Origin: an uncultured Lachnospiraceae bacterium
GTDB taxonomy: Bacteria > Bacillota > Clostridia > Lachnospirales > Lachnospiraceae
Assembly (NCBI GenBank): GCA_947382625.1
Contig: CANDAG010000015.1
Location: 1 to 64,000 of the forward strand
Length of the DNA: 64,000 nucleotides
Direction of reading: 5' to 3'
The notes beneath the pieces were generated by a model. That model was given only the letters and a program-made list of their open reading frames with translations. It searched no databases and had not been told where the DNA came from. Position 1 is the stretch's first letter, and every line of letters begins with the position of its first letter. A program made the position numbers and the translations under genes. Of the stretch, positions 1-64,000 are shown one piece after another.

Positions 1-2
1 CC

Positions 3-416
3 TGGATCACGATCGTGGTCACCACCGTCTGGTGGGGGCTGGGAGGAAACCTGATCATTTATGTGGCAGCCCTCTCAGGGATAGACCGGTCCATTCTGGA
101 AGCGGCATCGCTTGACGGTGCCACCGGTCTTAAGAAATTCTGGTATATTACAGTGCCCAGCATCAAGTTCCCGCTGACTTATACCATCGTTGTATCAATT
201 ATTGCACAGTTTAATATTTACGGGCAGCCGCTTATCATGACCGGCGGTGGTCCCAGTGAATCTACCTTTGTACTCCTGATGTACATACGTAACCTTGCCT
301 TTGGTACCGGTAAATCTGTGGCAGGTATGGCCAGCGCCATGTCCACCTGCCTGGGACTGATCATTGGAGTTGTATCGGTAGTACAGCTTGTTATGATGCG
401 CCGTCAGGAAGATTAA
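3..416 (+). CDS. Carbohydrate ABC transporter permease, MalF/UgpA type (5' truncated by window)
   Basis: The window opens inside this gene; 137 C-terminal residues are visible, in frame from base 3. It is an inner-membrane permease of a binding-protein-dependent sugar importer. The EAA loop that docks on the ATPase is clear (EAASLDGATGLKKF), and the residues after it include two hydrophobic spans and end in a basic tail (MMRRQED). The next gene starts 12 bases after the stop and encodes the partner permease, so the two should form a heterodimer. The substrate is not readable from sequence; the downstream glycoside hydrolase suggests an oligosaccharide. The ATPase and binding protein are not in the window. 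Confidence 0.93.
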   Translation, partial: WITIVVTTVWWGLGGNLIIYVAALSGIDRSILEAASLDGATGLKKFWYITVPSIKFPLTYTIVVSIIAQFNIYGQPLIMTGGGPSESTFVLLMYIRNLAFGTGKSVAGMASAMSTCLGLIIGVVSVVQLVMMRRQED

Positions 417-428
417 GGAGGGATGAAT

Positions 429-1313
429 ATGAGAAAGAAAAAAACAGTGGAAGAGAGCATGGAGCAGCAGGCTTACTGCTCGGCCAAAACATCCTGGTTT
501 GCCTTTGGAGTTCTTTGTGTGATGGCATTTATTGCTCTGATCCCTTTGCTCTGGATTGTTATTTCTTCTTTTAAGGTAGAAAAAGAGGTCATTCAGGCAG
601 GCGGTTTCCTTTATCTGCCAAAAACATGGACACTGGATAATTTTAAGGAATTATTGTCCGCAGACAACAAACAGCTTCCCATTTATTTCTGGTTTGTGAA
701 TTCCATTATCGTATCGGGAAGCCAGACTGTGCTGGCGGTACTCATTTATTCCATGGCAGCCTATGCTTACGCAAAGCTGCATTTTAAGGGAAGAGACATC
801 CTTTTTTACACGATCATGTTCCTGTGCTCTTTCCCTGCGATCACTAACATTATACCGATGTACAAGATGATGCATATGTTTCATTGGCTGAACAAGCCCA
901 TTGCCCTGATCGTGCCCGGCCTGGCAGGAATTTACAATATTTTCCTGATCCGCCAGTTCATGATGGCGATCCCTGACGTGATCTTAGAGTCCGCACGGAT
1001 CGATGGGGCAAACGAATTCAGGATCTACAGGCAGATCGTATTGCCCAGCTGTAAGCCGATCCTGATCGCGGTAGGGCTCTTTACCTTTACGGGAAGCTGG
1101 AATGACTTCCTCTGGCCGTCTATCGCCATCAACAATCTGGACAGATTGACGCTGACGGCAGGACTTCAGCTGGCAAAGGGTGTGTACGGCAACAAGGTGC
1201 CTCAGATGAGCGCCATTGCCACAGTTGCCATTGTACCCATGATCATACTGTATCTTTTTACTCAGAAATATTTCGTCAAGGGAATTTCACTTTCCTCCGG
1301 CGTGAAAGGATAA
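429..1313 (+). CDS. Carbohydrate ABC transporter permease, MalG/UgpE type
   Basis: Second permease of the sugar importer, 294 residues, with about six membrane segments. The EAA motif reads ESARIDGANEFRIYRQIVLP. An ATG at 423 is in frame, but it overlaps the ribosome site AAGGAGG (415-421). The ATG at 429 lies seven bases past that site and is the likelier start (MRKKKTVEES). The product is expected to pair with the upstream MalF-like subunit. The stop is five bases before the glycoside hydrolase gene, so transport and hydrolysis are probably co-transcribed. Confidence 0.93.
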   Translation: MRKKKTVEESMEQQAYCSAKTSWFAFGVLCVMAFIALIPLLWIVISSFKVEKEVIQAGGFLYLPKTWTLDNFKELLSADNKQLPIYFWFVNSIIVSGSQTVLAVLIYSMAAYAYAKLHFKGRDILFYTIMFLCSFPAITNIIPMYKMMHMFHWLNKPIALIVPGLAGIYNIFLIRQFMMAIPDVILESARIDGANEFRIYRQIVLPSCKPILIAVGLFTFTGSWNDFLWPSIAINNLDRLTLTAGLQLAKGVYGNKVPQMSAIATVAIVPMIILYLFTQKYFVKGISLSSGVKG

Positions 1314-1318
1314 TATAA

Positions 1319-3061
1319 ATGCAGACAAATAATAATAATACAATCCCAAGGGGAGAATACCCCAGGCCCCAGTTTGTGAGAGAGGCCTGGATGAGCTTAA
1401 ACGGAGAATGGGATTTTTCTTTTGAAACCGATTGCTTTGACAGGAAGATCATAGTGCCTTATGTGTATCAGTCCAGCCGCTCAGGGATCGGTACCAACGA
1501 AGAATGCGATGTGGTCTGGTACCGCAGGAGCTTTTGCCTTCCGGAGACTATGAAGGGCAAGCGGGTACTGCTTCACTTCGGTGCAGTGGATTATCTGTGC
1601 CGGGTGTGGGTGAACGGCCAGCTTTTGATGCTCCATGAGGGCGGTCATATCGGCTTTGAGATGGAGATTACTTCTGTGCTGAAAGAGGGAGAAAACACCA
1701 TCGTAGTTATGGCCGAGGATAATGTTAAGGATCTGGAGATGCCCAGGGGGAAACAGTTCTGGAAAAAGGAAAGCGAGAGCATTTTTTATACCCGTTCCAC
1801 AGGAATCTGGCAGAGTGTATGGCTGGAGGCCGTAGGAGAAGGGTATCTGGATCACGTACATATCACGCCGGATTTAGATCACATGAAGGCAGAATTCCGG
1901 TATGAGATCCGTGGCATGGCCAAGGCGCAGCTGAAGACCCGGATCAGCTTTGAAGGCTGTGAGATGGGAACATTGACCATAGATACGGAGCGGGAGGAGG
2001 GCAGCTTTTGCATGGCCCTTGACCAGCAGCTTCTGCGGAACTGGAACTTCCAGGAGGAGGTGGCGTGGACGCCGGAGAATCCCAGACTGTTCGATGTAGT
2101 GTTTACCTTATCTGTGGATGGAAAAGTGATCGATGAGGTTACCTCCTATTTCGGTATGCGGAAGGTATCTGTTGAAAACGGCAGATTTTTATTAAACAAC
2201 CGTCCTTATTTCCAGAAGCTGTTACTGGATCAGGGATATTGGAGGGAGTCGCTTCTGACGGCACCTACTGATGAAGATTTTGTGAAGGATATCGAGCTTG
2301 CAAAGTCCATGGGCTTTAACGGAGTGCGCAAGCATCAGAAGATAGAGGATCCCCGCTTTTTGTACCATGCAGACCGTATGGGCTTTCTGGTATGGGGAGA
2401 GATTGCGGCGGCCTATGTGTATTCCCGCAAGTATGTACAGAGGATCACCAAGGAATGGATGTCGGAAATCGTAAGAGATTACAATCATCCCTGTATTGTA
2501 GCCTGGACGCCGTTAAACGAATCCTGGGGGGTTCCCAATATCAAGGACAATATAGAGCAGCAGAGTCATTCGGCGGCCATGATCTACCTGACGAAATCCT
2601 TGGATACCACCCGGCCGGTGATTTCCAACGACGGTTGGGAGCATACCTGTACAGACCTGCTTACCATTCATGATTATGAATGGCAGAGGGAGGTGCTGGA
2701 GAAACGCTACAGCTCCCTGGAAAATATCCTGCAGTTCTGCGCGGCAGGACGTCCGCTGTTTGCCAATGGATGGGAGTATGAGGGACAGCCGATCCTGGTG
2801 ACAGAATTTGGCGGGATCTCCTATCAAAAAGGAGAAGTTGTCGGATGGGGCTATTCCAACGCGGAGTCGGACGAGGATTTTGCAAAGCGATACAATGATG
2901 TGATCGCGCCGCTTCTTGCCTCTCCTTATGTGCAGGGCTTCTGCTATACGGAGCTTACCGATGTGGAGCAGGAGATCAACGGGCTTCTGACCTATGACAG
3001 AGAGCCGAAGATTTCTGTAGATATCATTCGTGAGATCAATGAAGGAAAGTGGCAGGCTTAA
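1319..3061 (+). CDS. Glycoside hydrolase family 2 (beta-galactosidase/beta-glucuronidase-like)
   Basis: A 580-residue enzyme with GH2 order: N-terminal jelly-roll sugar-binding domain (about 1-180), immunoglobulin-like domain (about 185-285) and TIM barrel. The general acid/base is E401 in WTPLNESWG, and the nucleophile is E496 in ILVTEFGG. There is no signal peptide, so it should act in the cytoplasm on a sugar imported by the ABC system encoded just upstream. Length fits the short beta-glucuronidase-like GH2 group rather than the ~1000-residue LacZ type. Linkage and substrate (galactoside, glucuronide or other) cannot be decided here. The stop TAA is followed directly by the next start codon. 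Confidence 0.9.
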   Translation: MQTNNNNTIPRGEYPRPQFVREAWMSLNGEWDFSFETDCFDRKIIVPYVYQSSRSGIGTNEECDVVWYRRSFCLPETMKGKRVLLHFGAVDYLCRVWVNGQLLMLHEGGHIGFEMEITSVLKEGENTIVVMAEDNVKDLEMPRGKQFWKKESESIFYTRSTGIWQSVWLEAVGEGYLDHVHITPDLDHMKAEFRYEIRGMAKAQLKTRISFEGCEMGTLTIDTEREEGSFCMALDQQLLRNWNFQEEVAWTPENPRLFDVVFTLSVDGKVIDEVTSYFGMRKVSVENGRFLLNNRPYFQKLLLDQGYWRESLLTAPTDEDFVKDIELAKSMGFNGVRKHQKIEDPRFLYHADRMGFLVWGEIAAAYVYSRKYVQRITKEWMSEIVRDYNHPCIVAWTPLNESWGVPNIKDNIEQQSHSAAMIYLTKSLDTTRPVISNDGWEHTCTDLLTIHDYEWQREVLEKRYSSLENILQFCAAGRPLFANGWEYEGQPILVTEFGGISYQKGEVVGWGYSNAESDEDFAKRYNDVIAPLLASPYVQGFCYTELTDVEQEINGLLTYDREPKISVDIIREINEGKWQA

Positions 3062-4060
3062 ATGATGAGAGCACGAAGGATCGATATCCTGAAAGGGATT
3101 TTAACGCTCCAGATGATCCTGGCCCATTGTATCCAGTTTTATGTGGATCTGGGCAGGGATCAGACGGCGCTGCATCTATCGGAATATATTAATCTGACCA
3201 CCTTTTCCGGCTTCCTTTTTTGCTTTGGTTATGCCTCGGGGCTTTCCTATTTTGGGAAGGAGTGGCGGGAGGCGGCCGGGCGGCTTTTGCGAAACGCTTT
3301 GCGTTTGCTTTGCGGCTTTTATGTTTCCAGCTTCTGCTATGTCATTTTTGTAGAGAGAATTCCGCTGCGATTGGATTTGGCGTTAGAGATCCTTTTGTTG
3401 AAGCGTCTGGCAGGATGGTCGGAATTTCTGTTCAGCTTTGCTTTGATCATGCTGTTGGAATGTATCCTGTTTCCGTTATTTACGGAAAAATGTAAGTGGG
3501 GGCTGCCGGTAGTGGCGGTTATATCGATCCTGACCTGCCTGCTCCCCCACCGGGAAGCAGGCAGTATTATTGGCAGCCTGACAGGCGGCATGGGGGGAAC
3601 CTATTTCCCTGTGATCCCTTATGGGCTGTATCTTCTGGCAGGGATATGGTTTTCCCGTAAGCAAATGGGATTTAGAAAATTAATTTTCGCTCTTGCATGT
3701 AGTGGGACAATATGGCATACTATTGATTATGTGTGGATTTCGGGTGGACAGCCTTCCAGGTTTCCCCTTTCCTTTTCCTATTTGGTTGGAGCGGCGCTTT
3801 TTGTATATCTGTATTATTTACTTGCAATGGCCATTGAAAGGAAGGAGATACTGCCGGTGCGCTATCTGGCAGATGTGGGAAAAAACAGCCTGTTTTATCT
3901 GCTGATGAGCAATCTGGTGATTTTTTCTGTGACAGCCACGAAGTTCTACCGCAAGGAAATGAAGTACAGTATCGGGCTCTTTTTTATAATCCTGTTTTTA
4001 CTCTGGTATCTGCAGGGGCTATGCAAAGGAAGGGAACGATCTCACAGTAAGAAGAAGTGA
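3062..4060 (+). CDS. Multi-pass membrane protein, acyltransferase-3-like
   Basis: A 332-residue integral membrane protein with roughly nine or ten hydrophobic spans. Its N-terminus (RRIDILKGILTLQMILAHC) resembles the RxxxLDxxKGxxxxxVxxxH opening of acyltransferase-3/OpgC-like and DUF1624 membrane acyltransferases. The gene begins at the base after the GH2 stop and is therefore translationally coupled to it. A role in acylating or de-acylating a surface glycan would fit the neighbourhood but is inference. Beyond the N-terminal motif and topology I see no decisive catalytic signature. Confidence 0.6.
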   Translation: MMRARRIDILKGILTLQMILAHCIQFYVDLGRDQTALHLSEYINLTTFSGFLFCFGYASGLSYFGKEWREAAGRLLRNALRLLCGFYVSSFCYVIFVERIPLRLDLALEILLLKRLAGWSEFLFSFALIMLLECILFPLFTEKCKWGLPVVAVISILTCLLPHREAGSIIGSLTGGMGGTYFPVIPYGLYLLAGIWFSRKQMGFRKLIFALACSGTIWHTIDYVWISGGQPSRFPLSFSYLVGAALFVYLYYLLAMAIERKEILPVRYLADVGKNSLFYLLMSNLVIFSVTATKFYRKEMKYSIGLFFIILFLLWYLQGLCKGRERSHSKKK

Positions 4061-4068
4061 GGATTAAA

Positions 4069-4992
4069 ATGTCAAAACCCCTATCGTTGGATTTATCGGA
4101 TGGACAGGAGATCTGTAATATAGGAAAGGCGCTTTCATCTCAGGTACGTCTGGATATTCTGAAGCTACTTTATACGGAAAGCTTAAGTATTGTGGAGATT
4201 TCGGAGAAGCTATCCATTGCGCCATCAAGTGCGGCAATGCATGTTAAGATGCTTGAGACAGCGGAGCTGATCAATGCGGAGGTGCAGCCGGGAACCAGAG
4301 GCGCGGTTAAGCTTTGCAGCCGGAAGAAGGACGTGATCAATATTGATCTGATGGATGTGGCGCAGTATGTGAACGAGGTGGAGACGGTGGATATGCCGGT
4401 AGGGGCTTATTCGGTCTGTGAGGCCAGGCAAACCTGCGGCATTGCAGATGAAAATGGGATCATCGGAAATGAGGACACCATGGCATGCTTTTATATGCCG
4501 GAACGGTTTCATGCCCAGCTCCTATGGAGTGCAGGAGGCTATGTGGAATACCGTTTTCCCAACAGGCTGCCCAAGAATGCCAGTCTGCGCAGCATCAGCT
4601 TTTCCATGGAAATCTGCTCAGAGGTGGCTAATTACCGGGAGGACTGGAAATCAGAGATCACCTTATGGATCAACGGGATAGAGTGTGGAACCTATCTTTC
4701 ACCGGGAGATTTCGGAGCCCGGAGGGGACGCTATACCCCCAAGGTGTGGGAGTCCGGCAGCAGTCAGTATGGTCTGCTTGTGAGGTGGAGCGTGCTACAG
4801 AACGGCTGTTATATAAACGAGGAACGGGCGGGAGATGTGACGGTGGAGGATCTGGGGCTTAAAAGGGATGTGCCTATCGTCCTTCGGGTCGGAAATAAGG
4901 AGGACGCCCAGTATATTGGTGGATTTAATATTTTCGGGGAAAAATACGGGGACTATCCCCAGAATATCATTATGAATCTGGAGTATAAATAG
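4069..4992 (+). CDS. ArsR-type winged-helix regulator with large C-terminal domain
   Basis: Residues ~12-85 form an ArsR/SmtB-type helix-turn-helix (SQVRLDILKLLYTESLSIVE, then ISEKLSIAPSSAAMHVKMLE). The remaining ~220 residues are unusual, since ArsR proteins are normally ~100 residues. The C-terminal part is rich in aromatic residues and beta-like segments and might be a ligand-binding sandwich, possibly for a sugar. An in-frame GTG at 4057 overlaps the previous gene; the ATG at 4069 behind TGAGGA is preferred. It ends the operon and is followed by an intrinsic terminator, so it probably regulates the transporter/hydrolase genes above. Ligand unknown. Confidence 0.72.
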   Translation: MSKPLSLDLSDGQEICNIGKALSSQVRLDILKLLYTESLSIVEISEKLSIAPSSAAMHVKMLETAELINAEVQPGTRGAVKLCSRKKDVINIDLMDVAQYVNEVETVDMPVGAYSVCEARQTCGIADENGIIGNEDTMACFYMPERFHAQLLWSAGGYVEYRFPNRLPKNASLRSISFSMEICSEVANYREDWKSEITLWINGIECGTYLSPGDFGARRGRYTPKVWESGSSQYGLLVRWSVLQNGCYINEERAGDVTVEDLGLKRDVPIVLRVGNKEDAQYIGGFNIFGEKYGDYPQNIIMNLEYK

Positions 4993-5044
4993 GAAGAAAC
5001 AGAGTAACTGTGAAGGTATTGAACAGTTATGAAATAGAATTTTT

Positions 5045-5095
5045 AAGGCCATGAAGCATTGTTCTGTCTGGGACAGAGGTGTTCATGGCCTTTTA
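5045..5095 (+). terminator. Intrinsic terminator after the GH2 operon
   Basis: An inverted repeat pairs AAGGCCATGAA with TTCATGGCCTTTT around a loop that holds a second small stem (CTGTC/GACAG). A T-rich tail follows. It closes the operon that ends with the ArsR-type gene. Confidence 0.75.
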
Positions 5096-5117
5096 TTAAG
5101 CATATGGAAAAAAAGCA

Positions 5118-5168
5118 TTGACAAAGCAGGTCTAACGGGTTAAACTGAAATAAGTTTAATGCATTAGA
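5118..5168 (+). promoter_or_regulatory. blaI promoter with nested-palindrome operator
   Basis: TTGACA (5118-5123) and TAAACT (5141-5146) are 17 bases apart. The -10 lies in an operator made of two 15-base arms in inverted orientation, 5131-5145 and 5154-5168, separated by 8 bases. Left arm is TCTAA-CGGG-TTAAAC; the reverse complement of the right arm is TCTAA-TGCA-TTAAAC. Each arm is itself near-palindromic (CTAA-N4-TTAA), so two repressor dimers could bind. The position predicts autorepression of the blaI/blaR1 pair. Confidence 0.75.
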
Positions 5169-5197
5169 CCAAAGCGAAAAGGAGTATATTAATAAAA

Positions 5198-5557
5198 ATG
5201 GAAACACCGAAGATTTTTGAAAGTGAATACAAATTTTGTGAGATTTTGTGGGAGCATGAACCGGTAGCAAGCAGTGAGCTGGTGCGGCTGTGTTTTGAAA
5301 AGCTGGAATGGAAGAAGTCAACTACCTACACAGTGATCAGAAGGCTGACGGAGCGGGGAGTGTTGCAGTCAAAGGATACCATAGTGACATCTCTTGTGTC
5401 AAAGGAAGAGGTTTTGTCAGCGGAGAGTGCCCAGGTGGTGGAGAAATCCTTTGCCGGTTCTTTGCCGGGGTTTATTGCGGCTTTTACCAGGAAGAAAAAG
5501 CTTTCGCGGCAGGAAATTGATGAGATCCAGAAGATGATTGATTCTTTTAAGGAGTAA
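5198..5557 (+). CDS. blaI: BlaI/MecI/CopY-family transcriptional repressor
   Basis: A 119-residue winged-helix repressor of the penicillinase-repressor family, of usual length. The N-terminal HTH (FCEILWEHEPVASSELVRLC ... KSTTYTVIRRLTERGVLQ) is typical, followed by the C-terminal dimerisation region in which the family is cleaved on induction. It lies behind a dyad operator and four bases upstream of a BlaR1-like gene, which is the standard regulator/sensor arrangement. No beta-lactamase or PBP gene is adjacent, so the target regulon is unknown. Such pairs in gut Firmicutes often lie away from resistance genes. Confidence 0.9.
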   Translation: METPKIFESEYKFCEILWEHEPVASSELVRLCFEKLEWKKSTTYTVIRRLTERGVLQSKDTIVTSLVSKEEVLSAESAQVVEKSFAGSLPGFIAAFTRKKKLSRQEIDEIQKMIDSFKE

Positions 5558-5561
5558 GGTC

Positions 5562-7418
5562 ATGGAGAATATGTTTTTGGAAATTTTAAGACTAAGTATT
5601 CTTTCAGGGGGAATGGTGCTGGCAGTACTGGCAGTTCGTCTCTTTATGGAAAAATTTTCTTTTACCGGGAAGGCACCGAAGAGCCTGCAGTGTTTTCTGT
5701 GGATGCTGGTGGGGATACGTTTAGTGATTCCCTTTTCCGTTGAGTCGATATTTGGTATTTTTCCAGAGCAGAGTGTGCTGGAGAGACAGATCCTGGGAGA
5801 CGCGACGGAAAATAGCAAAGATTCACTGTCCACTTCCCAGATTTCAGCGGCAGTGGAAAGCCAGGAGAAACCGCTGATAATATCGGGAGAGAGCAATTCC
5901 AGAGAGAGGACAGCGGTTTCGGGGCAGGACGGTTCCTGGGACATGCTGAGGATCGCATCCTGGATCTGGTGCGCCGGCATGCTTTTGATGATTTCGTATT
6001 TCGTGTATAGCTGGCGCAGGCTCAGGGCCTGTGTCCGGGGGGCATGGCAGAGAGAATATTTATTGGGAAATGAAAAAGGCAGCAAAAAGGTGAGGATATT
6101 TTTGTGCAGGGGCATTGAGACGCCTTTTCTGTTTGGTCTTCTGCATCCGGAAATTTATGTCCCCTTTCATATGGATGAAAAGGATCTGCCCTATATTTTG
6201 TACCATGAACTGGCACACAAAAAGAGAGGGGATCATCTGGTCAAGCCTGTCGCTTTTCTGCTGCTTGCAATTCACTGGTTCAATCCTCTGCTTTGGATCG
6301 CCTACAGAATGCTGTGTATGGATATGGAGCTTGCCTGCGACGAAAGAGTGATCCGCGATATGGCGGTAAGAGACAGGAAGGAGTATTCCAGAGCACTTTT
6401 AAACTGCAGTGTATGGAAGGAAAAGGCCTCTGCTGTTCCGGTGGCCTTTGGGGAGCTGAGTGTGAAGGAGAGGATAAAAAATATCTTAAATTACAAAAAG
6501 CCTACCGTGCTGGCGGCCTGCCTGGGAGTGGCTTTGTGTGCGGCGCTTTTGCTGTGCTTTATGACCCGGAGAAGCGCAGGGGAGGGGAAGACGATCCTGC
6601 TCACCAATGAGGCAGGCGAAGAGGAAGGTTTTGAAGAGGAAAGTCAAAAGAGCGCAGAGATTGCCGGTGAAGCAGAGATTGCTGGTGAAGCAGAGACTGT
6701 GGATGCAACAGAAACTGTGGATGAAGCAGAAGGGAAGGAGGACAGCCATCCGGAGGAATTTGTAAAAGCCTGGGCGGATGCCTTTTGTGACAGGGACGGA
6801 AAAACGATTGTCTCCTTATGCTCGGAGGAATTACTTGATAGATTTAAGGAAGAAGAGACGATCATGGATGCGGACGGCATGAGCTTTGGCTGGTCCAGCC
6901 CATGGCCATGGGATCAGGAGACTGACTATCGAATCGTGGAGGTGACGGATACCACTGCACGGGTGTTATACTATGCATGGACCTCGGATCCTCATGTGAC
7001 GGTTTGGGAAGAAAACCTGGCCTGGCACATGGAGGGGGACCAGTGTGTGATGGACCGGTCAGAACTGACATTCAGGGACAACATTTGCAGTGGAGAAGAG
7101 TTTTACAGTGCCTATCCGGAGGGGAGCGTCAACGGTACAAGAATGGATTATCTGAATAACGGCGCAGGAGAAGCATTGAATAAGAATGCCAAGGAAAATC
7201 CGGATCTTTATGAGCCTTTGGTTGCACCCGATACCGCCGCCCGTTTTCTGCTGAATCTGCTATATAATGATGAGAAGGTGGAGATCATAGCAGACGAGGA
7301 AGAGTCGGGGAGGGCGCAGGTTACCATCCGGTTCATCCTGGATCATACGGAGGTTTCTGTGACCATGGTCCAGCCCTATGGGGAGGATGGAATCTGGATC
7401 CCGCAGAACCGGGAATAG
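5562..7418 (+). CDS. BlaR1/MecR1-like membrane M56 metallopeptidase with atypical sensor
   Basis: A 618-residue membrane zinc protease that would cleave the BlaI-type repressor when activated. N-terminal membrane segments are followed by the gluzincin motif H215-E-L-A-H219 and the downstream MELACDE motif typical of M56 peptidases. A last membrane span near residue 320 leads to an extracellular part with an acidic E/A-rich linker and a ~170-residue domain. That part does not show the SxxK/SxN/KTG penicillin-binding signature of true BlaR1, so the ligand is probably not a beta-lactam. The domain looks NTF2-like (EFVKAWADAFCDRDGKTIVS), which is a guess. A TTG at 5538 is in frame, but ATG 5562 has AAGGAG seven bases upstream. 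Confidence 0.87.
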   Translation: MENMFLEILRLSILSGGMVLAVLAVRLFMEKFSFTGKAPKSLQCFLWMLVGIRLVIPFSVESIFGIFPEQSVLERQILGDATENSKDSLSTSQISAAVESQEKPLIISGESNSRERTAVSGQDGSWDMLRIASWIWCAGMLLMISYFVYSWRRLRACVRGAWQREYLLGNEKGSKKVRIFLCRGIETPFLFGLLHPEIYVPFHMDEKDLPYILYHELAHKKRGDHLVKPVAFLLLAIHWFNPLLWIAYRMLCMDMELACDERVIRDMAVRDRKEYSRALLNCSVWKEKASAVPVAFGELSVKERIKNILNYKKPTVLAACLGVALCAALLLCFMTRRSAGEGKTILLTNEAGEEEGFEEESQKSAEIAGEAEIAGEAETVDATETVDEAEGKEDSHPEEFVKAWADAFCDRDGKTIVSLCSEELLDRFKEEETIMDADGMSFGWSSPWPWDQETDYRIVEVTDTTARVLYYAWTSDPHVTVWEENLAWHMEGDQCVMDRSELTFRDNICSGEEFYSAYPEGSVNGTRMDYLNNGAGEALNKNAKENPDLYEPLVAPDTAARFLLNLLYNDEKVEIIADEEESGRAQVTIRFILDHTEVSVTMVQPYGEDGIWIPQNRE

Positions 7419-7437
7419 TAGAGAGCTTCTTACGATA

Positions 7438-7478
7438 TACCTGGCTATAGACCAAAACTATAGCCGGGTATTTTTTTT
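7438..7478 (+). terminator. Intrinsic terminator after blaR1-like gene
   Basis: A 13-base stem pairs TACCTGGCTATAG with CTATAGCCGGGTA around a short loop, followed by eight T residues. Confidence 0.92.
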
Positions 7479-7483
7479 GTATA

Positions 7484-7513
7484 TTGGACAGATAAAACCT
7501 ACCATGTTAGTAT
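7484..7513 (+). promoter_or_regulatory. Putative metY promoter
   Basis: TTGGAC (7484-7489) and TAGTAT (7508-7513) are 18 bases apart, just downstream of the previous terminator and about 30 bases before the metY start. I see no room for a SAM or T-box leader. Confidence 0.5.
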
Positions 7514-7543
7514 GTTTAAGAAATTGATGGGAGGAAATAAAAA

Positions 7544-8857
7544 ATGGCAAATATCAATGATTCTAAAAACTGGAGTTTTGAAACAAGGCAGTTACATATA
7601 GGACAGGAGCAGGCGGATCCGGTTACCGATGCAAGGGCGGTTCCAATCTATGCTTCCGCTTCTTATGTGTTCCATGATGCACAGCATGCGGCGGATCGTT
7701 TCGGTCTGCGGGATCCGGGTAATATTTACGGGAGACTGACAAATCCTACCCAGGATGTTTTTGAGAAGAGGATCGCATCCTTAGAAGGGGGAGCGGCGGC
7801 GCTTGCCGTCAGCTCCGGCGCGGCGGCGATCAATTACACCTTTCAGGCTCTGGCAAAGGCAGGCGAGCATATCGTTGCTTCCAGGACGATTTACGGGGGG
7901 ACCTATAATCTTCTGGCCCATACTCTTCCTCTGACCAGCGGGATCACTACTACCTTTGCAGACCCGGAGCAGGAGGGCTCCTTTGAAGCGGCGATCAGGG
8001 AAAATACAAAGGCGATCTTTGTGGAAACCCTGGGAAATCCCAATTCCAATCTGGTGGATCTGGAAGAGATTGCAAAGACGGCACACAAGCATGGTATTCC
8101 GCTGGTAGTGGATTCCACCTTTGCAACCCCTTATCTGGTGCGTCCTATTGAATACGGAGCGGATATTGTGGTGCATTCCGCAACCAAGTTTATCGGAGGA
8201 CATGGTACTGCCATCGGAGGCGTGATCATTGACAGCGGCAATTTTGACTGGAAGGCATCCGGGAAATACCCGTGGATCTCGGAGGCGAATCCCAGCTATC
8301 ATGGCGTATCCTTTACAGACGCGGCAGGGGCGGCTGCTTTTGTAACCTATATCCGTGCCGTTATCCTGCGGGATACGGGGGCAACCCTTTCTCCCTTCCA
8401 TGCGTTTATTTTCCTGCAGGGGCTGGAGACCTTATCCCTTCGTGTGGAACGTCACGTAAGCAATGCACTGAAAATTGTAGAGTACCTGGCTGCTCATCCT
8501 CAGGTGGAGGCGGTACATCATCCTTCCCTTGAGAGTGAGCCCAGCCATGCATTATATAAGAAATATCTTCCCAATGGAGGAGGCTCCATCTTTACCTTTG
8601 AGATCAAGGGAGACGCCCTTACGGCCCAGAAATTTATTGATCATCTTCCCATTTTCTCCTTGCTGGCAAATGTGGCGGATGTAAAATCTCTGGTGATCCA
8701 TCCGGCAACCACGACCCATAGCCAGTGCACACAGGAGGAGCTGCTTAACCAGGGGATCAAGCCTAATACCATCCGCCTTTCTATCGGCATAGAGAAGGCC
8801 GAGGATCTGATAGCAGCGTTGGATGCGGCCTTTGCGGCTGTGCAAAGTCCTGGCTGA
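7544..8857 (+). CDS. metY: O-acetylhomoserine sulfhydrylase (PLP-dependent)
   Basis: A 437-residue Cys/Met-metabolism PLP enzyme of MetY length. It would convert O-acetylhomoserine plus sulfide to homocysteine in the cytoplasm. The PLP-binding lysine is K215 in [11 protein letters not shown], and the [15 protein letters not shown] and [10 protein letters not shown] segments are typical of O-acetylhomoserine aminocarboxypropyltransferases. It is monocistronic, with GGGAGG upstream of ATG 7544. An oddity is that its last codons (QSPG and the stop) lie in a remnant of interspersed repeat A (8841-8864), so the natural C-terminus was probably replaced. Confidence 0.93.
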
Positions 8858-8864
8858 ATAGATA
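8841..8864 (+). repeat. Repeat family A, right-end remnant
   Basis: TGCAAAGTCCTGGCTGAATAG here is identical to the right end of the full element at 10386-10529. It supplies the last residues and the TGA stop of metY. No left end is visible nearby, so it is a remnant. Confidence 0.75.
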
Positions 8865-8956
8865 ATAGAATTTTTCTTACAAATTACGGATTGCACAGAA
8901 AGGGGATATGTGGTACTCTTCACAGAGTAAAGATACTTTATGAGGAGGAATATAAT

Positions 8957-10354
8957 ATGGAGAACAAAAAGGAACTGTCTCAGGCTGCATATGAGTTTGA
9001 GGCGAAGATGCCGCTGGCTCAGGCGATCCCCTTAGGCCTGCAGCATGTGCTGGCAATGTTTGTAGGTAATCTGACGCCGATCCTGATCATATCGGGAGCC
9101 TGCGGTATGGGCGGCGGGGAGTTTGCAGCCCTTCAGGTAAGCCTTCTGCAGAACGCTATGTTGGTGGCAGGGATCGTGACGCTGGTGCAGCTTTATGCAT
9201 TAGGCCCGGTAGGCGGCAAGGTGCCCATCATTATGGGGACAAGCTCAGGCTTTATCGGTGTGTTTAACAGTGTGGCGGCAACTATGGGCGGCGATGTGCT
9301 TGCCTACGGCGCGATCATGGGAGCGTCCATTTTGGGCGGTATTTTTGAAGGGATACTCGGATTTTTCTTAAAGCCCCTGCGGAAATTTTTCCCTTCGGTG
9401 GTAACCGGAACGGTGGTTCTCTCTATTGGTCTGTCGCTGATCTCGGTAGGGATCAATTCCTTTGGCGGCGGCAATAACGCCAAGGATTTTGGATCGGTAG
9501 AAAATCTTCTGCTTGCGCTTTTTGTGCTGGTGGTGATTCTTGCCCTGAAGCATGGAGTGAAGGGAATGGCAAGCTCCTCTTCTATTCTGATCGGTATTAT
9601 TGCCGGATACATAGTTGCTTTTCTTATGGGACTGGTATTGCCCAAAACAGGGGTGACTGCCGACGGAGTAGAGTACACAAAGGCGTGGGTGCTCAATTTC
9701 AGTAAGGTTAAGGAAGCAGGTTGGTTTGCCATTCCTTCTCTGATGCCGGTAAAGATCGTTTTTGATATCAGGGCAATTATTCCGGTAATGATCATGTTTA
9801 TTGTAACGGCTGTGGAGACAGTGGGAGATATTTCCGGTGTCATGGAAGGCGGTATGGGAAGAGAAGCCACCGATAAGGAATTATCCGGCGGCGTTATCTG
9901 CGACGGGATCGGCTCAACCTTTGCAGCATTGTTCGGGGTCTTGCCTAACACTTCTTTTAGCCAGAATGTAGGGCTTGTGGCCATGACTAAGGTGGTCAAT
10001 CGCATTGCTCTGGCAACAGGCGCCATTTTTCTGATCCTGTGCGGTCTGATCCCCAAATTGGGAGCATTGGTGTCCATCATGCCTCAGTCGGTGCTGGGCG
10101 GGGCAGCAGTCATGATGTTTTCCTCTATTGTGGTCAGTGGCATCCAGCTGATCATGAAAGGACCCATGACGCCCAGAAATTTGACCATTGTGTCTGTAGC
10201 GCTGGGAGTAGGCTACGGCATGGGCGCCAATACAGGAATCCTGGCCAATACCCCTCAGGCAGTCCAGCTGATCTTCGGGGGTTCCGGCATCGTTCCGGCA
10301 GCCATTGTGGCAATTCTTTTGAATGTGCTGCTGCCGAAGGACAAGGAGGCCTAA
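8957..10354 (+). CDS. NCS2-family nucleobase (xanthine/uracil) permease
   Basis: A 465-residue membrane transporter of the uracil-xanthine permease family, with about 12-14 hydrophobic spans, that should import a purine or pyrimidine base by proton symport. Family motifs include GLQHVLAMFVGNLTPILI near the N-terminus, MGTSSGFIG, and the substrate-site region AVETVGDISGVMEGG. The ORF is open upstream to 8891, but ATG 8957 lies eight bases after AGGAGG. A xanthine-dehydrogenase-type enzyme is encoded 6 kb away, so purine uptake is plausible. I looked for a purine riboswitch in the 99-base gap and found none. Confidence 0.9.
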   Translation: MENKKELSQAAYEFEAKMPLAQAIPLGLQHVLAMFVGNLTPILIISGACGMGGGEFAALQVSLLQNAMLVAGIVTLVQLYALGPVGGKVPIIMGTSSGFIGVFNSVAATMGGDVLAYGAIMGASILGGIFEGILGFFLKPLRKFFPSVVTGTVVLSIGLSLISVGINSFGGGNNAKDFGSVENLLLALFVLVVILALKHGVKGMASSSSILIGIIAGYIVAFLMGLVLPKTGVTADGVEYTKAWVLNFSKVKEAGWFAIPSLMPVKIVFDIRAIIPVMIMFIVTAVETVGDISGVMEGGMGREATDKELSGGVICDGIGSTFAALFGVLPNTSFSQNVGLVAMTKVVNRIALATGAIFLILCGLIPKLGALVSIMPQSVLGGAAVMMFSSIVVSGIQLIMKGPMTPRNLTIVSVALGVGYGMGANTGILANTPQAVQLIFGGSGIVPAAIVAILLNVLLPKDKEA

Positions 10355-10366
10355 AGGTATTGCTTT

Positions 10367-10555
10367 TAAAAGGGTGCTGTACTTCGTAACTATTCAGCCT
10401 TCGGCTTCATAGTTACTTGAATCTGCCCGTTTAAAGTCGCCTTCGGCGAAAGGGCAGATTCACTCTTGGCTGAATCTACGCTTTCTCACGGACTTTGCAG
10501 CAAGTGCAAAGTCCTGGCTGAATAGGTGCTGTAGTTCCTATAAGCACCCTTTTTC
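10367..10555. terminator. Intrinsic terminator split by a repeat A insertion
   Basis: AAAAGGGTGC (ending at 10377) and GCACCCTTTTT (from 10544) are the two arms of one hairpin. They are held apart by the 144-bp element at 10386-10529. Removing the element and one target copy restores a 10-bp stem with a ~14-base loop and a T tract on the + strand, that is, a terminator for the permease gene. Confidence 0.7.
10386..10529 (+). mobile_element. MITE-like element, family A copy 1 (14-bp terminal inverted repeats)
   Basis: The element starts GTAACTATTCAGCC and ends GGCTGAATAGGTGC, a 14-bp inverted repeat with two mismatches. It is flanked by TGTACTTC (10378-10385) and TGTAGTTC (10530-10537), a 7/8 target duplication. 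It contains three hairpins: GTAACTAT/ATAGTTAC, ATCTGCCC/GGGCAGAT and GGACTTTGCA/TGCAAAGTCC. It has no coding capacity. GTAA ends with 8-bp duplications recall the IS66 family, so a transposase supplied in trans from such an element is likely. It sits in a terminator loop and overlaps the end of the leftward gene. Confidence 0.8.
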
Positions 10556-12254
10556 CACAAAATGCGAACCCGTATTTTCGTATATGTTCTTTTGGGATTC
10601 CTCTTGCAATAAGGTTTGTCTCATATTCTTTTTCTTCAATCTGCTTTAAGGCGTCCGAAACGGCGTCAGAGAGATTTTTTTCATCCTTATCCTGTACTTT
10701 AAATTCCAGAATCATGGCATCGTGCAGGGATCCATCCTTTGTCCTTTTGGGTTCCAGAACGACGTCGTATCTTCCAAAGCCGCTTTCGCGGTTGGAGGTG
10801 ATCAGGTATCTGTCTGTCAGTTCTACCATTAAACCCAATACAAATCCATGATAAAAGCGTTCCGACTCATCTTCGGAAGATTTTTTGCCTTTGAAGCTGC
10901 TCCCGGTGTCAAAGTAACTGAACATTTCCATTGTTATTCTGTTCATGTAGGTATTCATTGCCTTCAGGTCTCCCAGCAACAGGGCTTTGATAAAATCATT
11001 ATAAGCATCATTTCCGGAGAACCAGTCCTGTACCATTTTTTCAAACATAAGACAGACCTCTTTATTCGTCAGCTTCAGGGAATAAAAGATCCGGCCTGTC
11101 TGCGGATCAAGGGATATGTTACTTGCTTTCAGATATCCGCTGGCAAGCAAAAGACTCCATATGGCATTTTTTTTGACGGATAACTGGTCATAAATAATCT
11201 GCTCATCTATTTCCATGCAGAGTGTTCCGCCGTTTAGCAGAGTTTCAAAGGTCTGTTTAATATTCGGCGATCCTTCCCGGAGCAACTTTTCTATCAGACC
11301 ATTTGCGCTGGTATTTGCCCAATAGGCGCCAGCCTCTTTTTTATCGAGAAAATTTATGATAGACCATGGATTGTAGATATCCTTTTTTGCACCGAAAGAA
11401 AAGCCGTCATACCATTCCTTTACCAGCAGGCTTTGACCGGACAGGCCGTACTCATTAAGCGAAGCAAATACTTCTTCTTCTGTAAAGCCAAAGCAATCAG
11501 AATATTTTTTGGAGGTGGTTGTTACCACCTCAAGATTATTCAGATCAGAAAATATGGATTCTTTACTGATTCGTGTGATTCCTGTCATGAGAGCACGCTC
11601 CAGATAGGGATTTGTTTTAAAGGCGGCATTAAATAAACCTCTGGCAAAATCCACCAGTTCCTTCCAATATCCGTTTATATAAGCCTCTTGCATAGGAGTA
11701 TCATACTCATCCAGCAGGATGATCACTTTTTTTCCATAATAGCGCATCAAAAAGTTGGATAAGGCATTTAAGGAGTCCGCTGCCACATAATCCTCCATAT
11801 CTGCAGACACTTTTTGGAAAAAGGCTTTTTCTTTTTCATTCAACTTCCCGCAATTTAAGAGGAAATCAAATTTGTTATATAGATCTGTAATGATCTGACA
11901 GATCCTTTTTTTCGCGCTTAAGTAGGAAGTCTCTTTTACTTTGGCAAAGCTTAAGGCAATTACAGGCCATGTTCCCTGGAGCCTGCGGTATGTGAAATCT
12001 CCGTCAGAGGATTTTTCCTGCCAGATGGAGAGACCTTCAAAAAGCTCGCCTCTGTCTTCATACTCTACAGAAAAGAACTTTTCAAGCATACTGAGATTTA
12101 AGGTTTTTCCGAATCTCCGGGGTCTTGTGATAAGAGTAACCTCATCATCCGTTTCCCACCATTGGCGGATAAAGTCTGTTTTGTCTACGTAAAAATTGTT
12201 ATTAATCCTGACCTTTTCGAAATCCTGTTTTCCGATACCGATCGTTCTTGCCAT
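10476..12254 (-). CDS. AAA-ATPase-like / PD-(D/E)XK nuclease superfamily protein
   Basis: A 592-residue protein of the widespread AAA-ATPase_like plus PDDEXK_9 group. The N-terminal P-loop variant is TRPRRFGKTLNLSML, and the Walker-B-like segment is VIILLDEYDTPMQEAY. The C-terminal nuclease core shows the E-x-K pair in MILEFKVQ. The family is common in gut anaerobes and its biological role is not established; defence or mobile-element functions have been suggested. The last 14 residues (IQPG...REKA) are encoded by the repeat A element. Without it the reading frame would end ...GTTAPF-stop. It is monocistronic and convergent with the permease. Confidence 0.85.
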   Translation of the reverse strand: MARTIGIGKQDFEKVRINNNFYVDKTDFIRQWWETDDEVTLITRPRRFGKTLNLSMLEKFFSVEYEDRGELFEGLSIWQEKSSDGDFTYRRLQGTWPVIALSFAKVKETSYLSAKKRICQIITDLYNKFDFLLNCGKLNEKEKAFFQKVSADMEDYVAADSLNALSNFLMRYYGKKVIILLDEYDTPMQEAYINGYWKELVDFARGLFNAAFKTNPYLERALMTGITRISKESIFSDLNNLEVVTTTSKKYSDCFGFTEEEVFASLNEYGLSGQSLLVKEWYDGFSFGAKKDIYNPWSIINFLDKKEAGAYWANTSANGLIEKLLREGSPNIKQTFETLLNGGTLCMEIDEQIIYDQLSVKKNAIWSLLLASGYLKASNISLDPQTGRIFYSLKLTNKEVCLMFEKMVQDWFSGNDAYNDFIKALLLGDLKAMNTYMNRITMEMFSYFDTGSSFKGKKSSEDESERFYHGFVLGLMVELTDRYLITSNRESGFGRYDVVLEPKRTKDGSLHDAMILEFKVQDKDEKNLSDAVSDALKQIEEKEYETNLIARGIPKEHIRKYGFAFCGKRVLIGTTAPIQPGLCTCCKVREKA

Positions 12255-12296
12255 CCATCTACCTGCCCTTCCGGCTTTGCCCTGTTTCCGATTCTT

Positions 12297-12983
12297 TTAT
12301 TTCAGTATAGCCTTTTCCTGATTTAAAATCAATGAATCAGACAGCTTTTTCAGATCCTCCTGCGTATCAACATCATAAAGCTCAAGAGGATCCCGTACAG
12401 GAACAAGCATTACCTGTGCGGGATATTTTTTGGTAAGATAAGAACCTCCCGCGCCCTGTGGAAGGGCCAATAATTCCGGAAAAAACCTCTGGCCAAACAG
12501 TACGGGACTGCCCGCCCTGCTTTCATAGCCCAGGCGGCAGATCCTGTCCGGATTTTGGAAGAAGGTCTTAAGGAGGGCGGCTATGCTCTCAGAGCTTAAA
12601 AGGGGCTGGTCGGAGGGACAGAACATGCAACCTGAAAGTGAGAAATCCGCTGAGAGACTTTCAAGTCCCAGTCGGATGGTATCATTCCGGTGGGGAAGCT
12701 CATGGCAGAGTACATCCACACCCTTTTCTCTGCAGAGGGCGGCAGCAGGCAGATGCCTTGTGACGGTAAGGCGCCGGAGGCAGGAAAAACCGGCGGTGGC
12801 GTCCAGGATATAAGAGAGCATGGGCTTCCCGCAAAAATCCGCAAGAAGCTTATTGCCTCCAAAACGGCTTCCAAGGCCGGAGGCCATGATGACGCATCCC
12901 ACAAGGGGCTGTCCGGAGACAATATCGGGAGCTGACAAGGGAGCAGTGCCGGGGGCAGTTCCGAAACAAGTCTCAAGAGCCAT
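12297..12983 (-). CDS. MobA/MocA-like molybdenum cofactor nucleotidyltransferase
   Basis: About 228 residues of the NTP-transferase fold, with the signature VIMASGLGSRFGGNKLLADF and the catalytic-site segment CPSDQPLL. MocA relatives attach CMP to molybdopterin for xanthine-dehydrogenase-type enzymes. The frame is open upstream to 13175, but that would overlap most of the ModE-like gene in another frame. I chose ATG 12983, 13 bases after the upstream stop, although its ribosome site is weak. It is the last gene of the leftward metal-transport operon, opposite three molybdenum-hydroxylase genes, which supports the cofactor role. Confidence 0.8.
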   Translation of the reverse strand: MALETCFGTAPGTAPLSAPDIVSGQPLVGCVIMASGLGSRFGGNKLLADFCGKPMLSYILDATAGFSCLRRLTVTRHLPAAALCREKGVDVLCHELPHRNDTIRLGLESLSADFSLSGCMFCPSDQPLLSSESIAALLKTFFQNPDRICRLGYESRAGSPVLFGQRFFPELLALPQGAGGSYLTKKYPAQVMLVPVRDPLELYDVDTQEDLKKLSDSLILNQEKAILK

Positions 12984-12996
12984 CCCGGAATAAGTC

Positions 12997-13338
12997 TCAG
13001 GATCCGTCCCGGAAGATTTCGTGATAAATTCTGAGGTTTTCCTGATAGCAGGCGTTGCGGTAGGCTTCATATTGTGCCAGAAACTCCTTTCCCTGAGCGG
13101 TGAGGCGGCTTCCGCCGCCGCCCCTGCCGCCGATGTTTTTTTCTGTGAGGGGGAATGAAAGCGCATCTTCCGCACGTTTCAGTATGGAAAGCGCCTTGGA
13201 GTAAGCCATTCCCATACTGGCGGCTGCGGCTCTCAGGGAGCCGGTGGCTTCAATGGCATTGAGCAGCCTGCAGGGACCTTCCCCAAAAAAACGATTTTGT
13301 TCTTCATCATATAGGTAAACGCGGGTGACAGGCTTCAT
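12997..13338 (-). CDS. ModE-like winged-helix molybdate-responsive regulator
   Basis: A 113-residue protein matching the N-terminal LysR-type HTH of ModE (LLNAIEATGSLRAAAASMGM, then AYSKALSILKRAE), including the basic GGRGGGGSRLT wing. It lacks the molbindin (TOBE) sensing domain of full ModE, so either it senses metal differently or it acts as a simple DNA-binding protein. Start ATG 13338 is preceded by AGGAGC. Its ATG overlaps the TGA of the ATPase gene (ATGA), so the two are translationally coupled. It probably controls the adjacent transporter and/or the divergent hydroxylase genes. Confidence 0.85.
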   Translation of the reverse strand: MKPVTRVYLYDEEQNRFFGEGPCRLLNAIEATGSLRAAAASMGMAYSKALSILKRAEDALSFPLTEKNIGGRGGGGSRLTAQGKEFLAQYEAYRNACYQENLRIYHEIFRDGS

Positions 13339-14147
13339 GATAAAGCTCCTTTCTGCAGATCCGAAAGCAGTACTAACCGCGGCTTGCCATGTCTGTCCAT
13401 ACATCGGAGCAGGGAGACCGGCCCGTAGATTTCGGAAAAAGCCTCCTGCATCTGCTTAAGGCTGTCGGAGCCCGGATGCAGGGATGCGATACAGCGGCCG
13501 TCCTTTAACAGAAGAAGCTGGTGGCAAAGATCCAGAGCCAGCACCGGGTCATGAAGGCAGATAAGCGCTGCTTTTTCCTGATGCAGAATCATCTCCTGGA
13601 GAATCTGCATCATCTGATATCGATTATGGAAATCCAGGGCGCTGTCTGGCTCGTCCAAAAGCAGCAGGGTGGTGTTTTCTACAATGATTCTTGCCAGAAT
13701 GCAAAGCTGCTTTTGTCCCTCGCTTAGGGTCAGGTAATCCTCAGCCTCTTTTCCTGCAAGCCCTACGGCGGCAAGGGCCCTCAGAGCTTCCGTTTTTTGC
13801 CGGGACGAGGGGCGTTCCAGGAGCTTTAGCCTGGGGTTAAAGCCCATCAGTACCACATCGATCAGAGGGAGCGAGAGGGTAACGCCGCTTTGCTGGGGGA
13901 TATAGCTGAGGGCTCCGGCCAGCTTCCGGGGAGACATGGCGTCCAGAGGCTGTCCCTTTAAAAGGCATCTTCCCTGATAAGGAAGCTGACAGCAAAGAGC
14001 CTTCAGCAGGGTGGATTTTCCACTGCCGTTTGCCCCCAAGAGAGCGGTGATGGTTCCCGGCTCAAGAGAGAAGCTTATATTGTTAAGGATGGTCTTTTTG
14101 CCATATCCTGTGGTCAGATCATCTGTGATAAAAAAGGGTGTTGTCAT
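13335..14147 (-). CDS. ABC transporter ATPase, iron-siderophore/molybdate (BtuD-like) type
   Basis: A 270-residue ATPase with Walker A (LLGANGSGKSTLLKA), a signature motif read as LSEGQKQLCILARI (Glu in place of the second Gly of LSGGQ) and Walker B (LLLLDEPDSALD). The order binding protein-permease-ATPase and the FecCD-type permease place it in the type II importer class. The class also includes Haemophilus MolABC, which imports molybdate/tungstate. The ModE-like and MocA-like genes that follow make Mo or W the most likely cargo; iron chelate or cobalamin remain possible. Confidence 0.88.
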   Translation of the reverse strand: MTTPFFITDDLTTGYGKKTILNNISFSLEPGTITALLGANGSGKSTLLKALCCQLPYQGRCLLKGQPLDAMSPRKLAGALSYIPQQSGVTLSLPLIDVVLMGFNPRLKLLERPSSRQKTEALRALAAVGLAGKEAEDYLTLSEGQKQLCILARIIVENTTLLLLDEPDSALDFHNRYQMMQILQEMILHQEKAALICLHDPVLALDLCHQLLLLKDGRCIASLHPGSDSLKQMQEAFSEIYGPVSLLRCMDRHGKPRLVLLSDLQKGALS

Positions 14148-14149
14148 GT

Positions 14150-15217
14150 TCAGGGTTCTCCCTTGCCCTTTATGACCAGCCAGATCAGAAAGGGTGCGCC
14201 TAAAAGTGAGGTAAAAATACTGACAGGAAGCTCGCCTGACCCGGCGCTGCGGGCCAGAATATCTGCTGCAAGGAGAAGCAGGCTGCCCCAGAGACCGCCA
14301 AGCAAAAGGGTGGGAAAGCGGCTGCTCCTGGTAAGGAGTCTTGCTGTGTGGGGGGCCAGCAGACCAATAAAGCTGATCAGTCCGGTATTGCTGATGACGG
14401 CGGCAGTGAGCAGGGTGGCAAGCAAAAGCACGGTAAGACGGAGCTTCCCCACGGAGACGCCCAGCATCCGGCTCTCCGACTCGTCCAGGGAAAGAAGCAG
14501 GATCTGGCGGTGGAGCAGGCAGATGCCAAGGGCACTGAAGACGCCGATGATCAGGCTGGCCGGCAGCCGGTAAAGGCTGATCCCGCCAAGGCTTCCCATG
14601 AGCCAGTATTCAATGGAGGCAAGCTCCTTTTCCGGGTCTGCCAGAAGCTTTAATGTCATAAGAAGGGTCTGTGCCAGGGAATGGACGGCAATCCCTGCAA
14701 GGACAATGGAGGCGTCTCTTTTTCCGGCGGAAAACCTGCCCCGGGATAAGGAACCCAGCGCCAGAGTCAGTATAACGGCCAAAAGCCCGCCGCAGAAAGC
14801 GGATAAGGTAACAGGCAGCCCGCCGGAGGAGAGGCCTGGGGAGGAACCGGAGAAGATACCGGGGGATAGGAACAAAATCCCAAAGGCAGCTCCTGCGCTG
14901 GCACCGGAGGAAACGCCGATGATATCCGGGGAGGCCAGAGGGTTATGGAAGACGGTCTGGAATACATTTCCGGCAATACCAAGGCCGAAGCCCCCCAGAA
15001 GAGCCATGCAGGTTCTGGGAACCCGCAACGTCAAAAACACCCGCACCGCCTGGGGATCGCCGCCAAGCAAAAGGGCAGGGGTAAGGGGATATTTCCCTAT
15101 GGACAGGGAAAGAAGGCTGAGGGTGACCGTTATAAGGAAGGTAGCTGTCAGCATTCTTTTTTCCCATAGAGAATAATCGGAACAGGAGACCGGGGGCTGG
15201 GGATCATTCTTCCGCAT
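14150..15217 (-). CDS. FecCD/BtuC-type ABC transporter permease
   Basis: A 355-residue permease with about ten membrane spans. FecCD-family landmarks are LRVPRTCMALLGGFGLGIAG, NPLASPDIIGVSSGASAG and GLISFIGLLAPHTARLL. The frame is open to 15400, but that part overlaps the binding-protein gene. ATG 15217 with GGAGA seven bases upstream gives a normal N-terminus (MRKNDPQ). It overlaps the binding-protein stop by 14 bases, indicating coupled translation. It is expected to form a homodimer with two copies of the ATPase. Confidence 0.9.
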   Translation of the reverse strand: MRKNDPQPPVSCSDYSLWEKRMLTATFLITVTLSLLSLSIGKYPLTPALLLGGDPQAVRVFLTLRVPRTCMALLGGFGLGIAGNVFQTVFHNPLASPDIIGVSSGASAGAAFGILFLSPGIFSGSSPGLSSGGLPVTLSAFCGGLLAVILTLALGSLSRGRFSAGKRDASIVLAGIAVHSLAQTLLMTLKLLADPEKELASIEYWLMGSLGGISLYRLPASLIIGVFSALGICLLHRQILLLSLDESESRMLGVSVGKLRLTVLLLATLLTAAVISNTGLISFIGLLAPHTARLLTRSSRFPTLLLGGLWGSLLLLAADILARSAGSGELPVSIFTSLLGAPFLIWLVIKGKGEP

Positions 15218-16292
15218 AAAGGTTCTCCAGGTCGGGCGTAAAGCCATAGAAGGTTTCATAGAAAGTGGCAGCCGCATCCTTCCATTGTGCTTCCGGATAT
15301 TCCTGGGGATGCAGGATGGATGCCAGCCACAGGTTGCCCAGAGTGCTGCCTGGAACCGGGGAATCCCAGGATTCGATGGCATCTGGAAGCTGAAATACAT
15401 GACCCTCCTTTACTGCGCGGCACCCGGCCAGATTGGGATCGCCTGTCACAGAGTCTACTGTGTAGGAAGCATCGGCGGCAAGGATCATGTACTCGGGATC
15501 CCAGGCAAGGAGCTGCTCGTAGGAAATTTCCGCCCAGTAATCGCCGGTGAGCTCTGCTGCGGCATTGCTGCCGCCGGCATTAGCGATCAGGCTGTTCTGG
15601 TACATTTCAGGGCCTGCAGCGGAGAGCAGAGAGCTGTTGCTTGCAAGATATACGGAAGGAGCCTCTGTGTCCTTCAGGGCATCTGCAAGAAGGGCAAGCT
15701 GCTCTTCCTGAAACCGGATCAGGGAATTGGCGGCGGGGAGGGTATTGGTTGCCTCTCCCAGCAAAAGAGTTGCTTCTGTCAGCAGCTTTTGATCCTCGGG
15801 GTTGACAGCCAGAACTGTCAGACCCAGTTCCTCTAAGGCAGAGATGGAATCCTTTAGCCTGACAGGCACTATGACCAGATCGGGTTTTAAAGCCGCACAG
15901 CCCTCCAGATCAAATTCTTTGGCGGTGCCCACACTGGGGAGGTCGATAAGCTGAGGGGCGGCAAGGCGGTAGATCGCCCGGCTTCCCGCTTTGGCTTCCA
16001 CCCCGATAAGCCTGTCCTTACAGCCAAGGGCAAGCAAAAGGCTGGTGGAAATATAATAGCCGCTGACCAGAGTCTCAGGCTCCTTTTCGATAGTGACCTC
16101 ACGGCCCAGCTGGTCGGTGAGGGTGACAGGGTAAATCGTCTGCTCATTGACAGAAGCCTCAGCTTCTGCTTCTATACCCTCCTGCGTCTGACTGGTGCCC
16201 TCGCTTTCAACAGGAGCAGCGTTACTGCTTCCGCAGGCCGCCACGGAAAAGGTCAGTGTCAGTACCATTAAGATTGATATCCATTTTTTCAT
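15204..16292 (-). CDS. Substrate-binding lipoprotein of type II metal/chelate importer
   Basis: A 362-residue lipoprotein of the TroA-like periplasmic-binding-protein fold used by siderophore, cobalamin and MolA importers. The signal peptide ends with the lipobox SVAACGSS (Cys lipidated), followed by a Glu/Thr-rich linker. The binding fold begins at YPVTLTDQLGREVTIEKEPE. An in-frame ORF reaches 16346, but ATG 16292 directly precedes the signal peptide and has AGAGGA upstream. It heads the leftward five-gene operon and is divergent from the hydroxylase genes. Mo or W oxyanion binding is inferred from context only. Confidence 0.87.
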   Translation of the reverse strand: MKKWISILMVLTLTFSVAACGSSNAAPVESEGTSQTQEGIEAEAEASVNEQTIYPVTLTDQLGREVTIEKEPETLVSGYYISTSLLLALGCKDRLIGVEAKAGSRAIYRLAAPQLIDLPSVGTAKEFDLEGCAALKPDLVIVPVRLKDSISALEELGLTVLAVNPEDQKLLTEATLLLGEATNTLPAANSLIRFQEEQLALLADALKDTEAPSVYLASNSSLLSAAGPEMYQNSLIANAGGSNAAAELTGDYWAEISYEQLLAWDPEYMILAADASYTVDSVTGDPNLAGCRAVKEGHVFQLPDAIESWDSPVPGSTLGNLWLASILHPQEYPEAQWKDAAATFYETFYGFTPDLENLYAEE

Positions 16293-16398
16293 GGGTTCCT
16301 CTTTTCTGCTGTAAACAAGCGTTATATTTTTAGAACTACAACGCATTGATTTTAGCAGATTATTGAAGGGATGCCAAGTGGAATCTGTCCGGATTTCG

Positions 16399-16427
16399 TT
16401 GAACTTATTTTTTTCCTATGCTACACT
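16399..16427 (+). promoter_or_regulatory. Promoter of the molybdenum hydroxylase operon
   Basis: TTGAAC (16399-16404) and TACACT (16422-16427) are separated by 17 bases, upstream of ATG 16479 with its AAAGGAGA ribosome site. The same 185-base divergent region must carry the leftward transporter promoter, so it is where a ModE-like protein would be expected to bind. Confidence 0.6.
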
Positions 16428-16478
16428 GAAAATAATAACTGGAAAAACGATTCACATTCCTTAAAGGAGAGTAGATAT

Positions 16479-17279
16479 ATGCTGACGATCAAAAATTACA
16501 AAAAAGCCGAAAGCCTGGAGGAGGCCTGGCAGCTGAATCAGCAGAGGGGCAGCCGTATCCTGGGCGGTATGCTCTGGATGAAGATGGGAAAGGGAAATGT
16601 GCAGACAGCCATTGACTTATCCGGGCTGGGCCTTGCGGATATTGAGGAAACAGAGGAAGAGTTCCGGATCGGAGCTATGGTTACCCTGCGTCAGCTGGAG
16701 ATTCATCCGGGCCTTTCGGCATACACCAAAGGGGCTATGAAAGAAGCATTGCGGCATATTGTGGGAGTCCAGTTCCGGAATCTGGCTACGGCAGGAGGCA
16801 GCATTTTCGGAAGATTCGGGTTTTCCGATGTACTGACTATGTTTCTTGCCATGGACAGCTATGTGGAGCTGTACCAGGGAGGCCTGGTTTCTATGGCACA
16901 GTTTGCCAGGGGAGGCTATGAACGGGATGTGCTGGTGCAGATTCTGGTGAAAAAGAGGCCCATGCTTTTTCACTATGAGAGTGTGCGCAATTCCCAGACA
17001 GATTTCCCGGTGCTTACCTGCTGCGGCGCGCTGGATCCTGATGAGGGGCAATATCGCTTCGCCATAGGAGCCAGGCCGGGCAGAGCTATTATAATAGAAG
17101 ATAAGGAACATATTCTGGCAGGTGGGATAACAGAAAAACAGGCAGAAGACTTTGGCGTCTATGCTGCAGGGCAGACTCCTACAGGCAGCAATATGCGGGG
17201 GAGCGCCCAGTACCGAAGCCATCTGGTGAAGGTGCTGACGGCAAGGGCGGCTTTGGAGCTTAATAAAGGAGATTTATAA
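16479..17279 (+). CDS. Xanthine dehydrogenase-type FAD-binding subunit
   Basis: A 266-residue FAD-binding (CoxM/XdhB-like) subunit of a molybdenum hydroxylase. FAD-contact motifs are RILGGMLWMKMGKG near the N-terminus and VGVQFRNLATAGGSIFGRFGFSDVL in the middle; the second resembles the usual IRNxATxGGNI motif. Start ATG 16479 follows AAAGGAGA by eight bases, while an open frame reaches 16371. It would pass electrons from the iron-sulfur subunit to an acceptor. The next gene starts one base after its stop. Confidence 0.88.
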   Translation: MLTIKNYKKAESLEEAWQLNQQRGSRILGGMLWMKMGKGNVQTAIDLSGLGLADIEETEEEFRIGAMVTLRQLEIHPGLSAYTKGAMKEALRHIVGVQFRNLATAGGSIFGRFGFSDVLTMFLAMDSYVELYQGGLVSMAQFARGGYERDVLVQILVKKRPMLFHYESVRNSQTDFPVLTCCGALDPDEGQYRFAIGARPGRAIIIEDKEHILAGGITEKQAEDFGVYAAGQTPTGSNMRGSAQYRSHLVKVLTARAALELNKGDL

Positions 17280-17280
17280 T

Positions 17281-17745
17281 ATGTTGGTCAATATCATATT
17301 AAATGAAAAAAAAATCAGTGCGGATGTGGAGCCTGACCTGCTATTGATCGATTTCGTGAGAGAACAGGGGTGTCTTAGTGTAAAAAGAGGCTGTGAGACC
17401 TCAAACTGTGGTCTGTGTACCGTATTTTTGGAGGACAGGCCGGTCTTATCCTGTTCGGTGCTGGCCGTGCGGGCGGACGGGAAGCGGGTAACCACCCTGG
17501 AGGGACTTAAGGAGGAAGCGGAAGAGTTCGGAGCCTTTATTGCAGACCAGGGAGCGGAGCAGTGCGGCTTCTGCAATCCCGGGTTTGTCATGAATGCACT
17601 GGCCCTGTTCCGGGAAAATCCGGATCCTTCTGAGGAAGAGATCCGGGAGTATCTGGCCGGAAATCTCTGCAGATGCTCCGGCTATGAGGGGCAGCTCCGG
17701 GGGATACAGGCATATCTTGAATGGAAGAAAAGTAACAGAGTCTGA
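17281..17745 (+). CDS. Xanthine dehydrogenase-type [2Fe-2S] subunit
   Basis: A 154-residue CoxS/XdhC-like iron-sulfur subunit of normal size. The plant-ferredoxin-like cluster is ligated by the cysteines in VKRGCETSNCGLCTVFLED and the later C of VLSCSV. The second cluster uses CGFCNPGF and CRCSGYEG. Clusters carry electrons from the molybdenum centre to FAD. Genes on both sides are the other two subunits, with only 1 and 9 bases between them. Confidence 0.93.
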   Translation: MLVNIILNEKKISADVEPDLLLIDFVREQGCLSVKRGCETSNCGLCTVFLEDRPVLSCSVLAVRADGKRVTTLEGLKEEAEEFGAFIADQGAEQCGFCNPGFVMNALALFRENPDPSEEEIREYLAGNLCRCSGYEGQLRGIQAYLEWKKSNRV

Positions 17746-17754
17746 AGGGGGGAC

Positions 17755-20049
17755 ATGAGTATGAAAACAGTAGGGAAACCTGTCAGAAAAAAGGACGCCA
17801 TGCAGCTGCTGACCGGGCAGCCGGTCTATACAGAGGATATAGCCCCGGCAGGCTGTCTGGTGGTCAAGCTTCTCCGCTCACCTCATGCCAGCGCCCTTAT
17901 CAAAAGCATCAGGAAGGATATTGCCCTGAAGGTGCCGGGGATCGAGGCCATCTATACCTGGGAGGACATCCCCAAGGGGCAGCGGCGGTTTACATTGGCG
18001 GGACAGACCTATCCGGAGGCAAGTCCTTATGACCGTCTGCTTTTGGACCGCAGGGTGCGGTATGTGGGGGATCCGGTGGCTATCGTTGCAGGGGCAGATG
18101 AGAAAAGTGTGGATAAGGCTTTATCCCTGATCCGGGTGGAATATCAGGTGGAGGAGCCGGTGCTGGATTTTCATAAGGCCAAGGATAATCCCATTCTGGT
18201 GCATCCGGAGGAGGATTGGGAAAGTCTGTGTCCGGTAGGAGCGGATCATAAACGGAATCTGTGCGCCCATGATGAGACATCGGAGGGGGACATTGAACAG
18301 GTGCTTTCGGAGTGCGATATTGTACTGGACCGGGTGTATCATACCAAAGCCTGCCAGCAGACCATGATGGAAACCTTCCGGACCTTCTGTACCATAGATC
18401 CCTATGGGCGTCTGCATGTGGTCAGCTCCACCCAGATCGTTTTTCACTGCCGCAGGATCATTGCCAATGCGCTTAATATTCCCAAATCCATGGTGCGGGT
18501 TTCCAAGCCAAGGATCGGCGGCGGCTTCGGAGCCAAACAGACCTCTGTTTCGGAGATTTATCCGGCTTTTGTTACCTGGAAGACCAAAAAGCCTTCCAAG
18601 ATCATTTTTTCCAGAGAGGAATCCATGACGGCCTCCACCCCCAGGCACGAGATGGAAATGCATGTGCGTCTGGGAGCCATGAAGGACGGACGTATCCGGG
18701 GGATCGACCTTTACACCTTATCCAATACGGGAGCCTATGGGGAGCACGGGCCTACAACGGTAGGGCTTTCCGGGCACAAGTCGATCCCTTTGTACGGGAA
18801 GTCGGAGGCATTTCGCTTTGTCAGTGATGTGGTTTACACCAATGTGATGTCAGCAGGGGCCTATCGGGGGTACGGAGCCACCCAGGGGCTTTTTGCAGTA
18901 GAGTCTGCCGTTAATGAGCTGGCAGCGGTGCTGAAGCGGGATCCCTTTTCTCTGCGGGAACAGAACATGGTCAGGGAGGGGGATGTGATGCCTGCCTATT
19001 ATGGACAGGTCAACAGCAGCTGTGCTCTGGACCGGTGTCTTTCCAGGGTACGGGAGATGATCGGCTGGGAGGAAAAGTACCCGGCAAGGGATATGGGGAA
19101 CGGAAAAATACGTAGTGTGGGTATGGGAATGGCCATGCAGGGGTCGGGCATTTCTAATGTGGATGTGGGAAGCGCAACCCTGAAGCTGGGAGACGAAGGG
19201 CATTATCAGCTGATCATTGGAGCCGCCGATATGGGAACAGGGTGCGATACCATTCTGGCTCAGATCGCTGCGGAGGTTTTAGAGTGTGAAATAGAGGAGA
19301 TCACCGTGTTCGGTGCGGATACCGATGCGTCTCCCTATGATTCCGGATCTTATGCTTCCAGTACGACTTATATTACAGGGAAGGCAGTGGAGGACTGCGC
19401 CTTAAAGCTGCGCCGGCAGATCTGCGCATTGGGGGCAAGTCTCCTTGGCTGTGGGGCGGATCAGACAGAGTTTGACGGAAAAAGTGTTACAAGGACAGGG
19501 GGAGGAGAGGCGGTAACCCTGCAGGAGATTGCTGCGGCTTCTATGTGCGGCAATGAGATTCCTTTACAGGAGACGGTCACCCACAGCTCTCCCATTTCAC
19601 CGCCACCGTTTATGACAGGGGCGGCAGAGATTGAGGTGGATACAGGAACCGGAGAGGTGAAGGTGCTGAATTACGCCGCTGTAGTGGACTGCGGCACGCC
19701 CATTAACCCGAATCTTGCCAGAGTGCAGGCGGAAGGGGGGATCCTGCAGGGAATCGGCATGACCCTGACGGAAAATATCACCTATGATGAGAAAGGGAGA
19801 GTACTTCAGAATTCCCTGATGCAGTATAAGATCCCTACCCGGCTGGATATCGGCCATATTCAGGTGGAATTTGAAAACAGCTATGAAAAGGCCGGTCCCT
19901 TTGGGGCAAAATCCATTGGTGAGGTGGTGATCAATACGCCCCTGCCGGCCATTACAGACGCCATTTTTAATGCTACAGGACTGCGGTTCCGGGAGCTTCC
20001 GGTGACACCGGAGCAGATCGCCATGGGATATGCGCAGAAGAAAGAATAG
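17755..20049 (+). CDS. Xanthine dehydrogenase-type molybdopterin-binding subunit
   Basis: A 764-residue catalytic subunit. Visible family motifs are the cofactor-contact loops GGGFGAKQTSVSE and AYRGYGATQGLFAVE, and the C-terminal GPFGAKSIGEVV, whose glutamate is the expected base for hydroxylation. The order FAD, FeS, Mo and the three-polypeptide form match xanthine/nicotinate/purine hydroxylases of Clostridia. The substrate is not certain. The adjacent Mo-type transporter and MocA-like protein supply the cofactor. A nucleobase permease 7 kb upstream makes a purine substrate attractive, though unproven. ATG 17755 follows AAGGGGGG. Confidence 0.9.
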   Translation: MSMKTVGKPVRKKDAMQLLTGQPVYTEDIAPAGCLVVKLLRSPHASALIKSIRKDIALKVPGIEAIYTWEDIPKGQRRFTLAGQTYPEASPYDRLLLDRRVRYVGDPVAIVAGADEKSVDKALSLIRVEYQVEEPVLDFHKAKDNPILVHPEEDWESLCPVGADHKRNLCAHDETSEGDIEQVLSECDIVLDRVYHTKACQQTMMETFRTFCTIDPYGRLHVVSSTQIVFHCRRIIANALNIPKSMVRVSKPRIGGGFGAKQTSVSEIYPAFVTWKTKKPSKIIFSREESMTASTPRHEMEMHVRLGAMKDGRIRGIDLYTLSNTGAYGEHGPTTVGLSGHKSIPLYGKSEAFRFVSDVVYTNVMSAGAYRGYGATQGLFAVESAVNELAAVLKRDPFSLREQNMVREGDVMPAYYGQVNSSCALDRCLSRVREMIGWEEKYPARDMGNGKIRSVGMGMAMQGSGISNVDVGSATLKLGDEGHYQLIIGAADMGTGCDTILAQIAAEVLECEIEEITVFGADTDASPYDSGSYASSTTYITGKAVEDCALKLRRQICALGASLLGCGADQTEFDGKSVTRTGGGEAVTLQEIAAASMCGNEIPLQETVTHSSPISPPPFMTGAAEIEVDTGTGEVKVLNYAAVVDCGTPINPNLARVQAEGGILQGIGMTLTENITYDEKGRVLQNSLMQYKIPTRLDIGHIQVEFENSYEKAGPFGAKSIGEVVINTPLPAITDAIFNATGLRFRELPVTPEQIAMGYAQKKE

Positions 20050-20050
20050 C

Positions 20051-20069
20051 GGCAACTATTCAGTCAGGA
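20051..20069 (-). repeat. Repeat family A, end fragment
   Basis: GGCAACTATTCAGTCAGGA matches the reverse-oriented copy at 63527-63545 in 17 of 19 positions. Only one terminal part is present, just after the molybdopterin subunit stop. Confidence 0.45.
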
Positions 20070-20139
20070 TATTTCTTGCATTAAAAATCCCGCTGTAATA
20101 TACTGATTCTATTGATTAAAAACAGACAAGGAGATTACT

Positions 20140-21276
20140 ATGGAAAAGAGAAAAATGGAGAAGCTGGGAATTGAAACCTCACTGTTAGGCTTCGGCTGTA
20201 TGCGTTTTCCTGTGCTGGAAAACGGGGAGATCAACGAGCCGGAAGCAGAGAAAATGCTGGATAAGGCCATTGCGGAGGGCGTGAATTATATCGATACCGC
20301 TTATCCTTATCATGGCGGAAAAAGTGAGATCGTTACCGGTAAGGTTTTGAAGAAATATGACAGGGATTCCTTTTTCCTTGCAACCAAGCTGCCCCTGTGG
20401 CTGGTAAAGAGCCGGGAGGATGTGGACAGATTTTTTGAGGAGCAGCTTGCAAAGCTTCAGACAGACCATATTGATTTTTATCTGCTCCATGCCCTGGACA
20501 GACAGCGTTGGGATCTGGTGAAGGAGCTTAAGATCGCCGAGCGTCTTGAGGAGCTGAAGGCGGAAGGAAAGATCAGATATTTGGGCTTTAGCTTCCACGA
20601 CAGCTATGAGGTCTTTGAGGAAATCTTAAATGCCAGAGAGTGGGATTTCTGTCAGATCCAGCTCAATTATATGGACGCTGAGGAGCAGGCCGGAGTAAAG
20701 GGCGCTTCCCTGGCAGCATCCAAAAATGTGCCGCTGGTGATCATGGAGCCTGTAAAGGGCGGTTCTCTTGCTGTTTTTGCAGATGATATCATGGGCAAAT
20801 TCCATGCTGCAGATCCGGAGGCCTCCGCCGCTTCCTTTGCCCTTCGCTGGGTAGGCAGCCTGCCGGGCGTGAAGGTGATCTTAAGCGGTATGTCCACCAT
20901 GGAGCAGGTGGAGGATAACCTGAAAACCTTCCGCAGCTTCAAACCCCTGTCAGAGGCAGAGCAGAAGCTGATCGAAGAGGTGACAGATACCATCAAGAGC
21001 CGTGTGCAGAACGGCTGTACCGGCTGCCGGTATTGCATGCCCTGTCCTGCAGGGGTAGATATCCCCGGCTGTTTCAAGACATGGAATACATATCATATGT
21101 ACCAGAATTATAATATGGTAAAAGGAAGATGGGAGAATGAGATCGGTGAGGCAAAGCAGGCGAAGAATTGCGTGAAATGCGGAAAATGTGAGCAGGCCTG
21201 CCCCCAGAAGCTTTCTATCCGTCAGGATCTTGAGAGAGTACAGGCGGATTTAGATAAGAAAGAAATGATCTTATAA
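20140..21276 (+). CDS. Aldo/keto reductase with C-terminal 2[4Fe-4S] domain
   Basis: A 378-residue fusion. Residues ~1-280 are an aldo/keto reductase barrel with the tetrad region NYIDTAYPYHGGKSE and the catalytic HALD segment. The tail carries CTGCRYCMPCPAGVDIP and CVKCGKCEQACPQ, eight cysteines suited to two [4Fe-4S] clusters. Such ferredoxin-type aldo/keto reductases are common in Clostridia; the substrate is unknown. It has its own AAGGAG site and is followed 17 bases later by a lipoprotein gene. Confidence 0.93.
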   Translation: MEKRKMEKLGIETSLLGFGCMRFPVLENGEINEPEAEKMLDKAIAEGVNYIDTAYPYHGGKSEIVTGKVLKKYDRDSFFLATKLPLWLVKSREDVDRFFEEQLAKLQTDHIDFYLLHALDRQRWDLVKELKIAERLEELKAEGKIRYLGFSFHDSYEVFEEILNAREWDFCQIQLNYMDAEEQAGVKGASLAASKNVPLVIMEPVKGGSLAVFADDIMGKFHAADPEASAASFALRWVGSLPGVKVILSGMSTMEQVEDNLKTFRSFKPLSEAEQKLIEEVTDTIKSRVQNGCTGCRYCMPCPAGVDIPGCFKTWNTYHMYQNYNMVKGRWENEIGEAKQAKNCVKCGKCEQACPQKLSIRQDLERVQADLDKKEMIL

Positions 21277-21293
21277 GGAGGAGAAATGAGGAG

Positions 21294-22490
21294 ATGAAGA
21301 AATTCAGAAGGTTATGGATCGCAGTCACACTGCTTATGGCCGTAGTGCTTGGAGGCTGCGGAGAGGCAGAGGTGACCATGAAGGAGTTTACCTCTGCAGA
21401 TGAGACGGTAAGCATCAGCATGAACGACAAATGGAACGTAGAGGATATGGGTATGGACAGCTGGGTGGCCGCCTTTACGGAGGACGGCTCCGAGGGGATC
21501 GTGGTCCTGCAGATGGCCAAGCACCTGTACAATATTGACAGCGTTGAAGGGATGAAGAGTGCTGTGGAGGATTCCTTTACCGCATCGGACGCCGTGGCTA
21601 TGGAGACAGCGCCATCGGTTCCCGGCCTTGACAATGTGGAAGCCTATAAGTGTGTGGTGACGGCCAGCGGCGTTAAGGGCGAGGGGATCACCGTGTACGG
21701 AGAGACGGACTATGCCTATTATGGAATTGTGTATGCCGCCAGGAAGATCGGTTCCGGAAAGGAAGCGTATTTTAGCAAGGTGTGTGAAACCTTTAAGGAA
21801 ACGGCTCCGGAAATCGAGAATGCTTCCACAGTGGCTTCTACCGATACGATCCTCTGGTTTGACGCCGCCTGCGCCGTTTTGACGGATGCCAACGGATGGG
21901 ATTATACCATGTTTGGCGGACTGCCTGCCAATGAAGACAGCGCGGCCATTACCCAGTCTCTTTTGGAGGAATGGTGGGGCGTGGAGGACAGAACTTCTGC
22001 CGAGGAAAACATGGACTGGCTGACGGGTGAAGGACACCGGGTAGAGTTTGCCGATTCCATGGCTTATCTGGAGGAGTCCGGGATCGGAGAGGTTCCTGCA
22101 GAAGAGAGAGCGGACTTTATGCTGGAAAACTTTGAGGTAGAGGAAGAAGAGGCAAGGAATTATGCGGACTGGTACGGCGTTTATGAGGAAAAAGGCGAGG
22201 ACGCCATAGCAGGATGGGATTACAGCCGGGCAATGTCCCTTTTGGGATATTATTATCTTGCAGGCTATTATACGGAAGAGGAAGCTCTGGATGCCTCACT
22301 TGCACTGGCACAGACGATCCAGACCTCTTTTGATTCCTGGGATGATTTCATGGAAAGCTATTTTGCAGGCTATGAGTATTGGGCAGAGGAAAGCAGTGAA
22401 GAGAGACGGGAGATTTACGCGGATCTCAAAGCGGCTTCGGATAACCCCTACAGCGTGGACTGGAACCTGAATCTGGAAAAGACATGGTAG
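21294..22490 (+). CDS. DUF1266-domain lipoprotein
   Basis: A 398-residue lipoprotein. The lipobox is AVVLGGCGEAE. Residues ~25-150 are a small beta-rich domain, and the C-terminal ~200 residues match DUF1266 (WDYSRAMSLLGYYYLAGYYT, then QTSFDSWDDFMESYFAGYEYW). The domain's function is not known. A tiny reading frame, ATG AGG AGA TGA at 21286-21297, overlaps the start ATG 21294, so re-initiation may influence expression. It stops four bases before the next gene. Confidence 0.82.
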   Translation: MKKFRRLWIAVTLLMAVVLGGCGEAEVTMKEFTSADETVSISMNDKWNVEDMGMDSWVAAFTEDGSEGIVVLQMAKHLYNIDSVEGMKSAVEDSFTASDAVAMETAPSVPGLDNVEAYKCVVTASGVKGEGITVYGETDYAYYGIVYAARKIGSGKEAYFSKVCETFKETAPEIENASTVASTDTILWFDAACAVLTDANGWDYTMFGGLPANEDSAAITQSLLEEWWGVEDRTSAEENMDWLTGEGHRVEFADSMAYLEESGIGEVPAEERADFMLENFEVEEEEARNYADWYGVYEEKGEDAIAGWDYSRAMSLLGYYYLAGYYTEEEALDASLALAQTIQTSFDSWDDFMESYFAGYEYWAEESSEERREIYADLKAASDNPYSVDWNLNLEKTW

Positions 22491-22494
22491 GCTT

Positions 22495-23418
22495 ATGAGA
22501 ATCGTAACACTGATCGAGAACACCCGGGGAAGGGCATCCTGCCCGGCAGAAGATCTGGTCAAAGATCCAGTCAAAGACCCGGCAAAACGCCCGGAGTGCC
22601 TTGCGGAGCACGGACTGAGCTTTTATATCGAAACGGCGAAGCATAAGCTGCTGGCTGATACGGGAGCCACCGGCGCATTCCTCGAGAACGCCGAAAGATT
22701 GGGCGTGGATGTGGGACAGGTGGACACGGTGGTGATCAGCCATGGACATTATGACCATGCCGGAGGCCTGCTCCGTTTTGCAGAAAAGAACCGGGAAGCC
22801 CGGATCTGGATCCGTAGCTCTGCCGGGGAATCCTTTTATCATCTGAGCGGTGAGAGGGAAAAGTATATTGGAATCCCGCCTCAGATCATGGAGTTTCCTC
22901 AGCTGAGACTGATCCATAAGGACGAGCAGCTGGATGACGAGCTGTTTCTCTTCGGAAACGTGACAGGAAGGAGACTGTGGCCCTCCGGGAATCGGGAGCT
23001 TAAGGTAAAAAGAGGCGGCGTATTCTTACAGGATGAATTTGCCCACGAGCAGTATCTTGTGATAGAGGAAAGAGAGCACGGAGAAAGAAAAAGGGTTTTG
23101 TTTTCGGGATGCGCCCACAATGGCATATTAAATATCCTGGACCGGTTCCGGGATATTTACGGAGAGGACCCGGCGGCAGTGTTCAGCGGTTTCCATATGC
23201 AAAAAAAGTCTGACTATACCCAGGAGGATGTGGAAACCATAAAGGCCATCGGGAAGGAATTAAGCCGGCTTAAGACAGTGTTTTATACGGGCCACTGTAC
23301 AGGAGAGATCCCCTTTGGGATTTTGAAGGAGTATATGGGTGAGCAGCTTGTATATGTGCACAGTGGAGATGAGGCGGATCTGTCAAACGTAGCCACACTT
23401 TACGGGCAGGCTTATTGA
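22495..23418 (+). CDS. Metallo-beta-lactamase-fold hydrolase (MJ0301/Tflp-like)
   Basis: A 307-residue MBL-fold protein. The metal motif is VVISHGHYDHAGGL, with further ligands in FSGCAHNGILNI and YTGHCTGE. The GHYDHAGG and CAHNG pattern belongs to the group often annotated as 7,8-dihydropterin-6-methyl-4-aminobenzene phosphate synthase-like, whose real substrates are mostly unknown. An insertion at ~18-35 (KDPVKDPAKRPE) is a short near-repeat not typical of the family. It closes a cluster and is followed by a strong terminator. Confidence 0.88.
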   Translation: MRIVTLIENTRGRASCPAEDLVKDPVKDPAKRPECLAEHGLSFYIETAKHKLLADTGATGAFLENAERLGVDVGQVDTVVISHGHYDHAGGLLRFAEKNREARIWIRSSAGESFYHLSGEREKYIGIPPQIMEFPQLRLIHKDEQLDDELFLFGNVTGRRLWPSGNRELKVKRGGVFLQDEFAHEQYLVIEEREHGERKRVLFSGCAHNGILNILDRFRDIYGEDPAAVFSGFHMQKKSDYTQEDVETIKAIGKELSRLKTVFYTGHCTGEIPFGILKEYMGEQLVYVHSGDEADLSNVATLYGQAY

Positions 23419-23423
23419 ATAGA

Positions 23424-23460
23424 GAAAGGCAGGAGTGGGAATAAGCTCCTGCCTTTCTTG
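23424..23460 (+). terminator. Intrinsic terminator
   Basis: A 12-base perfect stem, GAAAGGCAGGAG with CTCCTGCCTTTC, has a 10-base loop and a short T run. It ends the aldo/keto reductase-lipoprotein-MBL cluster. Confidence 0.9.
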
Positions 23461-23497
23461 ATATATAAATTTACCTTTCGAATGGATGCTCTATACA

Positions 23498-23634
23498 TTC
23501 GTGTGAATATCAGCATATTTTTCATGAAAAATAACATTAAAATGCATGAATATTTCTTTAAAAAGACAATATATTACACGAATATTTTTCGCTGATAACT
23601 CTATGTTGGACAAAACCAAAATAAATGGTACAAT
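23498..23634 (+). promoter_or_regulatory. surE: surE promoter and AT-rich palindromic region
   Basis: TTGGAC (23606-23611) and TACAAT (23629-23634) are 17 bases apart, a good vegetative promoter. Upstream is an AT-rich stretch with a perfect 16-bp palindrome ATTTTTCATGAAAAAT (23517-23532). It is flanked by inverted copies of ATTCGTGTGAATAT and ATTACACGAATATT. These could be operator sites for an unknown regulator. Confidence 0.55.
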
Positions 23635-23704
23635 GAAGCATGCTGATGCATGTATTGGGAAAAAGAAGAGGTTCGGACGGCAAGAAGGATAAGGAGGGGC
23701 AGCT

Positions 23705-24517
23705 ATGAGAATACTAGTGGTAAACGATGACGGAATAGAGGCAAAGGGGATAGAGGTCCTTGCCAGAGAGGCGGCCAAATTCGGAGAGGTGTGGGTGGTG
23801 GCACCGGACGAGCAGTGCAGCGCCATGTCTCAGTGTCTCACCCTGCGCAAAGAAATTTCTGTAAAGGAATGCGCTTTTCCGGTAAGAAGATTTCAGGCGG
23901 AGAATTTTCTTGCAGAAAAGCCAGTGCAAAAGGAAAGCCTGTTTGGAGGAAGGCTTCCGGCGGCCGGTGAATTTCAATTGGGAAAGGGCAGAGCCTTCAG
24001 GATCGGGGGAACTCCGGCGGATTGCGTCAGGATTGCCTTAAGCTATCTGATGCCGGAGAAACCGGACTATATCTTTTCTGGAATCAATTTTGGCTTTAAT
24101 ACCGGCTATGACATTGCCTATTCCGGTACGGTGGGAGCCGCTATGGAGGGGCTGATGAAGGAAATCCCGTCGGCGGCCTTTTCCATGGATTCCAACGGAG
24201 TCTACGGCACCGTGGAGAAATATCTGCCTGAAATTATAGAGGAGATTTTAGGAAGCGAGCCTTTAAAGGGAAAAATCTGGAATATTAATTTCCCGGGCTG
24301 TCCGGCCTCCGACTGCAGAGGGATCCTTCGAGACCGCCGGATCGCAGGGGCGCACCTTTACATAGACACATATAAAGAAAGATTAGACGCCGATGGAACG
24401 GTGTATCTGTCAGTGGAGGGTTCTTTCCATGAAGACATTGGCGCGGACAATGACTTAGAGGCGGTGAAAAACCGGTTTATCTCTATCGGTAAGATATCCG
24501 GTATGGTTTTTGGATAA
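23705..24517 (+). CDS. surE: 5'/3'-nucleotidase SurE
   Basis: A 270-residue member of the SurE phosphatase family, which dephosphorylates nucleoside monophosphates. The N-terminal metal site is ILVVNDDGIEAKG (D8, D9), followed by VAPDEQCSAMSQCLT and the SGINFGFNTGYDIAYSGTVGA segment holding the conserved Asn. It is slightly longer than the E. coli protein because of an insertion near residues 60-85. AAGGAGG precedes ATG 23705. It is monocistronic, with its own promoter. Confidence 0.93.
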   Translation: MRILVVNDDGIEAKGIEVLAREAAKFGEVWVVAPDEQCSAMSQCLTLRKEISVKECAFPVRRFQAENFLAEKPVQKESLFGGRLPAAGEFQLGKGRAFRIGGTPADCVRIALSYLMPEKPDYIFSGINFGFNTGYDIAYSGTVGAAMEGLMKEIPSAAFSMDSNGVYGTVEKYLPEIIEEILGSEPLKGKIWNINFPGCPASDCRGILRDRRIAGAHLYIDTYKERLDADGTVYLSVEGSFHEDIGADNDLEAVKNRFISIGKISGMVFG

Positions 24518-24549
24518 AGAGATCATCCTGCGCTTTGCCAGGGCATTTC

Positions 24550-25380
24550 TCACTCATCCACTAACCGCCCGATCACCACATACCTGGCCTCGTCGTAGTC
24601 ATAGGAGCAGGTGGAGAGTGTTACGAGACGGTCCTCTGCTCCCGGCTTCACATCGGAAATAAAGGTGGAAGCCTTGAGGGCGCGATCTAAGATTTCGTCC
24701 CGGTCCTTTAAGGAAGCAGGGAGACTATAGATCGGGTCATCTTCTTTGGTGGTATAACCGGCGATCAGCTCCAGCTTTTGGCGGCGACCCGGCGTGTAAA
24801 GGTACATGACAGGATGAGCCTCATAATATTCAGGGGCCTGGTAATTTAAAAGAGTCTTGAACATGGTGCCGTTTTTCATGTTATGTCCGTAAACAACGGT
24901 ATTCCAGTCAGAAAAATCAGCGCGGCAACGGTAATCAGCAAAAAGTGTGCCGCCCTTTGCGGCGCTGCCGTCAAGCAGCCGGTGCAGATAATGATCATTA
25001 TCCTCTGCCTGCGCGATCACATAATTGAGCCTGGTATCCGGGGAATAGATCCATGCCACAGCATCGCCGCTGATCTCATGGAGTCTGTCAAAGTCAATGG
25101 CGGCGGGGATTTGTAGCGCGTTGTCAGCCTCTGCTTTGCCGGAGGTCTTTTCCATGATAACTGCTTCCTCCCATAGGCTTTGGGAAAAGGAACTGCTTTT
25201 TACGCCTTCAAGCAGATAACCACCGATCTTCCATACAGAGACTGCCAAAACCGTAAGAAACAGGGCGTTGGCCAGAAGAAAGAGTATACGGGAGAAAAGA
25301 CTTTCTTTTCTCCTGTTTTTTTTATTTGACATAAGGACAGTTCGCGAAGCGTGCTGTCCGTTGTTTTTTGTTTTTTTCAT
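24550..25380 (-). CDS. srtB: Class B sortase
   Basis: A 276-residue membrane-anchored transpeptidase that joins surface proteins to the wall or pilus. It has one N-terminal membrane span, the catalytic His in VVYGHNMKNGTMF, the catalytic Cys in TLSTCSY and the Arg near the end (EARYVVIGRLV). The start at 25380 is supported by AAAGGAG six bases upstream. Residues about 6-18 (NNGQHASRTVLMS) are encoded by a copy of palindromic repeat B, inserted in frame. A second possible start is the Met inside it. No obvious sortase substrate is adjacent. Confidence 0.9.
   Translation of the reverse strand: MKKTKNNGQHASRTVLMSNKKNRRKESLFSRILFLLANALFLTVLAVSVWKIGGYLLEGVKSSSFSQSLWEEAVIMEKTSGKAEADNALQIPAAIDFDRLHEISGDAVAWIYSPDTRLNYVIAQAEDNDHYLHRLLDGSAAKGGTLFADYRCRADFSDWNTVVYGHNMKNGTMFKTLLNYQAPEYYEAHPVMYLYTPGRRQKLELIAGYTTKEDDPIYSLPASLKDRDEILDRALKASTFISDVKPGAEDRLVTLSTCSYDYDEARYVVIGRLVDE
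25326..25366 (-). repeat. Palindromic repeat family B, inside srtB
   Basis: On the minus strand this reads AACAACGGACAG ... CTGTCCTTATGTCAA, matching copy 50734-50773 closely. It lies inside the sortase reading frame near its 5' end. Its length leaves the frame open. Confidence 0.8.
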
Positions 25381-25468
25381 GTTACTCCTTTTGTGCCGCG
25401 GTGCGAGGGCCGTTATAAAACGCCCTTTTTGGAAACATGTTCACATTCACTGGCCTGTAAACTGGTAT

Positions 25469-25942
25469 TTATATAGATAGTTCGAATTCAATTTCGTGTC
25501 GCAAAGGTATAGAGTTTTCGCCAATTAGAGGAATATCTGGCTTTAATTTTCTTGAAATATCTAAAGCGTTATGAAACAAATGTACCATATCAAATCCCCT
25601 TTTTTGATAAAATCTAATAGCATTGATATTATCATTTGTTGTTATAAGAACAATTTTTTTGAGCCTTCTTTCCCTCGCTTCATGTATAACCTTTTCTACG
25701 AGTTTGCTTCCAATCCCCTGGTTTTCCAGCAAACTATCAAGAGACATTATTTCTAATATGCTGCCATAAACTATATACGTTATCAATCCAATAATATTTT
25801 CGTCTTTGCTAAAAAAGAATCCCTCTGTTTTAGTCATGTCAATAACTTTGCCGCGAATGACCATTGTTGTGGTATACCAATGCTCTTGGATAAATGCATT
25901 GACCAGATTTCTATTTAAGTCATTAATTCTCTCATATTTCAT
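25469..25942 (-). CDS. GNAT-family N-acetyltransferase
   Basis: A 157-residue GNAT protein. The acetyl-CoA loop is ENQGIGSKLVEKVIHEARER, followed by the typical NDNINAIRFYQKRGFDMVHLFH. The sequence is clearly more AT-rich than neighbouring genes and uses AT-ending codons, which suggests recent acquisition. It lies at the edge of an AT-rich islet that also holds an IS630 remnant and a candidate toxin-antitoxin locus. Substrate unknown. Confidence 0.85.
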   Translation of the reverse strand: MKYERINDLNRNLVNAFIQEHWYTTTMVIRGKVIDMTKTEGFFFSKDENIIGLITYIVYGSILEIMSLDSLLENQGIGSKLVEKVIHEARERRLKKIVLITTNDNINAIRFYQKRGFDMVHLFHNALDISRKLKPDIPLIGENSIPLRHEIEFELSI

Positions 25943-26121
25943 TATCAGTGCTCCTTAAAGATTCGATTTGCAGTACTATTATAACTTGTTTTTAACGGAC
26001 ACACAATTCCGAAAAGAGAGTAATAAAATAACGGATGTCAGAATGAAATTACTTACCGTAGAGAGTATAAGGGAACTATTAGAGTCAAAAGGGAAATCTC
26101 CTGTAAAATAAGTCATTTCTT

Positions 26122-26152
26122 CATAAAGAAAAAACAGGCACTGCAAGGTGCC
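26122..26152 (-). terminator. Minus-strand intrinsic terminator in the islet
   Basis: CAGGCAC and GTGCCTG form a 7-bp hairpin, followed on the minus strand by a run of T (TTTTTTC). It would terminate leftward transcription from the IS remnant side. The rest of 25943-26276 holds no gene I can support. Confidence 0.5.
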
Positions 26153-26276
26153 TGGTATTAAAAACGGTTTAGTTATTTAGGGAATGTGTGAACAGAATAG
26201 ATAGAAAATCTTCAAGCGTAGAAATGTATATGGCATCGTTGGAATTTTTGGCAAAGTGCAGTGAAGCGGGATTATA

Positions 26277-26501
26277 TTAAATGACTGACACGAGACAAAG
26301 GGATGTCATCAAGGAATTTGCAGCAGATGGAAAGGGAAGAAGTTTGTCAGCGATTGCCTGGTCTGCCATGCCTTCCGCTTTCAGCAGAAGGATCCTGGCT
26401 CTTTTATAGACCCTGGCTTCAACAGTTCCTTTTTTAAGGATAGCTTTTAGGTACGATTTATCATCATCGGAAAGAAAAATAGGTTTAGCATTTTTGACCA
26501 T
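26277..26501 (-). pseudogene. IS630-family transposase remnant (N-terminal HTH only)
   Basis: A 74-codon frame whose first ~55 residues (FLSDDDKSYLKAILKKGTVE, then ARVYKRARILLLKAEGMADQ) match the N-terminal helix-turn-helix region of IS630-type transposases. After AIADKL the frame runs into unrelated residues and stops, and no DDE catalytic domain follows. I did not find terminal inverted repeats. It is a decayed fragment. Confidence 0.6.
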
Positions 26502-26532
26502 TATTCCGCTTCACATAATTTCCCAGGGAATA

Positions 26533-26561
26533 TTGCAAACCAGATTTGCATATGCTATAAT
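26533..26561 (+). promoter_or_regulatory. Promoter of candidate antitoxin RNA
   Basis: TTGCAA (26533-26538) and an extended -10, TGCTATAAT (TATAAT at 26556-26561), are separated by 17 bases. No open reading frame with a ribosome site follows. The transcript would start near 26568 and meet a terminator after ~78 bases. Confidence 0.7.
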
Positions 26562-26567
26562 GCCAGT

Positions 26568-26645
26568 AGGCAATCAAAGAGACGGTTACATCATATGTAT
26601 ACCAAGCGAAAACCCCCGGACTGCACTCCGAGGGTTTTCTTTTTG
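26568..26645 (+). ncRNA. Candidate antisense antitoxin RNA (par/RNA II-like), ~78 nt
   Basis: The RNA is predicted between a strong extended -10 promoter and a hairpin terminator. Bases 26590-26603, ATCATATGTATACC, are antisense to the small-toxin mRNA around its start codon (26742-26755, ATCATATGCATACC). The one difference is compatible with a G-U pair. The 3' hairpin is shared with the convergent toxin transcript. This is the layout of the Enterococcus faecalis par locus, where a ~65-nt RNA II represses Fst translation through repeated sequences. Confidence 0.62.
26609..26645. terminator. Shared bidirectional terminator of the toxin/antitoxin locus
   Basis: AAAACCCCCGGA pairs with TCCGAGGGTTTT around CTGCAC. 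The + strand T tract (TTTTCTTTTT) is strong; the minus strand has TTTT. It ends both convergent transcripts. Confidence 0.8.
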
Positions 26646-26647
26646 GG

Positions 26648-26752
26648 CTAGTTGTCATTATCCTTGCTGTCTAACCACTTGCAAACGAGGTGGCAAACCA
26701 CGCCTGCCGCGACAGCAATCAAAAAAGAGACTATTACATCTATCATATGCAT
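26648..26752 (-). CDS. Small hydrophobic toxin-like peptide (Fst/Ldr-like)
   Basis: A 34-residue peptide (32 if started at ATG 26746). One membrane helix (VIVSFLIAVAAGVVCHLV) is followed by CKWLD and a charged tail ending DSKDNDN. This matches the size, single span, FxxWLxx-type motif and polar tail of Fst-superfamily type I toxins. The AAGGGGGT ribosome site is 5-11 bases upstream of the two ATGs. The frame is open to 26851, but the promoter TGCTATAAT (minus strand, 26793-26798) lies inside that extension, so the short form is the likely product. Membrane damage would be the expected mode of action. Confidence 0.66.
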   Translation of the reverse strand: MHMIDVIVSFLIAVAAGVVCHLVCKWLDSKDNDN

Positions 26753-26792
26753 ACCCCCTTTCCGTTGCCGAATTGGGTATGACAACATAAAA

Positions 26793-26798
26793 ATTATA
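26793..26798 (-). promoter_or_regulatory. Extended -10 of the toxin transcript
   Basis: On the minus strand TGCTATAAT is a consensus extended -10; the -35 region (about 26816-26821) is weak. Transcription would start near 26787, giving an mRNA of about 175 bases that ends at the shared terminator. Confidence 0.55.
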
Positions 26799-26936
26799 GC
26801 ACATCCTGTCAGAAACAGGAACAGAAACTCTATCTGATCAAACGCTGCCACGTTTCGCGAGCCGGCTTATGAATAAAAAATCTCTTCCCTGGAAATCCTT
26901 ATTTTATCCTTATTTCACAATTCCTTTAGAAATACT

Positions 26937-26963
26937 TTAGCACTCACTATTGACGAGTGCTAA
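26937..26963 (+). promoter_or_regulatory. CIRCE operator (HrcA binding site)
   Basis: A perfect TTAGCACTC-N9-GAGTGCTAA element. It overlaps the hsp20 promoter, whose -35 is TTGACG (26950-26955) and -10 is TATAAC (26973-26978), with 17 bases between. HrcA would repress hsp20 until heat or misfolding stress. Confidence 0.95.
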
Positions 26964-27060
26964 CAATTGTGTTATAACATAATTAGAACAAATGATACAG
27001 AGGTTCTAAGCAATAACGATTCACAATTATAATATAGAAGGATTAAAGGAGGAAAAGATT

Positions 27061-27504
27061 ATGTTGATGCCCAGTATTTTTGGAGAAAGCTTATTTGATG
27101 ATTTTTTTGATGATTTTGCCCGCCCGGCAAGGAATGCTGTCAGGTACAATACGCCTGCCACTAACATTATGAGAACCGACATTAAGGAAAGCGATGCCGG
27201 ATTTGAACTGGATATCGATCTTCCGGGCTATAAGAAGGAGGATGTGAAGGCGGAGCTGAAGGACGGTTATCTGACTATCAGCGCGGAAACCAGAACGGAC
27301 AATGATGAGAAGGAAGAGAGCGGAAAATATATCCGCAGAGAAAGATACTATGGCACCTGCAGCAGAAGCTTTTATGTGGGGAAGGAGGTTACCCAGGAGG
27401 AGATCAGAGCCAGGTTCGAGGATGGTATCCTGAAGGTGGCTGTTCCCAAGAAGCAGGCAAGGCCGACAGTGGAGGAATCCAAATATATTCAGATTGAGGG
27501 ATAA
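27061..27504 (+). CDS. Small heat-shock protein Hsp20/alpha-crystallin
   Basis: A 147-residue holdase chaperone. The alpha-crystallin domain spans ~35-135, with FELDIDLPGYKKEDVKAELK, the GKYIRRERYYGTCSRSF strand and the conserved A-x-x-x-x-G-[IV]-L motif near the end (ARFEDGILKVAVPK). AAAGGAGG precedes the ATG. The CIRCE element in its promoter links it to the HrcA regulon. It is monocistronic, with a terminator behind two tandem B repeats. Confidence 0.95.
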   Translation: MLMPSIFGESLFDDFFDDFARPARNAVRYNTPATNIMRTDIKESDAGFELDIDLPGYKKEDVKAELKDGYLTISAETRTDNDEKEESGKYIRRERYYGTCSRSFYVGKEVTQEEIRARFEDGILKVAVPKKQARPTVEESKYIQIEG

Positions 27505-27506
27505 TA

Positions 27507-27586
27507 AACAACGGATGTCAGGCTTCGCCAGCCATCCTTATGTTAAACAACGGATGCCAGGCTCTGTCAGCCATCCTTATGTTAAA
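27507..27586 (+). repeat. Two tandem copies of palindromic repeat B
   Basis: Copies at 27507-27546 and 27546-27586 each start AACAACGGATG and end CATCCTTATGTTAA, with inner stems GGATG/CATCC. They differ in the loop-side bases. They lie between the hsp20 stop and its terminator. The same tandem arrangement appears at 50734-50811. Confidence 0.85.
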
Positions 27587-27587
27587 T

Positions 27588-27627
27588 AACGAGGCAGTCG
27601 CTTTAACGTGCGGCTGCCTCGTTTTTT
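27588..27627 (+). terminator. hsp20 terminator
   Basis: A perfect 10-base stem, AACGAGGCAG with CTGCCTCGTT, followed by TTTTTT. Confidence 0.9.
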
Positions 27628-27734
27628 ATGACAGTATCCAATGATTTCATGAAAGAATGCTAAAGAACCCTGTCTTCTTAAACGAAATAAAAAACAGGAA
27701 ACAGGCAGAGCGGAATGGAAGGAAAGGGGTGGCG

Positions 27735-28427
27735 ATGAACAATAACAGTTTTCTGGTGAACAATATGACCAAAGCCTATGGAGGTCTTTTGCAGAGTCAG
27801 CTTGCGGGAGGTCAGGTGAAAGGGGCGGCGGGCTTTCGGGATGTGGTTACAGCCATGGGCGGAAAGGGAGAAGCAGGAGCTTCTTCGGCAGCAGACCTGC
27901 CTTTGGAAGAATATAAGCAGTATATCTATCAGAAAATTTCCCGGATCCCCATGCATCCCTCCCAGACCATGCGTTCAGTAGCGGTCTTTATTTCCGATGC
28001 GGGATTTGAGGCTATGCGGGCAGATCCGGAGTATGAAAAGTGGGTGTTAGATACACTGAGGTATGATTTTGCATACAATGATCCATGGTCGGAGGTCTGC
28101 GGGGGAAGCTTCACCATCCACCGCTTCGGGGCCACGAAGGAGGAATATCGGGGGGACAGCTGGTATACCGGCTTTCAGAATGGAAGGGGCCGGGCCATCT
28201 ATGAAAAGGAGGCGGAGGAAAGCTTCTGGGAAAAGCGGAGGAAACGGTTTAAGAAATACATGAGGTATCTGCAGGAGGCTGAAAAGGAAGAGAAGATTTT
28301 GGAAAGGGTCTATCAGGAGGCAGCCGTACGGCGGGGAGATTTTGAAAATATGGGTGATTACAAGGCAATGGCACAGATGCTGCCTATGGCCAAGCTTTTA
28401 CTTAATGCGGATAGAAAAGCGGACTGA
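27735..28427 (+). CDS. Protein of unknown function
   Basis: 230 residues from ATG 27735 (behind AAGGGG); an open frame extends to 27657 without a ribosome site. I do not recognise the family with confidence. It starts with a hydrophilic MNNNSFLVNNMTKAYGG segment. It then has a compact region containing SRIPMHPSQTMRSVAVFISD and a C-terminal K/E-rich helical part (EEAEESFWEKRRKRFKKYMR). There is no signal peptide or membrane span, so it is probably cytoplasmic. It may be co-transcribed with the acetyltransferase 79 bases downstream. Confidence 0.7.
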   Translation: MNNNSFLVNNMTKAYGGLLQSQLAGGQVKGAAGFRDVVTAMGGKGEAGASSAADLPLEEYKQYIYQKISRIPMHPSQTMRSVAVFISDAGFEAMRADPEYEKWVLDTLRYDFAYNDPWSEVCGGSFTIHRFGATKEEYRGDSWYTGFQNGRGRAIYEKEAEESFWEKRRKRFKKYMRYLQEAEKEEKILERVYQEAAVRRGDFENMGDYKAMAQMLPMAKLLLNADRKAD

Positions 28428-28506
28428 ATTATGGTATGCTTAAGGAAGTCCTGAGAAACTCACCGGATCTTGCCGGATACTCCCTCGGGACAAAAGGAGA
28501 GCATAA

Positions 28507-29319
28507 ATGGGTACATTGACCAACGGGCAGATATTAAAGATTGCCATGGAGCAGTCGGCTATAGATTTAAGCTGTAAGGATACAGATTTTCTCGAGGAGA
28601 GGAATGTGGTTGTGCATTCCGGGAAATCTCCGGACTGCCGGAAATACCTGGAGCTGCCTTTTTTCTGCAATCTGGTATCCTATGGCGGAAACATTGTGGC
28701 TTCTGTTGACCCTCAGATAGAGGAGATGGTGGCAGATTATATCAATCATTATCCGACAGAGCATTGCTTTGAAACGCCGAATTTTCATGTTTTAAATGAT
28801 GCTCTCTCACCCTTCGGGATGAGGATCTGCTTTATGGCGGAGTATTTTCTGCCGGATCTGGAATATCTTACAGAGCAGTGGGTGAGGAATCTGCAGGACT
28901 CGGTAAAGAGCGGAGGATTTACTTTCCGTCTGCTTAAGGCAGAGGACTTTAAAGAACTTTATACAGAGGAATGGAGCAATGCCCTTTGTGAAAAACGCAA
29001 GGAACTGGACGTGCTGGGGATCGGTGTTTATGAAGGAGAGAAGCTGGTGGGCCTTGCAGGATGCTCCGCAGACTGCGATACTATGTGGCAGATCGGCGTG
29101 GATGTGCTTCCCGGATACCGAAAAAAGGGAATCGCCTGCGCCATGACAGGCGCCCTTGCACTGGAAATCCTGAAGCGGGATAAGGTGCCCTTCTACTGTG
29201 CGGCATGGTGCAATATTAAGTCGGTGCGCAACGCCATCAAGACAGGCTTTCGGCCTGCCTGGGTGGAGATGACGGCAAAGACTGCAAAGCTTGTGGAGGA
29301 GATGAACCGCCGGTCCTGA
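28507..29319 (+). CDS. GNAT-family N-acetyltransferase
   Basis: 270 residues. The N-terminal half is a helper region without clear motifs. The C-terminal half is a GNAT domain with the acetyl-CoA loop DVLPGYRKKGIACAMTGALA and the typical WCNIKSVRNAIKTGFRPAW end. AAAGGAG lies upstream of ATG 28507. It resembles two-domain GNAT proteins of Clostridia; substrate unknown. A B repeat lies just after the stop. Confidence 0.87.
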   Translation: MGTLTNGQILKIAMEQSAIDLSCKDTDFLEERNVVVHSGKSPDCRKYLELPFFCNLVSYGGNIVASVDPQIEEMVADYINHYPTEHCFETPNFHVLNDALSPFGMRICFMAEYFLPDLEYLTEQWVRNLQDSVKSGGFTFRLLKAEDFKELYTEEWSNALCEKRKELDVLGIGVYEGEKLVGLAGCSADCDTMWQIGVDVLPGYRKKGIACAMTGALALEILKRDKVPFYCAAWCNIKSVRNAIKTGFRPAWVEMTAKTAKLVEEMNRRS

Positions 29320-29327
29320 GACCTTCG

Positions 29328-29366
29328 TTAACATAAGGATGGCCTCCGATGCGTGGCATCCATTGC
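29328..29366 (-). repeat. Palindromic repeat family B copy
   Basis: On the minus strand it ends CATCCTTATGTTAA as the other copies do, and starts CAATGGATGCC. It has the GGATG/CATCC stem and lies right behind the acetyltransferase gene. Confidence 0.7.
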
Positions 29367-29480
29367 TTCTTAATGACAAAAATCCATCGTTTGATTACAG
29401 GGGAAATGTTCCTTTTGAAAAAACAGCCGATATATATTGTGTGTGTTAAGTGTGTTTGATGAAAGGACTAAAGTACGAAG

Positions 29481-30179
29481 ATGCTTCAGATTGCAGTTTG
29501 CGATGATGAAAAGAGCATGGGCGACTATCTGAAACAGTTGATAGAACAAAGGCTGGCAGATGAGAAGGACTACAGGGTAAAGGTGTTTTCATCGGGTGCG
29601 GAATTGCTTGAATATGGAAGTGATTTTGATATCTTTTTTCTGGATATTGACCTGAAGGATATGAGCGGGATCGAGATGGCAAAGAGCCTCAGACAGAAGT
29701 CAGAAGCGGTAATTGTGTTCGTGACGGCTTTAAGGGAATATGTTTTTGACGCCTTTGACGTGCAGGCATTCCAGTATCTGCTTAAGCCCATCGATGAAGA
29801 AAAATTTTTCCGGGTGTTGGACGGAGCTGTTGCAGAATGTCGGTTTGAGAGAGAAACGGAGCCCCTGGTAATAAGAGTAAAGGGAATCTACAGAAATATT
29901 CCCAGAGAGAGTATTCTTTATGTGGAGAATGAGGCCAGGAAGGTAGTGCTTCATTTGAAAGAGGAACAAATTTCCTATTATGCAAAAATGGGTGAGCTGG
30001 AGGGAATACTGGGAAACCGGTTTTTTCGCTGCCATAGAGGATATCTGGTGAATTTTGGTGCAGTGAAGGGCTATGATACAGGAAGCATACAGCTGAAGAA
30101 TGGAGAGACCATTTTGATGGCAAAGCAGAAGTACAGCGCCTTTGTAACTGCTTATATGGAGTTCTTACGCAGAAAATGA
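29481..30179 (+). CDS. LytTR response regulator (AgrA/VirR type)
   Basis: A 232-residue two-component regulator. The receiver domain has the acidic pair CDDE and the phospho-acceptor Asp in FDIFFLDIDLKDMSG. The C-terminal LytTR DNA-binding domain covers ~135-232 (IPRESILYVENEARKVVLHL ... FFRCHRGYLVNFGAV). Its TGA overlaps the start of the histidine kinase gene (ATGA), so the pair is coupled. No AgrB/AgrD-like genes are adjacent, so the inducing signal is unknown. Confidence 0.93.
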   Translation: MLQIAVCDDEKSMGDYLKQLIEQRLADEKDYRVKVFSSGAELLEYGSDFDIFFLDIDLKDMSGIEMAKSLRQKSEAVIVFVTALREYVFDAFDVQAFQYLLKPIDEEKFFRVLDGAVAECRFERETEPLVIRVKGIYRNIPRESILYVENEARKVVLHLKEEQISYYAKMGELEGILGNRFFRCHRGYLVNFGAVKGYDTGSIQLKNGETILMAKQKYSAFVTAYMEFLRRK

Positions 30180-31687
30180 TGAAGGTATTAACGGTTTGTC
30201 TGGATCTGGCAGCCGCTGTCATGAGAAGATACAGTATGGTCTGGCTGTTTTGCGGAGTGCTTCCGGTGAAGGATAGAGGGCCCAAAAGTGAAAGGTGGGT
30301 ATCTGCCGGTTTTGTGGCAGTATCTATGGCCTTTTATGTGGTCGGCAGTTATGTGCCTGCCGTCAGGATTTTTTTCTATGGTGATCCGGAAGGAATGCAG
30401 ACGAGCCGGGCAAGTATTTTGCCTTCGGCAATCAGCCTGTTCCTTATGCTGGCCTACTGCTGTTTCTTTTACTCCGGCAAAAAGAGCAGGATCTGTTACC
30501 TGGTCTGCACCGCATATACCATAAATGAACTTGTGATGTTCATGATCCAGCCGCTTTATTCGTTATTACTAGGCGTGATATCGGCTGTGGTAGAGCATTT
30601 GGTGATATCGGGAAATGCATTTGTGATCGGTCATTTTGACCTGATATTCGGCATTTATCAGACCCTGTGGCAACTGGCTCTTTATCTGACCCTTCTGATA
30701 GTGCTTTACAATATTATCGCGATCATGAAAAGAAACCTGTCCTGTATGGGCAGAGAGCTGACCAGGATGCAGGAGATCTTTCTTGCGGTGCCTGACGGAA
30801 TAGGGATCTGCTTCTGCGTGATGCTCCGCAGTATCCTGTATGCCTATAAGGGCAGGGAAATCCGGTTTTTGATGGATGAATATCCTGAAACCAGACTGCT
30901 TGTTCCGGCAGTTTCAGGGCTGTGCCTGCTTTCCATTATCTTAAGCGCCCTGATCCTGAAAAAGCTGGTGAAGAGCAGCGAAAGAGAAATGCTGCTGGAG
31001 GTCTACAGGAACCGGATCAGCGACATGGAAGAGCATATGAAGGATGTGGAACGGCTTTATGACGGGATCAGGGGAATGCGCCATGATATGAAAAACTGTG
31101 TGGCAGATCTGGAAATCCTGCTACAGAAGAAGCCCGGATTCTCCGAAAAGAGCAACGAAGAGTATGAGGCGGAGGTGCGCCATTACCTGGACGGAATGTG
31201 TCTTGCGATCGATGAACTGGATATAAAGTGCAACACAGGCAATCCGGTTACGGATGTGGTGCTTGGCAGGAAGATACGCCGGGCAGAGCAGGCGGGAATC
31301 CCCATTGAATGTGATTTCATTTTTCCGGAGGGACTGGGTATCAGTGCTTTTGATTTAAGCATCCTTTTAAATAACGGGCTGGATAATGCCATAGAAGCTT
31401 CCCGGAGGGAGGAAGCCCCCTTCATCAGGCTCGACTCCTACAGGAAGGGGAATATGTTTTTTATAGAGATCAGGAATGCGTTTTCCGGCAGTCTTAAGTG
31501 GGACAGTACAGGGACTTTTCTTAAAACAAATAAACCGGATTTTGCAATTCATGGATTAGGAATTAAAAATATGAGGAATTGTGCCGATAAATATTATGGA
31601 ACACTGAGGTATACCGGCAGTAATGGGATATTTTTGCTGACGGTGATGCTTCAGGGGAAGGAGAACCAAAATGGGAATGAAAATTAA
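30176..31687 (+). CDS. GHKL-domain sensor histidine kinase (AgrC-like)
   Basis: 503 residues. About six N-terminal membrane spans (~1-265) are followed by a dimerisation helix with the phospho-His in IRGMRHDMKNCVADLE, an N-box LNNGLDNAIEAS and a G-box HGLGIKNMRNCADKYYG. This is the layout of kinases that serve LytTR regulators and often sense peptides. It overlaps its partner gene upstream and, by 17 bases, the next gene downstream, making a three-gene operon. Confidence 0.92.
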   Translation: MMKVLTVCLDLAAAVMRRYSMVWLFCGVLPVKDRGPKSERWVSAGFVAVSMAFYVVGSYVPAVRIFFYGDPEGMQTSRASILPSAISLFLMLAYCCFFYSGKKSRICYLVCTAYTINELVMFMIQPLYSLLLGVISAVVEHLVISGNAFVIGHFDLIFGIYQTLWQLALYLTLLIVLYNIIAIMKRNLSCMGRELTRMQEIFLAVPDGIGICFCVMLRSILYAYKGREIRFLMDEYPETRLLVPAVSGLCLLSIILSALILKKLVKSSEREMLLEVYRNRISDMEEHMKDVERLYDGIRGMRHDMKNCVADLEILLQKKPGFSEKSNEEYEAEVRHYLDGMCLAIDELDIKCNTGNPVTDVVLGRKIRRAEQAGIPIECDFIFPEGLGISAFDLSILLNNGLDNAIEASRREEAPFIRLDSYRKGNMFFIEIRNAFSGSLKWDSTGTFLKTNKPDFAIHGLGIKNMRNCADKYYGTLRYTGSNGIFLLTVMLQGKENQNGNEN

Positions 31688-32405
31688 TTCGCTGATCTTG
31701 AGCAACAGACTGCTTAGTCAGGCAAGATCACGGACGCGCACGCAGAGCGGGTCTTTAGGCAGTATCATGAACGGCAGCTCAAACAGCGGCAAGAGTGCCA
31801 TGCTTGACGCCATCAAGAACAAAAATTCCAAGGACGGCTTCAGCAAGGCTGACGCCAAGTCCAAAGAAAATTACACTGCCATGAAGAAGGCGGCTGAGAG
31901 TCTGAAAGAGCGGACGAAAAAGCTTCTCGGGTGGCAGGAGAAGGAATGGAGTAGCATGACAGAGGAGGAGCTTACCGAGTATAAGGAGGAGGCTGCATCC
32001 CAGGTTGCCGGTCTGATCGGCGAGTATAATACCCTGATCAAGAGCATGACGGATGAGAGCGGTCAGGTTAATAATATTTACCTGAAACAGCTTACAGGGT
32101 ATTTTAAGAATGCCAAAGGTGCGTTAGGAGAGCTGGGGATTACCCAGAAGGAGGACGGCACACTTTCTCTGGATAAGGAGAAATTCATGGCGGCAGATGC
32201 CGACAAGATCCAGAAGGCTTTGTGCAGCGCGGGTTCCTTTGTGGATGATGTGAATAAGAAGGCGGATAATATCATTGCCAATGCAGAGACAAATCTGGCA
32301 GTCTTAAATAAGAGCCAGTATGCAGGGAGCTATACCTATAATCAGTATGGAAGTGATATTTTTGATATATTGACCTCCGGCAGTAAGTATAATGACAAAA
32401 GCTGA
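31671..32405 (+). CDS. Uncharacterised protein, FliD/hook-associated-like C-terminal segment
   Basis: 244 residues. The start overlaps the kinase gene by 17 bases, with AAGGAG eight bases upstream. The N-terminus is Ser/Asn-rich (SRTRTQSGSLGSIMNGSSNS) and the middle is Lys-rich and helical. The segment LGELGITQKEDGTLSLDKEK, then FMAADADKIQKAL, resembles the end of the flagellar cap protein FliD. There are no flagellar genes nearby, no signal peptide and no membrane span. It might be an export substrate or partner of the two-component system. The resemblance is from memory and unverified. Confidence 0.6.
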   Translation: MGMKINSLILSNRLLSQARSRTRTQSGSLGSIMNGSSNSGKSAMLDAIKNKNSKDGFSKADAKSKENYTAMKKAAESLKERTKKLLGWQEKEWSSMTEEELTEYKEEAASQVAGLIGEYNTLIKSMTDESGQVNNIYLKQLTGYFKNAKGALGELGITQKEDGTLSLDKEKFMAADADKIQKALCSAGSFVDDVNKKADNIIANAETNLAVLNKSQYAGSYTYNQYGSDIFDILTSGSKYNDKS

Positions 32406-32471
32406 CCGGACAGGAAAAACGGCCTGATGATATGCATGCTGTAGTATTTTAAAATAATGTTGTAGATGACG

Positions 32472-32506
32472 AAAAGGAGTGACTGATTATGAGACGCTCC
32501 TTTTTT
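32472..32506 (+). terminator. Intrinsic terminator
   Basis: AAAAGGAGTG pairs with CGCTCCTTTT (one G-U pair), followed by a T run. It ends the LytTR/kinase operon. Confidence 0.8.
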
Positions 32507-32570
32507 TATTGCAATATTTCTGTTATAATTGGCAGGATTGATAATATCTGACAGGTATAAGGAAGGGCGT

Positions 32571-33599
32571 ATGGATAAAAAGAGTAAAAGAGTGACAATA
32601 AAAGATATTGCGGAGCGGTGTGGAGTCACAGCAAATACGGTTTCGCGTGCACTGCGAAATGACGCGGGAATTTCACAGGCCACAGCAAAAAAGGTCTGTG
32701 AGATTGCTGATGAGATGGGTTATATCAGGAATAGCTTTGCATCGGCGATGCGGTCGGGAAACAGTAAACTGATCGCGATTATTGTAGACGATATTCAAAA
32801 TCCTCATAACGCCACACTGATCAATAAAATGAGTCTGCTGCTGAAAGAAAAAGGGTATGATACCATGACGATGTATACCTATGGGAGCTGCAAGAATGAA
32901 CTGAGTATGGCAAAACGGGCGATTGCCAGCCTGGCGGCAGGGGTTCTCCATTTTCCCGATTCCGATGATACGAAAAGTGCGAGCCTGATAAAACAGAATC
33001 AGATACCTCTGGTTCTCATTGACAGAGAGATTCATGGCATTCAGGCGGATGTTGTGCGGATCGATGACTATAGGGGAGCATGTATTGCTGCGGATTATCT
33101 GTATCTGCGCGGGCACAGAAGGTTTGCGTATCTGGGAGGGCCGGCAAGGAACGGAGCGCAGCCTCTCCGGCAGCAGGGATTTTTGGATACGCTGGCAGGG
33201 CATGGTATAGATATGGCAGATATCTGGGTATTGGATGCGGATGTCGTTTATACGGCGATTTATAATGATGTGATATTGCAGACATTCAGCCCATTTGAGT
33301 ATACCGGTATTTTTGCATTTAACGATCAGATAGCATATTATGTCATAAATGCGCTTCGTGGCGGTGGATACAGGGTGCCGGAGGATATCTCGGTGATTGG
33401 TTTTGACCATATACGGGGAGGATTGCCATATCTGCCGCCGTTGTCGAGCGTATCAAGTACATGCGATCAGGCACTGGCAGAAAGAGCCGTTTCGTTGCTG
33501 CTGAAGAGGATTGAAAATCCGAACGCAGAATTTGTTACAGAGATATTACCTGCGAAGCTGTACGAAGCGGAAAGTACGGTGAGCAGCCAGGCAGAATAA
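32571..33599 (+). CDS. LacI-family transcriptional regulator
   Basis: 342 residues. The N-terminal HTH is VTIKDIAERCGVTANTVSRA, followed by a periplasmic-binding-like sensor domain (IAIIVDDIQNPHNATLINKM, and the D-IS-VIGFD motif EDISVIGFDHIRGG). An open frame reaches 32529, but ATG 32571 follows GGAAGGG. It lies directly upstream of an arabinofuranosidase gene whose promoter carries two LacI-type palindromes, so arabinose or an arabino-oligosaccharide is the likely inducer. Confidence 0.92.
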   Translation: MDKKSKRVTIKDIAERCGVTANTVSRALRNDAGISQATAKKVCEIADEMGYIRNSFASAMRSGNSKLIAIIVDDIQNPHNATLINKMSLLLKEKGYDTMTMYTYGSCKNELSMAKRAIASLAAGVLHFPDSDDTKSASLIKQNQIPLVLIDREIHGIQADVVRIDDYRGACIAADYLYLRGHRRFAYLGGPARNGAQPLRQQGFLDTLAGHGIDMADIWVLDADVVYTAIYNDVILQTFSPFEYTGIFAFNDQIAYYVINALRGGGYRVPEDISVIGFDHIRGGLPYLPPLSSVSSTCDQALAERAVSLLLKRIENPNAEFVTEILPAKLYEAESTVSSQAE

Positions 33600-33622
33600 A
33601 GCAAAACAGAAAATTGATACGG

Positions 33623-33672
33623 AAAAGACGGAAACGTTATGCCCCGGGAGGGAGAATGTTTCCGTCTTTTTT
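33623..33672 (+). terminator. Terminator of the LacI-family gene
   Basis: A 13-base stem, AAAAGACGGAAAC with GTTTCCGTCTTTT, followed by further T residues. Confidence 0.92.
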
Positions 33673-33674
33673 TA

Positions 33675-33707
33675 TATAAGGCAGTTCGCAAGGAGTACTG
33701 TCCGTTT
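33675..33707 (-). repeat. Palindromic repeat family B, degenerate copy
   Basis: The + strand sequence ATAAGGCAGTTCGCAAGGAG then TACTGTCCGTT resembles the copy at 25326-25366 (ATAAGGACAGTTCGCGAAGC...GCTGTCCGTT), with several changes and a truncated flank. Confidence 0.5.
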
Positions 33708-33721
33708 TTGGGGTGAATTAT

Positions 33722-33867
33722 AAGATTAACGTTAATTTAGATTAAAGAGGATGAGGTGAAAAGGAATGAATAAATGCAAAATGTATAATAAAAACCAAAA
33801 GAATATAATAAAAATATAAGATTAACGTAAATTCTTATTGACAATCAATCTGCATTGCATATATAAT
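33722..33867 (+). promoter_or_regulatory. GH51 promoter with two LacI-type operators
   Basis: The promoter is TTGACA (33838-33843) and TATAAT (33862-33867), 18 bases apart. A perfect 12-bp palindrome ATTAACGTTAAT lies at 33725-33736. A near copy ATTAACGTAAAT (33821-33832) sits immediately upstream of the -35. The central CG and spacing fit a LacI-family dimer, most simply the regulator encoded upstream. Two sites 96 bases apart would allow looping. Confidence 0.75.
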
Positions 33868-33895
33868 CATACGTACAAAGACAAGGAGAAATGAA

Positions 33896-35392
33896 ATGAT
33901 GAAAATTATTACAGATCAGATGAATACGATTGGTCAGAGAAGCCCCATGATATACGGACAGTTTATTGAGCACTTTCACCGACAGATATATGGGGGAATT
34001 TACGATCCGGGAAACAGCCTGTCCGATGAGGAGGGATTCAGAAAGGACGTATTGGAGGCTTTGAGAGCAATCCATGTTCCGATCATCCGCTGGCCAGGGG
34101 GATGTTTTGTATCTTCCTACCACTGGAAGGATGGGGTTGGGCAGGTAAGGGTACCGTATTTTGATAAGGCGTGGCGGGTGGAAGAATCAAATGCGTTCGG
34201 AACAGATGAATTTATTTCTTATTGCAGGAAGCTGGGGTGCGAGCCGTATATCTGCACAAACGCAGGAACCGGAACGGCGGAGGAGATGAGCGACTGGGTG
34301 GAATACTGCAATCTGGAATCGGAGGGGCGGTATGCCGGATGGCGTATCCAAAACGGAAACCCGGAGCCATACCGGGTGAAGTATTGGAGTATAGGGAATG
34401 AGAATTACGGCAGCTGGGAGATTGGCGCCAAATCCGCGGAGGAATGGGGAAGACTGGTGACGGAAGCGGCAAAGATGATGAAGCATGTTGATCCTTTGAT
34501 TGAATTATCTGCCGCCGCGTTGACGGATCTGGACTGGAACATCAATTTACTGAGACAAAGTGGTCAGTTCCTTGACTGGATTTCCATTCATCAGTACTGG
34601 GACCAGATACATGAAACGAATAAACCGGCAGATTACCCGGCGGTTCTGGCTTTTGCCAATCATACCGAGGATGCAATCCGAAAAGTGAAAGGATTGCTCA
34701 TGGCTATGGGACTGGAAAAAAGGATCAAAATCGCTTTTGACGAATGGAATCTGAAGGAGTGGTATCATCCAAAGGTACATACGATCGAACAGGGAGTTTC
34801 CAAGGAGGAGTACTTATCTCCCAGGGATGGAAACGACGATAATTCTCTTTATACGATGGGGGATGCTGTTTTCACAGCCTGTTTCTTAAATGCGCTGAAC
34901 CGAAACTGTGATGTTGTAGGAATGGCGAACTTTGCACCGATGATCAACACGCGGGGATGTATTTTTACATATCCTGACGGGATCGTACTTAGGAGCACAT
35001 ATCATGTCTTTTATCTGTATACCAACTATATGGGAGATATTGTTAAGAATGCCAACTGCCTTGAAATGGAGAAGATTACGGTATACAACCACAAGGGGGA
35101 AGAGGAAACGGTGGACATGCTTGATGTTTGCGTGACTGAATTCAGCGCCGGACCGGGAATGGCGGTGGCGGTTGTGAATAAATCTCCGGAGGACTTTGTC
35201 GAGGTACAGTTTGGTTTTGAGGCTGACGGGGCGGTAAAAGGCTACTATATTTGCGGAAAAAACATTTCTTCCTATAATGATATTGCGCATGCGGATGTCT
35301 CTGTCCTGGAAGAAGATCTGGGTATTTACAAAAAAGACATGACGGTCAGACTCAGACCACACTCTGTTGAAATCTTCAGGATTGGCTGCTGA
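33896..35392 (+). CDS. Alpha-L-arabinofuranosidase, GH51
   Basis: A 498-residue intracellular GH51 enzyme that removes terminal arabinofuranose from arabinan or arabinoxylan oligosaccharides. Family landmarks are YGQFIEHFHRQIYGGIYDP, IIRWPGGCFVSSYHWKDGVG, acid/base E169 in SIGNENYGSWE and nucleophile E283 in IAFDEWNLKEW. It has the standard TIM-barrel plus C-terminal beta domain length and no signal peptide. ATG 33896 or 33899 both fit the AAGGAG site. Confidence 0.95.
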   Translation: MMKIITDQMNTIGQRSPMIYGQFIEHFHRQIYGGIYDPGNSLSDEEGFRKDVLEALRAIHVPIIRWPGGCFVSSYHWKDGVGQVRVPYFDKAWRVEESNAFGTDEFISYCRKLGCEPYICTNAGTGTAEEMSDWVEYCNLESEGRYAGWRIQNGNPEPYRVKYWSIGNENYGSWEIGAKSAEEWGRLVTEAAKMMKHVDPLIELSAAALTDLDWNINLLRQSGQFLDWISIHQYWDQIHETNKPADYPAVLAFANHTEDAIRKVKGLLMAMGLEKRIKIAFDEWNLKEWYHPKVHTIEQGVSKEEYLSPRDGNDDNSLYTMGDAVFTACFLNALNRNCDVVGMANFAPMINTRGCIFTYPDGIVLRSTYHVFYLYTNYMGDIVKNANCLEMEKITVYNHKGEEETVDMLDVCVTEFSAGPGMAVAVVNKSPEDFVEVQFGFEADGAVKGYYICGKNISSYNDIAHADVSVLEEDLGIYKKDMTVRLRPHSVEIFRIGC

Positions 35393-35422
35393 CAGAAGGA
35401 AGGATACTATATTATCGGGGAG

Positions 35423-35479
35423 CCCCTGTAATTTTGGTGCTGCAAACAGAGAATGGCAGCAGAACCAATTTTACAGGGG
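35423..35479 (+). repeat. Long imperfect hairpin after the GH51 gene
   Basis: CCCCTGTAATTTTGGTGCTGC faces a near-complementary arm ending TTTTACAGGGG, with a ~12-base loop. No strong T tract follows, so it may be a weak terminator, an mRNA stabiliser or a mobile palindrome. The rest of 35393-35598 shows nothing else I can name. Confidence 0.5.
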
Positions 35480-35598
35480 TATTTCTGTAACTTGAGGCTT
35501 TGAAAGTGCACCTTGGCTTTTAAGTCATTGCACAGGAAGGAGAATCTGATACAATACAATAAAATGAAGTAAAACCGTCAGAAAGGACAGGTAAAGGA

Positions 35599-36054
35599 AT
35601 GAAGCTTACAATGAGCAGAATTTCCCAGGGAGAAGATGAGGTGATCATCAGATACCGCCGGATGAACGGACAGATAGAGGCAATTGCGCAGATGGTGCAG
35701 GGCCTTGGGCAGAAGATCAGCGCTTTTTCCGGGGATCAGACACTTCTTTTGGTTCCTGAGGACATTTTATATCTGGAAAGTGTGGATGGAACCACCTATG
35801 CGTATCTCACAGACCAGGTTCTGCGGGTTCGGATCAGTCTTTGGGAGGCGGCAGCAGTATTTGAGGGCAGAGGCTTTTTCCGATGCTCCAAGTCCATGGT
35901 ACTCAATCTGTATAAGATCAGCCATTTGAAGAGCGAGTCAGGGAGCCGTATCCGTGCGACTATGGAAAACGGGGAACAGGTGATGATATCCAGAAGGTAT
36001 GCCAAAAGCCTTCGGCAGAGATTGAAAGGGGGCTCAGAGGATGACGGGGAATAA
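35599..36054 (+). CDS. LytTR-domain DNA-binding regulator (no receiver)
   Basis: 151 residues. A short N-terminal region is followed by a LytTR domain from ~45 (VPEDILYLESVDGTTYAYLT ... FFRCSKSMVLNLYKISHL). Such stand-alone LytTR proteins usually precede a DUF3021 membrane protein and control an adjacent transporter. It overlaps the next gene by 14 bases. It probably autoregulates this four-gene operon. Confidence 0.9.
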   Translation: MKLTMSRISQGEDEVIIRYRRMNGQIEAIAQMVQGLGQKISAFSGDQTLLLVPEDILYLESVDGTTYAYLTDQVLRVRISLWEAAAVFEGRGFFRCSKSMVLNLYKISHLKSESGSRIRATMENGEQVMISRRYAKSLRQRLKGGSEDDGE

Positions 36055-36526
36055 AAGATGGGAGAGCTTTAAAAAGCTTCTGAGCAGGGAGATCCTGATC
36101 GAGTATAAGGCATGCCTGTATTTCTGCTGTATTATATTTTTCTATTTTGTTTATCTGCTGTGCAGGAGAACATATCTGGCAAGTGTTGTGTTTCTCTTTG
36201 AGATGATACTCACCGCCTATGCAGCAGGTTATGTGCAGGTTTATCTGTTCCATAATTCTGACGAGGCGGAGCAGCTTGAGAAAAAAGATATTCTGGGTAT
36301 TCTTTTTTGCACATTTTTGTACGGAGGGGTTTCCTACGGGTTTGCATGGTTTGGCAGAAGCATTATTGCAACGTTGCTGTTTCTGGTTTATATGCTGTTC
36401 GTCCACTACTGTGTTTATCTGCTCAATAAGATCAAGCGGGCGATCGATACGGAAAATCTGAATAGGATGCTGACGGAGTTCAAAAAGGATAATCCTGCTC
36501 AAAGAGAGAAAGGGGAGACATTATGA
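36041..36526 (+). CDS. DUF3021-family membrane protein
   Basis: 161 residues with four hydrophobic spans (YFCCIIFFYFVYLL; VVFLFEMILTAYAAG; GILFCTFLYGG; TLLFLVYMLFVHYCVYLL) and a basic tail. DUF3021 proteins are paired with LytTR regulators and are thought to modulate them at the membrane. It overlaps the gene upstream by 14 bases and the ABC ATPase gene downstream by 4 (ATGA). Confidence 0.85.
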   Translation: MTGNKRWESFKKLLSREILIEYKACLYFCCIIFFYFVYLLCRRTYLASVVFLFEMILTAYAAGYVQVYLFHNSDEAEQLEKKDILGILFCTFLYGGVSYGFAWFGRSIIATLLFLVYMLFVHYCVYLLNKIKRAIDTENLNRMLTEFKKDNPAQREKGETL

Positions 36527-37404
36527 AAGAAACGGCAGAAAATAAGTCAGAAAATGCGATTGAGATCAAACATCTCACCAAGTCCTATGGAAAACACAGA
36601 GGTGTCAGGGATATTTCCCTGGAAGTGAAGGCCGGGGATATTTTCGGATTTTTGGGGCCTAATGGGGCAGGAAAATCCACCACGATCCGAAGCATGCTAG
36701 GGCTGATTCGTTTTCAGGCGGGGGAGATAAGGCTCCTTGGGATGGAGACCGGCGCCCGACAGAAGGAAATTTTAAGCCAGGTAGGATATATGCCTTCGGA
36801 AGCTATGTTTTACCCATCCATGAAGGTAAAGGACGTGATCCGTTTGGCCGCCCGGTCCAGAAGGAAGGACTGCGGAAAGGAAGCAGAGAGGCTTTGCGGG
36901 CTTTTGCATGTGGACGGAGAGCGGAAGATAGAGGAGCTTTCTCTTGGAAACCGCAAGAAGGTCGGTATTGTGTGTGCCATGCAGCACCGGCCAAAGCTTT
37001 TGATCCTGGATGAACCTACCTCCGGGCTGGATCCTCTGATGCAGGAGGTGTTTTTTGGGCTGCTTCTGGAATATAACCGTCAGGGGACTACCTGCTTTTT
37101 GTCCTCCCATGTACTTTCCGAGGTGAAGACCTACTGTAAAAACGCCGCGATCATAAAAGAGGGAACCATTTTGAGAACAGATACGGTGGAGAATCTCGCC
37201 AAATCCGACCTGCGGCTGGTAAGGCTTAAGGAGGATGGAGAGATCAGGGAATTTTCGTACACCGGGGATATGAAGGATCTGGTTGCGAATCTGGCGGGAA
37301 GAAATGTGGAGGATTTGCTGATAGAGGAGCCTTCACTGGAAGAGCTTTTCATACATTATTATGAGCAAGGGGCAGATTCAAGTAACTATGAAGCCGAAGA
37401 CTGA
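36523..37404 (+). CDS. ABC transporter ATPase (ABC-2 exporter)
   Basis: 293 residues with Walker A FLGPNGAGKSTTIRSMLG, an LSLGNRKKVGIVCA signature in place of LSGGQ, Walker B LLILDEPTSGLDP and the H-loop SSHVLSEV. It partners with the permease encoded 65 bases downstream. The last ~11 residues (GADSSNYEAED) and stop codon come from a remnant of repeat A. The family would normally end near LFIHYYE. Confidence 0.92.
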   Translation: MKETAENKSENAIEIKHLTKSYGKHRGVRDISLEVKAGDIFGFLGPNGAGKSTTIRSMLGLIRFQAGEIRLLGMETGARQKEILSQVGYMPSEAMFYPSMKVKDVIRLAARSRRKDCGKEAERLCGLLHVDGERKIEELSLGNRKKVGIVCAMQHRPKLLILDEPTSGLDPLMQEVFFGLLLEYNRQGTTCFLSSHVLSEVKTYCKNAAIIKEGTILRTDTVENLAKSDLRLVRLKEDGEIREFSYTGDMKDLVANLAGRNVEDLLIEEPSLEELFIHYYEQGADSSNYEAED

Positions 37405-37415
37405 ATATCAGTTAC
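37370..37415 (-). repeat. Repeat family A, terminal part
   Basis: GGGCAGATTCAAGTAACTAT followed by GAAGCCGAAGACTGAATA matches the right part of the copy at 63528-63670, with a 3-base insertion before GTTAC. It provides the stop of the ABC ATPase gene. Confidence 0.75.
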
Positions 37416-37469
37416 TTGAAGTCCGGCCTGTTCTGGCTGTGACGTATCAGGAATGGGGGAAGAGGCAAA

Positions 37470-38327
37470 ATGGTTTTATTAAGACATGAATTAAGGATAA
37501 ACTTAAAGTCATTGCTTTTGTGGTCAGTCTGTGTGGGATTCACCTGCTTTGGCTGCATCTGGCTGTTCGGAGGTCTGGAGGAGTCTATGGGGCAGATGGC
37601 GGAGGCTTATGGGCAGATGGGCGCCTTTTCTGCGGCGTTGGGGCTTGATCGGATCAGCGTCAGTACTATGGAAGGGTTTTATGCCACGGAGGTTGCTCTG
37701 ATCTATGCAGTCGGTGGGGCAATGTTTGGAGCTATGACAGGAGCCTGCATGCTGGCAAAGGAAGAAGAAGGGCATACGTCCGAATTTTTAAATACCCTGC
37801 CCCTTGGCAGAGGCTATATTGTGCTCTGGAAGCTTTTGTCTGTGGCCGTGCTGATCGTGTTGTTTAATTTGATCTGCATTGTCTGGGAGCTGGCGGGTTT
37901 TGAACTGGCAGGGGAGGCCTTGCAGAAAGCGGAGCAGATACAGGATTCAGTGACAGGAACAAAGGATGCAGCCTGTTTCTTTACACAGGATTTTGTGCGG
38001 AATCTGGCGCTGTTCCACGGAGCCCAGCTCCTGCTGCATCTGGAGGTAGGAAGTGTCTGTTTCCTTTTATCGGCTTTTTGCAGAAAAAAGCCGACAGGAG
38101 CGGCGCTGGGATTTGCAATATTATTGTATGTGGCAGATTTAATGTGCCGAATGATACCTGATCTGGAAAAACTGAAATATGTGACGCCTTATTATTTTTC
38201 CAATGGGACAGACATTTTTACCAGCGGACGGGTGGAAAACGGGCTGGTGGTGACAGGCATACTGGTGCTGGCAGCAGCGGTGCTGGGGGCATTTGTGGTT
38301 TACAGGAAAAAAGATCTGGCAGCCTGA
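37470..38327 (+). CDS. ABC-2 type permease
   Basis: 285 residues, six predicted membrane spans. The segment AKEEEGHTSEFLNTLPLGRG is typical of ABC-2 permeases of the antibiotic/lipid export type. It ends the operon LytTR-DUF3021-ATPase-permease and is followed by a terminator. The cargo is not evident; peptide antibiotic or lipid export is usual for such sets. Confidence 0.87.
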   Translation: MVLLRHELRINLKSLLLWSVCVGFTCFGCIWLFGGLEESMGQMAEAYGQMGAFSAALGLDRISVSTMEGFYATEVALIYAVGGAMFGAMTGACMLAKEEEGHTSEFLNTLPLGRGYIVLWKLLSVAVLIVLFNLICIVWELAGFELAGEALQKAEQIQDSVTGTKDAACFFTQDFVRNLALFHGAQLLLHLEVGSVCFLLSAFCRKKPTGAALGFAILLYVADLMCRMIPDLEKLKYVTPYYFSNGTDIFTSGRVENGLVVTGILVLAAAVLGAFVVYRKKDLAA

Positions 38328-38350
38328 AATAGTTTCAAATTATTTTATTT

Positions 38351-38380
38351 TATCCGCGCATGAAAATTGCGCGGATTTTT
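38351..38380 (+). terminator. Intrinsic terminator of the ABC-2 operon
   Basis: ATCCGCGCA pairs perfectly with TGCGCGGAT around TGAAAAT, followed by TTTTT. Confidence 0.92.
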
Positions 38381-38505
38381 GCATATTTCCCTTGAAAAAG
38401 AACATACTGCTTTTAGGTATTGGTGCGTGGATTCAGACAGGAACATAAATTTTGCGCATCCACAGGGCAGAGCTTTACGGGCTGCGGAAGGAAGGGAGAT
38501 TTTTT

Positions 38506-39714
38506 ATGGAAGAAAAAACAGCGGACTGCAGGTTGCGCGGGCAGGCCTTGGATTTAATAAAAAACGGCGGATATTATGGGATCCGGCTGGAGAGCATCGG
38601 CGGCCTGGGGGCGAATCTGTGCGGGAAAATGCTGGGAGAATTAGGGGTAAAATATCTGGATCTGAACAGTGTCAGCTTTTCCAGCTATGGGTCGGAAAAA
38701 ACAGGGACGCCGGTGAAGGGCTTTGTCCGGTACTGCCGAAAGGACAGGGAGATCAGGATCCATTCGCCTATTCTTTCCCCTGATCTGCTGGTAGTGTTTC
38801 ATCAGGCGTTGTTAAAGGATGGAAATGCGTGGGCCGGATCTGATCAAAACACAGACGTGATCCTGGGCTTAGAGGATGGGCAGGAGCCTTCCGGGGAGGT
38901 TTTTCCGGTCAGGGTCAAAAGGCTTTATGGAGTCCATGCCCAGAGGATCGCCATGGAAACCCATTCCCGGATCAATGTGGTGATGCTGGGAGCTATCGCA
39001 AGAGTCATGGGTCTTACTTCCCTTGAATATGTGGACAGGATCTGTGCGGATACATTGGGAAAAAAATACCCGGATGCTCTGGAGGGGAATCTGAAGGGGA
39101 TCCGGCGGGGATATGAGGAGATAAGAGAACTTTCTCAGGACGGTACAGGAGAAGCTGCAAAAAGAGCCGTGGAAGGAGCCAGAGCGGGTTCCGCAGAGAA
39201 TGCCGCGGAAGAAGCAGCGACGGGTATAAAGGCGCTGCAGAGCTTTGGCAAAGCTCCGGGAAGAGAACGGCCCGGGGAATGGGACTATGCTACAGCACCG
39301 ATAGGCGGCATCAATCCCAATTTTGGAAACACGGTTATTTCCGATCTGTCTCCCTCAAGGCAGGGCTATATCCCTGTTTTTATCAAGGAAAGATGCATTA
39401 ACTGCGGCATGTGTGACTCAACCTGTCCGGACATGGTGTTCCAGTTTGCAAAAGGGGAATATAGGGGCAGGGAGATGATGGTGAACCGGGGACTGGATTA
39501 TTATCACTGCAAGGGGTGTCTTCGGTGTGTGGATGTCTGTCCGGTAAATGCTCTGGTACGCGGCCTGGAGGCTGAGCACCCAAAGAAGGAGTTTTTCCTT
39601 CCCAACCAGGAGCTTTTGCGCACGCCGGAGTATTATGAGAAAGCCGGAGCCGACGGGTATGTCACATCAGAATCCTATCTGACAGAAAAGAGAATGGAAG
39701 GCGGGGAAGTGTAA
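38506..39714 (+). CDS. 2-oxoacid:ferredoxin oxidoreductase, gamma domain fused to 2[4Fe-4S] ferredoxin
   Basis: 402 residues. Residues ~1-190 are the gamma (POR) domain (GYYGIRLESIGGLGANLCGK). An Ala/Glu-rich linker follows (~190-265). The C-terminal ferredoxin-like domain has CINCGMCDSTCPD and CKGCLRCVDVCPV. ATG 38506 follows GGAAGGGAG; an ORF extends further upstream. Together with the next gene it makes a complete CoA-acylating oxidoreductase. Fusion of gamma with ferredoxin is not the most common arrangement. The stop and next start overlap (TAATG). Confidence 0.88.
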   Translation: MEEKTADCRLRGQALDLIKNGGYYGIRLESIGGLGANLCGKMLGELGVKYLDLNSVSFSSYGSEKTGTPVKGFVRYCRKDREIRIHSPILSPDLLVVFHQALLKDGNAWAGSDQNTDVILGLEDGQEPSGEVFPVRVKRLYGVHAQRIAMETHSRINVVMLGAIARVMGLTSLEYVDRICADTLGKKYPDALEGNLKGIRRGYEEIRELSQDGTGEAAKRAVEGARAGSAENAAEEAATGIKALQSFGKAPGRERPGEWDYATAPIGGINPNFGNTVISDLSPSRQGYIPVFIKERCINCGMCDSTCPDMVFQFAKGEYRGREMMVNRGLDYYHCKGCLRCVDVCPVNALVRGLEAEHPKKEFFLPNQELLRTPEYYEKAGADGYVTSESYLTEKRMEGGEV

Positions 39715-41969
39715 TGGAAAAGCAGATCATAGAATATGCCAGCGGAAATGAGATGGCAGCCCTTGCCATCAGACAGATCGGGTACGACCTGATGGGGTAT
39801 TATCCCATCACCCCTTCCACTCAGATCGCGGAAGGGCTGGACGCCATGCGTGCGAACGGGGAAACAGATCTGATCATGATCGCAGCGGAAGGGGAGCACA
39901 GTGCGGCGGGTATCTGTTATGGTGCAGCGGTAGGCGGCGGCAGGGTGATCAACGCTACCAGCGCCAACGGTCTTTTGTATGCCATCGAACAGTTTCCTGT
40001 GCAGTCCGGGACCCGCTATCCCATGGTCATGAATGTGGTGTGCCGCACCATATCAGGGCCATTGTCCATTAAGGGTGACCACAGCGACATTATGTTCATG
40101 CTGAACGCAGGCTGGCCCATCCTTTTTGCCCATGGGGTGCAGGCGGTATATGACTTTAATATCATTGCCCTGAAGCTGGCAGAGGCGGTGCGGCTGCCGG
40201 TGATCGTGGCTTACGACGGATTTTTTACCAGCCATCAAAAGAGAAGGTGCATGCGGTTTGAACGGGAAGAGGCGGTGCGGGAATTTCTGGGAGAAAAGAA
40301 GGAGGAATACCCGTTTCTGGATCTTGAGCATCCCATCACGGTGGGCTCTTATATGAATGAGCCGGATCTGATCAACAACAGATACCAGCTTCATCTTGCA
40401 ATGGCAGAGGCGGACAGACTGCTTCCGGAGCTTTTTGCAGAATATAAAGAGCTGTCCGGACGAAGCTATGAAGGCGTGGAGAGTTACTGCTGTGAGGATG
40501 CACAAACCATCCTTATCCTTCTGGGTTCCTCCTATGAAACAGCATTAGATGCCATAGATCAGCTGCGCGGGGAAGGAAGACGGGTGGGTGCGGTTACCAT
40601 ACAAGTGCTCCGGCCTTTTCCGGCAGAAGAGCTTTTTGACTGCTGCAAACACGCAGAAAATCTTCTGGTAGCGGACAGACAGGACAGCTATGGCGCAGGA
40701 GGCGGCAACCTTTCTCTGGAGGTGCGCTCGGCAATCCAGAGATTTGGCGGCAGGGCGCGGATCAAAAGCCTGGTTTACGGCCTTGGGGGAAAGGATTTCT
40801 TCGCGGAGGACGCCGTCAGAATGTTTGCATGGGCAGAGGATCCTGATACGCCGGATTTTGAATATTATGGGGTGACGCCGGGAGAGGCCGCCGCGCCAAA
40901 AGCGTCAGATACGGCCTCCGCTCAAGGAGAGGGACAGTTCTTTGCACCCTTGTCACCGGAACGGACGAGGCTTGGCCTCATTCAGGTGAAAGAAACGGAG
41001 GACGGAAAAGTCACGGTAAGCGGAAACAGCTTAAATGCTACCGCCGCTGTTCCCAAACGGCTTGCCCCCGGACATGGGGCCTGTCCAGGCTGCGGCATTC
41101 CGGTGAATCTGAACCTTTTGCTGCGTGCCATTGAAGATCCGGTGGTGCTGCTTTTTCAGACCGGCTGCGGAATGATCGTGACCACGCCCTATCCCCGCAC
41201 CAGCTTTAAGGTGCCTTATCTGCATAACCTTTTTCAGAATGGAGCAGCAACCTTAAGCGGTCTTGCGGAAATCTGCCGCAGGAAGCAGGAAAAGGGAGAA
41301 ATCCCTGCCGGTGATATTATTTTTATCATGGTAAGCGGTGACGGGGGAATGGATATCGGCATGGGTTCCGCTTTAGGAACCGCCCTTCGGAATCACAGAT
41401 TGATCCTGTTTGAGTATGATAACGGCGGTTATATGAACACAGGCTATCAGCTCTCCTATTCCACGCCCAAAGGGGCCAGAAGCGCCACTTCCCACGTAGG
41501 CAAGGAGCAATATGGAAAAACCTTTTTCCATAAGGATATGCCTCAGATCATGGCGGCCACGGGAATCCCCTACGTGGCAACTATGGCGGAATCCAATCCC
41601 ACGGACTTTATGGCAAAGGCGGCAAAGGCGGCTTACTATGCCAAAAACCATGGCACGGCCTACATCAAGGCCCTTTCTGCCTGCCCCTTGAACTGGAACG
41701 ATAAGCCGGCCACAGAACGCAAGGTGATCGAGGCCGCCGTCAATTGTTGCTATTTTCCCCTTTATGAGGTAGAGCGGGGGAAGACCGCTTTAAGCTATGA
41801 TCCCGAAAAAATGGGTAAAAAGGTGCCTGTCCTTGACTGGCTTTCCATGATGGGAAGGACAAAGCACCTGCAGAAGGAATGCTACTCTCATGTGGTGAAA
41901 AGCCTGCAGGAGGAAGTGGACAGAAGATTCCTCCGTCTGAAGGCAAGGGCGGAGAGCCCGGTATTGTAG
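39714..41969 (+). CDS. 2-oxoacid:ferredoxin oxidoreductase, alpha-beta fusion (TPP-binding)
   Basis: 751 residues. The N-terminal alpha part (~1-375) starts EYASGNEMAALAIRQIGYDL, then MGYYPITPSTQIAEGL. A ~60-residue Ala/Gly/Glu-rich linker follows. The beta part (~440-751) binds thiamine diphosphate (GHGACPGCGIPVNLN and SGDGGMDIGMGSALGTAL then NGGYMNTGYQ). It oxidises a 2-oxoacid to acyl-CoA with ferredoxin reduction. Pyruvate, branched-chain or aromatic oxoacid cannot be chosen from sequence; alpha resembles VorB/KorA. Expected to be oxygen-sensitive and cytoplasmic. Confidence 0.9.
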   Translation: MEKQIIEYASGNEMAALAIRQIGYDLMGYYPITPSTQIAEGLDAMRANGETDLIMIAAEGEHSAAGICYGAAVGGGRVINATSANGLLYAIEQFPVQSGTRYPMVMNVVCRTISGPLSIKGDHSDIMFMLNAGWPILFAHGVQAVYDFNIIALKLAEAVRLPVIVAYDGFFTSHQKRRCMRFEREEAVREFLGEKKEEYPFLDLEHPITVGSYMNEPDLINNRYQLHLAMAEADRLLPELFAEYKELSGRSYEGVESYCCEDAQTILILLGSSYETALDAIDQLRGEGRRVGAVTIQVLRPFPAEELFDCCKHAENLLVADRQDSYGAGGGNLSLEVRSAIQRFGGRARIKSLVYGLGGKDFFAEDAVRMFAWAEDPDTPDFEYYGVTPGEAAAPKASDTASAQGEGQFFAPLSPERTRLGLIQVKETEDGKVTVSGNSLNATAAVPKRLAPGHGACPGCGIPVNLNLLLRAIEDPVVLLFQTGCGMIVTTPYPRTSFKVPYLHNLFQNGAATLSGLAEICRRKQEKGEIPAGDIIFIMVSGDGGMDIGMGSALGTALRNHRLILFEYDNGGYMNTGYQLSYSTPKGARSATSHVGKEQYGKTFFHKDMPQIMAATGIPYVATMAESNPTDFMAKAAKAAYYAKNHGTAYIKALSACPLNWNDKPATERKVIEAAVNCCYFPLYEVERGKTALSYDPEKMGKKVPVLDWLSMMGRTKHLQKECYSHVVKSLQEEVDRRFLRLKARAESPVL

Positions 41970-42032
41970 AAAGCTGTAAAAATGATAAAAAATGATTTAC
42001 GTGTGTGACAGGACACACGGACAGGAGGTAAC

Positions 42033-42413
42033 ATGGAACCGATATTTTTGAAAAACAGTGAGGAAATTTTGTATTTAGTATCAGGAAAAAAGGATAATCT
42101 GAAGGGCTGTTTAAAGGAAGGCTATGGTTTTCTTGACAGCAGTACTGCAGAAGGCGCCGGAGAAAAGCATATCCCGGTGGTGGAAAAGGAGGGACGCAGG
42201 ATCACGGTGAAGGTGGGAAGCGTTTTTCACCCTATGACAGAGGAACACAGCATTGGATGGATCTTTTTGGAGACCAGCCGGGGCGGGCAGTTTTTGCGGC
42301 TTGATCCCTCAGGAGAGCCGGTAGGAGAGTTTGTGCTTCCTGAAGGAGATGAGGCGGTGGCAGCCTATGCGTACTGCAATCTTCATGGATTCTGGAAGAC
42401 GGAGATTCACTGA
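42033..42413 (+). CDS. Superoxide reductase (desulfoferrodoxin Fe-binding domain)
   Basis: 126 residues. The centre II iron site is complete: E44-K45-H46, H66 and H72 (FHPMTEEH), C115 and H118 (YCNLHGF). The N-terminal ~35 residues replace the rubredoxin-like FeCys4 domain of classical desulfoferrodoxin, so this is a one-iron (neelaredoxin-like) enzyme with an odd N-terminus. It reduces superoxide to peroxide. It may protect the oxygen-sensitive oxidoreductase encoded 63 bases upstream. Confidence 0.9.
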   Translation: MEPIFLKNSEEILYLVSGKKDNLKGCLKEGYGFLDSSTAEGAGEKHIPVVEKEGRRITVKVGSVFHPMTEEHSIGWIFLETSRGGQFLRLDPSGEPVGEFVLPEGDEAVAAYAYCNLHGFWKTEIH

Positions 42414-42478
42414 AAGCTTTCATAGACATTTGTGTCTCAGGCAGACATGGGCACAGGTTTATAAAGGAAGAGGCTGCA

Positions 42479-42621
42479 GTTACTATGAACGGCCTGACCG
42501 ACCGTTCATAGTAACGATTCGGGGCAGTATTTGAAGTTTTGCTATGCAAAAACTGCCCCTCACTCTTGTACCATGTTCTACGGACTTTGCAGCAAGTGCA
42601 AAGTCCTGGCTGAATAGTTAA
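42479..42621 (+). mobile_element. Repeat family A, diverged full-length copy
   Basis: The right half (CACTCTTG, then GGACTTTGCA/TGCAAAGTCC and GGCTGAATAGTTA) matches copy 10386-10529. The left half keeps the three-hairpin plan with different stem sequences (GTTACTATGAACGG/CCGTTCATAGTAAC and GGGGCAGT/ACTGCCCC). I could not find a clean 8-bp target duplication. Confidence 0.65.
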
Positions 42622-42662
42622 AACGGATTGCAGCCTTTCAAGGAATTTACCGTCAAAAGTGC

Positions 42663-42691
42663 TTGCAAGGATCAGATCGAAATGCTATAGT
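42663..42691 (+). promoter_or_regulatory. Putative promoter of the Rpn-type nuclease gene
   Basis: TTGCAA (42663-42668) and extended -10 TGCTATAGT (TATAGT at 42686-42691) with 17 bases between. It implies a leader of about 240 bases before ATG 42939. I see no recognisable riboswitch in it. Confidence 0.5.
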
Positions 42692-42938
42692 AAACATGTT
42701 ATCTAAAAACATTTAGACACACATTTCTGAAATCACACGAAATGAAAATCTTGAGTTCTGGCTTTTCGCCATTAATTCAAAGTAACCCATGAAAATTGTG
42801 TAACAGGCGAAAAGACCTTTTCTCCTGTTATGCAGGAAATGCTGTAGGGAAAGTCCTGTCAATGACAGCCGGATCCTTTACGGCACAAGGATGTTTCACA
42901 AAGCGCGGCATCCGCTATTACAAACAGGAGGAAAATGA

Positions 42939-44201
42939 ATGCAGGAAGAAAACAGGCAGGGGATCATCCCCAAACGCGATATCAGCAGCAAGAGGGTATT
43001 AGGGAACCCGGTCCTCTATGCACAGTTTTTGAGGAATAATCTTGATATTCCTTTTCTCAAAAACATACAGCCGGAGGATATCGAAGACGTATCGGAACGC
43101 TACATTCCGTATCTGGGAACGGAGTTCGGGTCGGATACGGTGAAAAGGATACGACTCCACATCCCTGAAAAGACAGGCGGCACCGGCGGGAAAAAGACAG
43201 ATGCAGGTGGGCAGGAACCTCTGTTCCTGATTTCCTTAACAGAGCATAAAAGCAGGGTGGACTATAATGTTTCCATGCAACTGCTGAAATATATGCTGTG
43301 TATCTGGCTTGACTATGAGAAGGAAATGGAGCAAAAAAAGGAAGGGGCGTCAGACCGTAAAGGGTTCCGATATCCCCTGATCATCCCAATCGTGTATTAT
43401 GAAGGAAAAGCTCCCTGGACGGCCGACCGGTGTTTCCAGGCGAGGATTGCCTGCGGGAATATGCTGTTTCATGACTGGGTGCCGGATTTTACCTATGAGG
43501 TAGTGAGGCTCCATGATTACAGCAATGAGGAGCTGCTTGAGAGGGGAGATGAGATGTCCCTGATCATGCTGTTTAATAAGATACAGGATCATGTGGATCT
43601 TTCAGAATTTTTGAAGCTGCCTGGGGAAAGACTGGATGATATGGTAAGGGATACGCCAGAGGCGATATTGAATATCATAGTATCGGTAATGGAGAGCCTG
43701 TGTGTGAAGATTGGGACAACGGAGGAAGAGATGCAGGAATGTGTAGCCAGGGTAAGGGAGCGCAGGATGGGATATTTATTTGAAAATATAGAGAAGATGG
43801 ATATACAGGCGGAGAGGCGCAATACTGCAGAAGCCAGGATGGAAGCAAAAAGAGCCCAGGAAGAGGCAAAGGTAGCGCAGGAAGAGGCAAAGGCGGCACA
43901 AGAAGAGGCAAAGGCAGCGCAGGAAGAAGCAAAGGCAGCGCAGGAAGAGGCAAAGGCAGCGCAGGAAGAAGCAAAGGCAGCCCGGGAAGAGATAAAAGAG
44001 GCGCAGGAAGCACTTAAGAAAGCACATGAAAAAGCAGAAGCAGAAGCCCTTAATATACAAGAAGAGAAGTATAAGTCTCTTGTTGAGGTGTGTAAGGAAT
44101 TAGGAGCCACCAGGGAGATGACGGTGGAGAAGGTAAGCAAAAATTGCAGCATAGATAAGGAGGAGGCCGAAAAAAAGGTAGATATCTACTGGGAAATGTG
44201 A
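42939..44201 (+). CDS. Rpn-family PD-(D/E)XK nuclease / transposase_31-like with heptad-repeat coiled coil
   Basis: 420 residues. The N-terminal ~280 residues resemble Rpn/YhgA-like proteins (recombination-promoting nucleases; FLISLTEHKSRVDYNVSMQL gives the E-x-K pair, then YPLIIPIVYYEGKAPWTA). Residues ~305-375 are a coiled coil of repeated AQEEAKA heptads encoded by a 21-bp tandem repeat. The tail (LVEVCKELGATREMTVEKVS) is a small helical domain common in this family. The ATG has AGGAGG upstream. Its role is likely DNA cleavage or host/mobile-element conflict. Confidence 0.85.
   Translation: MQEENRQGIIPKRDISSKRVLGNPVLYAQFLRNNLDIPFLKNIQPEDIEDVSERYIPYLGTEFGSDTVKRIRLHIPEKTGGTGGKKTDAGGQEPLFLISLTEHKSRVDYNVSMQLLKYMLCIWLDYEKEMEQKKEGASDRKGFRYPLIIPIVYYEGKAPWTADRCFQARIACGNMLFHDWVPDFTYEVVRLHDYSNEELLERGDEMSLIMLFNKIQDHVDLSEFLKLPGERLDDMVRDTPEAILNIIVSVMESLCVKIGTTEEEMQECVARVRERRMGYLFENIEKMDIQAERRNTAEARMEAKRAQEEAKVAQEEAKAAQEEAKAAQEEAKAAQEEAKAAQEEAKAAREEIKEAQEALKKAHEKAEAEALNIQEEKYKSLVEVCKELGATREMTVEKVSKNCSIDKEEAEKKVDIYWEM
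43854..44000 (+). repeat. 21-bp tandem repeat coding for AQEEAK heptads
   Basis: Six near-identical 21-bp units (43854-43979, GCGCAGGAAGAGGCAAAGGC with a final base A) encode AQEEAKA-type heptads, followed by one degenerate unit. Units differ only at synonymous or near-synonymous positions. Copy number could vary by slippage without frameshift and would change the coiled-coil length. Confidence 0.9.
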
Positions 44202-44230
44202 GAAAATGCCCTTAGGAAAGGGGTATAAAA

Positions 44231-44887
44231 ATGATCAACAGAGAGGACATGTTAGAGCTTACCAGGCGTATGACGCCCAAGCGGACTTCCTTTACAAGGA
44301 TTGCCGGGTGCTATTTTGACAGCGAGGGAGAGATTGACGGAACCTTCAATACAAATTTCCTGAATCTTTCTCATACAGATAAAGAGAAGAATCTTTCAAT
44401 TGCAAAAACAATTCCTTATTCTAAGACCAATGAACAACTGAAGGAATATAAATTTACGGAGAAGGCTATGGGCGCAGGCAGTATGTGGCAGCTCCTGACA
44501 GCAATGAAGGATTGCGGACTGAAAAATGATGCACTGATGGAGACTTTCTACGAACTGGTGGCGGAGTATTATCAGACAGATTCAGAGTATGCTGTGATGG
44601 TGTTCCATGACAGCTATGATGTGCCGGTGAAGGCGGCAGACAAGGAGCGGTTTGGGGAGTCAGAGGAGGTTTTCACCTACCTGATCTGTGCAATCTGTCC
44701 GCTTGCAGGGGATTATGAACCGGGAAGTCCGGAGTGCGGATTCTTGTTCCCGTCCTTTTCAGACAGAAGTGCAAGTCCGGAGCATGTTGCCGTGTTTCAG
44801 GCAGATCCGGCACATCCTCACAGAGAGCTGGAGGGCAAAATACTGGCCGTCAAAAGGGGAGAAGCTCCGGCTTGTCCGAAGCGTTAA
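44231..44887 (+). CDS. DUF4317-family protein
   Basis: 218 residues. The start INREDMLELTRRMTPKRTSF, then TRIAGCYFDSEG, matches the DUF4317 opening. The later QLLTAMKDCGLKNDALMETF and DSYDVPVKAADKER segments also fit. DUF4317 proteins are usually longer as I recall them, so this copy may lack the C-terminal part. Function unknown. It has AGGAAAGGGG upstream and lies between the Rpn gene and a YkgJ-like gene. Confidence 0.75.
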   Translation: MINREDMLELTRRMTPKRTSFTRIAGCYFDSEGEIDGTFNTNFLNLSHTDKEKNLSIAKTIPYSKTNEQLKEYKFTEKAMGAGSMWQLLTAMKDCGLKNDALMETFYELVAEYYQTDSEYAVMVFHDSYDVPVKAADKERFGESEEVFTYLICAICPLAGDYEPGSPECGFLFPSFSDRSASPEHVAVFQADPAHPHRELEGKILAVKRGEAPACPKR

Positions 44888-44908
44888 AAATATACAGGTG
44901 GGAAGAAT

Positions 44909-45595
44909 ATGGAACGTGAAATTGATCTGAAGCAGATATCGGACGGAAGACTTTATTCGGCAAATGATATGGTAAAGGCAGGCTGCAGCGACTGCGCAGG
45001 CTGCTCCTTATGCTGTCAAGGTATGGGAAAGTCTATTATTTTGGATCCTTATGATATGTTTCGTCTTGAAAGAGGGCTTTTGGTTTCCTTTGAGGAGCTT
45101 ATGAGGGACAAGATAGAGCTGAATGTGGTGGACGGCATCATACAGCCGAATCTGAAAATGCAAAAAAAGGATTGCTGTGGTTTTCTTGATGAAAAAGGAA
45201 GGTGTAGTATTCATGAGTTCCGGCCGGGTTTCTGCCGGATGTTTCCTCTTGGAAGGATTTATGAGGAGGGAGACTTTAAGTATTTCCTGCAGATTCATGA
45301 ATGTCCCTATCCGGTCAAGACAAAGGTAAAGCTGAAAAAATGGCTGGGGATCCCCGGGCTTTTAAGCTATGAAGCCTATATCTGGGACTGGCATTATTTT
45401 TTGAAGGATGTACAGGAGCTGATCAGGGAAACGAAAAGTGACGAGGTCGTTAGAAGCATAAATCTGTATTTGCTGGATCGGTTTTATGTCCGTGTCTATG
45501 AGAGAGCAGCTGAGGCAGAGGATGAGGCTGATTTCTATGGGCAGTTTTATGAAAGGCTGAAGGAGGCCAAAGAGAAGATGGCCTTTTACCGATGA
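44909..45595 (+). CDS. YkgJ-family cysteine-cluster protein
   Basis: 228 residues. The metal-binding cysteines are in CSDCAGCSLCCQGMGKS, CCGFLDEKGRCSIHE and FRPGFCRMFPLGR, the pattern of the YkgJ (CxxCxxCC) family thought to chelate zinc or iron. Downstream is a helical C-terminal region. It lies directly before a Crp/Fnr-type regulator gene and overlaps its open frame, so both are probably in one transcript. Confidence 0.88.
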   Translation: MEREIDLKQISDGRLYSANDMVKAGCSDCAGCSLCCQGMGKSIILDPYDMFRLERGLLVSFEELMRDKIELNVVDGIIQPNLKMQKKDCCGFLDEKGRCSIHEFRPGFCRMFPLGRIYEEGDFKYFLQIHECPYPVKTKVKLKKWLGIPGLLSYEAYIWDWHYFLKDVQELIRETKSDEVVRSINLYLLDRFYVRVYERAAEAEDEADFYGQFYERLKEAKEKMAFYR

Positions 45596-45627
45596 GAGGG
45601 CGGGATTGTCAGGCAGGAGGTATGAAC

Positions 45628-46299
45628 GTGGAAAATCTTGAATCATCCAAGTTATTTCAAATGATCACAGAAAAAGAGACGGAACGGATCCTGAAATGTT
45701 CCAAATCCAGAAGAAAGGAATATCCTTCCGGTGCTTATATCTTTGAACAGGGTGGAGTCCCTTCAAGGCTGTTTCTTTTGCTGGAGGGACAGGTACAGAT
45801 CTGTAAGGATTTCACCTCAGGAAAAAGAGATGTGCTGTATCTGGTGGAGGCAGGAAATATTTTCGGAGAGATATTTCTCTTTGGAGACAGAAAAAGCTAC
45901 TGGTATGACGCTGTGGCGATCACGGATGTGACGGTGCTTGAAATGCCCTGGGACTTTTTTTATCATTTTTGTTCCAATGCCTGTGACCATCACAAGCAGC
46001 TGACCCAGAATATGCTGGAGATCCTGTCGGAGAATAATTTTAAGATTACCAGAAAGCTACATATCGTAAGTACTTCATCTCTTCGTGAAAGGATAGCCAT
46101 CTGGCTCATCGACTCTATGGATGAAGGCTCCATGGTAGAGCTTCGCATGAACCGGGAGCAGTTGGCCGATTTCCTTGGAGTGGCAAGGCCATCTCTGTCC
46201 AGAGAGCTGATGAGAATGCAGAAGGACGGTCTGATCGAGGTGGGGCGCAGATCCATCAGAGTATGCGATAAGGAGGCGGTAGAACGGCTTTATGGATAG
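45628..46299 (+). CDS. Crp/Fnr-family transcriptional regulator
   Basis: 223 residues. A cyclic-nucleotide-binding-like beta barrel (YPSGAYIFEQGGVPSRLFLL then LEGQVQICKDF) is followed by the HTH_Crp domain (MNREQLADFLGVARPSLSRE). No Fnr-type N-terminal cysteine cluster is visible, so a small-molecule or redox ligand other than a [4Fe-4S] cluster is likely. ATG 45622 lies only one base after AGGAGG; GTG 45628 has proper spacing and is taken as start. It may control the glycyl-radical gene downstream. Confidence 0.88.
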   Translation: MENLESSKLFQMITEKETERILKCSKSRRKEYPSGAYIFEQGGVPSRLFLLLEGQVQICKDFTSGKRDVLYLVEAGNIFGEIFLFGDRKSYWYDAVAITDVTVLEMPWDFFYHFCSNACDHHKQLTQNMLEILSENNFKITRKLHIVSTSSLRERIAIWLIDSMDEGSMVELRMNREQLADFLGVARPSLSRELMRMQKDGLIEVGRRSIRVCDKEAVERLYG

Positions 46300-46368
46300 A
46301 ACGTGGCAGTGAAGTAGTCGGCTGAAGTGAAGCATGTTTTTGTAAAAATACATAAAAATATATAAAAC

Positions 46369-46410
46369 GTAACCAATGTTACAGATTTTATTATGAGAAA
46401 GCCGTATGAT
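46369..46410 (+). promoter_or_regulatory. Crp/Fnr-type operator and promoter of the mini glycyl-radical gene
   Basis: GTAAC-CAAT-GTTAC (46369-46382) is a perfect dyad. The -10 is TATGAT (46405-46410) and no -35 is recognisable. With a start near 46417, the dyad centre is at about -41.5, the position of class II Crp/Fnr activation. A second AATACAAAATGTATT dyad lies at 46433-46447, in the leader. Confidence 0.65.
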
Positions 46411-46479
46411 AAACCCATAAACAAACATTGAAAATACAAAATGTATTGGTAAAGGAAATATGGGAAAGGAGCAAATATT

Positions 46480-46719
46480 ATGACAAACACAGCACAGGTT
46501 GATAATTTAGTAGGTCTTTTGGACGGATATGCAAAAAAGGGAGGACATCACTTAAATGTCAATGTCCTGAACAGGGATATGTTGTTAGATGCCCAGAAGC
46601 ATCCCGAGAATTATCCTCAGCTTACCATCCGTGTATCCGGATATGCAGTTAATTTCATTAAGCTGACACCGGAACAGCAGGCAGATGTAATTTCCAGAAC
46701 ATTCCACGAGTCGATCTGA
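46480..46719 (+). CDS. Stand-alone glycyl-radical domain protein (GrcA-like)
   Basis: 79 residues corresponding to the C-terminal glycyl-radical domain of pyruvate formate-lyase ([18 protein letters not shown] ... [15 protein letters not shown]). The radical would sit on G54 of RVSGYAV. E. coli GrcA (YfiD), ~127 residues, replaces the broken C-terminus of oxygen-damaged PFL; this shorter protein probably does the same. It has AAAGGAG upstream. No PFL or activase gene is in the window. The regulator gene just upstream and an OFA-family (oxalate/formate) transporter downstream fit formate metabolism. Confidence 0.85.
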
Positions 46720-46753
46720 TAAGGGTGAATGCTTAAGGAGCGGACAGCACGTA

Positions 46754-46798
46754 AAAAGCCCTCTGAATTGTCAAAGATGACAATCCAGAGGGCTTTGT
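46754..46798. terminator. Bidirectional terminator between convergent genes
   Basis: AAAGCCCTCTG and CAGAGGGCTTT form the outer stem, with ATTGTCA/TGACAAT continuing inside. It serves both the glycyl-radical gene and the convergent transporter gene. Confidence 0.9.
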
Positions 46799-46800
46799 GG

Positions 46801-48126
46801 TTACTTATTCTTTTCTTTTTTATTACCAACCATGGTAAAGCAGATCACGGCGGCAACGATGTACAGCACCAGAGTTACATACAACACCATCTGGTAGCCT
46901 GAAGGATTAACCTTGATAATTTCATTGGTTCCGTCAGCCAGTGCATGGCTCAGTTCCACTTCAGAGCCGAAGTGATTTACGATAAAGGTGGCCATCTGGT
47001 TTCCGGTAAGGCCTGCAAAAGCCCACGCGGAGAGGGTGATGCCGTGGATGGCGCTGATGTTCTTCATGCCATAATGGTCGGAAAGAAGCGTAGGCACATT
47101 GCTGAAGCCACCGCCATATCCGGCATTTACCGCAAAGAGCAGGATCAGTACCAGGATCATAAAGAGGGTATTTTCGCCCATATTGGTGATGCCCTGGGTC
47201 AGGATCACAAGTCCGGTAGCCACAATGGACATAATGAAAATAATTTTGTAAATAGTATTTCTGTCCTTAAAGGTATCTGCCCATGCAGAGAACCCGAGAC
47301 GGCCACCGGCGTTGAAAACAGCGGTGACAGAGGAAAGTACGCCTGCTGCGCCTACCAGGCCGATACACTTGATGATCATCTTTTCCTGAGAGATCAGGGC
47401 AAGACCGCAGGTGATGTTCAGGTAGAACATGATCCAGATACCGATGAAGGTAATGGGCTTTTCTTTGATAACATCAATGGCCCGGGCGCCCTTTTCACTG
47501 GAGGCGGGTTCGTGCCAGCCGGCAGGCTTTGCAAGGAGGAGATGTCCTATGAACATCATGACAAAGTATACAACTGCCAGGATCAGGAACATTTTGTAGA
47601 TTCCGCCTTCCCCAAGAGAGCTGAGGAGTGACTGCATGATAGGACTGGCGATTGCCTTGGCAGCGCCGAATCCGGCTACGGCAAGTCCGGTGGCAAGACC
47701 TTTCTTGTCCTCAAACCAGAGCATCAGGGTCTTGACGGGAGAGAGGTAACCGGTTCCGAGACCGATACCCATAATAAAACCATAGCATACATAAATACCG
47801 AGAAGCGATATAATGCTTCCGGGATGAGCTCCGCCGTACCAGATAAAGAATCCGGCTCCTGCCATACCGGAGGCAAAGCAGATGGCGGCGATCAATGAAG
47901 ATTTGTGGATGTCCTTTTCTACGATATTGCCCAAAAAGGCGGCGGACATACCGAGAAAGAAGATGGCAAAGCTAAAGGCCCATTCTGTTGCACTTTTGGA
48001 GAAGCCGATGTAATCTGCGATCTCCTGGCTGAAAATGGACCAGCAGTAAACAGTGCCGATGCTGCAGTGAAGAAGTAATGCGGGTATGGCAGCACGTACC
48101 CATTTGTTGCTTGAAAGGTTTTTCAT
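46801..48126 (-). CDS. OFA-family MFS transporter (oxalate/formate antiporter-like)
   Basis: 441 residues, twelve membrane spans. Family features include the N-terminal LHCSIGTVYCWSIFSQEIA, GLGTGYLSPVKTLMLWFEDK, then KGLATGLAVAGFGAA and AVNAGYGGGFSNVPTLLSDH. OFA transporters exchange carboxylates such as oxalate and formate, and many have other monocarboxylates as substrate. The open frame begins at GTG 48138; ATG 48126 behind AAGTGAG is an equally good start. It is convergent with the glycyl-radical gene. Confidence 0.88.
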   Translation of the reverse strand: MKNLSSNKWVRAAIPALLLHCSIGTVYCWSIFSQEIADYIGFSKSATEWAFSFAIFFLGMSAAFLGNIVEKDIHKSSLIAAICFASGMAGAGFFIWYGGAHPGSIISLLGIYVCYGFIMGIGLGTGYLSPVKTLMLWFEDKKGLATGLAVAGFGAAKAIASPIMQSLLSSLGEGGIYKMFLILAVVYFVMMFIGHLLLAKPAGWHEPASSEKGARAIDVIKEKPITFIGIWIMFYLNITCGLALISQEKMIIKCIGLVGAAGVLSSVTAVFNAGGRLGFSAWADTFKDRNTIYKIIFIMSIVATGLVILTQGITNMGENTLFMILVLILLFAVNAGYGGGFSNVPTLLSDHYGMKNISAIHGITLSAWAFAGLTGNQMATFIVNHFGSEVELSHALADGTNEIIKVNPSGYQMVLYVTLVLYIVAAVICFTMVGNKKEKNK

Positions 48127-48249
48127 GACGTAACTCACTTTCTTATTTAATATAGTGTATTTGTGAAAAACAAAAAACTTTATTACATATTATACATGAA
48201 CTACTGGGTTTTTCCAAGTATTTTGGGAAGATTAAGCATGCAAAATTGT

Positions 48250-48278
48250 TTGACAAATTGAATATTCTACTTTATCAT
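48250..48278 (+). promoter_or_regulatory. aspS: aspS promoter
   Basis: TTGACA (48250-48255) and TATCAT (48273-48278), 17 bases apart. The transcript would begin near 48285, at the foot of the T-box leader. Confidence 0.8.
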
Positions 48279-48284
48279 ATCAGT

Positions 48285-48582
48285 GTAATGCAGTGATGAC
48301 AGAGAAGAGTAGTATGGATTATCGCTTCCAGAGAGCCGGGATGGTGAAAAGCCGGCAGAATGAATCCATATGAATAACAACTTTATCAGCTGTCAATGAA
48401 AAGAAGTGAAGGCGCTCCCAATAGTGTGGAGTTTCTTCCTAATAACGAAAGTGACTGCCGCAGAGCTGCACGGAAATGCGAAGCTTCGGTTTTTCCTGTG
48501 CCCGGCAGTAAATCAGGTGGCACCGCGGATCGGTTTTATAATTCGTCCTGAATTGATCAAAAGTCAATTCGGGACTTTTTTT
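48285..48582 (+). promoter_or_regulatory. T-box leader of aspS, apparently Asn-type specifier
   Basis: The AGAGAG motif follows stem I, and the T-box core AGGTGGCACCGCGG is at 48515-48528. The terminator GTCCTGAATTGA/TCAATTCGGGAC plus T8 spans 48545-48582. Stem I pairs TATGGATT with AATCCATA, placing the specifier loop in TGAATAACAAC. After the usual GAA I find no GAC/GAU Asp codon; AAC (Asn) is the nearest sense codon, with one extra base. Uncharged tRNA binding would switch to antitermination. Confidence 0.85.
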
Positions 48583-48628
48583 ACAATAAGCCGGGACGGC
48601 GTTTGTTAGGAAAGGAGCATGATCAATT

Positions 48629-50377
48629 ATGGAATTATCAACAGTGTATCGTGAATGTACGTTGGATAAGATTTCCGAGGATAATATCGGAAAAGAGATG
48701 AAGGTAGCGGGGTGGGTAGAAAATATCCGGGACCATGGAGGGGTATCCTTTATCGATCTCAGGGACATGTACGGCGTACTTCAGATCGTTATGAGAGATA
48801 CTTCCTTATTAAAAGGAATCGGCAAAGAGGATTGTATCAGTATCACAGGAGCAGTTGAAAAACGGGATGAGGAAACCTATAACCCGAAAATTCCAACCGG
48901 TACCATTGAGTTAGAGGCCCACAGCGTGGAAATCCTGGGGAAGGTTTATCGGCAGCTTCCTTTTGAAATCGTTACATCCAAAGAGACCAGAGAGGATCTT
49001 CGTCTGAAATATCGTTTCCTGGATCTGAGGAACCGCAAGGTGATGGACAATATGATCTTCCGGTCAAAGGTGATCGCTTTCCTTCGGGAAAAAATGACGG
49101 AAATGGGATTTATGGAGGTGCAGACCCCAATCTTATGTGCATCCTCTCCGGAAGGCGCAAGGGATTATATCGTGCCCTCCCGACATTATAAGGGCAAATT
49201 TTACGCGCTGCCTCAGGCGCCTCAGCAGTATAAACAGCTTTTGATGGTATCCGGTGTGGATAAGTATTTCCAGATCGCTCCCTGTTTTCGGGATGAGGAT
49301 GCCAGAGCGGATCGCTCTCCCGGAGAGTTTTATCAGCTGGATTTTGAGATGAGCTTTGCCACTCAGGAGGACGTGTTCCGGGCAGGGGAGGAAGTGCTGA
49401 CAGCCGCCTTCGAGAAATTTGCGCCGGAGGGCTATGAGGTGACCCGGGCGCCTTACCCGGTGATCAGCTACAAGCAGGCGATGCTGGAGTTCGGTACCGA
49501 TAAGCCGGATCTGCGCAATCCCTTAAGGATCATTGACCTGTCAGAATTTTTCAGCCGCTGCTCCTTTAAGCCCTTCCAGAATAAAACCGTAAGGGCGATC
49601 AGGATAAAGGGACATCAATCCAAGGGCTTCCATGAAAAGCTGCTGAAATTTGCCATGGATATTGGTATGAGCGGTCTTGGATATTTAGAGGTGCAGGAGG
49701 ACTTATCCTATAAAGGGCCCATCGATAAGTTTATACCGGAGGAGCTTAAAGGCGAGCTCCGTCAGATCGCAGGCCTTGAGGCGGATGATACCATCTTCTT
49801 TATTGCGGATAAAAAGGAGAGAGCGGCGTCTCTTGCCGGACAGATCAGGAACGAGCTGGGAAACCGCCTTGATATTTGTGAAAAGAATGCCTACCGTTTC
49901 TGCTTTGTCAATGACTTCCCCATGTTTGAGCGGGATCCCGAGACGAAAAAGATCGGCTTTACCCATAATCCCTTTTCCATGCCCCAGGGCGGATTAGAGG
50001 CTTTAAATACCCAGGATCCTTTGGAGATTCTTGCATACCAGTATGATATTGTGTGCAACGGCGTGGAGCTTTCCTCGGGAGCAGTCCGTAACCACAGTCT
50101 GGATGTGATGGTGAAGGCCTTTGAGATCGCAGGCTATGATGAGGAAATATTAAAGCAGAAATTCGGCGCTCTTTACAATGCCTTCCAGTTCGGAGCTCCG
50201 CCTCATGCAGGTATGGCACCGGGAGTTGACCGTATGATCATGCTCCTTCGTGAGGAAGAAAATATCCGGGAGATCATTCCCTTCCCCATGAGCGGCACAG
50301 CCCAGGATCTTATGTGCGGCGCGCCGAATGAGGTGACGGAACAGCAGCTTCGGGAGGTTCATATTAAAATAAGATAA
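48629..50377 (+). CDS. aspS: Aspartyl-tRNA synthetase, probably non-discriminating
   Basis: 582 residues, bacterial-type AspRS. An N-terminal OB-fold anticodon domain (GWVENIRDHGGVSFIDLRD) is followed by the class II core (FRDEDARADRSPGEFYQLDF), the GAD insertion, and motif 3 GMAPGVDRMIMLL. H36 in RDHGG is the residue found in enzymes that charge both tRNA-Asp and tRNA-Asn, where discriminating enzymes have Leu. Charged Asp-tRNA-Asn would then need GatCAB, not seen here. The leader is a T-box. Confidence 0.95.
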   Translation: MELSTVYRECTLDKISEDNIGKEMKVAGWVENIRDHGGVSFIDLRDMYGVLQIVMRDTSLLKGIGKEDCISITGAVEKRDEETYNPKIPTGTIELEAHSVEILGKVYRQLPFEIVTSKETREDLRLKYRFLDLRNRKVMDNMIFRSKVIAFLREKMTEMGFMEVQTPILCASSPEGARDYIVPSRHYKGKFYALPQAPQQYKQLLMVSGVDKYFQIAPCFRDEDARADRSPGEFYQLDFEMSFATQEDVFRAGEEVLTAAFEKFAPEGYEVTRAPYPVISYKQAMLEFGTDKPDLRNPLRIIDLSEFFSRCSFKPFQNKTVRAIRIKGHQSKGFHEKLLKFAMDIGMSGLGYLEVQEDLSYKGPIDKFIPEELKGELRQIAGLEADDTIFFIADKKERAASLAGQIRNELGNRLDICEKNAYRFCFVNDFPMFERDPETKKIGFTHNPFSMPQGGLEALNTQDPLEILAYQYDIVCNGVELSSGAVRNHSLDVMVKAFEIAGYDEEILKQKFGALYNAFQFGAPPHAGMAPGVDRMIMLLREEENIREIIPFPMSGTAQDLMCGAPNEVTEQQLREVHIKIR

Positions 50378-50398
50378 TCCGTGATATAGTGAAGCGTA

Positions 50399-50434
50399 GG
50401 GCTTCTTTTGCCGGTCGGGTGAAAGAAGCCTTTT
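50399..50434 (+). terminator. aspS terminator
   Basis: GGCTTCTTT and AAAGAAGCC form a 9-bp stem followed by TTTT. Its 3' end, GCCTTTTG, is the sequence duplicated by the element inserted right behind it. Confidence 0.85.
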
Positions 50435-50435
50435 G

Positions 50436-50647
50436 GTTACTTTTCACATGTACACCAGTAAGCCGCCGGGACAGAGGCAAAGTCCTACGTCGCCGCGCTC
50501 CCGCTCTACAACAGCAAACGCTTTGCTTATTGCCGTAGCAGTACTAAGCTCGAAAAAACCTCGCTAAGTACTGACATTGTTGAAAGGGCTCCTTAAGGAC
50601 TTTGCCTCTGTCCCGGCTGATTTTCTGGCGTGCCCGTGAAAAGTAAC
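50436..50647. mobile_element. MITE-like element, family C, with long inverted repeats and 8-bp target duplication
   Basis: A 212-bp element with ~52-bp imperfect terminal inverted repeats: it begins GTTACTTTTCAC, ends GTGAAAAGTAAC, and both arms share CCGGGACAGAGGCAAAGTCC. GCCTTTTG flanks it on both sides (50428-50435 and 50648-50655), a perfect 8-bp duplication. The interior (~50488-50595) has no open reading frame of note. It is inserted at the T tract of the aspS terminator. Confidence 0.85.
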
Positions 50648-50733
50648 GCCTTTTGTTATTTAGGCATGATTCTGCAAAAAAGGATAGAAAGCTCTGCGAC
50701 TATGAGATATAATAGGAGATACGGTGTATACTA

Positions 50734-50811
50734 GACAACGGACAGTATGCTTCGCAGACTGTCCTTATGTCAACAACGGATAACGCGCGGAGCGTGCTAT
50801 CCTTATGTTAA
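50734..50811 (+). repeat. Two tandem copies of palindromic repeat B
   Basis: Copies 50734-50773 (stem GGACAGT/ACTGTCC) and 50772-50811 (stem GGATA/TATCC) each have the ACAACGGA start and TCCTTATGTYAA end. The stem sequences differ, but pairing is kept in each. They precede the trkA gene. Confidence 0.85.
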
Positions 50812-50839
50812 ATCCTAAAAACCTACCGAAAGAAGGCAC

Positions 50840-52228
50840 ATGAAAATGAAGTACCATAAAGATATGAAAATCTTTATTGTGGGGGGCGGCGAGATCGGCA
50901 GGGCGCTTGCGGTCCAGCTTGCCAGGGACGGCTACGAGCTTACGGTGATAGACCGGGAAGAAAGTGTAGTCAACAGCATAGGCAATACGGTGGATGTGAT
51001 CAGTTATCAGGGAAATGGGGCATCCTACGGCACCTTGAAGGAATTAAATGCAAATGACGCCGATATTTTTATTGCAGTGACAGAATCAGATGAGCTGAAT
51101 ATCTTAAGCTGTCTTACAGCTCATATGCTGGGGGCGAAGAATACCATCGCCAGGGTAAGGGAAGTGGATTATGCAGGACAGCATCGTTTTTACAGAGATA
51201 AGCTGGGGCTTTCCATGACGATCAATCCGGAGCTTGCCACGGCCATGGAGATCTTCAGGCTTCTGCGTTTTCCCTTGGCCACCAGGGTGGAGGTGTTTGC
51301 AAGGGGCAGGGCCGAGCTGGTGGAGATGACAGCAGGGGCAGATTCCCCGCTGAACGAAAAATCCCTGATAGAGATCAATCAGAATATGGGGATCAATCTG
51401 CTGATCTGCGCAGTGGTAAGAAACGGAGATGTCTTTGTACCCAACGGTGATACGGTGATACATTCCGGAGATATCCTGTACCTGACGGGAGCACCGGAGG
51501 AATTCCGCAAATCCTTCAAAAAGCTGAAGCTTCCGGTCAAACCCCTGCAGTCGGTAATGATCTCCGGGGGCGGGCATATTTCCTGTTATCTGGCTACTGT
51601 ACTGCTGAAGCAGGGAGCGAAGGTTACGATCGTTGAAAGGAACAAGAAATTAGCGGAGGAGGTATCGGCGGCCATGCCCAGGGCGGCAGTGCTCTGTGAT
51701 GATACCCTTGCCTGCTTTGACGCCATGTCGGGGGCGGATATTTCCCACACAGATGCGTTCATTGCCATGACGGAGAATGACGAATATAATCTGGTAGCCG
51801 CCATGTATGCGGAATCCCAGGGGATCAACAAGGTGGTCTCCAGGATCAGCGCCAAGTCAAGGCTGAAGGTGCTTCCGCCGGATAGCCGGATCTGTACGGT
51901 TTCCAGAGAGGACGTTGCGGCAGACCGGATCCTTGGCTACAGCCGTTCCCTTTTAAATGCAGAGGACAATGACGCTGTGGAGTCTCTCTACCGGCTGATG
52001 GATGGAAAAATTGAATTTATCGAGTTTAAGATTGATGAAAAAGACAGTAACTTAAATATTCCTTTAAAGGATCTGAAGCTGAAGAAGAATATCCTGCTTG
52101 GCTGTATCATGCGGGATTCAAAAACCATTATTCCCCGGGGTGATGATGTGCTGATGCCCGGTGATATGGCGCTGGTGGCAACCATAGGCAGGCAGATCGC
52201 CCGGCTGGAAGATATTTTTATCTCATAA
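50840..52228 (+). CDS. trkA: Trk potassium uptake regulator TrkA
   Basis: 462 residues: two RCK halves, each with NAD-binding and ligand-binding parts. The first dinucleotide motif is IFIVGGGEIGRALAVQL. The second half starts VMISGGGHISCYLATVLL, and TrkA_C domains are near ~140-225 and ~375-460. It forms the cytoplasmic gating ring of the TrkH channel encoded 24 bases downstream. ATG 50840 or 50846 are both possible. Confidence 0.93.
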   Translation: MKMKYHKDMKIFIVGGGEIGRALAVQLARDGYELTVIDREESVVNSIGNTVDVISYQGNGASYGTLKELNANDADIFIAVTESDELNILSCLTAHMLGAKNTIARVREVDYAGQHRFYRDKLGLSMTINPELATAMEIFRLLRFPLATRVEVFARGRAELVEMTAGADSPLNEKSLIEINQNMGINLLICAVVRNGDVFVPNGDTVIHSGDILYLTGAPEEFRKSFKKLKLPVKPLQSVMISGGGHISCYLATVLLKQGAKVTIVERNKKLAEEVSAAMPRAAVLCDDTLACFDAMSGADISHTDAFIAMTENDEYNLVAAMYAESQGINKVVSRISAKSRLKVLPPDSRICTVSREDVAADRILGYSRSLLNAEDNDAVESLYRLMDGKIEFIEFKIDEKDSNLNIPLKDLKLKKNILLGCIMRDSKTIIPRGDDVLMPGDMALVATIGRQIARLEDIFIS

Positions 52229-52252
52229 GAACAGGGAGGGCATAAAAATATC

Positions 52253-53695
52253 ATGAACAAAAGGATTATTATAAGTGTAGTCGGAAAGATCATTTTTCTG
52301 GAAGCGCTTCTTATGGTGCCGGCGCTTTTGGTTTCTCTATTTTACAGAGACGGGGATACCCTTGGATTTTTGATCACAGTGGTTGCCTCCTGTGTAGTGG
52401 GCGCTCTGATGATGTCGGTGAAGCAGCATTCCACACAGAGAATGAGCAGCAGGGACGGTTATTTTATTGTTGCATCAGCCTGGATACTGATCTCACTGAT
52501 CGGGGCTGTGCCTCTTTACCTGGGAGGGGGATTTAAGAGCTACTGGAATGCATTGTTTGAGATCGTCTCCGGTTTTACTACGACAGGGGCGTCGATCCTG
52601 GCAGAGCCGGCGGATCTGGGAAGAGGGGTTCTTTTCTGGAGAAGCTTTACCCACTGGATCGGGGGCATGGGAGTTCTGGTATTTTTGATGATGGTCATGC
52701 CCATGGAAAATGACAATTCCATGCATCTGGTGCGGGCGGAGGTTCCGGGGCCTACAGCGGGAAAGCTGGTGCCGAGAATGCGCACCACCTCCCGGATCCT
52801 GTACAGTATCTATGGGATCATGACTTTGGTTTTGATCGTATTGCTTTGTCTGTTGGGGATGAAACCCTTTGACAGCTTTTGTATTGCCTTTGGCACGGCA
52901 GGTACCGGGGGCTTTGCAGTTTCCAGTGCAGGGATCGCAGGCTACGGCAGTCTGGCAATAGAAGTGACGCTGGGGATCTTTATGCTTTTGTTTGGTGTGA
53001 ACTTTACCGTGTATCACCTTCTTCTCCTGCGGAAATTTAAGGAAGCCTTATCCATGGAAGAGGTGAAAGCCTATTTTGTGATCGTAGCGGTATCTACGGC
53101 GGCAATTGCAGTTAACATTCTGCAGAAGGCAGGGAGTGCGGGCAATGCGCTCAGGCAGGCGTTTTTCCAGGTGTCCAGCATCATCACTACCACAGGCTTT
53201 GCTACGGTAGATTTCGAGTTCTGGCCGGAATTTTCCAAGCACCTTCTGGTACTTCTCATGGTGATCGGCGCCTGTGCAGGCTCCACCGGCGGGGGAATGA
53301 AGGTATCGAGGGTTCTGATCCTGGTGAAATCCTTTGTGGCGGAGATCAGGCAGATTATTAACCCCAAAGAGGTGGTCACGGTATGTGTAAACGGAAAGCC
53401 GGTGGATCAGAAAACCTTAAGCTCTACCAGAATTTATGCGGCCTCCTATATGCTGCTGATCTGCCTGTTCACACTTATCGTTTCTCTTGACGGTAAGGAT
53501 TTTACAACCAATTTTACGGCAGTGATCTCCTGCTTTAACAATATAGGACCCGGTTTGAACCAGGTAGGGCCGATGGCGAATTTCAGTGTGTACTCTGATT
53601 GGACACAGGTCATATTATCCATAGCAATGCTGACGGGAAGGCTGGAGATCTTCCCCATGTTCCTGCTGTTTGCAAGGTCGGCTCATGACAGATAA
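52253..53695 (+). CDS. trkH: TrkH/KtrB-family potassium transporter
   Basis: 480 residues with about ten membrane spans and four pore repeats, of which FTTTGASI, GTAGTGGF and STGGGMKVSR can be seen. It moves potassium across the membrane with TrkA as regulatory partner, encoded directly upstream. The ribosome site is AGGGAGGG. A small membrane protein gene follows 57 bases later and may belong to the operon. Confidence 0.93.
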   Translation: MNKRIIISVVGKIIFLEALLMVPALLVSLFYRDGDTLGFLITVVASCVVGALMMSVKQHSTQRMSSRDGYFIVASAWILISLIGAVPLYLGGGFKSYWNALFEIVSGFTTTGASILAEPADLGRGVLFWRSFTHWIGGMGVLVFLMMVMPMENDNSMHLVRAEVPGPTAGKLVPRMRTTSRILYSIYGIMTLVLIVLLCLLGMKPFDSFCIAFGTAGTGGFAVSSAGIAGYGSLAIEVTLGIFMLLFGVNFTVYHLLLLRKFKEALSMEEVKAYFVIVAVSTAAIAVNILQKAGSAGNALRQAFFQVSSIITTTGFATVDFEFWPEFSKHLLVLLMVIGACAGSTGGGMKVSRVLILVKSFVAEIRQIINPKEVVTVCVNGKPVDQKTLSSTRIYAASYMLLICLFTLIVSLDGKDFTTNFTAVISCFNNIGPGLNQVGPMANFSVYSDWTQVILSIAMLTGRLEIFPMFLLFARSAHDR

Positions 53696-53752
53696 AACAA
53701 AAAGAGAAAGCACGTATAAAATGCGTGCATAAATTATAAGGAGGGTATGCAT

Positions 53753-54223
53753 ATGGGGGAGCTTATGGATCGGTTTAAGAGACTGAAGATCGCGGTGCAT
53801 CTTATTTCTGAGGGGTTGGAGATGATCGCAGCGATCCTGATGCTGGTAGGAATTGTTTTTTCTACGTTCAGTCTTATAACGAATGTGGATATTTTTAAGC
53901 AGCTGCTGGAGGATACCTCTTCCTTCAGAGGGTACATGGATCAGATTTTTACGCTGGTGATCGGGATCGAGTTTCTGGTGATGCTCTGTCGGCCCAATTC
54001 AGAAAATGTCATTGAGGTGCTGATCTTTCTTGTAGCCCGTCATATGATCGTGGGTGAAACCACACCTTACCAGGATTTCGTGTCGGTAGTCAGCGTGGCG
54101 CTTTTGTGCGTAGTGAGAAGATATCTGCGGATCAATAATGAGAAGCGGGATGAGAAGAAGGCGGCCAGTGCTTTAGAGGAAAAGCTCCGGAAGGAAACTC
54201 AGGAAATTCATAATAAGAAATAG
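53753..54223 (+). CDS. Small integral membrane protein, PsiE-like
   Basis: 156 residues with three or four spans (MIAAILMLVGIVFSTFSLI; IFTLVIGIEFLVMLC; VVSVALLCVVRRYL) and a charged tail. The ENVIEVLIFLVARHMIV segment resembles PsiE-type phosphate-starvation proteins, but I am not certain. ATG 53747 lies too close to AAGGAGG, so ATG 53753 is the likely start. It follows trkH and ends at a strong terminator; an accessory role in ion homeostasis is conjecture. Confidence 0.7.
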   Translation: MGELMDRFKRLKIAVHLISEGLEMIAAILMLVGIVFSTFSLITNVDIFKQLLEDTSSFRGYMDQIFTLVIGIEFLVMLCRPNSENVIEVLIFLVARHMIVGETTPYQDFVSVVSVALLCVVRRYLRINNEKRDEKKAASALEEKLRKETQEIHNKK

Positions 54224-54264
54224 TAAAACGCCGGGCAGTGTGGAAATATAGTGCCCGGCGTTTT
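54224..54264. terminator. Bidirectional terminator between the Trk operon and buk
   Basis: AAAACGCCGGGCAC and GTGCCCGGCGTTTT form a 14-bp stem with T/A runs on both sides, serving the two convergent operons. Confidence 0.93.
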
Positions 54265-54267
54265 GAA

Positions 54268-55335
54268 TTAATACTCCATTGCTTTCTCTTCTCCGTTTAA
54301 CACTCGCAGAGCGCCCTGTGCCAGAGCAAGGAGCTCATCCTCTCCGGGATAAACGGTGATAGGGGCAAGGAAACCGACTCTTTCGGTTAACCCGTTTACG
54401 ACCACCTTGTCATAGGCGATACCGCCAGTAATGATGATCTGGTCAATCTGTCCCTTCAGGACGCAGGCCATGGAACCGATATCCTTGGCAACCTGCATGA
54501 TAAAGGCTTCGCGGATCTCGGCAGCTCTTTCGTCACCGCCCTGAACCATCTTTTCTACATCGCGCATATCATTGGTGCCTACATAGGCATTGAAGCCGCC
54601 GTTTCCAACTACTTTTTTGTAAACCTCTTTTTCGGTGTATTCACCGGAAAAGCACATTTTGATCAGTGCGCCGGTGGGAACTGCGCCGGCTCTTTCAGGG
54701 GAGAATGCCCCGTCACCGTCTAATGCATTGAATACATCGATCACCCGTCCCTTTTCATGGGCGCCCACGGATACGCCGCCGCCCATATGGACAACGATCA
54801 GATTTAAGGAATCATAGGCCTTGCCCTGCTCCTTGGCATAGCGTTTGGCAACTGCTTTCTGGTTCAGCGCATGAAATACGCTGGTACGGGGCAGCTCGGG
54901 AACGCCGGAATATCTGGAAATGGGCATCAGTTCATCTACCACCACGGGATCCACAATATAAGAGGGAACACCGATGGAATCTGCGATCTCTCTTGCAAGG
55001 ATACCGCCTAAGTTGGAAGCGTGCTGTCCCTGCTTTCCGATCTTCAGATCCTCAAGCAGGTCATCGCTGACTGCATAGGTGCCGCCGGGAATAGGCTTTA
55101 ACATTCCGCCTCTGCCCACAACCACCTGCAGGGAGTTGATATCGAAATTTTTTTCTTTCAGAAGATCTAAGATGATCTGCTTCCGAAAATCCTTCTGGTC
55201 TACGATGGAGGCGTAGCTTGCGATCTCTTCCGTAGAGTGGCGGAGAGTTTCTTCAAATAAAAGGGTCTCATCCTCAAACACACCGATCTTGGTGGAGGTG
55301 GAACCGGGATTAATGATCAAACTTTTAACAGCCAT
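54268..55335 (-). CDS. buk: Butyrate kinase
   Basis: 355 residues of the acetate/butyrate kinase (ASKHA) family, Buk subfamily. It starts [16 protein letters not shown] and has [15 protein letters not shown] and [20 protein letters not shown]. It makes ATP and butyrate from butyryl phosphate. An open frame reaches 55443, but ATG 55335 gives the normal start; the AAAGGAG site is 13 bases away, rather far. It lies behind ptb in the same operon, giving the kinase route to butyrate. Confidence 0.93.
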
Positions 55336-55377
55336 GAGTATAATCTTGCTCCTTTCAAAATATTGCCGCAAAAGCAG

Positions 55378-55461
55378 CCTGACATAAAGGTAATTGCTGC
55401 GCTTCGCGCAGCGCAAAATCGGCGCAGTGAACGCCAAAAACAAAAATTTTTGTCGTTCACT
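55378..55461 (-). other. Structured ptb-buk intercistronic region
   Basis: Two inverted repeats lie between ptb and buk: GCTGCGC/GCGCAGC and GTGAACG/CGTTCAC, the second with an A/T-rich interior. They may stabilise or process the mRNA. No long T tract supports full termination. Confidence 0.4.
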
Positions 55462-55466
55462 ATATA

Positions 55467-56384
55467 TTAGTTTTGGGACATAGCCTCGGCAACTACTGCG
55501 GCTAATGCAATAGAGTTTACCTTGGTCTCGAAATCATCGGAACGGGAGGTTAAGATAACGGGAGCCTTTGTTCCGGTGAGGATATTGCCGTTTACCACCT
55601 TGGCGGTGTGTACCAGACATTTGTAAACCAGATTTCCGGCATGGATGTCAGGGAAAAGAAGAATATCGGCATCCCCCTGGATGGCTCTGTCGGTTGCGCC
55701 TTTATGCTTGGCAGCCTCGGGATCGATGGCAAGGTCTAAGGATAAAGGACCGTCCACAATACATCCTGTGATCTCGCCTTCTTTATTCATCCGGGTGAGC
55801 TCGCCGGCTTCCACGGTGGCAGGCATTTTGGGGTTGATGACTTCCACAGCAGCAAGAGGTGCAATCTTGGGATTTTCAATGCCGCAGGCCCTGGTGATCT
55901 CTAAGGTATTATTGATGATATGTACCTTGTCCTCCAGGGTAGGATAAGGGATGAAAGCCACGTCTGTTAAGAAGAGCAGACGGTCTATGCCTTCCACCTC
56001 AAACACACATACATGGGAGAGCGGCTTGCCGGTACGAAGCCCGACCTCCTTGTCGAGGACGCTCTTCAAAAATCCCTTGGTGTCGATGAGACCCTTCATA
56101 TACATGTCAGCCTTACCTTCATGCACCAGCTTAACGGCGGTGTGGGCGGCTTCTGTCATATCCTCCACATTGATGATCTCAAATCCGCTTACATCCATGG
56201 ACAGAGAGTCTGCGATCTCCCTGATCTTCTTCTCATCACCTACCAGGATAGCATTGGCAATTTTTCTTTCTTTGGCAGCCACAACAGCTTCCAGTACGGC
56301 AGAGTCCTGCGCAACAGCCACAGCAACTGTTTTCATCCCGCAGTCATTGACTCTGGCAATTAAATCCGCGAATGTCTTACTCAT
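55467..56384 (-). CDS. ptb: Phosphate butyryltransferase
   Basis: 305 residues of the phosphate acetyl/butyryltransferase family, Ptb length. Typical segments are [40 protein letters not shown] and [20 protein letters not shown]. It converts butyryl-CoA to butyryl phosphate for Buk. ATG 56384 follows GAGGTG by six bases; a GTG at 56393 is also in frame. A GAACT-T-AGTTC dyad at 56424-56434 lies upstream and could be an operator. Confidence 0.93.
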
Positions 56385-56480
56385 TTGCTTCACCTCATAA
56401 TTGTATATTTAATAAAATAAAAGGAACTTAGTTCGTTAAAATAATAACACTGTTCAGAGGAAAATGCAATATTCTTGTAG

Positions 56481-57509
56481 CTACCAGTTGTTTACCGCAT
56501 GCTCTGCAAAGGAGACCACATCCCTGATCCGGAGGGTGGTCCCATCGTCTAAGATGGCGGTGCCGGAGAAGCTTCCGAACATCTGATGGCAGTGGTTGTC
56601 CACCCACAGCAATCTGATCTGTGTTTCTCTGTCATAAACGGGAGTCAGCCATAGATCCAGCCGTCCTTCCCGGTCGCATAAATGCCAGGGATCCATGTAA
56701 TCCTTTCCCAGGATGAAATCTACCTTGCCTAATTTATGGGAGCGCCCTTTGTAAAACAGCATATTCTCGCTGGCGGTTTCCGTATTCCCGAAGCCGCAGC
56801 CGAGATTGAAGCCGAACATTTCCCCGTCCAGCCACCCGCTGCCATTGCTCCAGTACCATTCATTGTGGAAGGGCCATACCCCTCTGCCCCAGTCCAGGAT
56901 ACCGAAGGAGTCTCTCCTGTCAAAATTCCATTCGTGCTTATGAGTGCGCACGTAACCCTCTGCGGTCATGCAGTTGATCTTATGGTTATAATAAAAGGCG
57001 TGCTCATATTCATCAAAAGGCAGATTCACCACCAGGGAATCGGGATTTTGCCGTTCCAGCCGGATATGGATTTCCAGATCCTTCCATCTGCAGGTCAGAA
57101 CACGGCTCCCGGAGATCACCTCGAAGCTCATAAAAATTCCGCTGTTTCCGTATCTGTTGGGAAGACCCTTGTGAGAATAGGCAAGAATGTGGTTTTCTTC
57201 CGCGTCAGCGGGCATATGCAGGGAGTCAAAGGGCAGAGCCAGAGTCCGGCATACATCCAGATATTTTTTGCCTTTGTTGAAATCAAAGAGCATCAGACTT
57301 ACCTGCCCTGCATAGGAGGCATGGCCGATGGTGAGCTGCAGACACAGATGGTCATTGGAGATCTGATAAAAATCCCACTCCTTGATCCGCCAGGGGGGAG
57401 CCTTGATGGCTTTCCTGTCATAGATTAATGTGCTTTTTCTGGAATAGCCCGGAATGGGCCGGCCCTTTTGATCCAGTACAGGGCCCTTGGTCAATAATTC
57501 TCGTTCCAT
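56481..57509 (-). CDS. DUF2804-domain protein
   Basis: 342 residues matching DUF2804 along the length: LLTKGPVLDQKGRPIPGYSR at the start, CMTAEGYVRTHKHEWNF, then DWGRGVWPFHNEWYWSNGSG. The family resembles lipocalin/hydroxyneurosporene-dehydrogenase-like beta barrels and its function is unknown. No signal peptide. It starts 16 bases after the stop of an MFS transporter gene, so the two are co-transcribed and may act on the same compound. Confidence 0.87.
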   Translation of the reverse strand: MERELLTKGPVLDQKGRPIPGYSRKSTLIYDRKAIKAPPWRIKEWDFYQISNDHLCLQLTIGHASYAGQVSLMLFDFNKGKKYLDVCRTLALPFDSLHMPADAEENHILAYSHKGLPNRYGNSGIFMSFEVISGSRVLTCRWKDLEIHIRLERQNPDSLVVNLPFDEYEHAFYYNHKINCMTAEGYVRTHKHEWNFDRRDSFGILDWGRGVWPFHNEWYWSNGSGWLDGEMFGFNLGCGFGNTETASENMLFYKGRSHKLGKVDFILGKDYMDPWHLCDREGRLDLWLTPVYDRETQIRLLWVDNHCHQMFGSFSGTAILDDGTTLRIRDVVSFAEHAVNNW

Positions 57510-57525
57510 AATACCTCATTTCATG

Positions 57526-58794
57526 TCAGTGTCTGTTGTGCTGCCTGGCGGCAACGGTTAATGGGATCAGAGTAAATAGGGTTAAAACAGCGGAGATAAA
57601 AAACAGACTGGGGGAGGGAACCATTCCCCAGGTGCCGTTTACTTCCCGGCTTACACCCAGATGATTGATGACCGGCGCCGCAATGGCAGGCCCGGCGATC
57701 ATGGGGATACATACAAAGAAGATCTGTTTGATCCCTTCAAATTGTCCCCGCTGTTTTTCGGGATAAAGATTTTTCATCCAGGCGGTCAGTGTCTGCAGTA
57801 CCAGGATATAGCCGATGCCTGCACCGAAAACGCCGATCAGCAGAACGGGAAGGGCCTGAGAAAAGCTGACCAGCATCAATCCAGCCGTATTGCACATCAA
57901 TGCTCCGAAAATAACGGAGGCCATTTTTCCCTTATCGATCAGCCTGGCGGCAGGGATGGTGAGCAGGGAGGCTGCCAGAAGCCCTGCGCCCTGGATGATC
58001 CCCGTCATGCCATAGTCATATCCCAGATAATTTACAAAGTAAATGGTGATGTAAGGGAAATATACGTTAAAACCTATGAAATATACAGTCATCACAATAA
58101 ATACCCAGAAAAGCTCTCTGTTTTCCCGGACGGTATTCCAGTGAAAAACCGACAAAAACTGATGCCGGAACCCCTTTTCATCCCTTTTGGGTGTGAGGGT
58201 GGGGGAATCCTCTAAGGTAAACAGGGAGACCACCCCTACGAGGGCAACGATACCGCCCATGAGCCCGAAAAAGGCGAAGAAATCTAGCTTTTCTATGAGG
58301 ATACCGGATACCACGGCTCCAAAAATGGTGGCAAATACAGGCATCACCGCCAGTGCGCCGCCCAGCTTTCCGCGGTTATGGTCATTGGAGATATCCGTGG
58401 TCCAGGGGGAAAATCCGCCGTCATTGCCCACAGAGCCAAAAAAGCTCATCACTGCGTCTGCCAGGACGACGGCTGCTGCGGCAATAAAAAGAGGATTTTT
58501 GGGGATCATTTCTGTAGCCCCGAACAAAAAGGTAAACAGTCCCCAGAAAATATACCCCACACAGATAAAGGGCCTGCGCTTCCCGATCCGGTCTCCCCAG
58601 GTGCCCACCAGAAAGGCGCAGAAGGTGCTTACCACGGCGCTGACCCCTACCATCCATGAGACAATGGCAGGTTCCGGGGCGATCTTATCGTATACAAAGT
58701 TGTTGAACCAGGAATTTTCGATGTTCCAGCAGATCTGTCCTATCATGCCCAGAACCCAGATCAAGACCCAGTTTTTGCGGCTGATATCTTTCAT
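57526..58794 (-). CDS. MFS transporter (sugar/SLC45-like)
   Basis: 422 residues, twelve spans. The loop GDRIGKRRPFICVGY after span 2 is the MFS signature with the RR-P form seen in sucrose-type (SLC45/GPH-like) carriers. The open frame reaches 58866, but ATG 58794 has AAAGGAGG six bases upstream. Cargo unknown. The mRNA leader contains a terminator-like hairpin (58820-58895). It precedes the DUF2804 gene. Confidence 0.85.
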   Translation of the reverse strand: MKDISRKNWVLIWVLGMIGQICWNIENSWFNNFVYDKIAPEPAIVSWMVGVSAVVSTFCAFLVGTWGDRIGKRRPFICVGYIFWGLFTFLFGATEMIPKNPLFIAAAAVVLADAVMSFFGSVGNDGGFSPWTTDISNDHNRGKLGGALAVMPVFATIFGAVVSGILIEKLDFFAFFGLMGGIVALVGVVSLFTLEDSPTLTPKRDEKGFRHQFLSVFHWNTVRENRELFWVFIVMTVYFIGFNVYFPYITIYFVNYLGYDYGMTGIIQGAGLLAASLLTIPAARLIDKGKMASVIFGALMCNTAGLMLVSFSQALPVLLIGVFGAGIGYILVLQTLTAWMKNLYPEKQRGQFEGIKQIFFVCIPMIAGPAIAAPVINHLGVSREVNGTWGMVPSPSLFFISAVLTLFTLIPLTVAARQHNRH

Positions 58795-58819
58795 GGCGTC
58801 CCTCCTTTTGTGAAAAAAT

Positions 58820-58932
58820 AACAAAAAAGACATCCCTCTCCTTGTGATCAATACTGTTTTTGACATAAAACAATACCTTCAAAGGAGGATGTCTTATGAA
58901 AATAGTATATATGATTTCTACATTCTTTACAA
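58820..58932 (-). promoter_or_regulatory. Promoter and terminator-like leader of the MFS-DUF2804 operon
   Basis: The minus-strand promoter is TTGTAA (58927-58932) and TATACT (58904-58909), 17 bases apart. The RNA would start near 58897 and immediately form AAGACATCCTCCTT against AAGGAGAGGGATGTCTT, followed by TTTTTT. This is a ~75-base leader ending in an intrinsic terminator just before the ribosome site. It suggests attenuation. I do not recognise a known riboswitch. Confidence 0.5.
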
Positions 58933-58945
58933 TAGTATTTTGGGA

Positions 58946-58974
58946 TTGAAAGGAAACCATAAATGCGATATGGT
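58946..58974 (+). promoter_or_regulatory. cotH promoter
   Basis: TTGAAA (58946-58951) and TATGGT (58969-58974) with 17 bases between, ahead of ATG 59022. Confidence 0.5.
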
Positions 58975-59021
58975 AATAGTACAAAGCTAAGTAGTTATAA
59001 AAGAGACCTATAAGGAGCGAA

Positions 59022-61046
59022 ATGGAAAATAAAAAGCTTGCAATGATACTGGCCCTGGCGAATATCCTCCTGCTTATCGGAATGGCAGGATATCCGGTTC
59101 TCAGGGAAAAAATAAATGAATCCAGGAGGCAGGAGATTTTTCTGGAATCAGACCTGGAGGAAGAGCAGGAGACAGCGGAAGAGGGAAGATCCGGTCTTGC
59201 AGGGCCTGACAGCAAAAGGGCGGCAGGAGAGAGCGGAAGGGAATTGCCGGAAATCGTCCTGGCACTGGAGGGGGAATCAGAAGGATTTAAGGTTTCCCTT
59301 TGGCAGGACAGCCAGGGAAGCTGCCTCTTTTTTCTGCCGGGCTTTGCAAAGGGGCAGGGACTGGTTCTGGAAAGCGCCCCGGGCGGGAGCATCTACATCG
59401 GAAACCGGGAAATAAAAGAGGGAGATGTACTGAGGGAAATTGCGGAGGATCATGTCTACGAGTTTGTGGCGTTGGATGAAGAGGGGAAAGAGAGCCTGAA
59501 GAGTCAGATCATATTTATGTATTCTTCGGTATTGCCTGTACTGTCTTTGTCAACGGATTCCGGAAGCATGGAACTGATCGATGAGGATAAAAAGAGCAGT
59601 GAAGCGGGGACTGCGGTTTTTTATGACAGAGAAGGGACAGAGCTGTATGCAGGACAGACAGAAAGCATCAGGGGAAGAGGAAATTCCACCTGGGGGCTTT
59701 CCAAGAAGCCTTATCAGATAAAGCTCTGTGAGGATGCGGAGCTTTTTGGATTTGGAGAAACATCTTCCTTCAATCTGCTGGCAAACGGATATGACGAGAC
59801 CCGACTCCGTAATCACATCGCGCTGGAGCTGGCCTCCAGGCTGGGGATGAGCTATGTGCCGGACGGGCAGATGATCGATCTGTATATCAATGACTGTTAT
59901 TGGGGAAATTACTATCTGACAGAAAAAGTCCGGGTGGATCAGGGCGGTGTTGCCATCAGGGATATGGAGAAGCTGACGGAAGCCGTTTACAGCCCGGAAG
60001 AGCTTGCGAAGCTTGCACTTCTTGAAAACGAGGACGGTACCAGAAAATGGGCGGAAACCGGAATCGGGGAGGAGGATATCACAGGCGGATATCTGTTTGA
60101 AAGGGAACTGAAATCCCGCTTCAAGACAGAGATCAGCGGTTTTGTAACAGAGCAGGGAGACTGTTATACCCTGCAAAGCCCTTTATATGCCTCAAAGGAG
60201 CAGGTGGATTATATTGCGGACTTGATGCAGGAATTTCAGGATGCCATAGAGGAGCCGGGCGGTATCCATCCCTTAACAGGCAGACATTACTCGGAGTATA
60301 TCGATATGGATTCCTTTATCCAAAAGTATCTGGTGGAGGAGATATCCAAAAATTATGACGGCGGCGTTACCAGCAGCTTCTTTTATAAGCCGCAGGATTC
60401 CGTGAGTACTAAGATTTTTGCGGGGCCGGTATGGGATTATGATGTGGCCTTCGGCAACTGTAATCTGGACAGGATCGCCAGTAATCCTGTAGGGATCACG
60501 AAGCTGAACGACCATGTCTATGGCACAGATGTGTTTGTAAGGCTCTATGAAAAAGAGGATTTCTATGACCAAATGGTAAAAATGTATGAGGAAAAGGCGC
60601 TTCCTTATTTAAATGATCTGCTGGAGGGCGGGATAGATCAGATGACGGCAGAAAGCCGGCAGTCTGCACGGATGGACAGCCTCAGATGGGAGGAGCTGGA
60701 AAACCGCTATCAATATTATGAAGAATATGACAATGATGTCAGATATCTGAAGTATTTTATAAAAGAGAGAAGAGACTTTTTGAATAAGGTCTGGCTGGAA
60801 GGAGAAAGCTACCATAACATAGCCTTTGTGGTAGATGAAGAGGTGTGGCAGCAGCTTTGCGTAAAAGACGGGGAAACGCCGGGGCCGGAACCCGTACCCT
60901 CCAGATACAGCTCCGGTTCCCTGTTTATGGGGTGGTTTACTGAAAATGGCGTTCCCTATGACAGCTATAAGCCGGTTTATGAGGATATGACGTTCTATGC
61001 CGCCTGGCAGGAGGTGACTGTAAAGGAAATAACGGAGAGCCCGTGA
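59022..61046 (+). CDS. CotH-kinase-domain surface protein
   Basis: 674 residues. It has an N-terminal membrane anchor (LAMILALANILLLIGMAGYP), a Glu-rich linker and a small domain to ~185. The CotH protein-kinase fold follows (IRGRGNSTWGLSKKPYQIKL, FNLLANGYDETRLRNHIALE, then GPVWDYDVAFGN). The end (GSLFMGWFTENGVPYDSYKP) is an InlB/Listeria-Bacteroides-type repeat. CotH kinases phosphorylate proteins of the spore coat or cell surface. The anchor places it outside the membrane; target unknown. Confidence 0.9.
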   Translation: MENKKLAMILALANILLLIGMAGYPVLREKINESRRQEIFLESDLEEEQETAEEGRSGLAGPDSKRAAGESGRELPEIVLALEGESEGFKVSLWQDSQGSCLFFLPGFAKGQGLVLESAPGGSIYIGNREIKEGDVLREIAEDHVYEFVALDEEGKESLKSQIIFMYSSVLPVLSLSTDSGSMELIDEDKKSSEAGTAVFYDREGTELYAGQTESIRGRGNSTWGLSKKPYQIKLCEDAELFGFGETSSFNLLANGYDETRLRNHIALELASRLGMSYVPDGQMIDLYINDCYWGNYYLTEKVRVDQGGVAIRDMEKLTEAVYSPEELAKLALLENEDGTRKWAETGIGEEDITGGYLFERELKSRFKTEISGFVTEQGDCYTLQSPLYASKEQVDYIADLMQEFQDAIEEPGGIHPLTGRHYSEYIDMDSFIQKYLVEEISKNYDGGVTSSFFYKPQDSVSTKIFAGPVWDYDVAFGNCNLDRIASNPVGITKLNDHVYGTDVFVRLYEKEDFYDQMVKMYEEKALPYLNDLLEGGIDQMTAESRQSARMDSLRWEELENRYQYYEEYDNDVRYLKYFIKERRDFLNKVWLEGESYHNIAFVVDEEVWQQLCVKDGETPGPEPVPSRYSSGSLFMGWFTENGVPYDSYKPVYEDMTFYAAWQEVTVKEITESP

Positions 61047-61085
61047 GAGTGCCGCCGGGGTTCCTCATGGGTTCTCCACCCGGCC

Positions 61086-61607
61086 TCAAAGAACCTTGGA
61101 CAGATATAAATTCAGATCGTCATCATTACGGCATTCCCCGTAAGGCTCGCATACGCTCCGGCCATACCAGACGCCGGAGCCATCGGGGATATAGCCCCGT
61201 TTCACATACATCCGCTGTGCGCTGCCATACCCGCTGTGCAGTCCTACGCCAAGATATACCATGTCGCTGTATTTCGATGCAATTTTTTCCGCCACGTCCA
61301 TAAGCTTATTCCCGATGCCGCGTCTGCGGAATTTTTCCAGAACACCAAAATCCACAATCTCAGGATATCCCTTATGGGCAAAGGCGCCCCAGGGGGAATC
61401 GGGATACACATTGACATAGCCGGCAGCCTGCCCATGGTATTCGGCAACCAGCGCCACAGAGCCCATTTCTTTCCGGTGCCTTAAGCGCATTTCATATTTA
61501 TCTGCGGAGGCGTTCCAGCCCTGGGCAATCTCCCCGGCAACGATGACAGGAATGTCCTCCGGCGCAAGGTCTCGTATTTTTATTTCATTGTCTTCGTAAT
61601 AGATCAT
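61086..61607 (-). CDS. GNAT-family N-acetyltransferase
   Basis: 173 residues. The acetyl-CoA motif is GVLEKFRRRGIGNKLMDVAE, followed by SGYGSAQRMYVKRGYIPDGS. Start ATG 61607 has AGAGGTGG upstream; the open frame extends to 61673. It is convergent with the cotH-like gene. Substrate unknown. Confidence 0.9.
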   Translation of the reverse strand: MIYYEDNEIKIRDLAPEDIPVIVAGEIAQGWNASADKYEMRLRHRKEMGSVALVAEYHGQAAGYVNVYPDSPWGAFAHKGYPEIVDFGVLEKFRRRGIGNKLMDVAEKIASKYSDMVYLGVGLHSGYGSAQRMYVKRGYIPDGSGVWYGRSVCEPYGECRNDDDLNLYLSKVL

Positions 61608-61721
61608 AATGCCACCTCTGCTATCCAAATTTGTCCTGTTTCTCATGATAATATAAGAGCTTTGTTTTGGCAACTCCCCTGGCGTCTTTCTCTCTGACTC
61701 AAAGACCCCGAAATTTTTTCA

Positions 61722-61750
61722 TTGACTTTCCCACCCGCATATGATATAAA
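61722..61750 (+). promoter_or_regulatory. Promoter of the Trp T-box transcript
   Basis: TTGACT (61722-61727) and TATAAA (61745-61750), 17 bases apart. Confidence 0.75.
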
Positions 61751-61756
61751 GATAAC

Positions 61757-62021
61757 CATAAACCGTTGAGGAAGAGTAAGTACTTTGGTTACTCCTTATC
61801 ACAGAGAGCCGCGGCAGGTGGGAAGCGGTATAGGGAAACGGAAGGAATGGACTTCGGAGGGCGAGTCGAAAGTATCAGTAGACGAGACGGAGAGGAAACT
61901 TCGTTACCAAATCAGGCATATGATAGTATGCAATGAGCGGACGTAATATTACGTCAAGCCGGGTGGCACCGCAGGAGATGATACTCTTGTCCCAGCATTG
62001 GATTGGGATGGGAGTTTTTTT
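61757..62021 (+). promoter_or_regulatory. Tryptophan T-box leader
   Basis: AGAGAG follows the lower stem I. The specifier loop reads GAA-TGG-A (61845-61851), a Trp codon. The T-box core GGGTGGCACCGC starts at 61961, and the terminator ACTCTTGTCCCA/TGGGATGGGAGT plus T7 is at 61983-62021. Uncharged tRNA-Trp should antiterminate and raise expression of the TrpB-like gene. Confidence 0.93.
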
Positions 62022-62083
62022 ATGTATATAAGAATGCTTTCAACCAATCGATATAAAAATCATGCAAAATGGAGGAATCAAAC

Positions 62084-63478
62084 ATGAGCACAGAGAAAAA
62101 AGATCAAATCCCTTACAAGATTTACCTGGAAGAAAAGGAGATGCCTACCAGCTGGTATAATGTGCGGGCTGATATGAAAAATAAACCCGCTCCTCTTTTA
62201 AACCCGGGAACCTTACAGCCCTTAACCTTCGAGGAAATGCGGGGGATTTTCTGCGATGAGCTGTGCAGACAGGAGCTTGACGATACCACCGCCTATTTCG
62301 AGATTCCGGAGGAGATCAGGAAGTTTTATAAGATGTACCGTCCGTCACCGTTGGTACGTGCTTACTGTCTGGAAGAAAAATTGCAGACGCCGGCAAAGAT
62401 TTACTATAAATTCGAAGGAAATAATACCAGCGGAAGTCATAAATTAAATTCTGCCATTGCTCAGGCTTATTATGCTAAGAATCAGGGGCTGAAGGGTGTG
62501 ACCACAGAAACGGGAGCAGGACAGTGGGGAACTGCACTGTCCATGGCCTGCGCATACTTAGGGCTTGACTGCCAGGTGTATATGGTGAAGTGTTCTTATG
62601 AGCAGAAGCCCTTCCGCAGGGAGGTAATGCGGACTTACGGGGCAAACGTGACCCCTTCTCCTTCCAATACTACCCAGGTGGGCCGAAAGATCCTGGAGGA
62701 GTTCCCCGGAACCACAGGAAGCCTTGGCTGTGCTATTTCAGAGGCGGTAGAGGCAGCTACCTCCCAGGAGGGCTACCGTTATGTGCTTGGCTCCGTGCTT
62801 TCCCAGGTTCTGCTCCATCAGTCGGTGATCGGTCTGGAGGCAAAGGCAGCCATGGATAAGTATGGGATCAAGCCGGATGTGATCATCGGTTGTGCCGGCG
62901 GCGGGTCCAACTTAGGAGGACTGATTTCCCCGTTTATGGGAGAAAAATTAAGAGGAGAAGCGGATTATCGTATTGTTGCGGTAGAGCCTGCCTCCTGTCC
63001 CAGCCTTACCAGAGGAAAATACGTTTACGATTTCTGCGATACCGGAAAGGTTTGTCCTCTTGCGAAGATGTATACCTTAGGCAGCGGATTCATTCCGGCT
63101 CCCAACCATGCAGGCGGACTTCGCTATCACGGCATGAGCTCCGTGCTGTCCCAGCTTTATGCGGATGGTTATATGGAGGCGGTGAGCGTGGAGCAGACCG
63201 CAGTATTCAAGGCAGCAGAGGAATTTGCAAGAGTGGAAGGGATCCTGCCCGCTCCGGAAAGCTCCCATGCCATCAAGGCGGCCATGGATGAAGCGCTTAA
63301 ATGCAAAGAAACGGGTGAGGAAAAAACCATTCTCTTTGGCCTTACGGGAACCGGATATTTTGATATGGTTGCTTATGAGCGTTACAATAACGGAGAGATG
63401 GTGGATTATGTTCCTACGGATGAAGAGCTTGCAAAGGGATTTGCAGGAATTCCCAAAGTTCCGGGAAATGAGATTTAA
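62084..63478 (+). CDS. TrpB2-type tryptophan synthase beta chain-like protein
   Basis: 464 residues, PLP-dependent. The lysine is K120 in GNNTSGSHKLNSA, and the phosphate loop is IGCAGGGSNLGGL. The long N-terminal extension (FYKMYRPSPLVRAYCLEEKL) marks the TrpB2 group. TrpB2 makes tryptophan from indole and serine and often works without TrpA; none is present here. ATG 62069 is inside the ribosome site, so ATG 62084, seven bases after GGAGGA, is the start. It is controlled by a Trp T-box. Confidence 0.93.
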   Translation: MSTEKKDQIPYKIYLEEKEMPTSWYNVRADMKNKPAPLLNPGTLQPLTFEEMRGIFCDELCRQELDDTTAYFEIPEEIRKFYKMYRPSPLVRAYCLEEKLQTPAKIYYKFEGNNTSGSHKLNSAIAQAYYAKNQGLKGVTTETGAGQWGTALSMACAYLGLDCQVYMVKCSYEQKPFRREVMRTYGANVTPSPSNTTQVGRKILEEFPGTTGSLGCAISEAVEAATSQEGYRYVLGSVLSQVLLHQSVIGLEAKAAMDKYGIKPDVIIGCAGGGSNLGGLISPFMGEKLRGEADYRIVAVEPASCPSLTRGKYVYDFCDTGKVCPLAKMYTLGSGFIPAPNHAGGLRYHGMSSVLSQLYADGYMEAVSVEQTAVFKAAEEFARVEGILPAPESSHAIKAAMDEALKCKETGEEKTILFGLTGTGYFDMVAYERYNNGEMVDYVPTDEELAKGFAGIPKVPGNEI

Positions 63479-63527
63479 AGTGAGACAGTAATGAATAGCA
63501 AACGTTGGCATATAAAGCGTGTCGGCG

Positions 63528-63670
63528 GTAACTATTCAGCCAGGACTTTGCACTTGCTGCAAAGTCCGTGATAAAGCGTAAATTAAGCCAAGAGTGAATC
63601 TGCCCCTCGCCGCAGGCGACTTTAAATGGGCAGATTCAAGTGACTATGAAGCCGAAGGCTGAATAGTTAC
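63528..63670 (-). mobile_element. MITE-like element, family A copy 2, perfect 14-bp ends and 8-bp target duplication
   Basis: It begins GTAACTATTCAGCC and ends GGCTGAATAGTTAC, perfect 14-bp inverted repeats over 143 bp. TGTCGGCG flanks it at 63520-63527 and 63671-63678. The orientation is opposite to the 10386 copy. Outside it, AGCAAACG and CGTTTGC-TTTTT are the arms of an intrinsic terminator for the TrpB2 gene, now split by the insertion. Confidence 0.88.
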
Positions 63671-63698
63671 TGTCGGCGTTTGCTTTTTCAGATAGTAG

Positions 63699-63727
63699 TT
63701 GAATCCCTCCGGCAAATCTGTTAGAAT
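63699..63727 (+). promoter_or_regulatory. secA: secA promoter
   Basis: TTGAAT (63699-63704) and TAGAAT (63722-63727) with 17 bases between, 47 bases before the start codon. Confidence 0.65.
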
Positions 63728-63773
63728 AAAGCTTAAAGTTTTTTGAGAAGGGCTTAAAGTGTGGAGGATTCAA

Positions 63774-64000
63774 ATGAATATAATCCAAAAGGTATTCGGC
63801 ACTCACAGTGAAAGAGAATTAAAGCGCATTGAAGGAACGGTGAAGCAGATTGAGGATCTGCGGCCTTCCATGCAGGCATTGTCAGATACGGAGCTTGCGG
63901 CGAAAACCGAAGAATTTAAGAAGCGATTGACAGAAGGGGAAACCTTGGATGACCTGCTCCCGGAAGCCTTTGCCGTGACAAGGGAGGCGGCCCGCCGGGT
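63774..64000 (+). CDS. secA: Protein translocase ATPase SecA (3' truncated by window)
   Basis: The first 75 codons only. [20 protein letters not shown], the basic-amphipathic start and [18 protein letters not shown] then [19 protein letters not shown] are the classic SecA N-terminus preceding the first nucleotide-binding fold. The ribosome site is GGAGGA. SecA drives export through SecYEG. The remainder lies outside the window. Confidence 0.95.

Follow-up and report, generated by a model that had tools for sequence, protein, structure and literature searches.

A very probable par/Fst-family type I toxin-antitoxin module lacking the helix proline in a Lachnospiraceae genome and its relatives

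Here we analyzed a compact locus in a 64,000-nucleotide stretch of DNA from an uncultured Lachnospiraceae bacterium (the window; positions are those of the whole stretch) and conclude that it is very probably, with a probability of about 0.93 judged from the sequence, a type I toxin-antitoxin module of the par/Fst family. Our observations are of the anatomy of the locus, its conservation, the co-change of repeats and of helix arms, and the predicted specificity among paralogs; the last of these, together with the breadth of the branch, the helix motif that sets it apart and its near absence from the curated model, is what is added here, modules of the par/Fst kind and Fst-like peptides in two Clostridium species being already known. 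The features of the locus are the following.

26533-26561, + strand: promoter of the antisense RNA (RNA II), with TTGCAA, a 17-nt spacer and TG-C-TATAAT
26568-26645, + strand: predicted antisense RNA (RNA II) of ~78 nt, its start (-10 plus 7 nt) and its end (hairpin and T-run) placed by inference
26570-26603, + strand: antisense copy of the direct repeats (DRa/DRb equivalents), placed by alignment
26609-26638, both strands: shared hairpin terminator, with a 12-bp stem and a 6-nt loop (26621-26626)
about 26786 to 26605, - strand: predicted toxin mRNA, placed from the sequence
26648-26746, complement: toxin reading frame of 32 amino acids (MIDVIVSFLIAVAAGVVCHLVCKWLDSKDNDN); the alternative start at 26752 gives 34
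26651-26658, - strand: upstream helix, 3' arm (ATGACAAC), which reaches as far as the stop codon
26715-26755, - strand: direct repeats as carried by the toxin mRNA, beginning just ahead of the start codon and reaching about codon 11
26754-26763, - strand: Shine-Dalgarno sequence (GGAAAGGGGG), largely paired in the predicted fold with U-rich downstream codons
26779-26786, - strand: upstream helix, 5' arm (GTTGTCAT), beginning GTTGTC from 26786, where the mRNA is predicted to start
26793-26803, - strand: toxin promoter, with the extended -10 TGTGCTATAAT (TGC-TATAAT, the -10 at 26798-26793) and a weak -35

A review on Fst/Ldr peptides (PMC7472228) describes the par layout as convergent promoters, a shared terminator, direct repeats (DRa/DRb) over the start codon and an upstream helix. 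The original prediction that the window locus has the layout of Enterococcus par (Fst) was borne out, in that these elements are present, conserved across relatives and arranged in the same order in L245, a locus of E. faecalis annotated as Fst. On sequence grounds only, the toxin mRNA and the antisense RNA have convergent promoters, and the two extended -10 promoters that had been proposed, one on each strand, are both there as described, with only a weak -35 in the case of the toxin promoter; the antisense promoter is the closer of the two to consensus. A TG precedes the chosen -10 of the toxin promoter in 65 of 83 relatives, a count to which a picking rule favoring TG contributed. With regard to the shared hairpin terminator, the hairpin itself stands (26609-26638) and is a good predicted terminator in the + direction, where CTTTTT follows it, but on the - strand the hairpin is followed by CGCTTGG only, with TTTT at the stem end, so that the U-tract is weaker there. 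The terminator loop reads GUGCAG (26621-26626) and contains no YUNR U-turn, unlike the par locus of pAD1, and according to the same review text this U-turn is absent from some par homologs (PMC7472228).

The 14-mers ATCATATGTATACC (26590-26603) and ATCATATGCATACC (26742-26755), which the original prediction had paired with each other, are identical at 13 of 14 positions and form part of a repeat longer than had been noted. The full alignment of 26570-26603 with 26715-26755 contains two gaps and three mismatches and has a score of 33; among 19,919 random 45-nt pieces drawn from the window the highest score was 29. Through these repeats the antisense RNA is predicted to pair with the toxin mRNA over the start codon, in the manner of DRa and DRb.

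Analysis of the toxin frame also agreed with the proposed 32-34-residue single-span peptide with a charged tail at complement 26648-26752, the 32-residue form being the likelier. Translation probably starts at the second ATG (26746), because the ATG at 26752 lies only 1 nt from the GGGGG of the Shine-Dalgarno sequence and because the printed relatives use the more distant position; ATG 26746 has ordinary Shine-Dalgarno spacing. A longer product reaching 26851, raised at the outset as an observation that would speak against the module, is unsupported, because the predicted mRNA starts near 26786. The peptide has a single span (19-residue hydropathy mean up to 2.66), a tryptophan at position 24 of 32 and the tail DSKDNDN, and thus shows the tryptophan between hydrophobic helix and charged C-terminus that is a feature of the Fst/Ldr superfamily. 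This tryptophan is found in 172 of 172 relatives, the rows having been chosen for K-W. Substitutions among 83 loci indicate constraint at the protein level in this frame (pS 0.67, pN 0.23), the pS/pN values of the other two frames being 0.40/0.31 and 0.26/0.34.

An additional par feature that the original prediction overlooked is the complementarity of GTTGTCAT to ATGACAAC, all eight bases of which pair in the predicted fold of the window mRNA, sequestering the mRNA 5' end in the same place as in L245. The two arms co-change among the 83 loci (GTTGTC/GACAAC, GTTACC/GGTAAC, GCTGTC/GACAGC, GTTGCTC/GAGCAAC and others), and the match between arms of the same locus (16.4) exceeds that between mismatched arms (13.1), none of 10,000 permutations reaching the observed mean. 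The own pair was the unique best in just 8 of the 83 loci, a ranking that is weak because many loci have one and the same helix. The helix forms in the predicted folds of 54 of the 83 mRNAs, as compared with 23-34 of 83 when 5' ends are swapped, and is not formed in those of the other 29 relatives. We take this element, as predicted, to correspond to the upstream helix of par and to be no new device, because such a helix is described for par in the review text (PMC7472228). For the 5'-3' helix we also weighed a hok-like fold-back but set it aside, given that the same helix occupies the same position in the E. faecalis Fst locus and that the review describes an upstream helix. As for the Shine-Dalgarno sequence, at least 3 of its 5 bases are paired in the predicted folds of 67 of 83 relatives, a count that has no control, and in the window this pairing is with downstream codons.

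Searches among relatives identified three copies of the peptide in the window's own genome, to which a profile search adds two weak places (E 0.18 and 0.77), and a copy in 17 of 98 relatives at E 0.01. At E 0.001 a 17-row profile of the branch detected the peptide in 85 of 392 Lachnospirales genomes and in 15 of 398 genomes drawn across the phylum. Among 196 genomes of the order, the curated Fst model, for its part, exceeded its cut-off in 1 and reached E 0.01 in 3. These results suggest that par/Fst modules are frequent in Lachnospirales and are mostly missed by the curated Fst model.

For the test of the repeats, 109 loci yielded 96 distinct hits, 94 of them with a usable motif and 83 non-redundant. 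The start region matched its own antisense leader with a mean of 34.2, against 15.5 for mismatched loci and 15.0 for the sequence just beyond (82 loci). The own repeat was the unique best in 74 of 83 loci and among the best three in 79, and this mean was not attained in any of 10,000 permutations; paired repeats are thus present in almost every locus compared, and their lack in homologous loci would have spoken against the original prediction. The four loci outside the best three are L007, L027, L051 and L074, among which L027 has no recognizable promoter and start and L051 has no terminator and repeat where expected.

An independent route, in which genome contigs were scanned for the antisense promoter alone, gave at least 120 stretches; 36 of the 80 titles listed say Lachnospiraceae, and most of the others give a clostridial genus or a broader name. 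Among the matches listed, a convergent and close toxin frame was found at 103 of 123 sites, whereas three control placements at the same 123 listed sites gave a toxin frame at 0, 0 and 2. The other 20 of the 123 sites among the matches listed include 7 that run off the stretch (<200 bases left) and 13 that do not. In viral contigs the frame was present at 26 of 26 stretches, on 21 contigs. A second set of 89 new non-redundant loci, taken from the matches listed in the two scans, had the own leader as unique best in 73 cases (0 of 10,000 permutations). Single bins named Bacilli and Alistipes also occur among the titles listed, and one contig labeled Alistipes sp. (MAG; L143) carries an antisense promoter but no toxin frame that we could find, perhaps as a result of mis-binning. 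Fst-like frames were also seen in close tandem, a few hundred bases apart, in G777:C28 40480-42906, G767:C4 36246-37056, G638:C23 95580-96846 and G371:C243 75-464.

Where several loci share a genome, most copies are predicted to be specific for their own antisense RNA. In the 23 genomes of the set with at least two loci, the own antisense RNA was the best partner, by predicted duplex energy, for 51 of 53 toxin mRNAs, the two exceptions being again L027 and L051. In the window genome the own pairs have predicted energies of -54.2, -48.6 and -41.3 kcal/mol, whereas those of the cross pairs range from -21.8 to -30.1 kcal/mol; in some genomes the margin is small (for example, -37.9 vs -35.3 in G422). 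The modules are therefore mostly predicted to leave each other unsilenced. They provide many natural toxin-antisense pairs with predicted mutual specificity, and hence material for the study of how repeat pairing sets specificity.

Comparison with known systems places the locus close to par of pAD1 (Fst), L245 and L111, with which it shares convergent promoters, a shared terminator, DRa/DRb at the start codon and a single-span peptide of roughly 32 amino acids with a charged tail. L245 also has GGCAGC at the 5' end and GCTGCT just past the stop, with the same fold. The window peptide is 25% identical to that of L245, 53% identical to that of L111 and 51.5% identical to a Lactococcus peptide annotated as Fst, and it keeps the tryptophan at a position where pAD1 Fst has valine. 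C. bolteae is now placed in Enterocloster, and an uncultured Enterocloster contig (L121) carries the antisense promoter together with a convergent toxin frame. For C. bolteae and C. asparagiforme, an earlier study had reported Fst-like sequences (Fozo 2010, as cited in PMC6563280), which plausibly belong to the same branch, a likeness drawn from the hosts. The original statement that this peptide had not been described as a toxin thus holds for the curated models searched but has to be tempered by that earlier report; commensal Clostridia are likewise named as par/Fst hosts in the review text (PMC7472228). RNA II is predicted at about 78 nt in the window, as against about 40 nt given there for pAD1. 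Lpt of Lactobacillus rhamnosus and Fst-Sm/srSm of Streptococcus mutans resemble the locus in their convergent RNAs and in direct repeats over the start codon, with a bidirectional terminator in the S. mutans system and an upstream helix proposed for Lpt; they differ in peptide sequence, a proline motif being reported for both. The type I toxins of C. difficile (NF047374) show weak peptide similarity and differ, according to PMC6563280, by their 50-53 amino acids and by a long region complementary to the convergent antisense RNA in place of separate repeats.

Database models gave little for the branch. The NCBIfam Fst model NF033608 scored the window peptide at 12.9 bits, under its 26-bit cut-off, and the best score in the 17-member set (25.6 bits, L025) was also below it. 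Pfam gave no match at cut-off for the window peptide, Rfam no family above gathering score within 26000-27200, and Pfam and PADLOC together nothing that we judged meaningful; weak TNFR, holin and DUF matches were discounted, since transmembrane helices tend to produce such matches by chance. A sequence search of the PDB returned just two membrane proteins of other families (E 0.18), and among the open-licence papers listed we found nothing on this peptide branch as a toxin more specific than reviews of Clostridia and of Fst/Ldr. In the case of the C. difficile model NF047374, 6 of the 17 members are weakly similar (best E 0.002, 18.5 bits), and the equivalog cut-off of 60 bits was reached by none of the 17. 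This family was rejected as an assignment: at E 0.01 its model had matches in 9 of 146 genomes, and no match exceeded the cut-off.

The most conspicuous departure from Fst lies in the helix. The motif of the window peptide is A11-VAA-G15, whereas the motif P/D/S/TXXXG is a feature of the majority of Fst/Ldr peptides; the review text knows P, D, S and T clades and gives the proline as essential for pAD1 Fst and Lpt (PMC7472228). The alanine form of the window peptide falls outside this list. Counted from the tryptophan, position W-13 holds serine in 77, alanine in 69 and threonine in 23 of 172 relatives, and position W-9 holds glycine in 119 and serine in 39 of 172; a proline within the 18 residues before W occurs in 4 of 172. 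In the window peptide alanine stands in for the essential proline of Fst, as A, S or T does in most relatives, and the change is a substitution because, counting from W (V in pAD1 Fst), the Fst proline lies at -13 and the glycine at -9. The alternative of a one-residue deletion of the proline, prompted by a gap in a peptide alignment, was rejected, the position showing substitution. Since the residue needed for the toxicity of Fst and Lpt is here mostly A, S or T, the branch could be used to probe what the helix proline does.

The same substitution is what would make one think of a decayed or silenced par copy, in which the anatomy was inherited and the peptide is no longer toxic: the window has alanine where two tested Fst peptides need proline (PMC7472228), and nearly all relatives share its lack of proline. 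Yet the 168 of 172 relatives without proline do not look like relics, as the 83 compared keep strong protein constraint and matched repeats; the review counts S and T clades among those known (PMC7472228), and the loci that do look decayed are unlike the window, L027 showing no recognizable promoter and start and L051 no terminator and repeat where expected. We regard decay as improbable. It is also unlikely, in our judgment, that the locus makes a small membrane protein with a regulatory or structural role, held under antisense control with no toxin involved. The unclear roles of chromosomal par copies in the review text (PMC7472228) and the neighborhood of the window copy, with its Hsp20, SurE, sortase and GNAT genes, would suit such a protein, but the occurrence of relatives on small plasmids, on four contigs with Rep3 or relaxase genes and at 26 viral-contig stretches is what addiction modules would show.

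That frame, repeat and promoter coincide by chance deserves next to no credence. The repeat finder did not list the repeat, and the longest exact block common to both copies, which differ by gaps, is 9 nt. These points would favor such an explanation, but it is refuted by conservation, co-change and promoter-first recovery. In particular, the repeat is more than chance because of the own-repeat ranking, the second locus set, the promoter-first search and the paralog specificity.

Returning to the par/Fst reading, the module might work as follows, with transcription, RNA lifetimes, toxicity, membrane action and addiction all inferred from the family. The - strand mRNA would encode the 32-residue single-span membrane peptide, and the + strand RNA, made from its own promoter, would be complementary to this mRNA at the terminator hairpin and, through the direct repeats, at the start-codon region. 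By analogy with par, antisense RNA may dock at the terminator hairpins, binding at the loop, and then cover the start and early codons, thereby blocking ribosome entry. The pairing of the mRNA 5' end with the stop-codon region would form the upstream helix that protects the message, and the pairing of the Shine-Dalgarno sequence with downstream codons would hold translation back until antisense binding. Should the supply of antisense RNA stop, as might happen if the DNA were lost, the mRNA, being longer-lived, would be free for translation, and its peptide product would act on the membrane.

With respect to genomic context, the window copy adjoins genes for Hsp20, GNAT, sortase and SurE. Hsp20 matches were found in 18 of 37 genomes of the same genus; the Hsp20 loci L236-L240, the five best of ten after the window, align from 26866 or later and not with the module, and their genomes have no peptide match at E 0.01. 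In L002, L004, L005, L007 and L020 the DNA similarity is limited to the module, ending at 26523-26548 and at 26801-26821. As the Hsp20 neighborhoods align without the module and five other loci align at about 26523-26821, the module appears to be gained and lost as a unit of ~300 bases, and a mobile cassette with its own ends was a reading that we considered from these alignments. A fragment with a weak helix-turn-helix match adjoins the module at 26277-26501, and we take it to be, possibly, the remnant of an IS630-type transposase. Segments 27506-27618 and 25322-25370 also match paralog L002 outside its module and represent a dispersed repeat, and two sizeable frames (27657-28427 and 31671-32405) have no Pfam match at E 0.001.

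Relatives are found on small plasmids of Mogibacterium and Mediterraneibacter gnavus (L112, L113), and Rep3 or relaxase genes are present on four of the five small contigs examined from the promoter scan; the remaining one (L117) has neither these nor a toxin frame. Such modules could serve as plasmid markers or stabilizers in Lachnospirales bacteria. In the E. faecalis plasmid pJF1A-4353-2 (L110) a proline-less KWLD peptide with repeat and terminator stands unannotated in the feature table. The window peptide matches 189 Enterococcus plasmid records at E 10 or better, of which L110 was the one examined, and the window DNA matches 27 Streptococcus plasmid records (for example, L114, S. thermophilus pER13); among the 19 Streptococcus records listed, one and the same short piece is matched, covering the KWLD codons and the stop region.

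The antisense promoter appears to be conserved beyond what a promoter seems to need, and a possible operator may lie within it. The 17-mer GCATATGCTATAATGCC from this promoter has 3 exact matches in the window's genome (88% complete), one per toxin locus, and one further place elsewhere with 2 mismatches. The palindrome GCATATGC overlaps its extended -10. We offer as a doubtful conjecture, more likely to fail than to hold, that the proline-less Fst branch ranks among the most frequent addiction systems of Lachnospirales, on plasmids, phages and chromosomes alike, while being almost unseen by annotation, that its copies diversify by co-changing repeat pairs and so coexist in one cell without cross-silencing, and that a dyad common to many antisense promoters (GCATATGC plus TGCC-N4-GGCA) may be an operator letting one host protein set the antitoxin level of several copies together.

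Within 26548-26573 of the window the palindrome lies at the extended -10 and the dyad TGCC-N4-GGCA spans the start; the dyad is also seen in many relatives, though it is absent from some, and in L042 it reads TGTC-N4-GACA, being changed on both arms. Another dyad, CCTGT-TTCTG-ACAGG, is found just upstream of the extended -10 in the toxin promoters of the window (26793-26821), L004 and L011.
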